From: Bacteroidetes bacterium RIFCSPLOWO2_12_FULL_35_15
Lineage (GTDB): Bacteria; Bacteroidota; Bacteroidia; 2-12-FULL-35-15
DNA length: 50,806 bases
Reading direction: 5' to 3'
Assembly: GCA_001769385.1 (NCBI GenBank)
Contig: MEPB01000048.1
Location: 85,548-136,353 of the forward strand
Below the pieces are notes generated by a model. That model made no database searches, was not told the origin of the DNA, and was given only the letters and a program-made list of their open reading frames with translations. This document shows positions 1 to 50,806 of the stretch, piece after piece; position 1 is the first letter of the stretch, and every line of letters starts with the position of its first letter. Position numbers and translations under genes: made by a program.

Positions 1-3000
1 ACCTCCACCCACAATGCGTTTGAACCCTTATAGGTGGCAGTATTTAAATTGATGGTATCCATAATTACTTCGCCCGGATTAAAAGGTTTTTTCTTCAGTT
101 TTGATGGCAATGGATGATTCAGTCTGTTTACATCTTCGATCCAATAGGTAACTAATAAACTATCTTGAGTAAATGGTATATCACTGATGTTTTGTATTGG
201 CAACTGAAATGTAATATTGTCTCCTTCCTGAACATTATCATTACTTATTGAATATCCCAATGGCGGATTAATTGCCGCTTCGGGAACAGGCGCATAGATC
301 ACTTGCCAGCGTTTCATTTGCGGAGGAGTATGAAGGCTGTCATCTTTCATAAAAGCAATTAAACGAATTGTAGGAAAACTATCAGCATCCACATAATTCG
401 CCAGATCCAAAACATCCATGGAATCTTTTGGGAAATTTGCACGTGTTATTTCCTGCCCATTCGCCTTGATACCAATTATTCGAACAAAAATAGTGTCTTT
501 TGTACTGGCACCATCAAGTGTTGTTTGACGCCAGTGAAAAGAGCCCCAGCTTGATGCAGGACCAATTACAGGAGATGCAATATAACCTTCGTTCCAATTG
601 GTAGTTATGGAAGTATCGAGTTGAATAATAGAATTAACAGAACTGCCAACGAGCTCTTTTGAATCACCAATACCACCACCTTTTTTTCCCCATAAAATAT
701 AAGGTCTGGAAGAAGGCACATTCAATTGTGCTCCACCAATAGTTCCAAATGCTGATATAACAGAAGATTCATACGTTGAAATAGAATGATGCTGAGAAGT
801 GTAGGCTAATACATAAGAACCGTTTGGGATATCATTAAGGATGAAATTTTTCATTTTACTTCTGCTTGTCGAATCTCCTTCAATAAATTCAAATGCTTTC
901 TCCGGAGTATTATAAAGTGGGTTTCCGGTAATACTCCCAAATAATCCTTGTCCTCCACCTTGTGGCACATTTAGCATTGGGTTTCCACTTGCCGGATTAA
1001 ATACTGCAAAAATAAAACTGGGAGATGGTGCAGCCCAGGCCGATGTAAATGCGTTTGCTCCATTAACTGAGAAATACACTTGTTCCCAGGGAAGAGCCGG
1101 AACTATTCCATTATTACAAATAATATTTTTCACATCATTTACAAAATCAAACTTTCGTTGCGGTCGGTTAAATTTTGTCAATTGATAACCATCATTTTTA
1201 TATTGGAAAAAATGCGCTTGTTCCCAACCACGTTTATTATTAATATATTGAAATGAACTTTCTCTCCAAACATAGCCACTGGCCGGGCTTATGGAGTCGG
1301 GGCTAACCCGCCAATAATAAACAGTGCTGTCGGTAAATGTAATTGCCGGATAGGGTAATGTATTTAGTTTCCATGTTACAACACCCCCGGGAGCATTAAT
1401 AATAGTAGTTTTTAAAAACGGACTATTAAAAGTATCTGTCGTATCAATTTCAAATCTGTAATTTTTTGCAAGCGCAAAAGGATTTGCAGTGGATGCTTTT
1501 AAGGTGATGGTATCTGTTGGAATGATCGCAAATTCATACGGATAAACAGGAATAAGTCCGCTACCAATAATTAACAGATCCACATACGGGTTTGTTGAAT
1601 TATTATTTTCATTTAATTCATCCACCTTAAATCGGGAATCTAATGTTATTTTTAGTTTGTTTAAACCGATCCCTCTTGTTTCATCAATTGGTATTGTAAA
1701 GACAAGAGTATCTTTAAAAAATGGAGAAGCATTTCTGATGGAATAACTTGTTGTGTCGCCATTCGGGAAAATACGTTGTATTTCAGTAGTAATACTGTCA
1801 TGTGTAGCTTTCCCGATGTTTGTCCGAATAACAAAAACGTTAACATAACCGGGTATTGTAATCATATCAAAATATACATCGTTGTTAGTAATTTTATAAT
1901 CCGGTTTTTTATGGGCATTGATTATGATGGAAGGGTCGCCATGTAAGGTCATTTCATAACAAACTGCTCTAACCAGTGGATCCTGAGAGCCAAAAAGCGC
2001 TAACGGCTCAATGTTATGTATTGTCTTTTTGATTTCATATCCTACACTTTTTCCATAATTTAAACGGGACAATTGCATATAAAACTCATTTGTAAAATCG
2101 TTCAAAGCATCGGGAACGCCTAATCCAACTGTAGCCAAATAACCGATCATTCCTTTCTGTGGAGTAAGTACATATTCTTCGGAGGTGCCCGTTCCGGTTG
2201 AATGGATATCACCTGTATAACAACCATTCGCTATCATAAAAGGATAATGTCCACCTGGATTATAAGTATTAATATCATTAAGACTTTGATCGAAACTGGT
2301 ACCGGAAGCATGACCAAAAAATGTCATTAGTGATACCCCATTATCAATAATATCCTGTATAGAATCAGAAGTGTTGATCTGCATCGGCAAGGAGTTGGTT
2401 TTAAAGAAAGGCGTTACATGGCCTCCAAAAGAAGTATCCTCTATTATTACTTCGTAAGCATTTAAATAATTTTTTATCATGCTTTGTAAACCTGTATTGT
2501 CTCCGCCACCAAAATGCAATACTTCTTTCATCCATTCTGCAGGAGGATTACTTTCATAGGTTACTACTTTGTCATAATACGAATCGATATCAAAATTGTT
2601 TTTTGCAGCTAACCTCCCTGTTGATATGGCTGGTTCTATTTGTGTTCCGTTAAGTCCTGCAGTAATCAGGTTATCACTGGAAGGGTTTCCGAATGACGGA
2701 ACCAGGCATTTGGCATAGTTTGTCGCATTTTGCCTGCAAGAAGATAAGTGAATTGATTTACCAATTAAAAATAAATTTTGTGGTGGTGTTGGGTAGGTAT
2801 CCAACAAGTAATCTGCAAATCCTCTTATTGATAAAGGACTTTTTACAATTCCAAAAGCAAACTGGTCGTACAATTCATCGATGTCGGCAAATGCTACATT
2901 ATGCGAACCACCTGTGATTGAACTCCGGTAATTTTTATAGGTAATTGCCGAAGACATTACTGATTTATGTGTTACGATGATAAATGCTGAATCAGCAGAA

Positions 3001-4229
3001 AATAGTGAATAGTCGGTAAACTTTGCTGATGGTGTTACTGCTTGAACAGATGTGATATTAGTAATGTTTCCATCTGAAGTGATAAAACATTTTTTTTCGC
3101 TTCCGCTGGTTGGTAAAAGAGTTTTAAAATTACTTCCGCTTGGAGCTACATCAATTCTATTGTGTGCAGTTAGATCATAAATATGAACAGCTCCTGATGC
3201 ATTAAAATTGCTGATATTTAAATAAGATTTAGTGGAACCATTATAAGGTAAATAAAATAAAAACCCGGTGGATCCTTCAAGGTCAAATGTGTGAGGATAT
3301 TTTATAGTGATATAAGAAACGGCTGTTCTGTTCGAAGTAAACCCCGGATCTGCAAGGCTTGTAAATTTAAAATTGGTAATTGAATTTCCTAATGCCGATG
3401 CAGAAATAATGGTATTGTCGATAAATCGATTTGATTCGTAACCCTTGAATAGTGTGTCCTTAAATAATTGATATCCTCCTGAACCTTGGAATTCAATTTT
3501 TAAATGATGGTCGGGATTTGGCAATACCTGTATGTTTTTTGATGCGCCAATGGCAACAATAGTAACGAGAGGACTGGGTCCACTTGTATAGGTTTTTGCA
3601 GTATTAATAGAATAGGTCTGGGTGCCACCCACATTAATAACACTCCCGTCAAACCATCCTTCGGATCGGGTATAACGTGCATCAGTACCACCAACAACAT
3701 CTGTTTCACCATCATAATATCCTGAATGAAAGGATTGAATTTCTTCTTTAAAAAAATAATTATCGGGGGTGTAGGAACTAAATGCAGTGGTGTCGGTAAC
3801 AGTAACCATCCGATTAGCAGGCCCTGATAAATTCCATGTTAAATAATAAATGGCCGTATCATTTACCAGACTATAATAGGGATTAGGAATAAAGGAAGTG
3901 TTTTTATACAATGCAGAATCTAATGTTCCATCATTTGCTTCGGCATAAAATTCAATATAATCATTCGCATTAAATACATTATCACCTTCTCCTTTAACAA
4001 AAATATATTGTTGAGTGCCTTTATTGAAAATCTGAAATCTGTGTGGGTCAATTGAAAAAATTCCGGCTGCAGCTAAAGTGGCTGAATCAATGTGATAAAT
4101 ACCGTTTTTGGTAATTTTTATTTTGTAATAATTCTGGGAATAATTGATCCATTCGTTCCCGTATGGTTGTGCTTTTAGCCCCATAAATACAAGCATTAGC
4201 AGACATACGAAGAGTAAACGTTTAATCAT
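1..4229 (-). CDS. PorU2-like C25 (gingipain-type) cysteine peptidase, T9SS-associated; partial at C-terminus
   Basis: The frame is open from an ATG at 4229 to the window edge, about 1409 codons, with the C-terminus missing. A short signal peptide ends near residue 20 (...GLKAQ). The catalytic C25 pair is visible: His640 in FFGHASG and Cys670 in ANGCYTG. About 450-500 residues further on, a segment with GSYVLAYTSQ and a later ILWGKKGG resembles the ILEI-type domain seen in long PorU2 proteins. Before it lies a region like a CARDB adhesion domain. In the family, PorU-type C25 enzymes are T9SS sortases that remove the C-terminal signal from cargo and attach cargo to the cell surface. The length and the ILEI-like part favour PorU2 over classical PorU. 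The start overlaps the PorV/PorQ-like stop by four bases (ATGA), so translation is probably coupled. The exact substrate role is inferred. Confidence 0.8.
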   Translation of the reverse strand, partial: MIKRLLFVCLLMLVFMGLKAQPYGNEWINYSQNYYKIKITKNGIYHIDSATLAAAGIFSIDPHRFQIFNKGTQQYIFVKGEGDNVFNANDYIEFYAEANDGTLDSALYKNTSFIPNPYYSLVNDTAIYYLTWNLSGPANRMVTVTDTTAFSSYTPDNYFFKEEIQSFHSGYYDGETDVVGGTDARYTRSEGWFDGSVINVGGTQTYSINTAKTYTSGPSPLVTIVAIGASKNIQVLPNPDHHLKIEFQGSGGYQLFKDTLFKGYESNRFIDNTIISASALGNSITNFKFTSLADPGFTSNRTAVSYITIKYPHTFDLEGSTGFLFYLPYNGSTKSYLNISNFNASGAVHIYDLTAHNRIDVAPSGSNFKTLLPTSGSEKKCFITSDGNITNITSVQAVTPSAKFTDYSLFSADSAFIIVTHKSVMSSAITYKNYRSSITGGSHNVAFADIDELYDQFAFGIVKSPLSIRGFADYLLDTYPTPPQNLFLIGKSIHLSSCRQNATNYAKCLVPSFGNPSSDNLITAGLNGTQIEPAISTGRLAAKNNFDIDSYYDKVVTYESNPPAEWMKEVLHFGGGDNTGLQSMIKNYLNAYEVIIEDTSFGGHVTPFFKTNSLPMQINTSDSIQDIIDNGVSLMTFFGHASGTSFDQSLNDINTYNPGGHYPFMIANGCYTGDIHSTGTGTSEEYVLTPQKGMIGYLATVGLGVPDALNDFTNEFYMQLSRLNYGKSVGYEIKKTIHNIEPLALFGSQDPLVRAVCYEMTLHGDPSIIINAHKKPDYKITNNDVYFDMITIPGYVNVFVIRTNIGKATHDSITTEIQRIFPNGDTTSYSIRNASPFFKDTLVFTIPIDETRGIGLNKLKITLDSRFKVDELNENNNSTNPYVDLLIIGSGLIPVYPYEFAIIPTDTITLKASTANPFALAKNYRFEIDTTDTFNSPFLKTTIINAPGGVVTWKLNTLPYPAITFTDSTVYYWRVSPDSISPASGYVWRESSFQYINNKRGWEQAHFFQYKNDGYQLTKFNRPQRKFDFVNDVKNIICNNGIVPALPWEQVYFSVNGANAFTSAWAAPSPSFIFAVFNPASGNPMLNVPQGGGQGLFGSITGNPLYNTPEKAFEFIEGDSTSRSKMKNFILNDIPNGSYVLAYTSQHHSISTYESSVISAFGTIGGAQLNVPSSRPYILWGKKGGGIGDSKELVGSSVNSIIQLDTSITTNWNEGYIASPVIGPASSWGSFHWRQTTLDGASTKDTIFVRIIGIKANGQEITRANFPKDSMDVLDLANYVDADSFPTIRLIAFMKDDSLHTPPQMKRWQVIYAPVPEAAINPPLGYSISNDNVQEGDNITFQLPIQNISDIPFTQDSLLVTYWIEDVNRLNHPLPSKLKKKPFNPGEVIMDTINLNTATYKGSNALWVE

Positions 4230-5305
4230 TTAGCCTTTTTATTTATATCAATTTTCAAGGAAAATACATTCGAATATAAAGCCACTGATTGATCTCCAAT
4301 ATCTGTTAAAGCATAATCAATGGTCACTGATTTTATTCGTACCCCAACTCCAATATTTGGCTGAAATGTTTTTATTTTTTTTCCTAATGCATCCGTATAG
4401 GTTTGGTAATTACCAACACCTGCTCTTAGAAAGATCAAATTCGAGTAGGATGCTTCCATTCCAAGATGTGGGTCCAGACTCACTACTTTGCTTTTTATCA
4501 TTACATTGTGCTTTCCATCAAATGTTGCATCCAAATTCAATTCAACAAGTAATGATATTTTTTTTGTGATATCAAATTTTCGTGCGCTACCCAATAATAA
4601 TTTTGGCAATGTAATTTCAACAGAATTCGAAGGTATTTCGTTGCCGGTAGCAATAAATGTTTCTTTCATTTCATCAGACAAATTAAAGCTCCATGCGTTA
4701 AATGTGGAGGTAACATCACGTGCCATTGCAGCAAATTTCCATTTTTTATAATCGTATTGTGCGCCCGCATCTAATCCAAATCCCCATGCTCCTGCAAAGT
4801 CTCCCACTTTTCTTCTGATTATTTTTACGTTTGCTCCAACCCGTAAATTTGGAATTTTTAATGTTTTCGCATACGAAACTAAAAAGCCCCAATCAACTGC
4901 CGAAAATGTAGAGATTCGGTTATAATCAACATTCCCGTTGGCATCAATTAGTTCGGTAGTATTCGGGATATCATCAACGCCAAAGCGGATAAGTGTTACT
5001 CCTAATACAGATGAACTGTCCAGCCGGGTAGCAAATGCGCCATAATCGTACTTCGCTATTCCTGCAAAATATTCACTGTGCATCAAAGCTACCTGATGTT
5101 GATTGCCAATGCCTAATAATCCGGCAGGGTTCCAATAACCTGCGGTAACGTCATCAACGGTAGTGATATAGGAATTTGACATTCCCAAAGCTCTTGCTCC
5201 AACACCAACGTTTAAAAACTCGTTACTGTATTTTGGAGCTTGCGCTGAAACGGTAAACCCAATATATAAAAAGGTTATTGCTGTAATTATTATTTTCTTA
5301 GCCAT
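4226..5305 (-). CDS. PorV/PorQ family T9SS outer-membrane protein
   Basis: The protein has 359 residues with a signal peptide of about 21 residues ending ...TVSAQ. It then shows the PorV/PorQ hallmark N-terminus (NVGVGARALGMSNSY ... GYWNPAGLLG) and alternating beta-strand sequence to the end, as in FadL-like barrels. PorV recruits T9SS cargo and shuttles it to the PorU sortase on the cell surface; PorQ has a related role in the attachment complex. The gene is first in a two-gene unit with the C25 peptidase, overlapping by ATGA. In relatives porV also sits beside porU, which supports a working pair. The start ATG lies 9 bases after a good promoter -7 box. I cannot decide between PorV and PorQ subtypes from sequence alone. 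Confidence 0.82.
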   Translation of the reverse strand: MAKKIIITAITFLYIGFTVSAQAPKYSNEFLNVGVGARALGMSNSYITTVDDVTAGYWNPAGLLGIGNQHQVALMHSEYFAGIAKYDYGAFATRLDSSSVLGVTLIRFGVDDIPNTTELIDANGNVDYNRISTFSAVDWGFLVSYAKTLKIPNLRVGANVKIIRRKVGDFAGAWGFGLDAGAQYDYKKWKFAAMARDVTSTFNAWSFNLSDEMKETFIATGNEIPSNSVEITLPKLLLGSARKFDITKKISLLVELNLDATFDGKHNVMIKSKVVSLDPHLGMEASYSNLIFLRAGVGNYQTYTDALGKKIKTFQPNIGVGVRIKSVTIDYALTDIGDQSVALYSNVFSLKIDINKKAK

Positions 5306-5314
5306 AAGGGAATA

Positions 5315-5346
5315 TAAAGTTAAACTAATTTGTTTTGATATGCAAA
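5315..5346 (-). promoter_or_regulatory. Bacteroidota-type promoter of the porV-porU2 unit
   Basis: On the minus strand a TTTG box (5346-5343) is followed after exactly 20 bases by TAACTTTA (5322-5315). This is 7 of 8 against the TAnnTTTG consensus. The ATG at 5305 begins only 9 bases after the box, so the transcript leader would be only a few bases long. Confidence 0.5.
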
Positions 5347-5381
5347 CCGGATACGAACGTTTTTAAGCCCTTTTTATTGCC

Positions 5382-6023
5382 ATGAAAACGAATTTTACTT
5401 TATTATATTTGTGGAAAGATCTCTGCTTGAACAAAACCAGTTTAATATATAGAAATATTTTCTTCTATCGTTTGTTAATGAACATGCTTTATAAGGGCAA
5501 TTATTACAAACGTTTTGAGCCTGTTTGTAAGCTGCTTTCCGGTAAAAATGTGGTCGAGCTTTGCTTTGGCGATACACTGATCGCGAGTTATTGTAAACAG
5601 AACGAAATCCGTTGGACCGGTATTGATATCAATACGGATTTTGTAAAAAATGCCAGAAAAAAAGGATTTAATGCTGAATTGTCTGACATCAAAGCAATGG
5701 ATAAATTTCCAACAGCCGATACACTAATTATTTCAGGATCTTTGTATCACTTTAATTCAGATCTGGAAACTCTTTTTAAAAAAGCACTTTCCAGCTCTGC
5801 TTATATTATAATTTCAGAACCTGTTATTAATCTGTCAAATCGTAAAGGATTTATTGGTAAATTGGCACAAGGTTCAGCAACCATTGAAAAACAAAAGCAA
5901 CATTTTAGATTCACTGAATCAACACTTTTAAAAACCTTAGATTCTTTAAGTGAAAGTTTAAAATTCAACTATAAAGTAGTTGAACGATTTGATAAAGATC
6001 TGATTATCGTCATTACAAAATGA
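5382..6023 (+). CDS. class I SAM-dependent methyltransferase of a glycan operon
   Basis: The protein has up to 213 residues. A Rossmann motif I (VVELCFGD, residues 57-64) binds S-adenosylmethionine, followed by GIDIN (acidic end of strand 2) and a motif II/III region with ISGSLYHF. The stop overlaps the glycosyltransferase start by four bases (ATGA), so it belongs to a three-gene operon of glycan genes. The start is uncertain. A perfect -7 box (TATATTTG, 5404-5411) lies inside the first codons, and a TTG at 5427 preceded by GGAAAG gives a protein beginning just before the conserved SLIYRN segment, as I recall for relatives. The true product may therefore be about 198 residues. The substrate is unknown; a sugar or lipid carrier is likely from context. 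Confidence 0.7.
   Translation: MKTNFTLLYLWKDLCLNKTSLIYRNIFFYRLLMNMLYKGNYYKRFEPVCKLLSGKNVVELCFGDTLIASYCKQNEIRWTGIDINTDFVKNARKKGFNAELSDIKAMDKFPTADTLIISGSLYHFNSDLETLFKKALSSSAYIIISEPVINLSNRKGFIGKLAQGSATIEKQKQHFRFTESTLLKTLDSLSESLKFNYKVVERFDKDLIIVITK
5404..5411 (+). promoter_or_regulatory. candidate -7 promoter box inside the first codons of the methyltransferase ORF
   Basis: TATATTTG matches TAnnTTTG at all fixed positions. The nearest TTG upstream (5377-5379) is 24 bases away, longer than the usual 19-21, so the -33 element is weak. If used, it argues for a translation start at 5427 or later. Confidence 0.3.
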
Positions 6024-6961
6024 GCACAATTGAAATAAGCATAGTAATTCCGGTTTATAACAGTTCACAAATTATTGAGGAGCTTTACAAGAGAATTGCA
6101 AAGGCGGTTACTGCCGGTTGTACCTACGAAATTATTTTTGTGAATGATTGCAGCACGGATGACAGCTGGCAAAAAATTAGCTCATTAACAGAACGCTATC
6201 CTTCGATCTCCGGAATAAATTTTCGTAAAAATTGCGGACAGGATAATGCCTTGCTTGCAGGATTGAGAATTGCGAAAGGAAATTATTGTGTGATCATGGA
6301 TGATGATCTGCAACATGATCCGGAAGCAATTTTAAAATTATATAATGAATGTAAGAAAGGATTTGATGTTTGTTTTGCCAATTTTATAGAACGCAAACAA
6401 AATGGAGTAAAAACTATTGGAAGTAATTTCAATGGAAAAATGGCGGAGTTTCTGCTTTCTAAACCCAAAGGAATTTATTTGTCACCATTTAAAATTATAA
6501 CCAGATCAACAGTTATGGAAATTGCAAAGTTTGCAGGTCCTTATCCATACATTGATGGGATTATTTTAACGATTACTCAAAATCTTACGCAGATAGAAGT
6601 GGAGCATCAACCACGATTAAGTGGAAAAAGCAATTACACTTTTTCAAGATCCCTTTCTGTTTTTATGAAGTTATTTACAGGGTTTTCTGTTGCCCCCTTG
6701 CGTATTGCCACCATCACCGGTTTTATAACAACGTTCATTGGTTTTTGTTTGTTATTAAAATATCTGTACGATTTTTTCATTACCAAAATTTATGTGGAGG
6801 GCTGGACAACTGTGGTGGTGCTGATAATAATTTTTGGAGGAATGATCTTGACAACGCTCGGTATTATTGGAGAATACATTGGCAGGATGTACCTTACGCT
6901 CAACAATAAACCACAGTATAGCATTACGGAAATTGTAAGAAGTAAAAGCAATGCGCAATAA
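6020..6961 (+). CDS. family 2 glycosyltransferase, GtrB/DPMS-like polyprenyl-phosphate glycosyltransferase
   Basis: The protein has 313 residues: a GT-A catalytic domain followed by two C-terminal membrane helices (about 228-252 and 262-288). The nucleotide-sugar fold shows as ISIVIPVYN, IIFVNDCSTDDS and the metal-binding MDDDLQHDPE (acidic triplet 94-96). This architecture is that of GtrB, ArnC and dolichol-phosphate mannose synthase type enzymes, which put a sugar from a nucleotide donor onto undecaprenyl phosphate at the inner membrane. It overlaps the upstream methyltransferase by 4 bases and the downstream GT-C gene by 11 bases. The operon logic is charge a lipid carrier, then transfer by the GT-C partner. 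The sugar is unknown. Confidence 0.85.
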   Translation: MSTIEISIVIPVYNSSQIIEELYKRIAKAVTAGCTYEIIFVNDCSTDDSWQKISSLTERYPSISGINFRKNCGQDNALLAGLRIAKGNYCVIMDDDLQHDPEAILKLYNECKKGFDVCFANFIERKQNGVKTIGSNFNGKMAEFLLSKPKGIYLSPFKIITRSTVMEIAKFAGPYPYIDGIILTITQNLTQIEVEHQPRLSGKSNYTFSRSLSVFMKLFTGFSVAPLRIATITGFITTFIGFCLLLKYLYDFFITKIYVEGWTTVVVLIIIFGGMILTTLGIIGEYIGRMYLTLNNKPQYSITEIVRSKSNAQ

Positions 6962-8351
6962 ACTGATCTTTTTATTTACATTTTTATTCTTTGCTTTTTT
7001 AACCGCATTTAGTTTACACATTCCTTTTTTTTGGGACGGAATTTTTTTTTCAGAATCAGCCGTTCATTTTTTTGAAAATGGATCTGATAATTTCATTACT
7101 CCTATTCAGGTAGATACCGGTGGGTTCCCATTGTATCCCATTTATTTATCAGTAGCTTGGAAAGTGTTAGGAAAAACATTGCTTATTTCTCACCTGGCAA
7201 TGTTCCCTTTTTTAATCGGTATTGCTTACGAATATTATAAATTAGCAAAACGTTTTCTGAATGATTCCATGCTTCCTTTTGCTATGGTATTATTAGTAGT
7301 TGAACCAACATTTATTACCCAAAGTATTTTAATGGGCTACGATATTTTGATGGTTTATTTTTTTCTTTTGGCTCTAAATTCGCTGTTGCGGAAAAATCAA
7401 TTACTTTATTCAGTGGCATTAACTCTTCTTTGTTTGAGTTCTATGCGAGGTATTATGCTTGGCATTTCATTATTCATACTGGATATTATTTTAAATTCTG
7501 TTTTTGAAAAAAAAATAAACATCAAAATTTTCAGTTATGTATCTGCATTAGTAGCGGTGCTTTTTTGGGCATTTTATCATCATCAGAAAACAGGTTGGTT
7601 CTTTTTTTCTCCGGAACGGGAAAATAATCACGAAGCATTGGTTTCTGTTTCGATGATGTTTAGGCAATTTGTTTTTATAGTATGGAAAATATCAGATCTT
7701 GGAAGAATTGTGTTGTGGGTAGTTTTTATTTTCGGTTGCTATTATTTTTATAAAAAACACAAGGGATTTGAATTTAAAAAAATAGTAATTATTGTCTTAA
7801 TTCCCTTATTAATATTGATCTGTTTTATGGTACCGCTTTCAAATCCTATCGGTCATAAATATTTTATTGTCACTTTTCTAAGTTTGAATATTGGAGTTTG
7901 CTACCTCCTTCAACAAGTAAAAACAAAAAAAATGCAAATAGGCTTTCTACTATTTTTTTGCATAATGATGGTTAGCGGAAATTTCTGGATTTATCCTCAG
8001 CGATTTGGAAATGCATGGGATTCCTCACTGAAAGTGATTCCTTATTTCGACTTGCAAAAAAAAATGGATGATTATATCCTGAATGAAAAGATCTCAGAAA
8101 AAGAAATAGGAACCCAGTTTCCTCTGATTGCAGATAATCGTTATACCTATCTGGAAAATACATCGTATAAATATTCTGATTGGCAAAAAAATTCCTCCAT
8201 CAATTTCAAATATATGCTTTTGAGTAATGTAATAAATACGGATAGTCCGGAACAATTTGAAAAAATCAGAAGCGATTGGAAATTGATTAAAGAATTAAAG
8301 TCGGGTCAACTAACTATTTCGCTCTACGAAAATCCTCTCTTCAATTTGTAG
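6951..8351 (+). CDS. GT-C fold membrane glycosyltransferase (GT39/ArnT-like)
   Basis: The protein has 466 residues, with about ten hydrophobic helices over residues 1-340 and a soluble C-terminal part. The first periplasmic loop carries an acidic residue in PFFWDG (Asp29) followed by VDTGGFPLYP, the pattern of GT-C enzymes that take sugar from a polyprenyl-phosphate donor. The gene starts 11 bases inside the GtrB-like gene and is the last gene of the operon, so it is the likely user of the lipid-linked sugar. The family match is by topology and motif only; the acceptor (lipid A, glycan or protein) cannot be told. It converges with the next gene, leaving 25 bases between stops. Confidence 0.7.
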   Translation: MRNKLIFLFTFLFFAFLTAFSLHIPFFWDGIFFSESAVHFFENGSDNFITPIQVDTGGFPLYPIYLSVAWKVLGKTLLISHLAMFPFLIGIAYEYYKLAKRFLNDSMLPFAMVLLVVEPTFITQSILMGYDILMVYFFLLALNSLLRKNQLLYSVALTLLCLSSMRGIMLGISLFILDIILNSVFEKKINIKIFSYVSALVAVLFWAFYHHQKTGWFFFSPERENNHEALVSVSMMFRQFVFIVWKISDLGRIVLWVVFIFGCYYFYKKHKGFEFKKIVIIVLIPLLILICFMVPLSNPIGHKYFIVTFLSLNIGVCYLLQQVKTKKMQIGFLLFFCIMMVSGNFWIYPQRFGNAWDSSLKVIPYFDLQKKMDDYILNEKISEKEIGTQFPLIADNRYTYLENTSYKYSDWQKNSSINFKYMLLSNVINTDSPEQFEKIRSDWKLIKELKSGQLTISLYENPLFNL

Positions 8352-8376
8352 TTTGATCTTTTAATTCCTTTTAACA

Positions 8377-9822
8377 CTATTTCTTTTTTGTTAAAAAGGC
8401 AAGCGCTTTCTTTAATTTTTCCATATCAATCAATAGGAATAAGGACGCATACAGAAAAGGCAATGCAGGCATTTTGTAGCGCACCATTCCTCCAACGGAA
8501 GGTGTGGTTATGCCAATCAATACAAATAAAAGCAGTGTAAATAAAAAACAGAAAAGTAAGATTTCTTTATTCTTAAAAATAGATCTATCATAAAAAAATA
8601 AAGCCAGAAAAATAAAGAACAAAAGAGATAAATTTTCAATAGAGGCTATTAACTGGAGCCAGTTCTTTACCTGAAAAACAGTAGGTTGGATCAATACATT
8701 ATAAAAGGATTTTGGGGAATTTGAAAGGAAATCTGTCGCATTCGGTTTCAATCTTTTTAATTCAATAATAGTATTTGCAGGCACCACTGAGTAATCCAAT
8801 TTGTAATTGCTCGTATCAGTCGAATGTTCCACAAAGGTCGTATCTCTCATGTTATCCAGCTCCCATGAAAGGAAAGAACTTCCGGTTTTAATTTTATAAG
8901 TAAAGTCTTTTTGGGGAATTAAAATGCTGTCACGTAAATTATAATCCACCCAGATAAATTTTTTATCGCTTTCTAAAAATACGCCCCCTTTAGATTCAGA
9001 GATTGCTTTTGCCTGCTTATCTGAAATTAAAACAAGAGGATTGTAATCAGGTTTCACAAGGGCAATTATACCGGCCAGGAAAATAATTATTAAAAATACA
9101 ATTCCATATTTTAATCCGGTTAATTTAGCAGATGTTCTTGATACGATAATGTTGCTGATAATTAATGGAATCAATAGAAACCCAATATATGTTTTTATAA
9201 AACAAACTGCAATGAAAAAAAAGATCGCGAGGAATCCATTTTTTAATGAATAGTTTTTCAGCAGGCCGAAATCAGAAAAATAAATAAACAGACCAAGGGA
9301 ACCCATTAACAAACCTTCTTTTAAAACCCCTGAGCTCCAGAATAAGACAGAGGGAATAAAATATATTCCAAGAAGAAGAGCTGATTTCTTATGGGGGAAA
9401 TGTTTTACAAATGCCTTGAATAGTGCAGTTAATCCAATAAAAGAAAAGAAATTAAAAAAGATCAGATGAACAAAAAAATTACCGAATGAAAAAAGTTGAA
9501 GAATAGCATTTATAATAATTATAAAACGAGCATTGCCATATAGAACATCTCCAAAATTCCCGTTCCATGCTTCCGAAAAGTGTTCCTGTTCGTTTCCTAA
9601 AATAGATCGGACTAAAATTTTACTATCCGAAAAGTAAGTGTCAAAATCTCCGGAAGAATAATAAAATTTATAAATCGCCAGGAATGAGAATCCTGCAATT
9701 AATTTTAATACGAAAAGTCCGGTAATCTTATTTTTGGAAAGTCCTTCAATAACAAAAAAATTCATTTTGTAGATCAGGAAAATGAAAAGAAGTGCATAAA
9801 GAAAGGGCAGTAGAAATTGCAT
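8377..9822 (-). CDS. multi-pass membrane protein of unknown function, possibly a glycan polymerase or glycosyltransferase
   Basis: I do not recognise a named family. The 481 residues form about ten membrane helices interrupted by a polar, probably periplasmic block at about residues 255-385. Features are an early GDFDTYFSDSK motif after the second helix, PSVLFWSSGVLKEG mid-protein and GGMVRYKMPALPF near the end. This layout resembles Wzy/EpsG-type polymerases and other Bacteroidota envelope glycan proteins, so a role in surface polysaccharide is a guess supported by the neighbouring operon. A 7-of-8 -7 box (TATCTTTA) ends only 4 bases before the ATG, suggesting a nearly leaderless transcript. 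Confidence 0.6.
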   Translation of the reverse strand: MQFLLPFLYALLFIFLIYKMNFFVIEGLSKNKITGLFVLKLIAGFSFLAIYKFYYSSGDFDTYFSDSKILVRSILGNEQEHFSEAWNGNFGDVLYGNARFIIIINAILQLFSFGNFFVHLIFFNFFSFIGLTALFKAFVKHFPHKKSALLLGIYFIPSVLFWSSGVLKEGLLMGSLGLFIYFSDFGLLKNYSLKNGFLAIFFFIAVCFIKTYIGFLLIPLIISNIIVSRTSAKLTGLKYGIVFLIIIFLAGIIALVKPDYNPLVLISDKQAKAISESKGGVFLESDKKFIWVDYNLRDSILIPQKDFTYKIKTGSSFLSWELDNMRDTTFVEHSTDTSNYKLDYSVVPANTIIELKRLKPNATDFLSNSPKSFYNVLIQPTVFQVKNWLQLIASIENLSLLFFIFLALFFYDRSIFKNKEILLFCFLFTLLLFVLIGITTPSVGGMVRYKMPALPFLYASLFLLIDMEKLKKALAFLTKKK

Positions 9823-9897
9823 TTGATAAAGATATTAAATTCAGAGGCTGTTTAAAATTTATCGCAAAATATTTATTATAGTGTGCTTAAATTGCTT

Positions 9898-9931
9898 AAC
9901 CCTGTCAGGGTTTCAAACCCTGACAGGGGTT
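9898..9931. repeat. REP-like palindrome built on CCCTGTCAGGG
   Basis: Two 14-base arms (9900-9913 and 9915-9928) pair perfectly around a single C. Each arm itself contains the near-palindrome CCCTGTCAGGG. It lies in the divergent gap between the membrane protein and pssA. It resembles extragenic palindromes common in Bacteroidota. It has no T-tract, so it is not a typical terminator. Confidence 0.75.
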
Positions 9932-10009
9932 ATTAATACTTAAAAAATAATCGGACTCTAAAAATTAAGAGCAGCTTATGCTATAAAATTTACTATTTTC
10001 GCCACAGCG

Positions 10010-10774
10010 ATGAACATAAAAAAACATATACCAAATGCGATTACTTGTGGCAACTTGTTTTGTGGGTGCTTAGCGATCGTATGTGCATTTAATGGAAATT
10101 TGGTTTGGAGTGCTTATTTGGTAGGTATTGCAGCAGTATTGGATTTTTTTGACGGATTTGCTGCCCGCTTGTTGAAAGTTGGTGGGGAAATGGGCAAACA
10201 GTTAGACTCTTTGGCAGATATGGTGACTTTTGGAGTGGTTCCGGGAGTGGTACTGTTTCAAATGATCTTAAGAGGACTTGATTTATCGAAAGAAGGGTTT
10301 GACCTTATTGAGAATCATCCATGGATCATCTATTCAGCATTTATTATTTCTATATTTTCCGCTATCCGACTTGCAAAATTTAACATTGATACACGTCAGA
10401 CAGATTCTTTTATTGGTGTTCCAACACCAGCTAATACAATCTTAATCTGTTCTATTCCACTTATCGTAAATTGGGATGTATCATTTTCGTTTGTTGAATA
10501 TAACTTGCCTCTCAATAAATTTATTTTAAATCCCTACCTTCTTATTAGTTTAAGCCTGTTAATGTCCTATCTTCTGATAGCCGAGCTTCCATTATTTGCT
10601 CTTAAATTCAAAAACTTTGGATGGGCAGATAATAAGATCCGTTACTCATTTTTAATAATATCAGTAATTTTGTTAATAGTATTTCAGTTCATTGCAATCC
10701 CTTTTATTATATTTTTGTACATCATTTTATCGATACTAAATACTGTTTTCAATAAATACGATCAATATAAATAA
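10010..10774 (+). CDS. pssA: CDP-diacylglycerol--serine O-phosphatidyltransferase
   Basis: The protein has 254 residues and is an integral membrane enzyme with about seven or eight helices. The full CDP-alcohol phosphotransferase signature is present without substitution: Asp45, Asp48-Gly49, Ala52-Arg53, Gly62, Asp66 and Asp70. It condenses CDP-diacylglycerol with serine to give phosphatidylserine, the precursor of phosphatidylethanolamine. The opening segment (KKHIPNAITCGNLFCGC) and the length fit the Bacteroidota and Bacillus-type PssA. The purS gene follows 16 bases downstream and is probably co-transcribed, though the two pathways are unrelated. Upstream lies a REP-like palindrome, and a weak -7-like TATTTTCG sits 8 bases before the ATG. 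Confidence 0.92.
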   Translation: MNIKKHIPNAITCGNLFCGCLAIVCAFNGNLVWSAYLVGIAAVLDFFDGFAARLLKVGGEMGKQLDSLADMVTFGVVPGVVLFQMILRGLDLSKEGFDLIENHPWIIYSAFIISIFSAIRLAKFNIDTRQTDSFIGVPTPANTILICSIPLIVNWDVSFSFVEYNLPLNKFILNPYLLISLSLLMSYLLIAELPLFALKFKNFGWADNKIRYSFLIISVILLIVFQFIAIPFIIFLYIILSILNTVFNKYDQYK

Positions 10775-10790
10775 TCACAAAAAAACACAA

Positions 10791-11042
10791 ATGAAATTCA
10801 CAGCAGAAATTGATGTAATGCCATTAAAAGCATTGTTAGATCCACAAGGGAAAGCAGTTACAGGGAGTATGAAAAACCTTGGTTTACCCGAAATAGAAAA
10901 TGTTCGTATCGGTAAACACATCACTTTGGAAATTGAAGCGGCATCAAAAGAGGCAGCAACAGCAAAGGTAGATGAAGCCTGCAAAAAGTTATTGGCGAAC
11001 CAGATAATGGAGTTTTACGAATTCGAATTGGTTGAGAATTAA
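10791..11042 (+). CDS. purS: phosphoribosylformylglycinamidine synthase subunit PurS
   Basis: The protein has 83 residues, the usual size for PurS. It has the alternating strand/helix pattern of the small subunit: MKFTAEIDVMPLKALLDPQGKAV opens the first strand and turn, followed by VRIGKHITLEIEA and a final helix with the strand FYEFELVE. PurS bridges PurL and PurQ in the three-subunit FGAM synthase of purine biosynthesis, helping pass ammonia to PurL. Neither purL nor purQ is in the window, so the subunit is encoded apart from its partners. It follows pssA by 16 bases. Confidence 0.85.
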   Translation: MKFTAEIDVMPLKALLDPQGKAVTGSMKNLGLPEIENVRIGKHITLEIEAASKEAATAKVDEACKKLLANQIMEFYEFELVEN

Positions 11043-11056
11043 ATTTTAAACATCTT

Positions 11057-11157
11057 GTCATTTCGATTACTTCGGCTTCGCTCAGTATAAACTCCGCGGA
11101 GAAATTTCAAAGTAGCTTTGGATAAAATAAGATTCCTCCAAATTGTGTTGGAATGAG
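11057..11157. repeat. degenerate two-part REP-like extragenic repeat (copy 1)
   Basis: The left half starts GTCATTTCGATTACTTCGGC and reaches CGGAGAAATT. The right half has AGATTCCTCC and TGGAATGA, giving the head-and-tail layout of 'GTCATTTCGA...AGAAATCT' repeats known between Bacteroidota genes. A close match to CTCAGTATAAACTCCG recurs at 28660-28680. It fills the gap between convergent purS and lptB. Confidence 0.6.
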
Positions 11158-11158
11158 T

Positions 11159-11947
11159 CTAAAAGTCTAATAAATCATCGATATGCAAATCCTCTTCGAT
11201 TTGTTGTTCTTCTACCTTTTTGACAGGCCGTAATTCAAAATTCTGACCTAAATAAACTCTTCTTACTTGTTCATCACTTGCCAATTCTTCAGCAGTTCCG
11301 GCTTTTAAGATACTTCCTTCAAAAAGTAAATAAGCACGGTCAGTGATCTGTAATGTTTCCTGAACATTATGATCAGTTATTAATACTCCGATATTTCGTT
11401 GTTTGAGTTTGGAAACAATGCTTTGGATATCTTCAACTGCAATAGGGTCAACTCCTGCAAAAGGTTCATCTAATAAAATAAATTTCGGGTCCGCAGCGAG
11501 GCTACGCGCAATTTCGGTACGTCTTCTTTCCCCACCGGATAATCTGTCTCCCAAATTTTTTCGGATATGGTGCAAATGAAATTCGTCCAATAATTCTTCT
11601 AATTTATACTTCTGTTCTTGTTTGGATAATTTTGTCATTTCAAGGATGGCACGAATATTATCTTCAATGCTTAATTTTCTGAAAACCGATGCCTCCTGTG
11701 CCAGGTACCCAATTCCGAGTTGAGCACGTTTATACATGGGTTCATTGGTAATTTCTTTGTCATCCAAAAATATTTTTCCCGAATTGGGTTTTATCATTCC
11801 AACGATCATATAAAAGGAGGTTGTTTTTCCTGCACCATTTGGACCTAACAGCCCAACAATTTCACCTTGTTGAACCTCCACAGAAACATTTTTTGCAACG
11901 GTTCTGCTTTTATATTTTTTTACTAAATTATCTGTACGTAAGATCAT
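11159..11947 (-). CDS. lptB: LPS export ABC transporter ATP-binding protein LptB
   Basis: The protein has 262 residues. It carries Walker [10 protein letters not shown] (35-43), Q-loop Gln84, signature LSGGE (136-140), Walker B FILLDE (156-161) and H-loop His193. The YLAQE Q-loop context and the [12 protein letters not shown]-loop are typical of LptB rather than of amino-acid transporter ATPases. LptB powers extraction of lipopolysaccharide from the inner membrane through LptFG. A C-terminal tail of about 20 residues ([20 protein letters not shown]) extends past the common LptB end and is very acidic. The gene begins 4 bases after the stop of the DUF5686 gene, so the two form an operon in which an outer-membrane protein precedes the LPS exporter ATPase. 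Confidence 0.9.
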
Positions 11948-11951
11948 GTTG

Positions 11952-14447
11952 TTAAAAAGTAAATTGCATTGAAAAACGAATACTAAATGGAGTAACGCGC
12001 GGGTTATCTAAATAAGTTAACCGATATACGCCATCAAACCGAAACACTTTTAAAATATTTTCGATACCAACAGTAGCCTCAACATACGGGCCACGATTTA
12101 ATGAATATAAGTTGTCGGGGAAAATCAACACTTTCCTGTTCTTGTCATTTACTGTACCTATTACAGCATTTGCTCCAACAACTTCTCTCCATTTTAATTT
12201 TCGCATCAAGGGGATCCTGTTTAAAAAGAAACCGTCAAAGTGATGAGAAAGATTAGCAAAAGCATACTCATCACTTACAAACTCATAATAATTCATGGCA
12301 TTGAAAGCGTACACATCATAGGTGTATGTTTCGTTGCCACCATGCATTTCGAGTAAGGGATAAGGTAATTGTCCCCATACTTTTCCACATTCCAAAACGT
12401 AATCTAAGTAACCAATAGGATTGATGCGAATACGATCATCCACATTTATAACCAGTTTGTGATAATTGTAATCGCTGTTAAAGAAATTTTTAACACCCAT
12501 AGTGTATTGAACCTGTAAAATGGGATAATGTGTTCCTAAGCTCACACGTTCAAAAGCACCTTCAACATATTTTTCATCGTATGCAAGTCGTGCCAGCAAA
12601 CGAAATTCGGATGTAGTAATATTATCTTTGAAGCCACGGGTTATTGAATTTTTTTGATATTCATAATGGAAATTTGCCAGCGGCATCATCTGTCTGTTAA
12701 AAAAACTCAATTTAGTGTTGAAGCCGGTAAACCATTCCCGCTCAATGTATGTGTTCACTTCTTTTACATTGGTTAAGTTACGCAAGGGTGTAATTCTGAA
12801 AAGTGATGCAACAATATTATCGGTGGTAAACCCATTTTGACTTTGCCCTAATATTTCATTATCATTTTTATAATATAATCCAACCATTGTTCTTGGCTTC
12901 TTTTCAATAAAAGAACGGATTCCCAGTTTATATTTAAATTTTTCGTCACGTGTTCCATAAGCTACATAACCACTTAATTCATACAATTTGCTGAATTTAT
13001 TACTTGTACGTCCACCAAAACGAAAACGATTTCCTTCAATTTCATTAAAGCTGTACATATTAAAATATGGTCCATATTCAAAATTGCCTTTTACTTTATA
13101 CCCTGTAACAAAAATTTGTAAAACATCTATCCATGTTTTATAAACCGGTAATGATTGCAAGGTATCCACCATGTGATAAATTTCTCTTTCATTTTTTGAT
13201 AAGGTATCATGTCGGTTTTTTTTCCAGAAATCTTCTGTTTTTTCAAAAGTATCATCAGCAACTTTAAGGTTTTCAGTGAGTGAGTAAAATTTATCAGGTC
13301 GTGGTTGATTGATCTTGAAATTGCCATAGGAAGCAGTTTTTCTGCCATAAATTCCCATCAAAGATTTTTTCTTTTGTTCGATCGGGAAAGGGTTAAAGTC
13401 AATAACTAACCGTTCTTTTTCCATCATCCAGGCACTATCTACCTGGGTGTATTTTTGAACTACGGATGTGGAATTTATAAAGTTGATATTTGCATCATCA
13501 GCAATGCTCATCTCTATCTGTAGTATTGCAAATGAAGTGTCAGTTGCCCAGAGGTTCCCTGTAAAAGCTAATTCTTGTTTGAATTTTGGCTTGAACTGTA
13601 ATTGGAAGCACTTGTGACCTTCTATAACCATGCTGTCGATCAAATAGAATTTATAGAACAACAGTGCATTATCAGAAATAGGGCTATTGAAGTTTTTCCC
13701 GAATACTAAAATAGTGTTATCATAGATGTTAACATTTTGATACATGTCTCCCATAAATTGTGAAACACTTGCATTTTGAACACCAGCGACTTTACTTGCT
13801 TTTACTATTTCATTTTTTGTTTTTGGATTTTTTCGAAAATAAAAATCAGATAAGGCCTCTGTCATAAATACAGGTAAATATGGTTTTTCCTTTGCATTTG
13901 TACTGTCGATATTATCAAAAATAAAAGCGAATGGTTTAAGTAAAGGATTGTTTTGAAAATCTTCACTTAAATTATTCAGATCAAATTCTACTTTATTATA
14001 CACTTCATATTCATAAGCATCCAGTTTTTTTCGGTCGTTTTTATCCTTGTTGGCGATAATTTTCCGAAGGATGCGGTGAGCGGGATTTTCACCGGGGCGA
14101 ACTTCAATAGCAGCTAATTCAACACCTTGAGATAGTCCAATATTTATTGTTTGGGTTAAACCTCGTTTTACGGCTCTTGTTAATTTATTATAACCAACAT
14201 AAGAAACAATAAGAGAATCAACTTTTAAAGTTGTTGACAGGGTGTAATTTCCTTCCACATCACTTGTTGTTCCAATGATAGTTCCTTTGAAAATAATATT
14301 TACAAATGGCAAGGGTTCACGGGTTTGGGCATCTACAATTTTGCCGCTTACTTTTGTTGTTTGAGCAGAGCAATTGATAGTAAAGGCAAGCGTAAACGCT
14401 AAAATTAGTGCAAGAAAAGAAAATCGGTATTTTAATTTTTGTTTCAA
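11952..14447 (-). CDS. DUF5686/carboxypeptidase-like regulatory domain outer-membrane protein
   Basis: The protein has 831 residues. A signal peptide (residues 1-28, ending NCSAQ) is followed by a CarboxypepD_reg-like beta-sandwich (about 32-115, with [17 protein letters not shown]), then a long DUF5686 region. The C-terminal half has alternating beta strands ending in [10 protein letters not shown], a typical outer-membrane barrel end with terminal Phe. The domain order matches the large, poorly characterised Bacteroidota family related to TonB-dependent receptor N-termini. It is 4 bases upstream of lptB, and this pairing hints at an envelope-assembly role, but no function is established. 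It follows tatC on the same strand after 182 bases. Confidence 0.82.
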
Positions 14448-14629
14448 AAGTTCAAATTAATCATTTTGTAATTCTTCCCAATACTCTACCCCTCTTCGTG
14501 TGTGTGCTAAAAGTATTTTATTTATCGAACCTGCTGATACTGAAATAGTATATTCAGGTAGGGAGCCTTTCGGTACTTTTTAAACTTAACGTCCGGTTAG
14601 TATCAGGATGCTGAGTTTATTTTTCTAAC

Positions 14630-15493
14630 CTATTTTGTTTCTGTATTTTTTGTTTTCCGTTTATATTCAAAGTAAGAAACAAATATACTTGCTTCGTACA
14701 AGAAATACAAGGGTAATGCAACTAACATTTGTGAAGTAATATCCGGTGACGGGGTAATAACGGCAGCAACGATTAAAATAATAATAACGGCATGTTTGCG
14801 GTATTTACGCATAAACTGCGGAGAAATGAGACCAAATTTTGTCAGAAAAAATACAAATACAGGCAATTCAAAAACAATTCCGGTTGCAAGTGAAAGGGTT
14901 GATACCGTTGAAATATAGGAATCCATCGTAAAATTATTTTCAATCATTGAACTTACCTGATAATTTCCTAAAAAATTAATCATAAGGGGAACAATGATGT
15001 AATAACTAAATAATACACCTGTCAGAAATAAAAAGGTAGCAGAAAGAATAAAACCTGTTGATGCTTTTTTTTCATTTTCTTTCAAAGCAGGTTTGATAAA
15101 ACGCCATATTTCCCATAAAACATAGGGAGCTCCAAGCATAAATCCGGCAACAAAAGCGATCCACATTTGTGCCGTAAATTGGTCGGATAATCCTAAACTC
15201 TGCAGTTTAAAAGTGTAATGACCAAAACATAAAGCATTCCCATCACTCAGAATATTAATCGATTGCAGCCAATGGCCCAATTTACAAAATGCCTGATAAG
15301 TTAAAAAATCGCTTTTAAGAGGACCCAGTATTATTTTGTCGAATAAAATTTCAGGATAAAAAAACATTACAACCGATAATATTACTACTACAAGTGATGA
15401 GCGAAATAAATGTCCGCGTAAAGCATCGATATGTCCAAAAAAAGACGTTTCGTTAGAAGGGTTTTGTTTTTTAAAAAGTCCGAATAGTGCCAT
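14630..15493 (-). CDS. tatC: Sec-independent (twin-arginine) translocase subunit TatC
   Basis: The protein has 287 residues with six membrane helices. Matching landmarks are the N-terminal amphipathic HIDALRGHL, PYVLWEIWRFIKPALKENEK after helix 2, the region with SFYIIVPL-like residues, FELPVFVFFL, and TPSPDITSQ before the final helices. TatC is the receptor for twin-arginine signal peptides and exports folded proteins. The glutamate equivalent to E. coli Glu103 (in PALKENEK) and the aspartate near the C-terminus (PSPD) are kept. The position of E. coli Glu15 is Ala24 here. The first periplasmic loop is longer than in E. coli. tatA is not in the window. A perfect -7 box lies 12 bases before the ATG. 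Confidence 0.9.
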   Translation of the reverse strand: MALFGLFKKQNPSNETSFFGHIDALRGHLFRSSLVVVILSVVMFFYPEILFDKIILGPLKSDFLTYQAFCKLGHWLQSINILSDGNALCFGHYTFKLQSLGLSDQFTAQMWIAFVAGFMLGAPYVLWEIWRFIKPALKENEKKASTGFILSATFLFLTGVLFSYYIIVPLMINFLGNYQVSSMIENNFTMDSYISTVSTLSLATGIVFELPVFVFFLTKFGLISPQFMRKYRKHAVIIILIVAAVITPSPDITSQMLVALPLYFLYEASIFVSYFEYKRKTKNTETK

Positions 15494-15505
15494 ATATTAT
15501 GATGG

Positions 15506-15513
15506 CAAAGGTA
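15506..15513 (-). promoter_or_regulatory. -7 promoter box of tatC
   Basis: The minus strand reads TACCTTTG, a full match to TAnnTTTG, 12 bases before the tatC ATG. No clear TTTG at -33 is seen (TTCC at that place). Confidence 0.4.
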
Positions 15514-15636
15514 ACAGAAATTAATATCTGAAGGAATAGAAATAAATCTATTTTAAAGGATTGTAATAGAGAATTCAAAATTAGTTTTTTCTGAAGCTTC
15601 TTTATCGAACTCGCCTTTTATGAAATGAGCGAAAAA

Positions 15637-16458
15637 TCAATTTTTCTTATTAGATTCAGCTCTGCTTTTTTCGTCCAGAGCCCAGGCTAAATTGTTTTTA
15701 GCGAGTTGATTACTTGGCTCCAGTTCCAGGGCTTTTTTATAAAGTGTTATCGCATCATCATACTGTAATTTCATCATGAAAGAAGTTCCGATATTGTTTA
15801 ATGCGATCACATTTTTTTTGTCAATATCAATTATTTTACTCCAAACTTCTATGCTTTTGTCGAAATTATTGAGCTTATAATAATTCATCCCCAATTCGAT
15901 ATAAAAAGGAACATCTTTATTAGTGGCAGGAGCTTGTTCTTGTTTTTGAATTTTTTCAAGCACTTTTCTTTTTTCATCCATTGCCCATTTTAAATTATTT
16001 TTTGCAAGTTGAAAAGCGGTATCAAGTTGCAAGGCTTGTGTGCAGGCATCGATCCCATTTTGATATTGTTGCATCATATTATAAGCTACCCCCATATTAT
16101 TATAAGCGATGGCACTTTTTGGGTTTAATTCGATCGCTTTTTTTGCGGAATTTAATCCATCCTGTGGCATTTGATTATTAATATAAGCAACAGAAAGATT
16201 GATCCAATTATCATAACTAGGATTTGTTTTTACTGCATTTTCCAATGCGGCAATATCAGCCGGTTGTTGAACTGCTGTTATTGTGCTTTCGCTGACGTTA
16301 TCAGGTGATGAAAAAGTTTTTAAATACAGATATATCAACGAGGAAAAAATAAAAAGAAGAAGAATGATGATCGGAATATTAATTTTTGAGGCAGGCTTCG
16401 TTTCTTCTGTCTTTTGCTCTTCTTTTGGAGTTTCGTTTTGATCGTTTGTTGGTTCCAT
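15637..16458 (-). CDS. membrane-anchored tetratricopeptide repeat protein
   Basis: The open frame reaches a TTG at 16470, but the ATG at 16458 is the better start and gives 273 residues. A charged cytoplasmic N-terminus rich in Glu, Lys and Thr (about 1-25) precedes one membrane helix (about 27-46). The rest forms five or so TPR units, arranged as two near-duplicate blocks each ending in a KNNL.WA.DEK motif. TPR arrays are protein-binding scaffolds. The same block with the same ending is found at the C-terminus of the TMTC-like protein at 18972-21341, so the two proteins share an ancestral module. Its partner is unknown; a role alongside the neighbouring membrane glycosyltransferases is inference. 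Confidence 0.8.
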   Translation of the reverse strand: MEPTNDQNETPKEEQKTEETKPASKINIPIIILLLFIFSSLIYLYLKTFSSPDNVSESTITAVQQPADIAALENAVKTNPSYDNWINLSVAYINNQMPQDGLNSAKKAIELNPKSAIAYNNMGVAYNMMQQYQNGIDACTQALQLDTAFQLAKNNLKWAMDEKRKVLEKIQKQEQAPATNKDVPFYIELGMNYYKLNNFDKSIEVWSKIIDIDKKNVIALNNIGTSFMMKLQYDDAITLYKKALELEPSNQLAKNNLAWALDEKSRAESNKKN

Positions 16459-16497
16459 AGTTAAATTCAATTATTGGATTATAGGTTTTAGGATAAA

Positions 16498-17697
16498 TTA
16501 TGCGGGTATAAAGTTAAAATATTTAACTATTTCAAAAAATGTTGGATCGTACATGTTGTTTATTTTAAATAAGTTATAATAAATCAAGCAATGAGAGATG
16601 CCAATAATTGTTACAAAAATATAAGGAAAAACGTTTTGAATTTTAGTATTTGACGAAAATTTTATGCTTAGTAATTTGTGACTTGCAAACAAAGTGCAAA
16701 CGATAAAGCAATTATAAAAAAATCGAATATTTTTTGGAATGAATGTATAAACGATCAGTGAAAAAACAAAAAATGTTAAGAGAAGGAGTAAAAAATGTTT
16801 TTGTTTCGGATGTTTTTTTAGATCGAAAATGCCTGAGAAAAATAAGATCATTGTGGCTAAGGATAAGATAGAAAATTCGATCAGATATTGATACCAGGGT
16901 CCTTTCCCCCAATAAAAAACGTATTCAATGCGTGTAGTTTCCATGATGTGGATTACCTGGTTGATTTTTTCAATACCACCAACAAATAGTATGTATCCAA
17001 CTATGGCAATTACTGGCGGTAAAACATGAAAATAAAAAAAAGAACGATACGTTAGCTGAGTTTTTTTTGTGTAGATCAGATAAAAAGAAAACAGTGCAAA
17101 AAAGGGGACAACAAAAAAGTTAGATTCTTTATAGAAAAATGAAATAAAACTTACTATTGCAAAAACTATCCAGTTGTTTCTGTTTGGTTCTTTTATAGCT
17201 AATGCATAGGAAAGTAATACCCAAACACAGAATAATGTATTGCCCGAATCCATCAACGCTCTGCCAGCCATTCCCATGCTAATAGGGAATGTGATTGCAA
17301 GGGTACTTGCAAAAAACGCAATTTTTTCATTTTCTAATTTTTTGATATAGATGTATAGGATCAGACCTGTGATAAAAAAACAGAATAATGAGAGGATTGA
17401 CAAAGAGTCAATTGTCGGGCTTAGCCCAACAAACAAAGCTCCGCACATGTAATATAAATAACGGCAGGGATTTGGAGTGTAATGTTGCTGTTCAATGGAA
17501 ATGAAGTCGTTTGTGATTTTCGAAAATCCATTTAATCCCATTTCATTAATGATCATAGATCTTTTAAAATACATTCCTTCATCGGCTGTCATGTAATACT
17601 GCTCGGGCTTTGGAAAGTTTTTAAAAATGAATATGCTAATACAGACAAGTATTATCAGGAAGGAAACAAAATGTTTGTCTTTAAAGCCAAGTGTCAT
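16498..17697 (-). CDS. GT-C-like membrane glycosyltransferase
   Basis: The protein has 399 residues with about ten membrane helices. After the first helix comes TADEGMYFKRS, with the adjacent Asp-Glu expected of a GT-C catalytic loop. Later come FPISMGMAGRALMDSGNTLF, a helix-loop typical of ArnT/PMT-like enzymes, and DLKKHPKQKHFLLLLLTFF before the last helices. Such enzymes use polyprenyl-phosphate sugars on the periplasmic side. It lies between the TPR protein (39 bases away) and an acyltransferase (25 bases away), all on the minus strand, so the three probably form an operon. The acceptor is unknown and the family call rests on topology and motif. Confidence 0.65.
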   Translation of the reverse strand: MTLGFKDKHFVSFLIILVCISIFIFKNFPKPEQYYMTADEGMYFKRSMIINEMGLNGFSKITNDFISIEQQHYTPNPCRYLYYMCGALFVGLSPTIDSLSILSLFCFFITGLILYIYIKKLENEKIAFFASTLAITFPISMGMAGRALMDSGNTLFCVWVLLSYALAIKEPNRNNWIVFAIVSFISFFYKESNFFVVPFFALFSFYLIYTKKTQLTYRSFFYFHVLPPVIAIVGYILFVGGIEKINQVIHIMETTRIEYVFYWGKGPWYQYLIEFSILSLATMILFFSGIFDLKKHPKQKHFLLLLLTFFVFSLIVYTFIPKNIRFFYNCFIVCTLFASHKLLSIKFSSNTKIQNVFPYIFVTIIGISHCLIYYNLFKINNMYDPTFFEIVKYFNFIPA

Positions 17698-17722
17698 AAG
17701 TAGAGTTTTTTTGTTTCTTAGA

Positions 17723-18880
17723 TCAAGGTTGAGTCTTCGGTAAAAATTTGTCTTTCATCTTTAAAAAGTACATTTCAAAATAGGTGTAACTTAATTTCGA
17801 AACGGTGACAATGAATACGAGTGATAAAATTATTTCAATTAAAAATACATACTTAGTTGGACTGACCACATTTACTCCAAAATAATTGAATGTGAAAAGT
17901 ACAATAAAAAACAGGATCATGTGATAGCAATACATCCCGTAAGTATATTTTCCCCAGGTAGAAATAGTTTTAAATTTACCAATTTTATAAAATGAATTAT
18001 CGGAATAGTTTTGCTCTAAAATAATAAATGCAAAAAATAGTGAAAACAAAACAGGCAGTAGGGATGCGGCAATAATATAATTATTCCCGAGCTTCCAGAT
18101 CAAACCTCTAAGGGGAAGGATCGCGATAAAAATGATATATATTGATACGATCAGAAGTTTAGGAGTGTTTTTAATTTGAGCAATAAATTTTTCTTTAGTG
18201 GCCAAAATAGCCACAATGGCTCCAACAGTTAAATCGGATACTGAGGAAAATGAATGATACCTGAGGATCATATCCTCACCTCCATTTGAAAAAAAATATC
18301 GAAATGCAATTGATCCCAAAACAAAACTAATGAAAGTAGGTAATAAATATTTTTTAGGAATTATAAAAATGACCAAAGGCCAAAACAAATAAAATTGCTC
18401 TTCGACAGAAACGGACCAAAGCACACCAATCAGAACATTTGTTATCCCATTGTTCAGGTAGTCAAAATTACCTGTAAAAGTCATATAGTTCCATGCATTT
18501 AAATGATCTGCCGAAAATAATAATGGAAAATTAGACGGTATAGCGTTTTTAAATAAAGGGAACACAAATAAGCACAGATCTACTACTAAAAAATATACCG
18601 GCCAGATGCGTAAAATACGTCTCATGTAAAAATATCTAATATTTATTTTTCCATGATTTTCTTGTTCTGCAAGAAGTAAATAGGTAATTAAAAATCCGCT
18701 TAAAACAAAGAAAAAATTTACACCCAGATCTCCATTTAATAAGAGGTGATTTTTAATAAACTGATAGGTGGCGGAAGGGTGATTATATCCCAGGCAAACC
18801 ATTGCATGATTAACAAATACAGCAAAAAAAGCAAAAAAGCGTAATCCGTCAAGATTTTTAAAGACTATTTTATTATCCAT
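17723..18880 (-). CDS. acyltransferase family 3 (OafA/YrhL-type) membrane O-acyltransferase
   Basis: The protein has 385 residues with about ten helices. It has the family motifs LDGLRFFAFFAVFVNHAM (N-terminal histidine in helix 1), FFVLSGFLITYLLL, RRILRIWPVYFL with its Arg pair, and SVSVEEQFYLFWPL. Members O-acetylate or otherwise acylate surface polysaccharides, peptidoglycan or antibiotics using acyl-CoA from the cytoplasm. There is no SGNH domain, so the whole enzyme is membrane-embedded. Adjacent glycosyltransferases suggest it decorates the same glycan. A perfect -7 box (18899-18906) lies 18 bases upstream of the ATG. Confidence 0.85.
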   Translation of the reverse strand: MDNKIVFKNLDGLRFFAFFAVFVNHAMVCLGYNHPSATYQFIKNHLLLNGDLGVNFFFVLSGFLITYLLLAEQENHGKINIRYFYMRRILRIWPVYFLVVDLCLFVFPLFKNAIPSNFPLLFSADHLNAWNYMTFTGNFDYLNNGITNVLIGVLWSVSVEEQFYLFWPLVIFIIPKKYLLPTFISFVLGSIAFRYFFSNGGEDMILRYHSFSSVSDLTVGAIVAILATKEKFIAQIKNTPKLLIVSIYIIFIAILPLRGLIWKLGNNYIIAASLLPVLFSLFFAFIILEQNYSDNSFYKIGKFKTISTWGKYTYGMYCYHMILFFIVLFTFNYFGVNVVSPTKYVFLIEIILSLVFIVTVSKLSYTYFEMYFLKMKDKFLPKTQP

Positions 18881-18898
18881 TTATGCGCTGTATTTATT

Positions 18899-18906
18899 CA
18901 AATGTA
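18899..18906 (-). promoter_or_regulatory. -7 promoter box of the acyltransferase operon
   Basis: The minus strand reads TACATTTG, a full match to TAnnTTTG, 18 bases before the acyltransferase ATG at 18880. No convincing -33 TTTG is seen. It lies in the divergent gap with the TMTC-like gene. Confidence 0.4.
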
Positions 18907-18971
18907 GCAAAAAAACTTATAGTTTTACTGTTCATTTATTTTGTTAATTTTAACTTCAATTGAGATCAGCT

Positions 18972-21341
18972 ATGTTTAAAAATTTATTTGAAGGATTGCC
19001 ACTGAGTAAAACACTTGTTTATTTTTTTCTGCTTATTACAGTGGTTACTGTTACTTATTCGAACCATTTTAATAATTCTTTTCATTTCGATGATTCGCAC
19101 ACCATTCAAAATAACCTGTTTATTCAGGATATAAAAAATATTCCATTGTTTTTTAAAGATGGAACAACATTTAGTTCCTTACCTCCCAACCAGTCGTATC
19201 GGCCAATTGTTACTGCATCCCTGGCTCTTGATTATTGGATAGGAAATGGATATAATTTATTTTATTTTCACCTCTCCACATTTATTTTGTTTTTAGTGCA
19301 AGGTATTTTAATGTTCTTTTTTATTTTCAAATTACTTAACAGTTCATTTAGGAATAATTGGAATTTTTATATTGCTGCAACCGCAGTTGCTTGGTATCTG
19401 TTGCATCCCGCCAATGCCGAAACTATTAATTATATAATCGCCCGTTCAGATGTACAATCTACTTTTTTTGTAATACTTGGTTTTGTGCTTTACATATTTT
19501 CGCCATTCTGTAAAAAAACATTTTTGTATTTGATACCTATAGGGATTGGCACCTTAGCAAAACCAACAGCGGTGATGTTTGCACCTATGTTGTTTTTTTA
19601 TATTTTATTTTTTGAAGAAAAGATCAGCTTGAACAACCTATTTAAAAAGCAGTATTTTAATCAGGTTCTTTCCGTGTTAAAGGCGGTTATTCCGGCATTT
19701 ATATTTTGTGCTGTAATGTACAAATTTGTTGATCACCTTACTCCTAAAACATGGGTTTCCGGGGGCTCTTCCACATTTAATTATTTGATCACACAACCTT
19801 TCGTTATTGTTCATTATTTTACAACGTTCTTTTATCCGATAAGTTTAAGTGCCGATACGGATTGGCAGACCTTAACAACTATCTGGGATAGTAAATTCCT
19901 GATCGGTTGTGTTTTTATTTTTAGTATGCTGCTTATTGCATTTTGGTTTTCAAAAGAGGAACAATTGCGGCCTGTCAGTTTTGGAATAATTTGGTTTTTC
20001 CTGGCCTTAATTCCAACTTCCAGCATTATACCATTGTCTGAAGTGTTGAATGATCATCGTATATTTTTTCCGTATGTAGGATTAGTAATAAGTGTTTGCT
20101 GGACGGTTGGTTTAATTATTATGAAACAAAAAAGTCGTTTGGAAGCCTTAAATGATAAGTATGAAGTAATACTGGTAATCGTTGTTTTAATTGCTCTTTC
20201 GGGATATGCTTACGGAACCCGTCAACGGAACAAAGTATGGAACTCAGAAGAGAGTTTGTGGTATGATGTAACAATTAAAAGTCCGAATAATGCCCGCGGA
20301 CTGATGAATTATGGTCTTTCAAAAATGGCCAAGGGTGAATACCCGGAAGCCGAAAAATATTTTAACATGGCATTAACTATGTGGCCGGATTACTCTTTTT
20401 TAAATATTAATATGGGTGTATTAAAGTCAGCAACAGGCGATAAGGAGAGTGCTGAAAAGTATTTCAAACATGCTCTTGATGTTGGGAAAAACTTTCCTGA
20501 TACCTGGTATTTTTATGGAAAATATTTGAGCGACCAGTTACGGTATTCTGAAGCTATTCCCTTGTTAACAAAAGCTATTGAGCTTTCTCCTGCTCATATT
20601 GGTTCACGCTCTCAATTGATGAAGGTGTATAATGAAACGGGTGATTGGGAAAAGTTAAAAGAAGTGGCAGAAAGTACCCTGCAGATAATTCCAAATAATG
20701 TAGAAGCCGCAATGTATTTGGAAGCAAGCAAAAATAAAAAAGGGAAAATAGAAATAGCCGAAGATGAAATCAGATTAGCGCCAACTGCTGAAAAATATTT
20801 GAATTTGAGTTTGATGTATTATCGGGCAGGGAAATATGAAAGCTCCATTAACGCTGCTAAAGAGGCACTCAAATTAAGACCGGATTATCCGGAGGCATAC
20901 AATAATATTTGTTCTGCTTATAACATCCTGAAACAATATGATAAAGCAGTAGAAGCTTGCCAAAAGGCGATTGAACTAAATCCCGATTTTCAATTGGCAA
21001 AAAATAATTTGACCGTTGCATTGAATGGCCGTAATCAAATTTCGCAATTAGAAAATATTGCAAATACAAATCCGAGTGCGGAAAATTTTCTGAATTTAAG
21101 TTTGACCTACTATAATCAAGGAATGTATGAAAAGTGTATTGAAGCCTGCAAGAAAGCAATAAAATTAAATCCGGATTATGCTGATGCATACAGTAATATG
21201 GGTGTTGCTTACATCCAATTAAAACAATTTGATAATGCCATAGCTGCTCTTACTAAAGCGCTAAAAATTAATCCGCAACATAAATTGGCGAGTGGGAATT
21301 TGAATTGGGCGAAGGACGAAAAGGCGAAAGCGAAACAATAA
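18972..21341 (+). CDS. TMTC-like membrane glycosyltransferase with C-terminal TPR array
   Basis: The frame can open at a TTG at 18960, but the ATG at 18972 (789 residues) is preferred. The N-terminal half has about ten membrane helices. The first loop has HFDDSH (Asp40-Asp41), the catalytic position of GT-C enzymes, followed by QSYRPIVTASLALDYW. The later LHPANAETINYIIARSD and SEVLNDHRIFFPYVG are hallmarks of the TMTC/DUF1736-type family. From about residue 430 to the end lie around nine TPR units. Eukaryotic TMTC proteins with this same order transfer mannose from a dolichol-phosphate donor to protein acceptors, with TPRs outside the membrane. A bacterial O-glycosyltransferase role is therefore likely but unproven. 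It is transcribed away from the acyltransferase operon. Confidence 0.75.
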   Translation: MFKNLFEGLPLSKTLVYFFLLITVVTVTYSNHFNNSFHFDDSHTIQNNLFIQDIKNIPLFFKDGTTFSSLPPNQSYRPIVTASLALDYWIGNGYNLFYFHLSTFILFLVQGILMFFFIFKLLNSSFRNNWNFYIAATAVAWYLLHPANAETINYIIARSDVQSTFFVILGFVLYIFSPFCKKTFLYLIPIGIGTLAKPTAVMFAPMLFFYILFFEEKISLNNLFKKQYFNQVLSVLKAVIPAFIFCAVMYKFVDHLTPKTWVSGGSSTFNYLITQPFVIVHYFTTFFYPISLSADTDWQTLTTIWDSKFLIGCVFIFSMLLIAFWFSKEEQLRPVSFGIIWFFLALIPTSSIIPLSEVLNDHRIFFPYVGLVISVCWTVGLIIMKQKSRLEALNDKYEVILVIVVLIALSGYAYGTRQRNKVWNSEESLWYDVTIKSPNNARGLMNYGLSKMAKGEYPEAEKYFNMALTMWPDYSFLNINMGVLKSATGDKESAEKYFKHALDVGKNFPDTWYFYGKYLSDQLRYSEAIPLLTKAIELSPAHIGSRSQLMKVYNETGDWEKLKEVAESTLQIIPNNVEAAMYLEASKNKKGKIEIAEDEIRLAPTAEKYLNLSLMYYRAGKYESSINAAKEALKLRPDYPEAYNNICSAYNILKQYDKAVEACQKAIELNPDFQLAKNNLTVALNGRNQISQLENIANTNPSAENFLNLSLTYYNQGMYEKCIEACKKAIKLNPDYADAYSNMGVAYIQLKQFDNAIAALTKALKINPQHKLASGNLNWAKDEKAKAKQ

Positions 21342-21377
21342 TTTTTAGGAACTCAGTTTAGACTTTATAGAAGTTAA

Positions 21378-21594
21378 AATGGTATAAAATATTATTTTTT
21401 ATAAAAAAGGTTCATCCAAAACAGTTCTTTGCGAGGCACGTGCTGCGTGAAGCAGACAACAATTACATCTATCATTGTTTGAGATTGCTTCGACTGAAAA
21501 GTCTCGGGGAATGACGTTCTAAATATGCATTCAATTATTTTAATAAATTAAATGTATAAAGTCTTTAAAAGAAATTATATTTTTTTATACCATT
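21378..21594. repeat. inverted-repeat-bounded unit enclosing a REP-like sequence (copy 2)
   Basis: Arms AATGGTATAAAA (21378-21389) and TTTTATACCATT (21583-21594) are perfect complements. Between them, at about 21430-21516, lies TTGCGAGGCACG ... AGATTGCTTCG ... GGGGAATGACG, a degenerate two-part extragenic repeat of the type found in many Bacteroidota and other genomes. The unit has no open reading frame of note. Confidence 0.5.
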
Positions 21595-21640
21595 ACTTAA
21601 ATCAAATTAGTCCAAATTGTTTTTTTTGCCTAAGCGTAAA

Positions 21641-21672
21641 ACCTTTTCCAAAGTTCAAACTTTTGAAAAGGT
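21641..21672. repeat. strong extragenic hairpin
   Basis: Left arm 21641-21655 (ACCTTTTCCAAAGTT) pairs with right arm 21658-21672 at 14 of 15 positions around a 2-base centre. No T-run follows, so it looks like a repetitive palindrome rather than a terminator, although it could block readthrough between the convergent genes. Confidence 0.6.
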
Positions 21673-21716
21673 ATAATTGCCTTTTGGATTAATTCATAAA
21701 AGGTATTGGTATTATT

Positions 21717-22080
21717 TAGGGTTCACTTAAAAAGTAAGGTTCCAAATATTTGGAATCAATAATGTTTAATTTTATAAAAAAAGTTTGTTGGTTTGATGTG
21801 TGCGAGCTATGAGCAAACGCGATGTCGTTTCGCGGTGAACTCAATTTTTCTTGAAGGTCTTGGAGAGAGCTTTAGCTGCTCTCATAGACATTCAAAAAAA
21901 TTGCGAGAGGAGCGGGGCAATCGTTTGCTCTTGATTTTTTGTTTCTTTTTCATTAAGGAAAAAGAAAAAGAGGCCGCAAAGAAAAAGATTGTTTTGTGTT
22001 TAAATGTTTGCATTAAACACATACGAAATTTCTTGAAAGAGCCTACATTATTCTTTTTCGTAATGATTGAGTGAACCCTA
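21717..22080. repeat. 364-base structured element bounded by inverted repeats
   Basis: Termini TAGGGTTCACTTAA (21717-21730) and TTGAGTGAACCCTA (22067-22080) are complementary at 13 of 14 positions. Inside are a perfect 16-base palindrome (21740-21755), a 9-base inverted pair GAGCAAACG/CGTTTGCTC (21811-21819 and 21922-21930), a GAGAG..AGCTTTAGCT..CTCTC stem near 21862-21885, and a perfect 10-base-arm hairpin TTTCTTTTTC/GAAAAAGAAA (21942-21951 and 21958-21967). It has no transposase and no credible ORF. A small non-autonomous mobile element or a structured RNA are both possible. Confidence 0.5.
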
Positions 22081-22095
22081 TTTAGCAAAGAGTTA

Positions 22096-22980
22096 CTAAA
22101 AATTTTGTTTCCTCATTAAACTAATTTGTTCCGCGAGTAGCCCAAGAAAAAAGAAAATCAAACCACTTATTATAAAAAGCATTGCTCCGACACTCACCCC
22201 TTTCCCTGCAAGAACAATAGGTGTTCCCCATAAAACCCCACCTAGAAAAAGCAATATTGAAAGTGGAACAAATATTTTCATCGGATTAAAAAGTAAAACA
22301 ATATTGAGAATCTCTCGTAATGTATCAATGGCTGTAAGCGTTGAAATGGTGCTTTTTCCTGCTAATCGTTGTTGAATTTTAATTGGTTTTTCTATGACCT
22401 TGTGCCTTTGGCTAATAAATATTAGAGCAATAATATCACTATACGCCATGTTATTCGGACAAAGTTTTATATACTTTTTTCCCAATCCCGTATCATATAA
22501 CTTCATGCCACTGTTTAAATCATAAATTGACAATGGCATCAATATCGAAGCAATTTTACGAATGATCCATTTCCCGAAACTTCTATACATTGATGCTGAT
22601 GCTTGTCCCTTTCTATTGCCAATTACCATGTCCGCATCGGTCGCTTGGGCTTCATCTAATAGGGAGTCAATATCTTCTAATAAGTGTTGGCCATCTGCAT
22701 CAATAGTTATGCTGTACTTTGTTGTTGATGCTTCCACTCCTGATTTTATTGCTCCGCCATATCCTTTGTTTACTTTGTGAGTAATTATTGCAAAGCCTTT
22801 GCTTGAGTTTTTTAGATACGTCAATACTTCAGCTGTTTTATCTTTTGAGCCATCATTCACAACAATTAAATGATAGTGCTTGTTATGACAATGTTCAATT
22901 ACAGCAGGCAAAAATTCTTTCAATGCCAACTCTTCGTTGTATGCAGGAATGATAACGCTTAAAATAGATGCTTCTCCCAT
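22096..22980 (-). CDS. family 2 glycosyltransferase with two C-terminal membrane helices (DPMS/GtrB-like)
   Basis: The protein has 294 residues. The GT-A core shows LSVIIPAYNEE, HLIVVNDGSKDKT, KGYGGAIKSG and the metal-binding TIDADGQHLLED. Two helices close the protein (about 230-250 and 262-284). The sequence is like bacterial dolichol-phosphate-mannose-synthase relatives that charge undecaprenyl phosphate with a sugar. Together with the TMTC-like enzyme on the opposite strand it could supply the lipid-linked donor, which is inference from architecture. The start is the only suitable ATG, and the next gene upstream on the strand (the kpsF-type isomerase) is 69 bases away. Confidence 0.85.
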   Translation of the reverse strand: MGEASILSVIIPAYNEELALKEFLPAVIEHCHNKHYHLIVVNDGSKDKTAEVLTYLKNSSKGFAIITHKVNKGYGGAIKSGVEASTTKYSITIDADGQHLLEDIDSLLDEAQATDADMVIGNRKGQASASMYRSFGKWIIRKIASILMPLSIYDLNSGMKLYDTGLGKKYIKLCPNNMAYSDIIALIFISQRHKVIEKPIKIQQRLAGKSTISTLTAIDTLREILNIVLLFNPMKIFVPLSILLFLGGVLWGTPIVLAGKGVSVGAMLFIISGLIFFFLGLLAEQISLMRKQNF

Positions 22981-23049
22981 TTACTTTTGATAATTATTTT
23001 ATTTCTTTACCTCCGAAATCGAACTTCTGCCTTTGAACTTTCGATTTCT

Positions 23050-24030
23050 TTATATAATTCCTTCCTTTAGCAGATCATGTAAATGTACAAAACCATGATA
23101 TTTTCCTTGCTCGGTCACAATCAACTGGGTAATGTTATATTGTTCTAATAATTGCATCGCATTTACAGCTAATTCTTCCGCTTCAATTCTTTTTGGCGTT
23201 TTATTCATAATATCTGCGGCTTTCAAATTTGCAATAGAATCAGACTTTTCCAGCATTCTCCGCAAATCACCATCGGTAATTACCCCAACCAAAACGTCAT
23301 TATCAATAACGGCAGCAGCACCTAATCTTTTTGATGAAATTTCGAGGATGACTGATTTTATTGAATCATCGGGTTTAACCTGCGGCTTTTGATTTTGAAT
23401 GGAAATATCTCCAACTTTTAAATATAATTTTTTTCCCAAGGCTCCTCCCGGATGATATTTCGCAAAATCTTTACTTGAAAAATCTCTGCAATCCAGCAAA
23501 CAAACAGCTAATGCATCGCCCATTGCCATTTGTGCCGTGGTGCTGGATGTGGGTGCTAAATTGTTCGGGCATGCTTCTTTATCAACGGTGGTATTTAATA
23601 TGTGATCAGCCTGTTGCGCGAGATATGAATTAATATTGCCCACTAAAGCAATTAATTTATTTCCACTGCTTTTTAAAAGTGGCACTAACACTTTTATTTC
23701 AGGAGTATTTCCGCTTTTTGAAATGCAAATAACCACATCATCTTGTTGAATAGTGCCCAGATCACCATGAATAGCATCTGCTGCATGCATAAAAGTAGCA
23801 GGAGTTCCGGTCGAATTCATTGTAGCTACTATCTTCTGAGCGATAATAGCACTTTTGCCAATACCGGTAACAACAACTCGTCCTTTTGATTCAAAGATCA
23901 ATTTTACACAGGCCACAAAATCAATATTAATGAAATGTTGTAAATTCTGAACCGATTCGGCCTCAATATTCAAGGTCATTTTGGCAAGTTCAATTATTTT
24001 ATCGATAGATTTATTCACTTCGTAGTGCAT
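23050..24030 (-). CDS. kdsD: KpsF/GutQ family sugar-phosphate isomerase (arabinose-5-phosphate isomerase)
   Basis: The protein has 326 residues. A SIS domain (about 35-170) shows GRVVVTGIGKSAIIAQKIVA, the DAIHGDLG loop and SKSGNTPEI. Two CBS domains (about 205-326) follow, with ITDGDLRR and HLHDLLKEGII. This is the standard KdsD layout. The enzyme interconverts ribulose-5-phosphate and arabinose-5-phosphate, the first step toward Kdo of the LPS core. It is divergent from recQ, an arrangement common in Bacteroidota. The isomerase step fits with lptB nearby. The symbol is by family, since KpsF and GutQ paralogues have the same fold. Confidence 0.88.
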   Translation of the reverse strand: MHYEVNKSIDKIIELAKMTLNIEAESVQNLQHFINIDFVACVKLIFESKGRVVVTGIGKSAIIAQKIVATMNSTGTPATFMHAADAIHGDLGTIQQDDVVICISKSGNTPEIKVLVPLLKSSGNKLIALVGNINSYLAQQADHILNTTVDKEACPNNLAPTSSTTAQMAMGDALAVCLLDCRDFSSKDFAKYHPGGALGKKLYLKVGDISIQNQKPQVKPDDSIKSVILEISSKRLGAAAVIDNDVLVGVITDGDLRRMLEKSDSIANLKAADIMNKTPKRIEAEELAVNAMQLLEQYNITQLIVTEQGKYHGFVHLHDLLKEGII

Positions 24031-24235
24031 TTAAAATAAAGTAGAGAAATGTTTGTATCTGAAACAATTTTTTATTATATATTTACATTAGTAAGGTAAA
24101 AAAAAGATTTTACTATTAAAATTATCAAAACGGTATAAAATTAGTTTTTTTTCGGTTGATAATCTAATTCAAAATAGCTAGCTAAATTTTAAACGATACT
24201 TAATACATACTCATATTAAAACAACATTAAAATCA

Positions 24236-26443
24236 ATGGTCGAGGTAGAAACGTCACTTCAGGAGTGCTTACAGAAATTTTTTGGATTCGATAGCTTTAA
24301 AGGACAGCAGGAAGAAATCATTACCAGTTTAATGGAAGGAAAAGATACATTTGTGATCATGCCAACAGGTGGGGGTAAATCATTGTGTTATCAATTACCT
24401 GCATTAGTAAGCGAAGGAACAGCAATTATTATTTCTCCACTTATTGCATTGATGAAAAATCAAGTAGATGCATTACGTAACTTCGGTAACGAAGAAGGCA
24501 TCGCACACTTCTTAAATTCATCACTTTCAAAAGTAGAGATCACCAAAGTAAAAAAAGATATTACGGATGGGAAAACAAAATTATTATACGTTGCTCCCGA
24601 AAGTTTAACAAAAGAAGATAATATTGCATTTTTTAATGAAATAAAAATTTCATTTTTCGCAATTGACGAAGCACATTGTATCTCTGAATGGGGCCATGAC
24701 TTCCGCCCGGAATACCGCAGGTTGCGTCCAATCATTGAACAAATCGGGAAAGTGCCTATCATCGCATTAACAGCAACTGCAACCCCAAAAGTTCAACAAG
24801 ATATCCAAAAGAATTTAGGCATGACCAGTGCCAATTTATTTAAGTCTTCATTTAACCGCTCTAATCTGTATTATGAAGTTCGACCAAAACAAAATGTTGT
24901 AAAAGAAATTATTAAGTATGTAAAAACACAACATGGTAAATCAGGTATCATCTATTGTCTGAGTCGCAAAAAAGTGGAAGAGCTTGCTGAAACACTTCGT
25001 GTAAACGGAATAAAAGCATTGCCTTATCACGCAGGATTGGAAGCCAAAGAACGTGCAAAAACACAGGATGCATTTTTGATGGAAGATATTGATGTGATCG
25101 TTGCAACCATTGCATTCGGTATGGGCATTGATAAACCGGATGTTCGTTTTGTAATTCATCACGATATTCCAAAATCATTGGAAGGATATTATCAGGAAAC
25201 AGGACGTGGAGGCAGAGATGGTGCAGAAGGAAATTGTATCACTTTTTATAGCTATGATGATATTGCGAAGTTGGAAAAATTCATGAAAGGAAAACCTGTT
25301 GCTGAACAAGAAATAGGAAAACAATTATTGACCGAAACGGTTTCTTATGCGGAGACATCAAGTTGCAGAAGGAAATTTTTATTGCATTATTTTGGTGAAG
25401 AATTTGACGAAACCGGTTGTGGTGGCATGTGTGATAACTGTCGCAATCCCAAACAAAAGTTTGAAGGAATGGATGATGTTGCTTTAGCGATTGAAGCAGT
25501 AACAGATGTAAAAGAAAAATTTAAAACAAAAGACATTATCAATATTTTACTTGGAATTGTTAATTCTACAGTTAAGTCCTATAAGCATAACGAACTGGAG
25601 TGTTTTGGAAAAGGTGCTGAAGATAATAAAAGTGAAAAATATTGGAATGCAGTTATCCGCCAGGCTTTTGTTTCCGGCCTGTTAACAAAAGATGTTGAAA
25701 ATTATGGTTTGTTAAAAGTTACTTCTGAAGGGAAATCATTTTTAGATGAACCATATTCAATGATGGTTACCAAAGATCATGATTATGAAGGAACAGAAGG
25801 TGATGATGAGGATTCAGCCGGTGGTGCAGGAGGAAAAGGCAGTGCAGGGTCTGACGAAGTATTGTTTGCATTGCTGAAAGATCTGTTAAAACAAACGGCA
25901 CATAAATTAAAATTACCTCCGTATGTTATTTTTCAGGAAGGATCATTGCAGGAAATGGCAATTCAGTATCCTATAAAAATGGATGAATTGGTTAATATTA
26001 CCGGTGTAGGACAGGGGAAGGCGCAAAAATTCGGAAAAGCATTCATTGATCTGATTGGAAAGTATGTGGAGGAAAACGAGATCGAACGTCCATTAGATAT
26101 GGTTGTTAAATCTATCGTAAATAAATCAGGATTAAAAGTATATATCATTCAAAGTATTGATCGCAAACTTCCTTTGGAAGATGTTGCGAGTGCAAAAGGT
26201 TTAAGTTTAACTGATCTGATCACGGAGATTGAAAGCATTGTTCATTCCGGAACAAAAGTGAATATTGCTTATTATCTGAATGATATAATGGATGATGATA
26301 AACAACAAGAAGCCGTAGAATATTTCAAAGAATCAGATTCAGACTCAATAGAAGCTGCTATAAAAGAGCTGGGGGAAGAAGATTATACCGAAGAAGAAAT
26401 ACGTTTAATGCGAATTCGTTTTATGAGTGAGTTCGGAAATTAG
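24236..26443 (+). CDS. recQ: ATP-dependent DNA helicase RecQ
   Basis: The protein has 735 residues. Helicase motifs are present: motif 0 GFDSFKGQQEEII, Walker A GGGKSL (45-50), DEAH (144-147) followed by CISEWGHDFRP, TATATP, and motif VI QETGRGGRDG. The RecQ-Ct zinc cysteines (SCRRKF ... CGGMCDNC, about 376-402) are followed by a winged-helix region and an HRDC domain (about 540-620). The C-terminal 110 residues form the extra helical tail seen in Bacteroidota RecQ. A low-complexity linker rich in Gly, Asp and Ser lies near residues 520-540. RecQ unwinds DNA 3'-5' in recombination repair. It is monocistronic, ending at a clear terminator. Confidence 0.93.
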   Translation: MVEVETSLQECLQKFFGFDSFKGQQEEIITSLMEGKDTFVIMPTGGGKSLCYQLPALVSEGTAIIISPLIALMKNQVDALRNFGNEEGIAHFLNSSLSKVEITKVKKDITDGKTKLLYVAPESLTKEDNIAFFNEIKISFFAIDEAHCISEWGHDFRPEYRRLRPIIEQIGKVPIIALTATATPKVQQDIQKNLGMTSANLFKSSFNRSNLYYEVRPKQNVVKEIIKYVKTQHGKSGIIYCLSRKKVEELAETLRVNGIKALPYHAGLEAKERAKTQDAFLMEDIDVIVATIAFGMGIDKPDVRFVIHHDIPKSLEGYYQETGRGGRDGAEGNCITFYSYDDIAKLEKFMKGKPVAEQEIGKQLLTETVSYAETSSCRRKFLLHYFGEEFDETGCGGMCDNCRNPKQKFEGMDDVALAIEAVTDVKEKFKTKDIINILLGIVNSTVKSYKHNELECFGKGAEDNKSEKYWNAVIRQAFVSGLLTKDVENYGLLKVTSEGKSFLDEPYSMMVTKDHDYEGTEGDDEDSAGGAGGKGSAGSDEVLFALLKDLLKQTAHKLKLPPYVIFQEGSLQEMAIQYPIKMDELVNITGVGQGKAQKFGKAFIDLIGKYVEENEIERPLDMVVKSIVNKSGLKVYIIQSIDRKLPLEDVASAKGLSLTDLITEIESIVHSGTKVNIAYYLNDIMDDDKQQEAVEYFKESDSDSIEAAIKELGEEDYTEEEIRLMRIRFMSEFGN

Positions 26444-26462
26444 TTTCAGTAATTTTTTATTT

Positions 26463-26501
26463 AAAAACCGCGATAGTTTATTTTACTCGCGGTTTTTTTT
26501 T
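26463..26501 (+). terminator. rho-independent terminator of recQ
   Basis: An 11-base perfect stem AAAAACCGCGA / TCGCGGTTTTT (26463-26473 and 26487-26497) with a 13-base loop runs into a T-tract, beginning 20 bases after the recQ stop. Confidence 0.85.
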
Positions 26502-26530
26502 AGTTTAGTTTTTTTGATTTATATTCGACC

Positions 26531-26642
26531 TAATATCAAATGAAAATATAAAATAGTCCTTTTTTAAAATCTCACCCAAATCCTCTCCTTGAAAAAAGGA
26601 GAGGATGATTGGACTCCTGTTTTATATTTCAATTGGTATAAT
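26531..26642. repeat. MITE-like repeat, copy 1, with terminal inverted repeats
   Basis: Outer arms at 26533-26559 and 26611-26638 are imperfect complements (AATATAAAA-type; GGACT...TTTTATATTTCAATTGG). The centre is a perfect 10-base-arm palindrome around TCCTCTCCTT (26581-26605). Read on the minus strand, 26529-26600 aligns with 47746-47816, so the element exists twice in opposite orientations. The right end is ATTGGTATAAT. Confidence 0.6.
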
Positions 26643-26694
26643 AATCCGACTTAGTTTTTTAAATTAACAGCCTGTACTAATTTAAAATTATATA

Positions 26695-27975
26695 ATGGAA
26701 TTACTAATCATTTTTATTTTATCCTTTTTGAATGGATTCTTTGCTCTATCAGAAATTGCTTTAGTTTCAGTAAAAAAAAGCCGAATTGAACATCTGGCTT
26801 CAAAAGGTAGCAGCAGGGCAAAAACAATATTGAAATTGCTTGAAAATCCTGAAAATTTTCTCTCTTCTGTACAGGTTGGTATAACATTAATTGGTATTAT
26901 ATCCGGTGCATATGGAGGCGCAACCCTTACCGATGATATGGAAGGTTATCTGTCAGGTTTCTTATTTCTTCATCCTTATGTTCATGATATATCATTAATA
27001 ATTGTAATTAGTGGAATTACATATTTTTCCATCGTAATAGGGGAGCTGGTTCCTAAATCTATTGCAATGAATAATGCCGAAGCTATCGCTTTAACTTGTG
27101 TTCCTATAATAAAATATTTTACAATAGCGACCTATCCATTTGTGAAGTTATTGTCTGTTTCAACTAAATTGATTTTAAAGATATTTCGGGTTAAAGAAAA
27201 CGAAAATGAAAGGGTAAGTGAGGAGGAATTGCTCTTTATGCTAAAAAACGCTGGTAAGCAGGGAGTTCTGGAGAAAGAAGAAAGTCAGGTGCATCAAAAT
27301 CTTTTTTCATTTACCGATCAAACAGCCAAATCATTGATGACTAATAGTAAAGAAGTGGAGTGGATAAACTATACTGATGCAAAAGAAAAGATTCTTAGCC
27401 AACTAAAAGAAAGTGTTCATTCTAAGTTTATTGTCAGTGATGGTTCTATAGATAAAATAAAAGGAGTTATAACCATAAAAGATTTTTTGGAGAACCATAA
27501 CCGTGAAAAATTTAAATTAGACGACATTATTAATGATCCTATTTTCTTTGTTTCAACTACCCCTGCTTTTAAAATTCTCAATATATTTAAGACTAAGAAA
27601 CAATACATAGGTATTGTTTTGGATGAATTTGGAGGTGTAAAAGGCATAATTACACTTCATGATTTAATAGAAGCAATCGTTGGAGATTTGCCGGATGAGG
27701 ATGAAACAGATGATAAAAATATCATCAGAAGAATAGACGGAACGTATCTGATAAATGGAAAGACACTTGTTTTTGAGTTGAATCAATACTTTCAACGAGA
27801 AATTATTAAGGATAACATTTCAAAATATACAACCATATCCGGCTTTCTTCTGGAACATTTAAAAACTATTCCCAGTGCAGGAGATAAAGTCGATCATAAC
27901 AATTTACAATTTGAAATTATGGATATGGACGGCAATAGAATTGATAAAGTGTTAATGAACCTGATAAAAAAGTAA
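26695..27975 (+). CDS. hemolysin/CNNM-CorC family membrane protein (DUF21, CBS pair, CorC_HlyC)
   Basis: The protein has 426 residues. A DUF21/CNNM transmembrane domain (about 1-190) begins MELLIIFILSFLNGFFALSEIALVSVKKSRIE and has four helices with GELVPKSIAM. Two CBS domains (about 205-330) follow, including IGIVLDEFGGVKGIITLHDLIEAIVGDLPDE, and then a CorC_HlyC domain. This order matches YtfL/YfjD and gliding-motility GldE relatives, which are linked to divalent-cation (Mg2+, Co2+) transport; function in Bacteroidota is not settled. It lies between a repeat element and the convergent Lrp gene, with no partner, so it is probably monocistronic. Confidence 0.82.
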   Translation: MELLIIFILSFLNGFFALSEIALVSVKKSRIEHLASKGSSRAKTILKLLENPENFLSSVQVGITLIGIISGAYGGATLTDDMEGYLSGFLFLHPYVHDISLIIVISGITYFSIVIGELVPKSIAMNNAEAIALTCVPIIKYFTIATYPFVKLLSVSTKLILKIFRVKENENERVSEEELLFMLKNAGKQGVLEKEESQVHQNLFSFTDQTAKSLMTNSKEVEWINYTDAKEKILSQLKESVHSKFIVSDGSIDKIKGVITIKDFLENHNREKFKLDDIINDPIFFVSTTPAFKILNIFKTKKQYIGIVLDEFGGVKGIITLHDLIEAIVGDLPDEDETDDKNIIRRIDGTYLINGKTLVFELNQYFQREIIKDNISKYTTISGFLLEHLKTIPSAGDKVDHNNLQFEIMDMDGNRIDKVLMNLIKK

Positions 27976-28017
27976 AGAAACAGAAAACAAAAGAGTGCTC
28001 CATTTTATACAACCCGC

Positions 28018-28482
28018 CTAAACAAATTTATAATCTGTTTTGTGTTTTACTTCAGTCATAACAAAGGAACTGTGAACATGAGCAATGTTTTCTGCTGCAG
28101 CTAGTTTATTCATCAGAAAATCCTGATACTGATTCATATCAGAAGCAACCACTTTCAATAAATAATCATTGGTGCCTGCTGTGTGATAACATTCCATCAC
28201 CTCATCCAGTTTTACAATTGCTAATTCAAATTTTTTCAACATTGGTTTGGAATGTAATTGTAAAGAAACATTGCAATAAACAATAAGAGCCTTTCCGATT
28301 TTTTCCTCATTAAGTAAAGCAACATATTTTTCGATAATTCCATTCTTTTCCATTCGTTTTATCCGCTCATAAGTTGGCGTTACAGAGAGTCCTACTTTAT
28401 CTGCAATTTCTTTTGTATTTAGTTTGCAATTTTTTTGAAGAAGGAGTAAAATTTGCTTGTCGATTTTATCTAATTTTTCCAT
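28018..28482 (-). CDS. Lrp/AsnC family transcriptional regulator
   Basis: The protein has 154 residues. An N-terminal winged helix-turn-helix (about 5-60, LDKIDKQILLLLQKNCKLNTKEIADKVGLS) is followed by a beta-alpha-beta RAM ligand domain (about 70-145, with ECYHTAGTNDYLLKVVA). Such proteins sense amino acids as octamers. It is divergent from the transsulfuration gene over a 320-base gap, a frequent pairing when the regulator controls the neighbour. The regulated gene and ligand (methionine or another amino acid) are inference. Confidence 0.87.
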   Translation of the reverse strand: MEKLDKIDKQILLLLQKNCKLNTKEIADKVGLSVTPTYERIKRMEKNGIIEKYVALLNEEKIGKALIVYCNVSLQLHSKPMLKKFELAIVKLDEVMECYHTAGTNDYLLKVVASDMNQYQDFLMNKLAAAENIAHVHSSFVMTEVKHKTDYKFV

Positions 28483-28584
28483 GTAGTTTTTTTTTCTGTT
28501 TTGTTAGTTCTTGTAGTAAAAAAATAATTTAATAATCTGTTAATATTCAAAAATATAGTTTTATTTTCTATATATCGCATTTAA

Positions 28585-28616
28585 TTTAGAAATAAAAAAC
28601 AGTTGCTTTAACTTTG
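28585..28616 (+). promoter_or_regulatory. promoter of the transsulfuration gene
   Basis: TTTA (28585-28588), then exactly 20 bases, then TAACTTTG (28609-28616), a full match to TAnnTTTG. It predicts a 5' leader of about 180 bases that includes the REP-like repeat copy 3. Confidence 0.5.
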
Positions 28617-28633
28617 AATAAGAGTAATTGAAT

Positions 28634-28772
28634 GGGTCGTTCCGACTATTTCGGCATCGCTCAGTATAAACTCCGAGGAGGAATCTTTAAATTTATTCGC
28701 ATAATTATAAACAAGTAAAAAAATGATCGGTACCCGTCAAGCTCAATGCAAGTTTACCGAAATGACCTGTAA
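28634..28772. repeat. degenerate REP-like extragenic repeat (copy 3), inverted halves
   Basis: GGGTCGTTCCGACTATTTCGG on the plus strand at 28634 and its inverted counterpart ending CCGAAATGACC near 28769 form head-to-head halves. The internal CTCAGTATAAACTCCG is shared with copy 1 near 11090. The repeat is transcribed in the leader of the following gene. Confidence 0.5.
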
Positions 28773-28802
28773 AATTTAAATTCATAAAATAAATTAGTAA
28801 CC

Positions 28803-30080
28803 ATGGCAGCAAAATCAATTTCAAAACAAAAAAGCAAAAGGGTTTTGAAACCCGAAAGTTTAATGATGAGTTACGGTTATAAACCTGAACTTTCAGAGGG
28901 CGCAGTAAAATGTCCCATTTTCCAAACATCCACTTTTGTTTTCAAAAATGCAGAAGAAGGAAAGGCATTTTTTGAAGTAGCTTACGGAAAACGTCCTTTG
29001 GGCCCACATGAAAAAACAGGATTAATTTATAGCCGTATCAATAATCCTGATCTTGAAATTTTAGAAAACCGACTTTGTCTTTGGGATGAAGCAGAAGATG
29101 GTGCTGTGTTCGAAAGCGGTATGGCAGCGATAACTACAACTGTTTTAGAACTATTGAAACCTGGGGATCTTCTTTTACACAGTGAGCCGATCTATGGTGG
29201 CAGCGATCATTTTTTTAAGCATATATTAGAAAAATTTGGAATCCATAGCATTGGTTTTATGCCAAATCAATCGAAAGAAGAAATAATCAAATTAGTTAAA
29301 TCTACCGGAAAGTCTGATAGGTTGGCGATGATATTTATAGAAAGTCCTGCTAATCCGACTAACGATTTAATCGATATGAAAATGTGCGTTGAAATTGCCG
29401 GACTGTTTTCTACAAAAGATAAAAAAGTATTAACCGCAATTGATAATACATTCCTTGGGCCTGTTTTTTCACATCCTTTAAAACATGGATTTGATCTGGT
29501 ATTATATTCCGCGACCAAATATATTGGTGGCCATAGTGATGTGATTGCAGGAGCTTGTATCGGTTCAAAAGCTTTATTGAAACGCGTAAAATCATTTCGC
29601 AGCATCATGGGAACGATGGCCTCACCAAATACGGGTTGGTTGTTAATGCGTAGTCTGGAAACATTAAAAATGCGAATGACCTTGCAAGCTGAAAATGCAG
29701 AAAAAATTGCAGCATGGTTAAACAAACATCCTAAAGTAGAAAAGGTTTATTATTTGGGACTTCTAAAAAAAGGGGATAAACAATATGAAACCTACAAACG
29801 TCAATGTTTATCGCCCGGCGCAATGATCAGTTTTGATGTAAAAGGGGGGGAGAAAAAAGCCTTCAAAGTATTAAATGCAATGCAACTTATTAAACTTGCC
29901 GTAAGTTTGGGTAGTACCGAATCATTGGCAGAGCATCCGTATTCTATGACCCACGCACCAGTAAATGATGAATTAAAAATGAAAATGAATTTGACAGAAA
30001 AAATGATCCGGCTTTCTGTTGGTGTTGAAAATTATGAAGATATTATTGCGGATATAGAGCAGGCTCTTGAGAAAATTTAA
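28803..30080 (+). CDS. PLP-dependent cystathionine gamma-synthase/methionine gamma-lyase family enzyme
   Basis: The protein has 425 residues. The Cys/Met metabolism fold is clear: TGLIYSRINNPDLEILE, FESGMAAITTT, the YGGS phosphate turn, and SATKYIGGHSDVIAG with the PLP Schiff-base lysine Lys239. It catalyses a beta- or gamma-replacement/elimination on a sulfur amino acid. The N-terminus has a Lys-rich tail of about 20 residues before the family start. The exact reaction (cystathionine gamma-synthase, methionine gamma-lyase or other) cannot be fixed from sequence. It is divergent from an Lrp regulator, and pyruvate carboxylase follows 78 bases later. Confidence 0.85.
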   Translation: MAAKSISKQKSKRVLKPESLMMSYGYKPELSEGAVKCPIFQTSTFVFKNAEEGKAFFEVAYGKRPLGPHEKTGLIYSRINNPDLEILENRLCLWDEAEDGAVFESGMAAITTTVLELLKPGDLLLHSEPIYGGSDHFFKHILEKFGIHSIGFMPNQSKEEIIKLVKSTGKSDRLAMIFIESPANPTNDLIDMKMCVEIAGLFSTKDKKVLTAIDNTFLGPVFSHPLKHGFDLVLYSATKYIGGHSDVIAGACIGSKALLKRVKSFRSIMGTMASPNTGWLLMRSLETLKMRMTLQAENAEKIAAWLNKHPKVEKVYYLGLLKKGDKQYETYKRQCLSPGAMISFDVKGGEKKAFKVLNAMQLIKLAVSLGSTESLAEHPYSMTHAPVNDELKMKMNLTEKMIRLSVGVENYEDIIADIEQALEKI

Positions 30081-30124
30081 TTTCAAAATCTATTAACAAT
30101 GTTATAAACCAGGGAATTATTAAT

Positions 30125-30132
30125 TATTTTTG
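30125..30132 (+). promoter_or_regulatory. -7 box of the pyruvate carboxylase gene
   Basis: TATTTTTG is a full match to TAnnTTTG, 26 bases before the pyc ATG. The expected -33 site reads GTTA, so that half is weak. Confidence 0.35.
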
Positions 30133-30158
30133 AAACGAACAAATTCCATTCTAATTTA

Positions 30159-33100
30159 ATGAAAATTATATCCAAATTATTGGTTGCCAACCGAGGCGAA
30201 ATTGCTATTCGAATTCTTAGAGCAGCAAGTGAATTGCATATCAAAACGGTTGCCGTTTATACTTTTGAAGACAGGTACTCCCTGCATCGCTATAAAGCAG
30301 ATGAAGCGTATCAAATCGGAAAGGATAATGAACCGTTAAAACCATATCTGGATATTGATGAAATTATTTCAGTTGCAAAACGCGAAGGTATAGATGCCAT
30401 TCATCCGGGTTATGGCTTTTTATCTGAAAATGTGGCCTTTGCAACAAAATGTCGCGAAGCAAATATTTTGTGGGTTGGTCCGGATCCTGAAGTGATGGCT
30501 CAGCTTGGGGATAAAGTGGCGGCAAAAAAAATTGCCTTAAAAGCAAATGTTCCATTAATCGCGGATAGTAAAATTGACCTTACAGATTTTTCGATTGTAG
30601 CATTAGAAGCAAAAAGGATCGGCTTTCCTTTAATGCTAAAAGCCGCGGCTGGTGGTGGTGGAAGAGGAATGCGTGTAGTCAGGGACGGGAAATTATTGGA
30701 GCAGTTATTTAACGAAGCAAAACGTGAAGCGAAAACTGCTTTTGGCAATGATACCATTTTTATTGAAAAATTTATTGAATGTCCTAAACATATTGAGGTT
30801 CAGATCTTAGGGGATAAGCACGGTAATATTGTTCATTTATTTGAACGGGATTGCAGTGTTCAACGCAGATTTCAAAAAGTGGTAGAAATAGCACCGGCAC
30901 CAAATCTGAGGCAGGAAACAAAAAATAAATTATATGGATATGCCTTAGCAATAGCTCGTGAAGTAAATTATAATAATGCTGGTACAGTAGAGTTTTTAGT
31001 AGATAAAAAAGAAAATATTTATTTCATTGAAGTCAATCCGCGCATTCAGGTGGAACATACGGTAACGGAAGAAATAACAGGAATAGATATTGTAAGAAGC
31101 CAGATCTTAATTGCCAGCGGACATGAATTATCGAGCCCGGGAATATTTATTAAAAACCAGGAAAGCGTTCATTGCAATGGATTTGCCATCCAATGTCGTA
31201 TCACCACCGAAGATCCGGAAAATGATTTTAAACCTGATTACGGAACGATTGTCGCTTACCGAAATGCGGGTGGTTATGGAATCCGTATCGATGAAGGAAG
31301 CTCTTACCCCGGGGTTAAAATTTCACCGTTTTTCGATTCTATGCTCGTTAAAATAACGGCTAAGGGAAGAACTTTAAAAGGAACAAGTTTAAGGCTGTTA
31401 AGGACCTTACGGGAATTCAGAATTCGTGGTGTTAAAACAAATATTCCTTTTTTGGAAAATTTGATCATGCATGAAGCTTTTCAAAGCGGGGATATTACGG
31501 TAAATTTTATTGCTGATCATCCGGAATTAACCCGTCTGAAAAAGAAAGCCGATAGCGGAACAAAAATTTTAAAATTTGTTGCGAATACGATTGTAAATGG
31601 AAATCCGGATGTGAAAGTTATTATCCCAAACAAAACATTTTTACTTCCTAAGTTGCCGGATAGTTCCGGAATATCAGGTTATCCGGAGGGTACAAAACAA
31701 TTGTTGGATAAACTTAAACCCCTTGAGTTTGCAAAATGGGTAAAAGCTCAAAATCAGATCTTATTTACAGATTGTACAATGCGTGATGCGCATCAATCTC
31801 TGTTGGCGACCCGAGCACGAACTTCCGATCTGCTTCCATTTGCAAATTCATTTTCAAAACATTTTCCTCAGATGTTTTCGATGGAGGTATGGGGTGGTGC
31901 AACGTTTGATGTGGCGATGCGTTTTTTGCATGAATCTCCATGGGAACGATTAGAGCTGATTAGAGAAGCAATGCCAAATGTTTTGTTGCAAATGCTTATC
32001 AGAGGAGCCAATGCCGTTGGTTATACAGCGTATCCCGATAATTTGGTAGAAAAATTCATTGGAGTTTCAGCAGAAAAAGGAATTGATATATTCCGGATTT
32101 TTGACTCGTTGAACAGTATCGAAAATATGCGTACCAGTATTGATGCGGTTGTAAAAAATACAAATTCAATTGCGGAAGTTTCGATGGGTTATACCGGTGA
32201 TATTTTAAATCCGGATCGACCTAAATTTAATTTGAACTATTATTTAGATCTCGCCAAACGTATCGAAGATACAGGTGCTCACATCCTTTGCATCAAAGAT
32301 ATGGCAGGTTTATTAAAGCCCTATGCTGCTGAAAAGTTAATCAGCGAATTAAAAAAATCGATAAACATTCCTATTCATTTACATACTCATGATACTGCGG
32401 GCATTCAATCTGCAACATATTTAAAAGCAATTGAAGCTGGTGTGGATATTGTGGATGTAGCGTTGTCATCCATGTCGGGTTTAACTTCGCAACCAAATTT
32501 CAATGTGCTGGTGGAAGCATTAAAAGGAACGCCTCGTTACAGCCACTTTGATATTAATACATTGAACGCATATAGTAATTATTGGGAAGATGTTCGGGAG
32601 TTTTATTATCCTTTCGAAGCGGAATTAAAATCAAGTACAGCTGAAGTTTATAAACATGAGATCCCGGGTGGACAATATTCCAATCTGAAACCACAGGCAT
32701 ATTCTTTGGGCCTGGCAGAAAGAATGGATGATATCAAACAAGCTTATATTGATGCAAACGAATTATTCGGGGATATTGTTAAGGTAACACCATCATCCAA
32801 AGTAGTGGGCGATCTGGCCATGTTTATGGTGAATAGTAATCTCACTAAAAAAGATGTTCTGGAAAAAGGCAATACCCTTTCGTTCCCTAATTCAGTGAAA
32901 GGAATGTTGAAAGGAGAGCTGGGGCAGCCTGATGGAGGTTGGCCGAAAGATTTTCAGAAAATGGTATTGAAAGATGAAGTGCCTTTTGTTGATCTGCCGA
33001 ACAAACATTTGTCACCGGTTGATTTTGAGAATGAACTTGTTGATTTCAGAAAAAAATTCTCTTCCGATTTATCACTGGAAGATTTTCTTTCCTACAAATT

Positions 33101-33596
33101 TTATCCAAAAGTTTTTGAAGAATATTTTGCTAGCAAGGAGGAGTGGGGTAATGTGAGTGTGATTCCGACCACCTCATTTTTTTATGGCTTAAGATCGAAC
33201 GAAGAAATTATTATTAAAATAGCTGAAGGAAAAACCATCATTGTTAAATTTTTATATAAATCAGAGCCTGATGATAAAGGCGTAAGAACGGTATATTTTA
33301 AACTAAACGGACAAACACGTGCCATTGAAGTGAAAGACAAGTCAATTAAAACGGATTTCAATCACAACAAAAAAGCAAACGGAGAAAAAGAAATAGGTGC
33401 GCCACTTCCCGGATTACTGAGTAAAATATGGGTGAAGCAGGGTGATAAAGTAAAAGTAAATCAACCATTATTTACCATCGAAGCCATGAAAATGGAAAAT
33501 ACGGTAGTAGCTAATGTTGCAGGTGAAATAATAAATGTGGTTTTAAAAGAAAATTCCCTTGTTGAATTAAATGATTGTGTGGTTGAATTGAAATAA
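30159..33596 (+). CDS. pyc: pyruvate carboxylase
   Basis: The protein has 1145 residues, the normal length for single-chain pyruvate carboxylase. In order: biotin carboxylase domain (about 5-460, with LVANRGEIAIRIL, AAAGGGGRGMR, EVNPRIQVEHTVTE), carboxyltransferase domain (about 540-810, with TDCTMRDAHQSLLATR and MEVWGGATFDVAMRF), then a linker, a C-terminal biotin carrier with EAMKMENT, and biotin on Lys1111. The enzyme makes oxaloacetate from pyruvate, bicarbonate and ATP to refill the TCA cycle. It ends at a strong hairpin terminator shared with the convergent S41 peptidase gene. Confidence 0.96.
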   Translation: MKIISKLLVANRGEIAIRILRAASELHIKTVAVYTFEDRYSLHRYKADEAYQIGKDNEPLKPYLDIDEIISVAKREGIDAIHPGYGFLSENVAFATKCREANILWVGPDPEVMAQLGDKVAAKKIALKANVPLIADSKIDLTDFSIVALEAKRIGFPLMLKAAAGGGGRGMRVVRDGKLLEQLFNEAKREAKTAFGNDTIFIEKFIECPKHIEVQILGDKHGNIVHLFERDCSVQRRFQKVVEIAPAPNLRQETKNKLYGYALAIAREVNYNNAGTVEFLVDKKENIYFIEVNPRIQVEHTVTEEITGIDIVRSQILIASGHELSSPGIFIKNQESVHCNGFAIQCRITTEDPENDFKPDYGTIVAYRNAGGYGIRIDEGSSYPGVKISPFFDSMLVKITAKGRTLKGTSLRLLRTLREFRIRGVKTNIPFLENLIMHEAFQSGDITVNFIADHPELTRLKKKADSGTKILKFVANTIVNGNPDVKVIIPNKTFLLPKLPDSSGISGYPEGTKQLLDKLKPLEFAKWVKAQNQILFTDCTMRDAHQSLLATRARTSDLLPFANSFSKHFPQMFSMEVWGGATFDVAMRFLHESPWERLELIREAMPNVLLQMLIRGANAVGYTAYPDNLVEKFIGVSAEKGIDIFRIFDSLNSIENMRTSIDAVVKNTNSIAEVSMGYTGDILNPDRPKFNLNYYLDLAKRIEDTGAHILCIKDMAGLLKPYAAEKLISELKKSINIPIHLHTHDTAGIQSATYLKAIEAGVDIVDVALSSMSGLTSQPNFNVLVEALKGTPRYSHFDINTLNAYSNYWEDVREFYYPFEAELKSSTAEVYKHEIPGGQYSNLKPQAYSLGLAERMDDIKQAYIDANELFGDIVKVTPSSKVVGDLAMFMVNSNLTKKDVLEKGNTLSFPNSVKGMLKGELGQPDGGWPKDFQKMVLKDEVPFVDLPNKHLSPVDFENELVDFRKKFSSDLSLEDFLSYKFYPKVFEEYFASKEEWGNVSVIPTTSFFYGLRSNEEIIIKIAEGKTIIVKFLYKSEPDDKGVRTVYFKLNGQTRAIEVKDKSIKTDFNHNKKANGEKEIGAPLPGLLSKIWVKQGDKVKVNQPLFTIEAMKMENTVVANVAGEIINVVLKENSLVELNDCVVELK

Positions 33597-33619
33597 AATG
33601 TTGAACCCTAAATATGTTT

Positions 33620-33657
33620 AAAAAAACTCAAAGAAAATTTTCTTTGAGTCTTTTTTT
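33620..33657. terminator. bidirectional terminator between pyc and the S41 peptidase gene
   Basis: Two 12-base arms ACTCAAAGAAAA (33626-33637) and TTTTCTTTGAGT (33638-33649) are perfectly complementary and abut. A T-tract follows on the plus strand and an A-tract precedes, giving a T-tract on the minus strand, so it can end both convergent transcripts. Confidence 0.85.
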
Positions 33658-33681
33658 GAAAAGAATTATTAAAATATAAAA

Positions 33682-35421
33682 CTAATTTTCCTCGCCCTTT
33701 GATTGTTTTAAATTTCTGTATCGATCCTTATCAGGGTTGTACATTGGCTTTTCAGCTTTTACGATGGTAGTTAAAATTTTCTTGTATTGCTCAGGATCAT
33801 TTAAAACAGTTAGGGCCTGTTTCAATTCCGGATCATCTTTCAATGATGCTTCTAATCTTCCGTTTTGAAAGAAGTAGCGTGAAGCAATTTCTTCTTCTAA
33901 AAATTGTTTTATCTCGGGTTTGTATTTTATAAGATCATCTTTTTTGTTATGCATTATTTTTGCTTTTAATGCATCGATATCTGCACTTATTGCATCCAGT
34001 GCTTTATCATCTTTTGCATCTTCTTTCAGTTCGTCAATTGTTTTTTCCGACTTAGTAGTATAGTCATATTCTTTACCATTCAAAAAGGCTACGAAGCTAT
34101 CATATTCTATATCCGAAAGCTTAAATTCTTTTGCAGGGACAATAGTTTCATGAACAATGCGATATTTTGTAGCATAATCAAAAATCAAATTTTTAGTTAC
34201 CAGACTTGCAAGAATGCTGCTGTATTTTTGTGGAACTAACGTAATGTCAGGAGCTACGCCACCACCATCATAAACAATCCTGCCATTTTTTGTTTTAAAT
34301 GCGGAGATCAATGAATCAGGTACTTTTGCAACACTTCCATCTTCATTGCGATGAGAGTAATCTAATGCCTGGATGCAGCGGCCGCTTGGAATATAATATT
34401 TTGCAACCGTAACTTTTAATTGAGCATTATAACTCAATGGACGTGTTTGTTGAACCAATCCTTTACCATAGGAGCGTTGACCAATTACAACACCTCGGTC
34501 AAGATCCTGTAATGAACCCGAAACAATTTCGGAAGCAGAAGCTGAACCTCTATCGATCAATACGGTCATTGGAATGATCAGGTCAACAGGGTTATTAATT
34601 GCTTTGTGCGTTTTATCCCAGTCCTTCACCTTTCCTCGTGTGCTAACAATTTCAGTTCCTTTTTCTGCAAACAGGTTTACAATATCGATTGCTTCTTTTA
34701 GCAAACCACCCGGGTTTCCGCGTAAATCGAATACGATAGATTTTAATTCCGGGTTCTTTTTTAAGTTTAACAATGCATCTTTCACTTCATTAGCAGCATT
34801 TTCAGTAAATCCTGTGAGTTTTATATAACCTATATGTAATGAAACCATTCCGGAGTACGAAACACTTTTGATCTTGATCTCTTCACGATTGATTGTTTTT
34901 TCAATTGGTTTTTTCTCTCCTTCACGGTCAATTAATAATTTAATGACTGTGCTTGCCTGTCCTTTTAAAATTTTACTGATATCATCGGTCTTTTTTCCTT
35001 TTGCATCAATATCATTGATCCTTAATATTTTATCACCGGCTCTCAGATCGGCTTTTTGGGCAGGAAATCCTTCATACGGCTCTGAAATAACAACATAATC
35101 GCCTTGTTGACGAATCAAAGCCCCTATGCCTCCATATTGTCCGGTGGTCATATAGCGGTAATCTTCTATTTCTGATTCAGGAATATAATTGGTGTAAGGA
35201 TCCAGGGAAGCAAGCATCTCATCAATGCCTTTTTTCATCAGGTCGCCCGGGTTGGTTTCGTCAACATAATAAATGTTTAACTCCCGGAACATGGTAGCAA
35301 AAATGTCGAGATTTTTGGATACTTCGAAATAATTATCTACAAAACTGTAGGATATTATTGCATAACCACCAATAAGGATAGCAATAAAAAGGAGTTTGAA
35401 TTTTTTCAGGAATTTTTTCAT
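33682..35421 (-). CDS. C-terminal processing peptidase, S41 family (CtpA/Prc-like)
   Basis: The protein has 579 residues. An N-terminal signal anchor (about 9-27) precedes a PDZ domain (about 85-185, GGIGALIRQQGDYVVI) and the S41 core (about 190-370). The core shows FDLRGNPGGLL, the nucleophile region GSASASE (292-298) and the general-base lysine in SYGKGLVQQ (Lys320). The last 200 residues form a coiled, Lys/Glu-rich extension typical of Bacteroidota members. These proteases degrade or trim periplasmic and membrane proteins. A partial -7 box (CATATTTG) lies just 5 bases before the ATG. yidD follows upstream on the strand by 52 bases. Confidence 0.9.
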   Translation of the reverse strand: MKKFLKKFKLLFIAILIGGYAIISYSFVDNYFEVSKNLDIFATMFRELNIYYVDETNPGDLMKKGIDEMLASLDPYTNYIPESEIEDYRYMTTGQYGGIGALIRQQGDYVVISEPYEGFPAQKADLRAGDKILRINDIDAKGKKTDDISKILKGQASTVIKLLIDREGEKKPIEKTINREEIKIKSVSYSGMVSLHIGYIKLTGFTENAANEVKDALLNLKKNPELKSIVFDLRGNPGGLLKEAIDIVNLFAEKGTEIVSTRGKVKDWDKTHKAINNPVDLIIPMTVLIDRGSASASEIVSGSLQDLDRGVVIGQRSYGKGLVQQTRPLSYNAQLKVTVAKYYIPSGRCIQALDYSHRNEDGSVAKVPDSLISAFKTKNGRIVYDGGGVAPDITLVPQKYSSILASLVTKNLIFDYATKYRIVHETIVPAKEFKLSDIEYDSFVAFLNGKEYDYTTKSEKTIDELKEDAKDDKALDAISADIDALKAKIMHNKKDDLIKYKPEIKQFLEEEIASRYFFQNGRLEASLKDDPELKQALTVLNDPEQYKKILTTIVKAEKPMYNPDKDRYRNLKQSKGEEN

Positions 35422-35473
35422 GAATACAAATATGCTAAATTGTTTAATTGCCTATTGTTAAAAAAAGTAAATG

Positions 35474-35704
35474 TTAAGGTACCGGATCGTGTCCATGTCC
35501 ACCCCAGGGATGACACTTCAAAAAACGTTTAAAAGTTAAATATCCACCTTTGAAGGGCCCATGTTTTTTTAATGCTTCAATTCCATACTGTGAACACGAA
35601 GGCTCAAATCTACAGGATGGCCCCAATAATGGCGAAATAGAATATTGATATACTTTGATCAGCCCTATAAATATATAATTGATCGGAATAAATAAATACC
35701 TCAC
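35474..35704 (-). CDS. yidD: membrane protein insertion efficiency factor YidD
   Basis: The protein has 76 residues from a GTG start. The conserved core is complete: [27 protein letters not shown], then [30 protein letters not shown]. An N-terminal amphipathic segment (about 5-20) associates with the membrane. YidD aids YidC-dependent insertion of membrane proteins. It follows rnpA by 7 bases, the usual gene order, and the two are co-transcribed. Confidence 0.92.
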
Positions 35705-35711
35705 TTCGTAA

Positions 35712-36083
35712 TTATTGATTGATTTCTTTTACTAAACGTTGCAATCCTTCAATTATTTTTTCTTCAATATCTTTATATTCAATGATTGATTTGGCGGTAA
35801 AAACAATCATTAAATGAATTTTTTTTTCAAGCAGGGAATCATAGAGCGAGTTCTTGTTTTTTCTGTAAGCCTCTCTTATCATCCTTTTAAGCCTGTTTCT
35901 GTCAACTGCTTTCTTAAATAATCGTTTAGGAACACTAATAACCGTTTTCACCGGAACATTATTTTCAGAAGCCTCCAGCCAAACAAATTTAAAAGGAGAC
36001 AGGTGGTAAGAAATACCGCTTTTAAATAAATTTTCAATTAAAACGCTACTGCATAATCGCTCAGCTTTTGAAAAGGTTTGCAT
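35712..36083 (-). CDS. rnpA: ribonuclease P protein component
   Basis: The protein has 123 residues. The RNR motif [13 protein letters not shown] begins at residue 62, and the preceding [11 protein letters not shown] gives the left-handed crossover typical of RnpA. It binds the RNase P RNA and helps mature tRNA 5' ends. rpmH is not adjacent here; instead hemD lies upstream after 94 bases, an order I recall as common in Bacteroidota. A promoter with TTG and TACTTTTA lies directly upstream. Confidence 0.9.
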
Positions 36084-36091
36084 AGTAGATA

Positions 36092-36123
36092 TAAAAGTAG
36101 AACTAATAATTTATTTAACACAA
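36092..36123 (-). promoter_or_regulatory. promoter of rnpA-yidD
   Basis: On the minus strand TTG (36123-36121) is followed after 21 bases by TACTTTTA (36099-36092), 7 of 8 against TAnnTTTG. The rnpA ATG starts 8 bases after the box, implying a very short leader. Confidence 0.4.
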
Positions 36124-36177
36124 CAAAATTGTGATGGATATCGTAATTTACTATGTAAAAGGTAGAAAATCGGTGTT

Positions 36178-36930
36178 TTATTTTGCTGCTTTATTTGCTG
36201 CGACAATATATTGCTCCAATGCCATTGTCATGGATGGTGCTTTAGGACTAGGCGCAAAAATATCAAGTTTTAAACCAGCCTTCAGCGCTGCCTGGGAAGT
36301 TGTTGGGCCAAAACAAGCAATACGGGTTTTGTTTTGTTTGAATTTCGGGAAATTTTTAAACAAGGATTTTATTCCTGCCGGACTAAAAAACACGAGAATG
36401 TCATAATTTACATTTGCCAGATCACTAAGATCACTGCTAACAGTACGATACATTATAGCTTTAGTGAATTTTATTTTTTGTTCTTCCATCTTATCCGCAA
36501 TTTCCTCTTTATGAATGTCAGAACAAGGCAATAAAAAATTTTCGTTTTTGTGCTTTTTAATAACTTCCATTAAATCATTGATAGTTTGTTTCCCATGAAA
36601 GATTTTACGCTTACGGTAAAGAACATATTTTTGAAGATAGAAAGCTGTCGATTCGGAGACACAAAAATATTTCATTGATTCAGGTGCTGTAACACGCATT
36701 TCCTGACACATTCTAAAAAAATGATCAACTGCACTTCTGCTGGTCATAATGATAGCAGTATGTTCCAGGATGCTTATTTTCTGTTTTCTGAAATCCTGAC
36801 CGGAAATGCCTTCGATATGAATAAAGGGACGAAAGTCTATTTTTACATTGCATTTTTTTGCAAGGTCAAAATACGGTGATTTATCACCTTCAGGTTTTGG
36901 TTGGGAAACTAATAAAGTTTTTACTTTCAA
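36178..36930 (-). CDS. hemD: uroporphyrinogen-III synthase
   Basis: The protein has 250 residues. It starts at a TTG (36930), since a stop lies 15 bases upstream in frame and no ATG is nearer. The two-domain fold is visible: first KVKTLLVSQPKPEGDKSPYFDLAKK, then IIMTSRSAVDHFF, AFYLQKY, LLPCSDIHKEEIADKM and DILVFFSPAGIKSLF. The enzyme closes hydroxymethylbilane to uroporphyrinogen III in haem synthesis. The sequence is of the diverged Bacteroidota type, often beside DUF4271. The DUF4271 gene is 58 bases upstream on the same strand. Confidence 0.82.
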   Translation of the reverse strand: MKVKTLLVSQPKPEGDKSPYFDLAKKCNVKIDFRPFIHIEGISGQDFRKQKISILEHTAIIMTSRSAVDHFFRMCQEMRVTAPESMKYFCVSESTAFYLQKYVLYRKRKIFHGKQTINDLMEVIKKHKNENFLLPCSDIHKEEIADKMEEQKIKFTKAIMYRTVSSDLSDLANVNYDILVFFSPAGIKSLFKNFPKFKQNKTRIACFGPTTSQAALKAGLKLDIFAPSPKAPSMTMALEQYIVAANKAAK

Positions 36931-36988
36931 TTTTGTTGAGTTTTAGTTAAACAGAAACAAAACCTTGAATACTACTCGTTGCATAAAA

Positions 36989-37795
36989 TTAGTTCGTTCT
37001 AAGCAGAAATAATTTTACCATTATTACAAAGGGTAATATTTCAAGAGCGCAAAGATATAAAAATAAATAGAATAGCGAAAATCGTATGCTGCTATAGCCG
37101 ATAATAATTCCGCGGATAATTCGTGCAAGTATAAATATCACAATCGTACAAATACCTGTATAAATAAAAATGGATGGAGATATTTGCTTGACAAATACGA
37201 TAGCGATCACAATTGGAAGCAGGATCAAGGCCAATGTATTTCCATATAAATAGATCATTAAAATATATTCTGATGCCTCTTTATTGGTTTGAAATATATA
37301 CCCGAACACTTTTATGATTATTACTTTAATAAGATAAGTGATTGCGATAAAAAGAGCAATAATTAAATAGGAAACAGCTTTGTTCCCGGAGGGAGGCGGA
37401 ATATTAAAGTAGGATAAAAGTTCTGAGAAAAACAATGTTAACGAAAGAACAAAAAGTATCCATAAAAAAACAGACACTCTGTTTGTAAAAGAAAATTCTT
37501 CCCGTTTCAATTGATTTGCAACTCGGGGGATAAAAAACCCTTTAACAATCTGATTTAATCTTTTTCTGTTGGAAACATACAGCCAGGTAAATAAAATAAA
37601 AGATAAAAATAAAATTCCGGCAACCCAATAATCATATTTTGTTGAATGAATTTTTGTGGATGTATCTTTTGTTTTCAGTAAACTATTTTGAAATAAGGAA
37701 GGAATAGTAAGTGTATCTTTTGATTGAGTTGTGTTAATTACAGTGTTTTTGACACTATCAGCAGGAATAATATGTTTACTGTTTTTAGGAGGCAC
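36989..37795 (-). CDS. DUF4271 domain-containing membrane protein
   Basis: The protein has 268 residues and starts at GTG. A Ser/Thr/Lys-rich N-terminus with no helix (about 1-50) is followed by about six membrane helices. Function is unknown, but the family is recurrently next to hemD in Bacteroidota, as here (58 bases). A possible link to haem or envelope metabolism is only guilt by association. The low-complexity head precedes the first helix near residue 52. Confidence 0.72.
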   Translation of the reverse strand: MPPKNSKHIIPADSVKNTVINTTQSKDTLTIPSLFQNSLLKTKDTSTKIHSTKYDYWVAGILFLSFILFTWLYVSNRKRLNQIVKGFFIPRVANQLKREEFSFTNRVSVFLWILFVLSLTLFFSELLSYFNIPPPSGNKAVSYLIIALFIAITYLIKVIIIKVFGYIFQTNKEASEYILMIYLYGNTLALILLPIVIAIVFVKQISPSIFIYTGICTIVIFILARIIRGIIIGYSSIRFSLFYLFLYLCALEILPFVIMVKLFLLRTN

Positions 37796-37869
37796 TACTC
37801 TTTAATATTTATTTCTACACTATTTACAAAAAAAATATAAACTATAATAGCCGATGAGTTCTTGTCATC

Positions 37870-38868
37870 CTATCTTCGATAATTAAAAACCCTTGAAATA
37901 TTGAACCCGAATTTGAATCCACCTTTCAGCCATCCATCAGTTGTGTAAGGGATATAGTTGTTTTCAATAATTCCTGCAGAATTTGTAAAATTCATATGGA
38001 ACACATGTCCCCCGGTTTCTATTTCGATACCAATTGCAAGTGGGTTATAAAAAGGAGCCATACTGTTTTTTGTTCTGTATTTCGAAAACGTATAAAAATA
38101 ATCAACAATAATTGCAATGCGTTTAGTAAGTTTTAACCGCGCACCTGTTCCTAAGGCAAACAGATCATTTGTTTCTACGGCCCCATTATCAGGATTGAAT
38201 TGGGCAACAATGAAATTGCGATGCTGGTAGGATGGAATTATTTCCATCGAAAAACGTGAATTAAATTTGCGGGCAATGATAAGCTGATTGGTGTATGCAA
38301 ACCTGTGAATGTCCTTTTGTTTAAAATCTTTAACAGTTATTGTTCCGCTATAAAACAGAGTTGGTGTTTGAGGATTATAACTAACGTCACCATAATACAC
38401 CAAGGATATAGGAATATGGTTATCAGTTGTCTGACTTAAAAGTTTATATTTTAATAATCCGTCAATCAATTCTTTTTGTTTGCTACGGCCAACACCAATT
38501 GTTAATTTATCAGTGATACCAAAATCAAATCCAAAACGAACATCAGATATATTATCTAAACCATAAAGCGCATGTCCTCCTCCGTTTTCTGTTCCGCTGT
38601 TTCCGAAACGATGCGAAATATTAAAATCAAACGTTTTGGCCTTTACTGTTTCAATAGATTGAGCATTAATGATCTTAGAACCTTTAAAAGTAGCTATTGT
38701 CTTTTCGTGCGTTTTTGGCCCTCCAACGGAATCCAGGAGGCTCAGCATATCATCTTGTGCAAATCCATTTATACCGGCCAGCATCAGAAATAGGACGATA
38801 GATTTTTTTATTGATACGATACTTTTGTTTGATATTTTTAAATATAGGATGTTATTTTGTACGGTCAT
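37870..38868 (-). CDS. DUF5777 family outer-membrane beta-barrel protein
   Basis: The protein has 332 residues. A long positively charged head precedes a hydrophobic core with LMLAGINGFAQ, the likely signal-peptide end near residue 38; the true start may be downstream of the annotated ATG. The body shows alternating strands such as FDFNISHRFGN and DVRFGFDFGITDKLTIGVGRS, as expected of a barrel, with two further repeats near the end. Members are abundant in Bacteroidota next to YceI-type genes, often in redox or electron-transfer contexts; function is not established. YceI lies 38 bases upstream on the same strand. Confidence 0.72.
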   Translation of the reverse strand: MTVQNNILYLKISNKSIVSIKKSIVLFLMLAGINGFAQDDMLSLLDSVGGPKTHEKTIATFKGSKIINAQSIETVKAKTFDFNISHRFGNSGTENGGGHALYGLDNISDVRFGFDFGITDKLTIGVGRSKQKELIDGLLKYKLLSQTTDNHIPISLVYYGDVSYNPQTPTLFYSGTITVKDFKQKDIHRFAYTNQLIIARKFNSRFSMEIIPSYQHRNFIVAQFNPDNGAVETNDLFALGTGARLKLTKRIAIIVDYFYTFSKYRTKNSMAPFYNPLAIGIEIETGGHVFHMNFTNSAGIIENNYIPYTTDGWLKGGFKFGFNISRVFNYRR

Positions 38869-38906
38869 GTTCGATTTTTCGGGCTAATATATTTTCCGGA
38901 TTAATA

Positions 38907-39455
38907 TTAATTCTTTTTATAGGGTTCAAGTACAGCATCAATTTTTACATCCGTAAAATCGGGAATAATTCCTGAATATAAAAACGGAATTTTAATATTA
39001 TGATCGGCAAAAGTAAATTTAAATTTTGACGACAACGTAATTTCTTGTCCTTTTACAGTTACTGTTCCTTCAATAGTTCTGTCTTTTTCAACGCCATGAA
39101 TGATTAATTTTCCGGTAGCTGTCACTTTGTATTCGCCCTCTTTTGTCCAATCAATTGTTTCATTGATCTTACCTTTAAAAAAAGCATTTGGAAATTTTTC
39201 ACATTCTGCATAATTTTCATTAAAGTGTTCTTTCATCAAAGGTTTTGGAAAATCAAACGCATTCATAATTATTTTTATTTGCAGATCCCCTGTCGTAATA
39301 TTTAATAATGGTTTTGTTATTTTATTAACTGCAGAAATGTTTTCCATGGAGGTAGGAGAGAAAAAACTGATCTCGCAGGCTTTGGCCCAATAAATTTGGC
39401 CAAAAGTGTTTGAATAAATAGTAGTTGCGAATGCCAATAAAAATAATTTTTTCAT
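38907..39455 (-). CDS. YceI family periplasmic protein
   Basis: The protein has 182 residues. A signal peptide (residues 1-19, ending NTFGQ) precedes a lipocalin-like barrel. It shows the family pattern of an N-terminal strand (EISFFSPTSMENISAVNK), then GDLQIKIIMNAFDFP and a C-terminal KFKFTFADHNIKIP. YceI proteins bind polyisoprenoid or other lipid-like ligands in the periplasm. It is followed by the DUF5777 barrel, and the pair may function together, which is inference. The next gene upstream is the MORN-type lipoprotein, 85 bases away. Confidence 0.88.
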   Translation of the reverse strand: MKKLFLLAFATTIYSNTFGQIYWAKACEISFFSPTSMENISAVNKITKPLLNITTGDLQIKIIMNAFDFPKPLMKEHFNENYAECEKFPNAFFKGKINETIDWTKEGEYKVTATGKLIIHGVEKDRTIEGTVTVKGQEITLSSKFKFTFADHNIKIPFLYSGIIPDFTDVKIDAVLEPYKKN

Positions 39456-39540
39456 AAAATTTGTTTTTTTTAGTTGGTTGGATAAGGCAATAATTAGAGC
39501 ATGCCATTAATTAATTGCTTAGAAAACCGTAAATTATTTT

Positions 39541-39996
39541 TTATCGTAATTTTTTTGTTTCAATTAAAGTCCCTTTTTCATCCCAGATCATCCATTTCCC
39601 ACTTTCTATATCATCATGATAAAAGCCATCATAGCGTTTTTTCCCGTTTTCATACCAGGTAGTAGTTTTCCCGTTTTTTTTTCCTTCCTTAAAAGTTGTT
39701 TCGCTCCATGGTGTTCCATCTTCATACCAGCTTTTCCAAATACCATCTCTGTGACCATCTTTCATCATCCCACGGATTTTTATGACTCCGCTCTTATAAT
39801 ATTCAATATTTTCTCCATTTTCGATGCTTGGTTTTTTTGCTCCGGAAACTGTAAATGTAGTTTGTGTAGTATCTGCTTTTTGTGCCTGATTTTCAATAAT
39901 TATTTTGTCCTCAATTTTTTGTTTAGGTGAATTAGAACATGAAAAAAAAATTATTAAAACCAGTGGGATGCCGATAAAATGCTTAATCATGTTCAT
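39541..39996 (-). CDS. MORN-repeat (YwqK-like) lipoprotein
   Basis: The protein has 151 residues. A lipoprotein signal (IIFFSC, Cys near residue 21) precedes a disordered stretch (about 25-65). Three or four MORN_2 repeats follow (YYKSGVIKIRGMMKDG, SWYEDGTPWSETTFKEGKKNG, TWYENGKKRYDGFYHDD). These repeats make a beta hairpin sheet, and some are called YwqK-type 'antitoxins', a label I would not transfer here. The start overlaps the polyprenyl synthase stop by one base (TAATG), so it is in the same operon. No function is known. Confidence 0.75.
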   Translation of the reverse strand: MNMIKHFIGIPLVLIIFFSCSNSPKQKIEDKIIIENQAQKADTTQTTFTVSGAKKPSIENGENIEYYKSGVIKIRGMMKDGHRDGIWKSWYEDGTPWSETTFKEGKKNGKTTTWYENGKKRYDGFYHDDIESGKWMIWDEKGTLIETKKLR

Positions 39997-40967
39997 TAAT
40001 TTTTTCGTTCGGTAGTATATTTTACTAGTCCATCCAGCGCTTTTTTAGCCGGAGAGTCAGAAAAAGCAGAAAGAATTTCCAAGGCTTTGATCTTATACTT
40101 ATTCATCTCCTTTTCAGCATATTCTATTCCTCCGCTTTTAACCACAAAGTCAATTACTTCAGCAACTTTTTTAGGATCATTGTTATTGTTTTTCACAATA
40201 TTAATGATCTTCCTTTTATCAGAAAACGAAGCATTATTTAATGCATAGATCAAAGGCAGGGTCATCTTTTTTTCTTTGATATCAATTCCTGTTGGCTTCC
40301 CTATGTTAGAGCCATCGCCATAATCAAACAGATCATCTTTTATTTGGAATGCTATACCAACTGCCTCGCCAAAAGATTTCATTTTCCCGATCACTTTTTC
40401 ATCAGTTGTTACCGATGCTGCGCCACAGGCACAGCAGGATGCAATAAGTGATGCGGTTTTTTTGCGGATAATATCATAATAAACCGATTCGTCAATATCC
40501 AGTTTTCTTGCTTTTTCAATTTGTAATAATTCCCCTTCACTCATTTCCCGAACCGCATTGGATACTAATCCTAATAAATGAAAATCTTTATTATCAATAG
40601 AAAGCAATAAGCCCCGCGACAATAAAAAGTCACCAACTAATACAGCAATTTTGTTTTTCCATAATGCATTCACCGAAAAGAATCCTCTTCGTTCATTGGA
40701 GTCATCTACCACATCATCATGAACCAATGTTGCGGTGTGTAACAATTCAATTAGAGAAGCAGCACGGTAGCTGGATTCATTCATTTCGCCACAAACTTTT
40801 GCAGATAAAAACACGAACATAGGTCGCAATTGTTTCCCTTTACGTTTTACAATGTAATGCGTGATCTTATCAAGCAATGGAACCGAACTTTTCATTGAAG
40901 ACTTAAACTTCAATTCAAATTCTTCCATTTCCTTTGCTATCGGTGCTTTAATTTCGTTTACTGTCAT
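39996..40967 (-). CDS. long-chain polyprenyl diphosphate synthase
   Basis: The protein has 323 residues. The first aspartate-rich motif DDVVDD (84-89) and the second DDLFD (211-215) bind Mg2+-diphosphate, and the Arg/Lys pair (RRGFFSVN) follows. Small residues before the first motif (TAT) predict a long product such as octaprenyl or heptaprenyl diphosphate for menaquinone; exact chain length is not determinable. It overlaps the upstream small membrane protein by 4 bases (ATGA) and touches the MORN lipoprotein downstream. IspD, another isoprenoid gene, is about 3 kb away on the same strand. Confidence 0.9.
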   Translation of the reverse strand: MTVNEIKAPIAKEMEEFELKFKSSMKSSVPLLDKITHYIVKRKGKQLRPMFVFLSAKVCGEMNESSYRAASLIELLHTATLVHDDVVDDSNERRGFFSVNALWKNKIAVLVGDFLLSRGLLLSIDNKDFHLLGLVSNAVREMSEGELLQIEKARKLDIDESVYYDIIRKKTASLIASCCACGAASVTTDEKVIGKMKSFGEAVGIAFQIKDDLFDYGDGSNIGKPTGIDIKEKKMTLPLIYALNNASFSDKRKIINIVKNNNNDPKKVAEVIDFVVKSGGIEYAEKEMNKYKIKALEILSAFSDSPAKKALDGLVKYTTERKN

Positions 40968-41152
40968 AAAAATAAATTAGGTTGATTTTTTTTGTTCAAT
41001 AAAAATATCAATAAAATAAAACCAACAATAAAAATAATAGGACCGGAAAAAATCCCTTTAAATAAATCCGGCCAATGCATGATCTTAAATAAATAACCTT
41101 CTAAAACTAAAAAAAATCCAACAACAATTAAAACAATTGAAAATGCTTTCAT
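40964..41152 (-). CDS. small two-helix membrane protein with a GldL-like FKIMHWP motif
   Basis: The protein has 62 residues. It has two membrane helices (about 4-24 and 34-54) separated by GYLFKIMHWPDLFKGIFSG, and a polar Lys/Asn tail. The FKIMHWP segment resembles the first helix-loop of gliding-motility GldL and occurs in many short Bacteroidota membrane proteins. A GldL function is not implied. It abuts rlmN (stop at 41153) and overlaps the polyprenyl synthase by ATGA, so it is translated as part of that operon. Confidence 0.75.
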   Translation of the reverse strand: MKAFSIVLIVVGFFLVLEGYLFKIMHWPDLFKGIFSGPIIFIVGFILLIFLLNKKNQPNLFL

Positions 41153-42232
41153 TTAGATCTTTTGAATTTTCATTTTTCGTATTTCAAACCCTTCTTTATT
41201 CTTATTAGCAAGTTGTCCGCAAGCGGCATCAATATCCTTACCCCGACTTCTTCGAACATTCACAATAATATTTTTGTTTTCTAAATAGTTGGCAAATGCA
41301 TCCAGTCGTTCAGGCGTTGTTTGCTGAAACTCACCATCATCAATCGGGTTATATTCAATAATATTTACTTTACAAGGAATGTGTTTGCAGAATTTCGCTA
41401 AGTCTCTTGCATCATCTAAGCTGTCATTAAAATCTTTGAAGGCGATGTATTCATACGTTACGCGGGTCTCCGTTTTTGAATAAAAATAGATCAATGCTTC
41501 CGCCAATGCTTCGAGGGAATTACTTTCGTTGATAGGCATAATGTGATCTCGTTTTGCATCACTTGCAGCATGAAGTGATAAAGCCAGGTTAAATTTCACT
41601 CCATCATCTCCCAATTTTTTTATCATTTTTGCAACTCCTGCAGTACTGACAGTAATACGCTGTGGCGACATGTTTAATCCTTCGGGAGATGTAATTTTTG
41701 AGATCGACTCCAACACATTTTTATAATTGAGTAACGGTTCTCCCATTCCCATATAAACAATATTTGTGAGAGGTGTATTGTATTTTTCTTCTGCCTGATT
41801 TTTTATTAAAACTACCTGATCATACATTTCATCAGCATTCAAATTCCTTAACTGTTCCAACTTCCCTGTTGCACAGAATTTACAGGTTAAACTACAACCA
41901 ACCTGCGCTGAAATACAGGCGGTCATCCGTGTAGTACTGGGAATCAAAACCCCTTCTACAATATTTCTATCGTATAATTTGAATGCATTTTTGATCGTAC
42001 GATCCTTGCTGATCTGCATGTCGTCAATGCTAACTGCATTAATAACAAAATGCTTGTCCAGTAATTCACGTGTTGCTTTTGAAAGGTTTGTCATCTCTTC
42101 AAAAGTACGGGCAGATTTTTTCCAAAGCCATTCATACACTTGTTTGGCACGAAAAGACTGATCACCATTTTCAATAAAAACAGTTTTAAGTTCTTCTAAT
42201 GAAAGTACACGTATGTCTTTTTTTGTTTCCAA
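41153..42232 (-). CDS. rlmN: 23S rRNA (adenine-2503-C2)-methyltransferase RlmN
   Basis: The protein has 359 residues. The radical SAM cluster cysteines are C113, C117 and C120 in CSLTCKFCATG, and the catalytic C-terminal cysteine is C338 (IDAACGQLA). YMGMGEPLLNY and SLHAA are the usual second-sphere motifs. RlmN methylates A2503 of 23S rRNA and A37 of some tRNAs. The gene is the first of a likely operon with the 62-residue protein and the polyprenyl synthase. It is divergent from the amidohydrolase across 133 bases that carry an inverted repeat. Confidence 0.95.
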   Translation of the reverse strand: METKKDIRVLSLEELKTVFIENGDQSFRAKQVYEWLWKKSARTFEEMTNLSKATRELLDKHFVINAVSIDDMQISKDRTIKNAFKLYDRNIVEGVLIPSTTRMTACISAQVGCSLTCKFCATGKLEQLRNLNADEMYDQVVLIKNQAEEKYNTPLTNIVYMGMGEPLLNYKNVLESISKITSPEGLNMSPQRITVSTAGVAKMIKKLGDDGVKFNLALSLHAASDAKRDHIMPINESNSLEALAEALIYFYSKTETRVTYEYIAFKDFNDSLDDARDLAKFCKHIPCKVNIIEYNPIDDGEFQQTTPERLDAFANYLENKNIIVNVRRSRGKDIDAACGQLANKNKEGFEIRKMKIQKI

Positions 42233-42274
42233 GGAATTATCGAATTGTATTAAAAAAATCTATGCGAATTTACG

Positions 42275-42336
42275 AATAATTCCCCCTTTAAAAGGTGGAA
42301 AGATGAAAGAATTACTGTGTATTGGAGGGAATAATT
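42275..42336. repeat. inverted repeat between rlmN and the amidohydrolase
   Basis: Left AATAATTCCCCC and right GGAGGGAATAATT are near-complements. The region resembles the 'TTCCCCCTTTAAAAGG' extragenic repeats of Bacteroidota. It could be a hairpin in the leader of either gene. Confidence 0.4.
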
Positions 42337-42365
42337 TGTAATTTAGAAGCTCACTTTTTGAATTT

Positions 42366-43595
42366 ATGCGTCAAATTTCTGCTGATTATATTTTCCCTGT
42401 TTCTTCCGAACCTATTAAAAACGGGCTTGTAACTATTGATGATGCTGGCGTGGTGTTGAATGTGGCAGCAAATATATCCGAAATCGAAAATCCGAAATGC
42501 GAAATTGAATTTTATGAAGGGATTATTTGTCCTGGATTTATAAACACACATTGTCATTTGGAGCTTTCTCATTTGCGTGGGCAGGTGGCTGAACACACCG
42601 GAATGACGGGGTTTATAAATGATTTTATTAATAAACGAACAGCTTTCCCGGTTGAAGAAATTGAGTTGGCAATTGGTAATGCGGAAACTGAAATGATCAA
42701 AAACGGTATCGTTGCGGTTGGCGATATTTCTAATAATAGTAATACGTTCAAACAAAAAGCAAAAGGAAATTTAGCATATCATACATTTATCGAAATTTTT
42801 AACCTTGATCCAGCTAAAGCAGAAGAAGTTTTTGAAAAGGCGCTTAATTTAAGAGACCAGCTTCAACAGCTTTCAACTTTCAACTTTCAACTTTTCAACT
42901 CCATCGTTCCTCATGCACCTTATACAATGTCGGAAAGGTTATTGAAAATGATCGAGGGTTATGCGGTAGAAAATAAAAGTACTATTAGCATTCATAATCA
43001 GGAAAGCGAAGGAGAAAGCGAATTGTTTATTTCAAAGAGTGGTGTTATGTTTGATGCGTTTAGGGCAATGGGATTAAATGCTGATCTGATGCAAAAAACA
43101 GGTGTTAATTCCCTGAGATCAACACTGCCGTTTTTAAAAAATGTTTCTAAAATTTTATTGGTTCATAATACATTTACTTCCAAAGAGGATATCGATTGGG
43201 TAAACTCTCAACTCTCAGATCTCACATCTCAAGTCTCACATCTCACATCTCAAATCTACTTCTGTACCTGTCCGAATGCTAACTTGTATATCGAAAACAG
43301 GTTACCCAATTATAATTATTTTATAGAAAAAAATGCCCGGGTAACAATCGGAACAGATAGTTTAGCATCTAATTGGACTTTATCTGTGTTGGATGAATTA
43401 AAAACCATTACAAAATATTATCCTGATATTCCGTTGCAAACATTAATCACCTGGGCAACAAAAAATGGCGCTGAGCTTTTGGGATTTACACAATTAGGAA
43501 CTATTGAAAAAGGAAAAAAACCGGGATTGAATTTGTTGAAAAATGTAAATGGATTAAAAATTTCTGAACAAACGGAAGTTCTGAAGTTGATATAA
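42366..43595 (+). CDS. amidohydrolase family metal-dependent deaminase
   Basis: The protein has 409 residues. Metal ligands are present: H62-x-H64 in NTHCHLE, H210 (SIHNQE), H267 (LVHNTF) and D331 (IGTDSLASN). This pattern fits the cyclic amidohydrolases that deaminate nucleosides or guanine-like rings (SsnA/TRZ-ATZ/aminofutalosine deaminase type); the substrate is not fixed. Two segments are foreign to the family layout: residues 168-178 (QLSTFNFQLFN) and 281-297 (SQLSDLTSQVSHLTSQI). They are encoded by 7-base tandem repeats (42871-42899 and 43207-43255). The reading frame is intact, so the gene should still be functional. Confidence 0.82.
   Translation: MRQISADYIFPVSSEPIKNGLVTIDDAGVVLNVAANISEIENPKCEIEFYEGIICPGFINTHCHLELSHLRGQVAEHTGMTGFINDFINKRTAFPVEEIELAIGNAETEMIKNGIVAVGDISNNSNTFKQKAKGNLAYHTFIEIFNLDPAKAEEVFEKALNLRDQLQQLSTFNFQLFNSIVPHAPYTMSERLLKMIEGYAVENKSTISIHNQESEGESELFISKSGVMFDAFRAMGLNADLMQKTGVNSLRSTLPFLKNVSKILLVHNTFTSKEDIDWVNSQLSDLTSQVSHLTSQIYFCTCPNANLYIENRLPNYNYFIEKNARVTIGTDSLASNWTLSVLDELKTITKYYPDIPLQTLITWATKNGAELLGFTQLGTIEKGKKPGLNLLKNVNGLKISEQTEVLKLI
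42871..42899 (+). repeat. 7-base tandem repeat TTTCAAC inside the amidohydrolase gene
   Basis: TTTCAAC occurs at 42871, 42878 and 42885, followed by TTTTCAAC at 42892. It encodes residues 169-178 (LSTFNFQLFN). Confidence 0.9.
43207..43255 (+). repeat. seven degenerate 7-base units CTCANNT inside the amidohydrolase gene
   Basis: Units are CTCAACT, CTCAGAT, CTCACAT, CTCAAGT, CTCACAT, CTCACAT and CTCAAAT in direct order. Because 7 and 3 share no factor, three units give 7 residues: SQLSDLT, then SQVSHLT, then SQI. Confidence 0.92.
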
Positions 43596-43726
43596 AAATT
43601 GATGGCAGATACTTATGATCTTTAGTATTTACGCAGTTTTGTTAAAATCGTAATAGATTCAATCGTATGTTTGTGCCGGTTTATTTAAAAAAAATTAATC
43701 ATTTTTGATCTTAAAAATCATAACAA

Positions 43727-44392
43727 TCAGCGTTCCAATAAAGCTTCTGCAATGATCAAATCCTGAGAAGTAGTAATTTTTATGTTTTCGCGATCCCCTT
43801 CTATCAGATTTATTTTTTCTCCCATCGCTTCTAAAACACTGGCATCATCTGTAAATGTTGACTGGTAAGGTTTTAAAAATGCTTTTTTCAATAAACTCGA
43901 ATGAAAGCATTGTGGTGTTTGAATAATGAAATAGTTGGTACGGTCAACAGATCTGTTATTCCCATCAATAACTTCGCGAATTGTTTCTGTTACTGGAATT
44001 GCCGGACATGCATTGCCTTTTTGTTTCGCAGTTTCAAACAAATTAATTATTAGTTGTTCTGTTATTAATGGTCTGGCAGCATCATGAACACCCACAATAC
44101 AGTTTTCAGGAACAAGGGCCAATCCGTTTTTTACAGACTGATAACGGGTTTCACCTCCATTGGTTAAGGTAAGAGGAATAGTAAAATTGTACTTTTTGCA
44201 AAGAATTCCCCATTCATCATTGAGTTGATCTGCTAAAACAAGGATGATTTTTATTTCAGGGATGGCATTGAAAAACTTTTCTAATGTATGCATTAACACC
44301 GGTTTCCCTTTCAGTTCAATGAACTGTTTGGGAACAGCATTATTCATGCGTGTTCCGGTTCCTCCGGCTACAATGATGATGTATTTTTGCAA
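43727..44392 (-). CDS. ispD: 2-C-methyl-D-erythritol 4-phosphate cytidylyltransferase
   Basis: The protein has 221 residues and starts at a TTG (44392), with no in-frame ATG upstream before a stop. The nucleotidyl-transferase core shows IVAGGTGTRMNNAVPKQF, VHDAARPLI and FTDDASVLEA. The enzyme couples CTP to MEP in the non-mevalonate isoprenoid pathway. It is the only MEP gene in the window, and lies downstream of queA (79 bases, with a terminator hairpin between). Confidence 0.93.
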   Translation of the reverse strand: MQKYIIIVAGGTGTRMNNAVPKQFIELKGKPVLMHTLEKFFNAIPEIKIILVLADQLNDEWGILCKKYNFTIPLTLTNGGETRYQSVKNGLALVPENCIVGVHDAARPLITEQLIINLFETAKQKGNACPAIPVTETIREVIDGNNRSVDRTNYFIIQTPQCFHSSLLKKAFLKPYQSTFTDDASVLEAMGEKINLIEGDRENIKITTSQDLIIAEALLER

Positions 44393-44400
44393 TTTTTTTT

Positions 44401-44456
44401 CTTTAAAAAAGAAGATGGTTAATAATCATTGATATTTCCAACAATTAGTAACCATC
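44401..44456 (-). terminator. rho-independent terminator after queA
   Basis: Arms GATGGTTA (44414-44421) and TAACCATC (44449-44456) are perfect complements around a 27-base loop. Read on the minus strand the stem is followed by TTCTTTTTT. The loop is long, so stability is modest. Confidence 0.5.
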
Positions 44457-44471
44457 CTCAAATATCAAAAT

Positions 44472-45521
44472 TTATAAGATCATCATGGCATCTCCATAAG
44501 AATAGAAATGATATTTTTCTTTGATTGCTTCCTTGTATGCTTTCATAACCAGGTCATAATCGCCAAACGCTGAAACCATCATTAATAATGTAGATTCAGG
44601 AGTATGGAAATTTGTGATCATGCAATTAGCAACACTAAAATCGTATGGAGGAAAAATAAATTTATTGGTCCAGCCGTTGAATGGTTTTAAAAACCCATCA
44701 GTACTTACTGAGGTTTCAATCGCACGCATGGTGGTTGTTCCAACAGCACAAACTTTCTTTTTATTTTCTCTTGCTTTATTTACAATTGTACATGCCTGAT
44801 CGGTAATGATAACCTGTTCCGAATCCATTTTGTGTTTTGTAAGATCTTCTACTTCAACAGTGCGGAAAGTTCCTAAACCAACATGTAATGTTACATTTGC
44901 AAAGTTCACTCCTTTTAATTCAAGACGTTTTAATAGCTCGCGACTAAAATGCAAACCTGCTGTTGGTGCAGCAACTGCTCCTTCATTTTTTGCAAAAACG
45001 GTTTGATAACGGTCTTTATCTTCTTCTGTGGGTGCACGTTTAATGTATTTTGGAAGTGGTGTTTCTCCCATGTCATTTAATGTTTTACGGAATTCTTCGT
45101 AAGAACCATCAAATAAGAAACGCAAGGTGCGCCCACGTGATGTTGTATTATCAATTACTTCAGCAACCAATGTATCGTCATCACCAAAATATAATTTATT
45201 ACCAATACGGATTTTACGTGCCGGATCAACTAACACATCCCATAAGCGGCTTTCAGCATTTAGTTCACGCAACAAAAACACTTCTATTTTAGCACCTGTT
45301 TTTTCTTTATTTCCGTACATACGGGCAGGGAATACTTTGGTGTCATTTAAGATCATGCAATCCCCATCACCAAAGTAACTTAACACATCTTTAAAATGTT
45401 TGTGTTCAATTTTACCTGTTTTGCGGTGAATAACCATTAACCTTGCTTCATCGCGAGTTTTCGCAGGATTTTCGGCTAATAATTCTTTTGGAAGATTGAA
45501 TTTGAATTGTGATAATTTCAT
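44472..45521 (-). CDS. queA: S-adenosylmethionine:tRNA ribosyltransferase-isomerase
   Basis: The protein has 349 residues, the normal size. Family motifs are [72 protein letters not shown] and [17 protein letters not shown]. QueA adds the epoxycyclopentane ring from SAM onto preQ1 in tRNA during queuosine synthesis. It lies between a good promoter (45626-45657) and a terminator, so it is probably a single-gene unit. truB is upstream on the strand, 147 bases away. Confidence 0.95.
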
Positions 45522-45625
45522 ATCTGTTTTTTTAGGTTTTTATTTGTAAGAGATATGAATTATTCTCGGAAAGAAGAAAGTGTTTCATAAATCTTACGGG
45601 ATTTATTAATTTAATTTCAAGGGCG

Positions 45626-45657
45626 CAAAAGTAATCTAATTGAGAGGCGATGTCAAC
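45626..45657 (-). promoter_or_regulatory. strong Bacteroidota-type promoter of queA
   Basis: On the minus strand GTTG (45657-45654) is followed after exactly 20 bases by TACTTTTG (45633-45626), a full match to TAnnTTTG. A leader of about 95 bases to the queA ATG is predicted. Confidence 0.65.
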
Positions 45658-45668
45658 TAAAATCGTAT

Positions 45669-46381
<713 letters not shown>

Positions 46382-46382
<1 letters not shown>

Positions 46383-47173
46383 TAGATGATGCTTAGCTGA
46401 TAACCTGCAAAATAGAGGATCAGAATGGCTGACCCAATTGCAATGCGGTAATATCCAAAAACTTTAAATCCGTGTTTGGTAAGAAATCCAATGAATGATT
46501 TTATGGCGATCATAGCAACAATAAAAGCTACCACATTGCCAACAATCAGTAAATTTATTTGTGTTGAATCTATTGAAATACCTTCTTTATAATAATCGTA
46601 CATTTTTTTTGCTGTTGCTGCAAACATAGTTGGAACAGCCAAAAAGAATGAAAATTCAGCAGCTGCTTTACGCGTTAGCTTTTGAGTTAAGCCTCCAATA
46701 ATTGTTGCAGCTGAACGGGATACTCCGGGGATCATTGCAATAACCTGGAATAGTCCTATTTTAAAGGCAGATGGATAAGAGGGGGGGGCATCTTTTTTAC
46801 CTTCGTTATTGAATAATTTGTCTAAAAATAAAAATACAATTCCACCCAGGAACAAAGTTATGCCCACCACCAACACATTTTCGAGTAATGCATCAATTGT
46901 ATCATTGAATAACAATCCGAAAACTACTGCTGGAATAAATGCTACCAAAAGTTTAAAATAAAAATCCAATGTTTGAAAAAATTTTTTCCAATACAATACT
47001 ATTACCGAAACAATTGCTCCCAGTTGAATTGCAACGGTAAAGAGTTTTGTAAATGGATCATGAGCAATGCCCATTATGGAGGAGCCAATGATCATGTGTC
47101 CGGTGGATGAAACCGGCAAAAACTCGGTAATGCCTTCGATAATAGCTAAAATAATAGCTTGGATGTACGACAT
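46382..47173 (-). CDS. uppP: undecaprenyl-diphosphatase UppP (BacA)
   Basis: The protein has 264 residues from the ATG at 47173 ([12 protein letters not shown]), the usual start and length. A longer open frame to 47236 adds 21 residues read from an A/T-rich 7-base repeat tract, so it is rejected. Motifs are [15 protein letters not shown] with the conserved Glu and Ser, and [14 protein letters not shown] with catalytic Arg and Ser. Eight helices are expected. The enzyme recycles undecaprenyl diphosphate to undecaprenyl phosphate for peptidoglycan and O-glycan carriers, which serves the glycosyltransferases in this window. The upstream neighbour is DUF3098. Confidence 0.93.
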
Positions 47174-47180
47174 AGAAAAA

Positions 47181-47246
47181 TGAGATTTGAGATAACAGAT
47201 ATGAGATTGAAATGTGGAGATTATCTCAATACTCACATCTCAATAC
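47181..47246. repeat. 7-base repeat tract upstream of uppP
   Basis: The left half reads TGAGAT-type units (ATTTGAG, ATATGAG) and the right half reads CTCAATA, CTCACAT, CTCAATA on the plus strand. The two halves are therefore inverted versions of the CTCANNT family found inside the amidohydrolase. The tract fills the 83-base gap between DUF3098 and uppP. Confidence 0.7.
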
Positions 47247-47256
47247 TTTTGACTTT

Positions 47257-47499
47257 CTAGTCTTTTGCTTTTTTCATGATACCCAACAATACCACCACAA
47301 ACCCTGTTAATATTACAATTGGAGAAAGGGTGATACGTCTGAAACTGAAAATTTCATTTGCATCAAATTTATTTGGATCTTCAGAACCACCACCAATCAT
47401 GAGTAAATAACCTATAACTACAATTACAACTCCTACTAGTAGGATACGATAGTTTTCTTTTCCGAAAGCAAAGCCGGGTTTTCTTGTTTCTTTACTCAT
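47257..47499 (-). CDS. DUF3098 family membrane protein
   Basis: The protein has 80 residues. A basic N-terminus (KETRKPGFAFGKENYRILL) precedes two membrane helices (about 19-37 and 58-76) linked by GGGSEDPNKFDANEIFSFRRITLSP. The family is found almost only in Bacteroidota and sits by habit between ftsX and uppP. Here uppP is present but no ftsX precedes it; a repeat-rich gap and the SprB gene do. The function is unknown. A perfect -7 box (TACATTTG) lies 20 bases upstream. Confidence 0.85.
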   Translation of the reverse strand: MSKETRKPGFAFGKENYRILLVGVVIVVIGYLLMIGGGSEDPNKFDANEIFSFRRITLSPIVILTGFVVVLLGIMKKAKD

Positions 47500-47519
47500 T
47501 GCTGAATTAATTTAGTAGG

Positions 47520-47527
47520 CAAATGTA
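47520..47527 (-). promoter_or_regulatory. -7 box of DUF3098-uppP-truB
   Basis: TACATTTG on the minus strand is a full match to TAnnTTTG, 20 bases before the DUF3098 ATG. No -33 TTTG is seen at 20 bases' spacing. Confidence 0.4.
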
Positions 47528-47745
47528 ATTAATTTTTGTAAAGTGTATTGTTAAAAAATTGAAAAAGCCTATTCAGCTCCTCACAATAAAGAGGGGACGA
47601 CCACATAACGAATCTGTTTTATACTGATTAATCTGAGTTCGATTAATAATGCCTCGAAAACATCAACAAACAGAGCTATTTGTGAAATTAGGTGTTTGTT
47701 GTTTTGTCATGCTGAATGGAAGGAAGCATCTTGCTAATAAAAAAA

Positions 47746-47816
47746 TTTTTTTTCAAGGAGAGGGTTTGGCTGAGGTTTTATAAATGGATACTATTTTATA
47801 TTTCAATTGGTATTAT
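47746..47816 (+). repeat. MITE-like repeat, copy 2
   Basis: TTTTTTTCAAGGAGAGGG, TTTGGCTGAGGTTTTA and CTATTTTATATTTCAATTGG follow in the same order as on the minus strand at 26529-26600. It ends ATTGGTATTAT. Only one of the two terminal arms of copy 1 is clear here. Confidence 0.6.
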
Positions 47817-47915
47817 ACCAATTCTAAATATATTATTTCCGAAATTTAGCCCAACACACATCGAGAAATGAGCGAGGCAATTTAAATTGGACTAGTTTAT
47901 ACTGGTAATTGGTAT
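47815..47915. repeat. inverted-repeat unit next to copy 2
   Basis: Perfect 9-base arms ATACCAATT (47815-47823) and AATTGGTAT (47907-47915) bound about 100 bases with no gene. Its right portion (ACTAGTCCAATTTAAA read on the minus strand) resembles TTAGTCCAAATT at 21607. Confidence 0.5.
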
Positions 47916-47916
47916 T

Positions 47917-47958
47917 AAACAAAAAAAGGAACAGAGGCTTCTCCATTCCTTTTTGTTT
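47917..47958 (-). terminator. terminator of the SprB-repeat gene
   Basis: Stem AAACAAAAAAAGGAA (47917-47931) with TTCCTTTTTGTTT (47946-47958), bulged by two A, and a 14-base loop. On the minus strand its 3' arm is a T-rich run, as in Bacteroidota terminators, 23 bases past the stop. Confidence 0.65.
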
Positions 47959-47980
47959 AAAATATTATTTCTGTAAATAA

Positions 47981-50806
47981 TTACTTCATTTTGGTAACCG
48001 GAATAGTTATAATTCCATCGTTTGAAATAATTTGAATAAAATACAATCCTTCTCTGGAATTATCCATTGCAACAGGTATTAAGTTCTTTCCTATTGGCAA
48101 TTCAATCGATTCGTTATAAATAAGTTTACCAACAGGATTCATTATTTTTAAAGTATAATGATTACCAAGAGAATTGATTTCAATAGAAAAATCACCTTTA
48201 CTTGGATTAGGATAAACTTTTATTGAAGATTGAAAGTCGGTTGATACAATTCCTACAGTACTATTTACAAGAACAGTTTGAACAACCATACAACCATTTG
48301 AATCTGTAATTAAAACAGAATAGTTTCCACCCGTTAAAGAGGTTGCAGTTTGTGTCGTTTGAGCCAATGCATCGTTCCATAAATAATTATAAGGAGTTGA
48401 TCCACCCGAAACATTTACACTTGCTGTTCCATTGCTTCCGCCAGTTTCCGGAGTTGAACTTGTTGTTGCAGAAAGTGCGCTTGGTTCTGTAATTGTAACG
48501 GTAGTTGTTGCCGAACAAGCATTTGCATCAGTAACTGAAAGCGTATAGGTACCCGGGCAAAGATTATTTATTGACAATCCGAAAATACCACCCGGCACCC
48601 ACATAAATGTGTATGGCCCGGACCCACCTGATACTGTTGCTTGAGCGAAGCCATCACAGGCTCCATAGCAAGAAACATTTCCTTGTGCAAGGATGGAGGA
48701 TACGAGCACCAAAGGTTCACCAATTATAATAGTCTCAGTTATTGAACAGGAATTTGCATCCGTTATTGTACAGGTATAAGTACCGGCAGCTAATCCATTT
48801 GCAGTTGCCCCTGTACCACCACTAGGCGCCCATGAATAAGAATATGAACCTGTTCCACCGGAAGCGATAATCGTTGCGGAACCAGTGCTGCTTCCGTTAC
48901 ATAAATCATCGGTTTGAACGGTTGAAGCACTAAGCACCAATGGTTCGGTAATAGTAACAACCTGGTTTTGTGTATTCGCAGCTGCATCAGTAACTGTACA
49001 AGTATAAGTTCCGGCAGCTAAACCTGTTGCGGTAGCATCTGTACCACCACTTGGTGCCCATGAATAAGTATATGGACCCGTTCCTCCTGTTTGAGAAATA
49101 GTTGCAGAGCCTGTATTATCGCCATTACATAATACATTTGTTTGTGCGCTAATTGATGTCACTATTGTAGAGACAGAAGGTTCAATAATTGTAACTACCT
49201 GTGTTTTAGTGCAAGAGTTTGCATCCGTAATTGTGCATGTATAGGTGCCTGCAGTTAAACCTGTTGCTGTTGCAGCTGTCCCACCGCTTGGACTCCATGA
49301 ATAAGTATAAACTCCTGTTCCTCCTCCTGCAGAAATTGTTGCAGCCCCATCATTACCTCCATTTATAGTTACATTGGTTTGTGAACTGATGGATGATGTA
49401 AGTGCTGAAGGCTGTGTAATGATGACAGCCTGCGTTTTTGTACATAAATTTGCATCCTTAATGGTGCAGGTATAAGTGCCTGCTGCTAATCCACTTGCAG
49501 TTGCAACCGTTCCCCCGCCAGGTGCCCATGAATACGTATATGATCCTGCTCCCCCTCCTGCATTAATAGTGGCAGTACCGTTACTTCCACCAAAACAACT
49601 CACATTGGTTTGTGAACCGATGGAGGATGTAATCGCTGCAGGTTGAGTAATTGTGACAACCTGTGTTTTTGTACATAAATTTGCATCCGTAATGGTGCAG
49701 GTATAAGTAGCCGCAGCTAATCCATTAGCAGTTGCAGCCGTTCCACCACTTGGTGCCCATGAATATGTATAGGTACCTGTTCCGCCTCCTGCTGTGATCG
49801 TAGCAGATCCTGTGCTGGAACCATTACACAAAACATTGGTTTGTGAACTGATAGTTGATGTTAATGCAGCAGGTTGAGTAATGGTAACAATTTTTGCTAA
49901 TGTACAAGATACAGAACCGGATCCTGTAATTGTACAAGTATAGGTACCTGCCGCTAATCCGTTTGCAGAGGCTGCTGTTCCGCCACTTGGAGCCCATGAA
50001 TAAGTATAAGGTCCGGTTCCTCCGCTTGGTGCTACTGTTGCAGAACCCGTGCTGCCTCCATTACAAAGAACATTGATTTGAGTGGTGCTTGCTGACATTA
50101 CAGCAGGCTGGGTAATTGTAACAACTTGCGTTTTTGTACATGAATTTGCATCCATAATTGTACAGGTATAAGTACCTGCCGCTAATCCGTTTGCTGTTGC
50201 AGACGTTCCTCCGCTAGGTGCCCATGAATAAGTATAGGTACCTGTTCCTCCACCTGCTGTGACACTTGCAGAACCATTGCTGGAACCATTACATGAAACA
50301 TTTGTTTGTGAACCTATTGAAGATGTGAGCGCAGAAGGCTGTGTAATGGTAACCGCCTGAGTTTTTGTACATAAATTTGCATCCTTAATGGTACAGGTAT
50401 AAGTGCCTGCTGCTAATCCACTTGCAGTTGCAGCCGTTCCCCCGCCAGGTGCCCATGCATAAGTATATGTACCTGTTCCTCCTCCTGCTGTAACAGTTGC
50501 AGTGCCGTTACTTCCACCAAAACAACTCACATTGGTTTGTAAACCGATGGAGGATGTAATTGCAGAAGGTTGAGTGATTGTGACAACCTGTGTTTTTGTA
50601 CATAAATTTGCATCGGTAATGGTGCAGGTATAAGTAGCCGCAGCTAATGCGTTAGCAGCTGCTGCAGTTCCACCACTTGGTGCCCATGAATACGTAAAGG
50701 TACCTGTTCCGCCTCCTGCTGTGATCGTTGCAGATCCTGTGCTGGAACCATTACACAAAACATTGGTTTGTGAACTGATAGTTGATGTTAATGCAGCAGG
50801 TTGAGT
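47981..50806 (-). CDS. SprB-repeat protein with T9SS type A sorting tail; partial at N-terminus
   Basis: The frame is open to the window edge (942 codons seen), so the N-terminus and signal peptide are missing. It consists of about eleven SprB repeats of about 77 residues. Each starts TNV.CNG..TG.A and ends TCTITDAN.CTKTQ.VTITQP. Then comes a C-terminal T9SS domain (about 85 residues, VYPNPSKGDFSIE ... GLYFIQI). Each repeat is a beta-rich adhesin-like module, and the Cys pairs suggest disulphides. SprB-type proteins are exported by T9SS and serve adhesion or gliding. Units are extremely similar at DNA level, with a 927-base higher-order repeat (see findings). It is downstream of no close partner and has its own terminator. 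Confidence 0.9.
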   Translation of the reverse strand, partial: TQPAALTSTISSQTNVLCNGSSTGSATITAGGGTGTFTYSWAPSGGTAAAANALAAATYTCTITDANLCTKTQVVTITQPSAITSSIGLQTNVSCFGGSNGTATVTAGGGTGTYTYAWAPGGGTAATASGLAAGTYTCTIKDANLCTKTQAVTITQPSALTSSIGSQTNVSCNGSSNGSASVTAGGGTGTYTYSWAPSGGTSATANGLAAGTYTCTIMDANSCTKTQVVTITQPAVMSASTTQINVLCNGGSTGSATVAPSGGTGPYTYSWAPSGGTAASANGLAAGTYTCTITGSGSVSCTLAKIVTITQPAALTSTISSQTNVLCNGSSTGSATITAGGGTGTYTYSWAPSGGTAATANGLAAATYTCTITDANLCTKTQVVTITQPAAITSSIGSQTNVSCFGGSNGTATINAGGGAGSYTYSWAPGGGTVATASGLAAGTYTCTIKDANLCTKTQAVIITQPSALTSSISSQTNVTINGGNDGAATISAGGGTGVYTYSWSPSGGTAATATGLTAGTYTCTITDANSCTKTQVVTIIEPSVSTIVTSISAQTNVLCNGDNTGSATISQTGGTGPYTYSWAPSGGTDATATGLAAGTYTCTVTDAAANTQNQVVTITEPLVLSASTVQTDDLCNGSSTGSATIIASGGTGSYSYSWAPSGGTGATANGLAAGTYTCTITDANSCSITETIIIGEPLVLVSSILAQGNVSCYGACDGFAQATVSGGSGPYTFMWVPGGIFGLSINNLCPGTYTLSVTDANACSATTTVTITEPSALSATTSSTPETGGSNGTASVNVSGGSTPYNYLWNDALAQTTQTATSLTGGNYSVLITDSNGCMVVQTVLVNSTVGIVSTDFQSSIKVYPNPSKGDFSIEINSLGNHYTLKIMNPVGKLIYNESIELPIGKNLIPVAMDNSREGLYFIQIISNDGIITIPVTKMK
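48947..50806. repeat. 927-base higher-order tandem repeat within the SprB gene
   Basis: The tract 49615-49879 matches 50542-50806 almost base for base at a spacing of 927 bases, equal to four SprB units. For example the final bases before 50806 repeat those before 49879 exactly. The left limit given is approximate. Confidence 0.7.

Follow-up and report, generated by a model that had tools for sequence, protein, structure and literature searches.

The window, as we call the whole stretch of 50,806 bases of Bacteroidota DNA that was analysed, contains an amidohydrolase gene whose reading frame runs through short tandem arrays of heptanucleotides. A non-coding form of one of these heptamers lies at the start of bacA in the same window. 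The features are the following.

42366..43595, + strand: amidohydrolase gene, aminofutalosine-deaminase-like, 409 aa, ATG start; PF01979 (Amidohydro_1), E 6.4e-32
42476..42505, + strand: site A, weak heptamer array of ATCCGAA type, ATCCGAAATCGAAAATCCGAAATGCGAAAT, residues 37–47; Tandem Repeats Finder (TRF) period 14, lag-7 score 10.5
42870..42899, + strand: site B, TTTCAAC array, LSTFNFQLFN, residues 169–178; TRF period 7, lag-7 score 18.5
43205..43257, + strand: site C, seven TCTCANN units, NSQLSDLTSQVSHLTSQIY, approximately residues 280–298; TRF period 7, also 21, lag-7 score 28.0
47181..47247, no strand: inverted heptamer pair TGAGANN ... NNTCTCA at the bacA start, non-coding TCTCANN form; TCTCANN match at 47224–47242, facing TGAGANN by eye

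Sites B and C are the sole period-7 segments of the window with a lag-7 score of at least 12. Shuffling the window 20 times with a third-order Markov model gave period-7 scores of no more than 13.5; chance and composition are ruled out by these shuffles as the source of the arrays. Site A falls below the threshold of 12, which like the other array thresholds was set by this analysis, and a congener (L083) carries a clean GAAACAA array at its position. The units of site B are nearly identical. Those of site C vary at two of the seven unit columns, which hold all seven minority letters and span all three codon positions (6, 5 and 5). An earlier note on this DNA had described a TTTCAAC array encoding LSTFNFQLFN and seven heptamer units near residues 281–297; both are borne out by the plus-strand open reading frame (ORF) and by the period of 7 found by TRF. 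The note spoke of two invaded places, and sites B and C are real, but the gene has the third site A, and TCTCANN arrays are also read in frame in six further genes of this genome. It was also right that the frame is kept even though 7 is not a multiple of 3. The frame survives because three heptamers make 21 nt, and every frame then gives the same cyclic heptapeptide. TCTCAAA encodes SQISNLK without a stop, while its complement meets TGA.

The predicted fold of the protein is that of an amidohydrolase (AlphaFold2 model built from a 41-sequence alignment, mean pLDDT 93.9). The top Foldseek matches are nis_0429 (4m51, 3v7p) and the H. pylori aminofutalosine deaminase (7lkj), with E-values of at most 5.6e-27 and TM-scores of 0.78–0.83 for 4m51, 3v7p and 7lkj_A. 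H62, H64, H210, H267 and D331, which we take to be the metal-site residues of the amidohydrolase superfamily, are present and invariant across 41 aligned homologues. The best NCBIfam model, NF006269 (PRK08418, aminofutalosine deaminase family), gives 128.4 bits against a cut-off of 320, and the equivalog threshold is thus missed. Hence, the fold and the invariant putative metal ligands speak for membership of the aminofutalosine deaminases, but the curated bit-score cut-off does not. The same genome has a menaquinone-biosynthesis gene (PF02621, at L131) and a match to the MqnC model at 422.2 bits, just under the cut-off of 428.1; this model also matches 10 of 14 control genomes, two of them over the cut-off. 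The PF02621 gene and the near-cut-off MqnC match make a role of the amidohydrolase in futalosine-type menaquinone synthesis plausible.

In the AlphaFold2 model, site B lies between helix 149–167 and strand 177–182, and site C between helix 273–283 and strand 296–301, with a pLDDT below 50 at residues 286–290. Helix-to-strand loops of a TIM barrel are on the face opposite the active site, so sites B and C are expected, from this topology, on the barrel face away from it. The statement of the earlier note that both arrays lie between conserved metal-site blocks is therefore true in sequence but probably not in space.

The bacA ORF (46382–47236, minus strand) starts inside the inverted heptamer pair and its first approximately 20 residues look heptamer-encoded; the true start is probably a later ATG (MSYIQ). 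A 231/462-bp tandem repeat of nearly nine copies occupies 48751–50806 and is cut by the contig end, which is also the window end.

Array length and unit in orthologous genes

A whole-genome search found the amidohydrolase gene in 49 of 59 genomes and in 35 of the 36 congeneric ones (own genome included in each count); the genomes are MAG assemblies, one per species. Our own gene was aligned with the best 29 other congeneric loci, so that the best 30 of 35 congeneric loci were used, and with 18 loci from outside the genus. Site C measures 24 aa in our gene and 13–42 aa in congeners, against 13 aa in 13, 17 aa in four and 12 aa in one of the 18 out-of-genus orthologues. Site B measures 16 aa, against 7–13 aa in 17 of the 18 and 20 aa in the remaining one. 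Since most orthologues from outside the genus are shorter here, length was gained in frame, and on this point the comparison with orthologues that the earlier note proposed supports it (24 aa against 12–17 aa at site C). The nearest relative (L078, in genome G024) has a TCTCAAA array with 17 aa at site C, a difference of 21 nt from our gene, and this array is its only TCTCANN match genome-wide.

The site C lag-7 score is at least 11 in 16 of the 30 congeneric genes (own included) and at most 8.5 in the other 14. The unit changes with the species: TCTCANN, TCTCAAA, AATCAAG followed by ATCCAAG, TATCAAG, AATCCAA, AAATCCT, CCTCCAG, CAATTCT, AATCCGC and ATATCTA all occur. Even sister species differ, with CCTCCAG in G010 and TCTCANA in G018 (SH-aLRT 100), and AATCAAG in G002 and TTCTCAA in G022 (SH-aLRT 83), on a quick tree of three concatenated genes from which gappy regions were removed; six of its 29 inner branches are drawn open, and units were assigned to it by eye. 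None of the 30 amidohydrolase loci has a stop codon within the match. Outside the genus, period-7 arrays occur in three of the 18 orthologues (L029, L030 and L034), and arrays of periods 5, 6 and 8–11 in none of them. In one of these (L030), an in-frame AGTTGAA array at nt 472 lies near site B; it is the reverse complement of TTCAACT, in a similar place and the opposite orientation.

The genes for PrmC, MurC and HemL have arrays of the same kind. The PrmC linker ranges from 16 to 44 aa, with TCTCANN, GGAGANN, AATCAAG, AAATTCC, AGATTTC, CTCCAAC or no array depending on the species; two of the 30 loci, L158 and L161, were dropped, leaving 28 with a parsed linker, and some PrmC rows are fragments. 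MurC has two array sites, 1 and 2, at which the unit differs between species and both of which are net insertions relative to 9ir5. HemL has one site, with 11 arrays in 30 species. Across the amidohydrolase and these three genes in 29 other species, 59 period-7 arrays (score of at least 12) were found, spread over 46 of the 116 genes, while periods 4–6 and 8–13 gave no array at that score; these counts are conditional on the choice of the four genes, each of which has an array in the genome of the window. With the score relaxed to 9, periods 4–13 had 2, 1, 9, 76, 0, 3, 1, 0, 13 and 1 arrays, respectively. The scan covered periods 4–14, and period-14 rows (36 in one run, 7 in another) were counted as harmonics of 7.

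Several controls bear on this excess. A neighbouring gene in the window, which we take to be queA (349 aa in 29 loci, 346 aa in one), has no period-7 array in 30 loci, own included; further neighbours are presumably ispD and truB. Codon-shuffled amidohydrolase, prmC and murC gave 0.0 period-7 arrays per replicate. The lag-7 score exceeded that of synonymous recodings for 64 of 64 arrays at p ≤ 0.05 and for 59 of 64 at p ≤ 0.01 (pooled codon usage, own genome included), which rules out protein-level periodicity as a sufficient cause. The 225 kb of ORF sequence that flank 87 loci contain one array of period 7, five of period 6 and one of period 4; hence, the arrays are confined to few places. 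A sample of 1.25 Mb from five genomes including the window gave, at a score of at least 16, 12 arrays of period 7 (two of them in the amidohydrolase), 11 of period 21, eight of period 15 and seven of period 8, and eight of 23 period-7 arrays scoring at least 13 were within ORFs. The genome-wide period-7 excess is modest, and the striking excess is restricted to these few gene sites. In 27 out-of-genus HemL genes (of 56 matches) there was no period-7 array, one period-14 array made of heptamers, and one array each of periods 6 and 9.

HemL is where the unit can be followed at constant length. Eight HemL proteins with an array share a length of exactly 431 aa and their arrays align without gaps, with TCTCAAR, TTTCAAA, ATTCAAA, TTGCAAA, TCTGAAA or mixtures as units; the array segment also aligns gap-free with the best PDB match, 3k28. 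Among these eight genes, 88 of 424 pairwise differences (21%) are repeated identically at +7 nt, compared with 0–3% at lags 3–6 and 8–12, and with a mean of 0.7% and a maximum of 3.4% at +7 nt in 93 windows elsewhere in hemL. The lag-7 figure partly follows from the selection of array-bearing genes, and what it adds is that differing units share one register and one length. In our interpretation, a homologous array has evolved in concert here and has not been inserted repeatedly.

TCTCANN and other units across genomes

The genome of the window has 46+23 matches to TCTCANN, against 2+0 for a reversed control pattern. The three-unit TTTCAAC pattern (at most two mismatches) has a single genome match, which is site B itself, against three for its reversed control; the TTTCAAC array is therefore not a known intergenic heptamer of this genome. 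With up to one mismatch allowed, TCTCANN forms 28 clusters, of which seven are in frame and well inside ORFs of 292–566 aa, all with TCTCA on the sense strand. Their hosts are the amidohydrolase, PrmC, HemL and MurC (the last three each above their own NCBIfam cut-off), a NuoE-NuoF-like protein, the menaquinone-biosynthesis protein with PF02621 and a LuxE-family protein. The remaining 21 clusters are intergenic, in short ORFs or near a start codon, with the placement of L138 dependent on its true start. A further in-ORF mosaic of two heptamer families in this genome, GACAATA/GACAAAA followed by ATCCAAT, lies in a 406-aa ORF (L119, 2910–2976).

In short spacers, many of the other TCTCANN clusters are paired with facing TGAGANN units, as at L009; the gene behind this spacer is presumably atpG, and genes at other loci are presumably rpmJ and similar. 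At L009, L130, L134 and L140, heptamer hairpins take up the short spacer, reaching from close to a stop codon to the vicinity of the following start codon; judged by names assigned by eye, these spacers are apparently within ATP synthase and ribosomal protein operons. Of 11 intergenic copies that were folded, seven were equalled by no more than 2 of 200 shuffles and the other four by 7–17. The five in-gene arrays folded showed no significant hairpin, as a transposon or MITE might have left: 34 to 195 of 200 shuffles folded at least equally. No RNA hairpin is predicted within the amidohydrolase gene, for which the figure is 195.

In the phylum, 43 of 296 genomes, from 28 of 140 genera, contain the exact three-unit TCTCANN pattern, and within the genus its distribution is patchy, with 0 to 163 matches when one mismatch is allowed. 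Another heptamer family seems abundant in G205 of the same phylum, in which the reversed control pattern has 89+90 matches.

The likeness of units is 0.542 within species across sites and 0.550 between species; a species-specific unit lexicon, as expected from an invader, was thus not found. Units common to unrelated sites make up 14%, against 4.7% for position-permuted units, and a genus-level lexicon exists. In the seven species with an in-gene TCTCA-type array, TCTCANN has a median of 59 matches elsewhere in the genome, against 10 in the 15 species with other arrays only (p=0.02, uncorrected for phylogeny), a contrast that lends weak support to sharing between loci. The shared lexicon and the abundance link leave room for copying between loci. 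In-gene arrays vary in few unit columns (0 of 2,000 scattered controls reach the observed value), and the tendency of these columns to be adjacent is modest (25 of 2,000). The 12 intergenic arrays sampled show no such adjacency, with 1,407 of 2,000 controls reaching the value. A general rule of five fixed and two adjacent free letters is seen in in-gene arrays but not in the sampled intergenic ones, and was dropped.

A probable local copying process and its alternatives

We consider it probable that short heptanucleotide arrays at fixed, permissive places of housekeeping genes are made and homogenised by local 7-nt misalignment and filtered by selection, with the misalignment inferred from one genome per species. 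Replication misalignment in 7-nt steps would generate and homogenise an array in place, either through a net gain of three units (21 nt, seven codons) or through a transient misalignment that copies a neighbouring unit and leaves the length unchanged. Given that 7 and 3 are coprime, net changes would involve three units, be length-neutral or be compensated. A slip of a single unit would throw genes such as murC, generally regarded as essential, out of frame, and three-unit or length-neutral steps are therefore assumed. Purifying selection would keep the in-frame, stop-free versions wherever a change in length or sequence is tolerated, that is, in helix-to-strand loops and a domain linker. The arrays would then probably be passengers that the protein tolerates, making its surface loops longer or altering their sequence, and the amidohydrolase is predicted to be still active. 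A bolder form, which we hold to be rather unlikely, is a genus-wide process with a preferred 7-nt step, in which misalignment copies the neighbouring unit in place without insertion or frameshift and the loops of essential proteins drift in concert. If this were true, 7-nt templated substitution would count as a distinct way in which protein loops evolve, with the step set by one particular polymerase or repair factor.

The earlier note favoured invasion, in which dispersed, STRR-like intergenic heptamer copies enter genes and selection keeps the in-frame, stop-free landings. Parts of this stand: the arrays lie in frame between conserved blocks, length was gained, TCTCANN is dispersed far beyond its reversed control, a quarter of its clusters (7 of 28) sit in frame with TCTCA on the sense strand, species with in-gene TCTCA carry more TCTCANN elsewhere, unrelated sites share units beyond the permuted expectation, and the family is patchy in the phylum. 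We nevertheless judge invasion unlikely, since the TTTCAAC array has no other genome match, congeners have other units at the same sites, units are not species-typical, and the examined in-gene arrays lack the inverted arm found in many intergenic copies. Moreover, G024 keeps its TCTCAAA array though no other TCTCANN match exists in its genome, and HemL arrays differ in unit at identical length, so insertion alone is insufficient.

Three functional readings appear far less probable still. As 21 nt encode seven amino acids and TCTCANN places hydrophobic residues at spacings of 3 and 4, selection might favour a heptad-repeat amphipathic helix, and array peptides such as LSDLTSQVSHLTSQI do show an L..L...V..L...I pattern; in neuO, catalytic efficiency is reported to rise with repeat number (PMC8653822). 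Selection on protein would, however, give a 21-nt rather than a 7-nt periodicity, yet every one of the 64 arrays exceeds its synonymous recodings; the model has no helix at 284–295 (with low confidence at 286–290, perhaps from few aligned relatives), and AATCAAG, CCTCCAG and TCTCANN encode unrelated peptides at one site, which leaves the helix barely credible. A unit length that is not a multiple of 3 would also suit a phase-variable on/off switch, in which one-unit slippage frameshifts the gene, and E. coli neuO offers a precedent under the same rule (PMC8653822). Such a switch is very unlikely here: the matches at all 30 amidohydrolase loci are free of stops, variation at two of seven columns of site C should lessen one-unit slippage, and murC, prmC and hemL are, on general knowledge, housekeeping genes and poor candidates for switching. 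Equally improbable in our view is a selected function at the nucleic-acid level, with a protein or RNA recognising a fixed core (such as TCTCA plus two free bases) at a 7-nt pitch. The confinement of in-gene variation to few, modestly adjacent columns, the strong predicted hairpins of 7 of 11 folded intergenic copies and the several copies adjoining start codons would agree with it, but cores differ by species at one site, which argues against a single recogniser, and the adjacency signal is missing in the sampled intergenic arrays. That related species have different heptamers in the same positions speaks for copying within the locus over a single invading sequence.

Comparison with known heptamer systems

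Coding tandem repeats are expected in multiples of three; here, the unit is seven, the hosts are housekeeping enzymes, and the unit differs between sister species. The STRR repeats of cyanobacteria are dispersed heptanucleotide arrays, mostly outside coding regions. TCTCANN likewise is a tandem heptanucleotide with dispersed, mostly intergenic copies, whereas TTTCAAC has no dispersed copies in the genome and the host of both belongs to the Bacteroidota rather than the cyanobacteria. Local copying would give essential proteins a concrete means of adding heptapeptides to their loops or of rewriting those already there. Among the best-ranked literature matches, in which subscription journals are thinly covered, no title or abstract was found on heptamer unit turnover at orthologous coding sites. 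A 2025 survey of short tandem repeats (STRs) reports trinucleotide units as most prevalent in prokaryotic coding sequences and a high STR density in Bacteroidota (PMC12699852). Heptanucleotides have been described as the commonest long simple repeats in most surveyed genomes, and a 7-nt polymerase footprint has been suggested (Mrazek 2007, as cited in PMC4679880); this unexplained remark becomes testable through the present arrays.

Heptamers in a Nostoc intron are degenerate, base pair into a hairpin and vary in length by repeats (PMC3488679). They resemble the inverted intergenic TCTCANN form, but belong to a cyanobacterial intron outside protein genes (PMC3488679). G-rich heptamers of Xanthomonas and Nostoc are dispersed, mostly non-coding, under-represented in coding regions and capable of forming G-quadruplexes, with one G-rich unit per group (PMC4692102); unlike these, the in-gene arrays here are G-poor overall on the sense strand, are read in frame and show unit turnover. 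TAACTGA direct repeats are known from Beggiatoaceae, some cyanobacteria and five Bacteroidetes, often near start codons, and MacGregor noted that one orientation gives a heptapeptide repeat while the other brings stops (PMC4679880, section 9). TCTCANN shares the position near starts and the orientation-dependent stops, but TAACTGA is one fixed, mostly intergenic unit, and the sections of that paper drawn on here do not compare units between orthologous coding sites (PMC4679880). The neuO gene of E. coli K1 is similar in having heptanucleotide repeats in a bacterial coding sequence, an in-frame (AAGACTC)n whose frame is kept by multiples of three units only (PMC8653822). It is described as a prophage gene with on/off switching, in which one unit is repeated 14 to 39 times at the 5' end of the coding sequence (PMC8653822), whereas the arrays reported here consist of approximately three to nine often degenerate units in internal loops and linkers of housekeeping enzymes, with units that differ between species.
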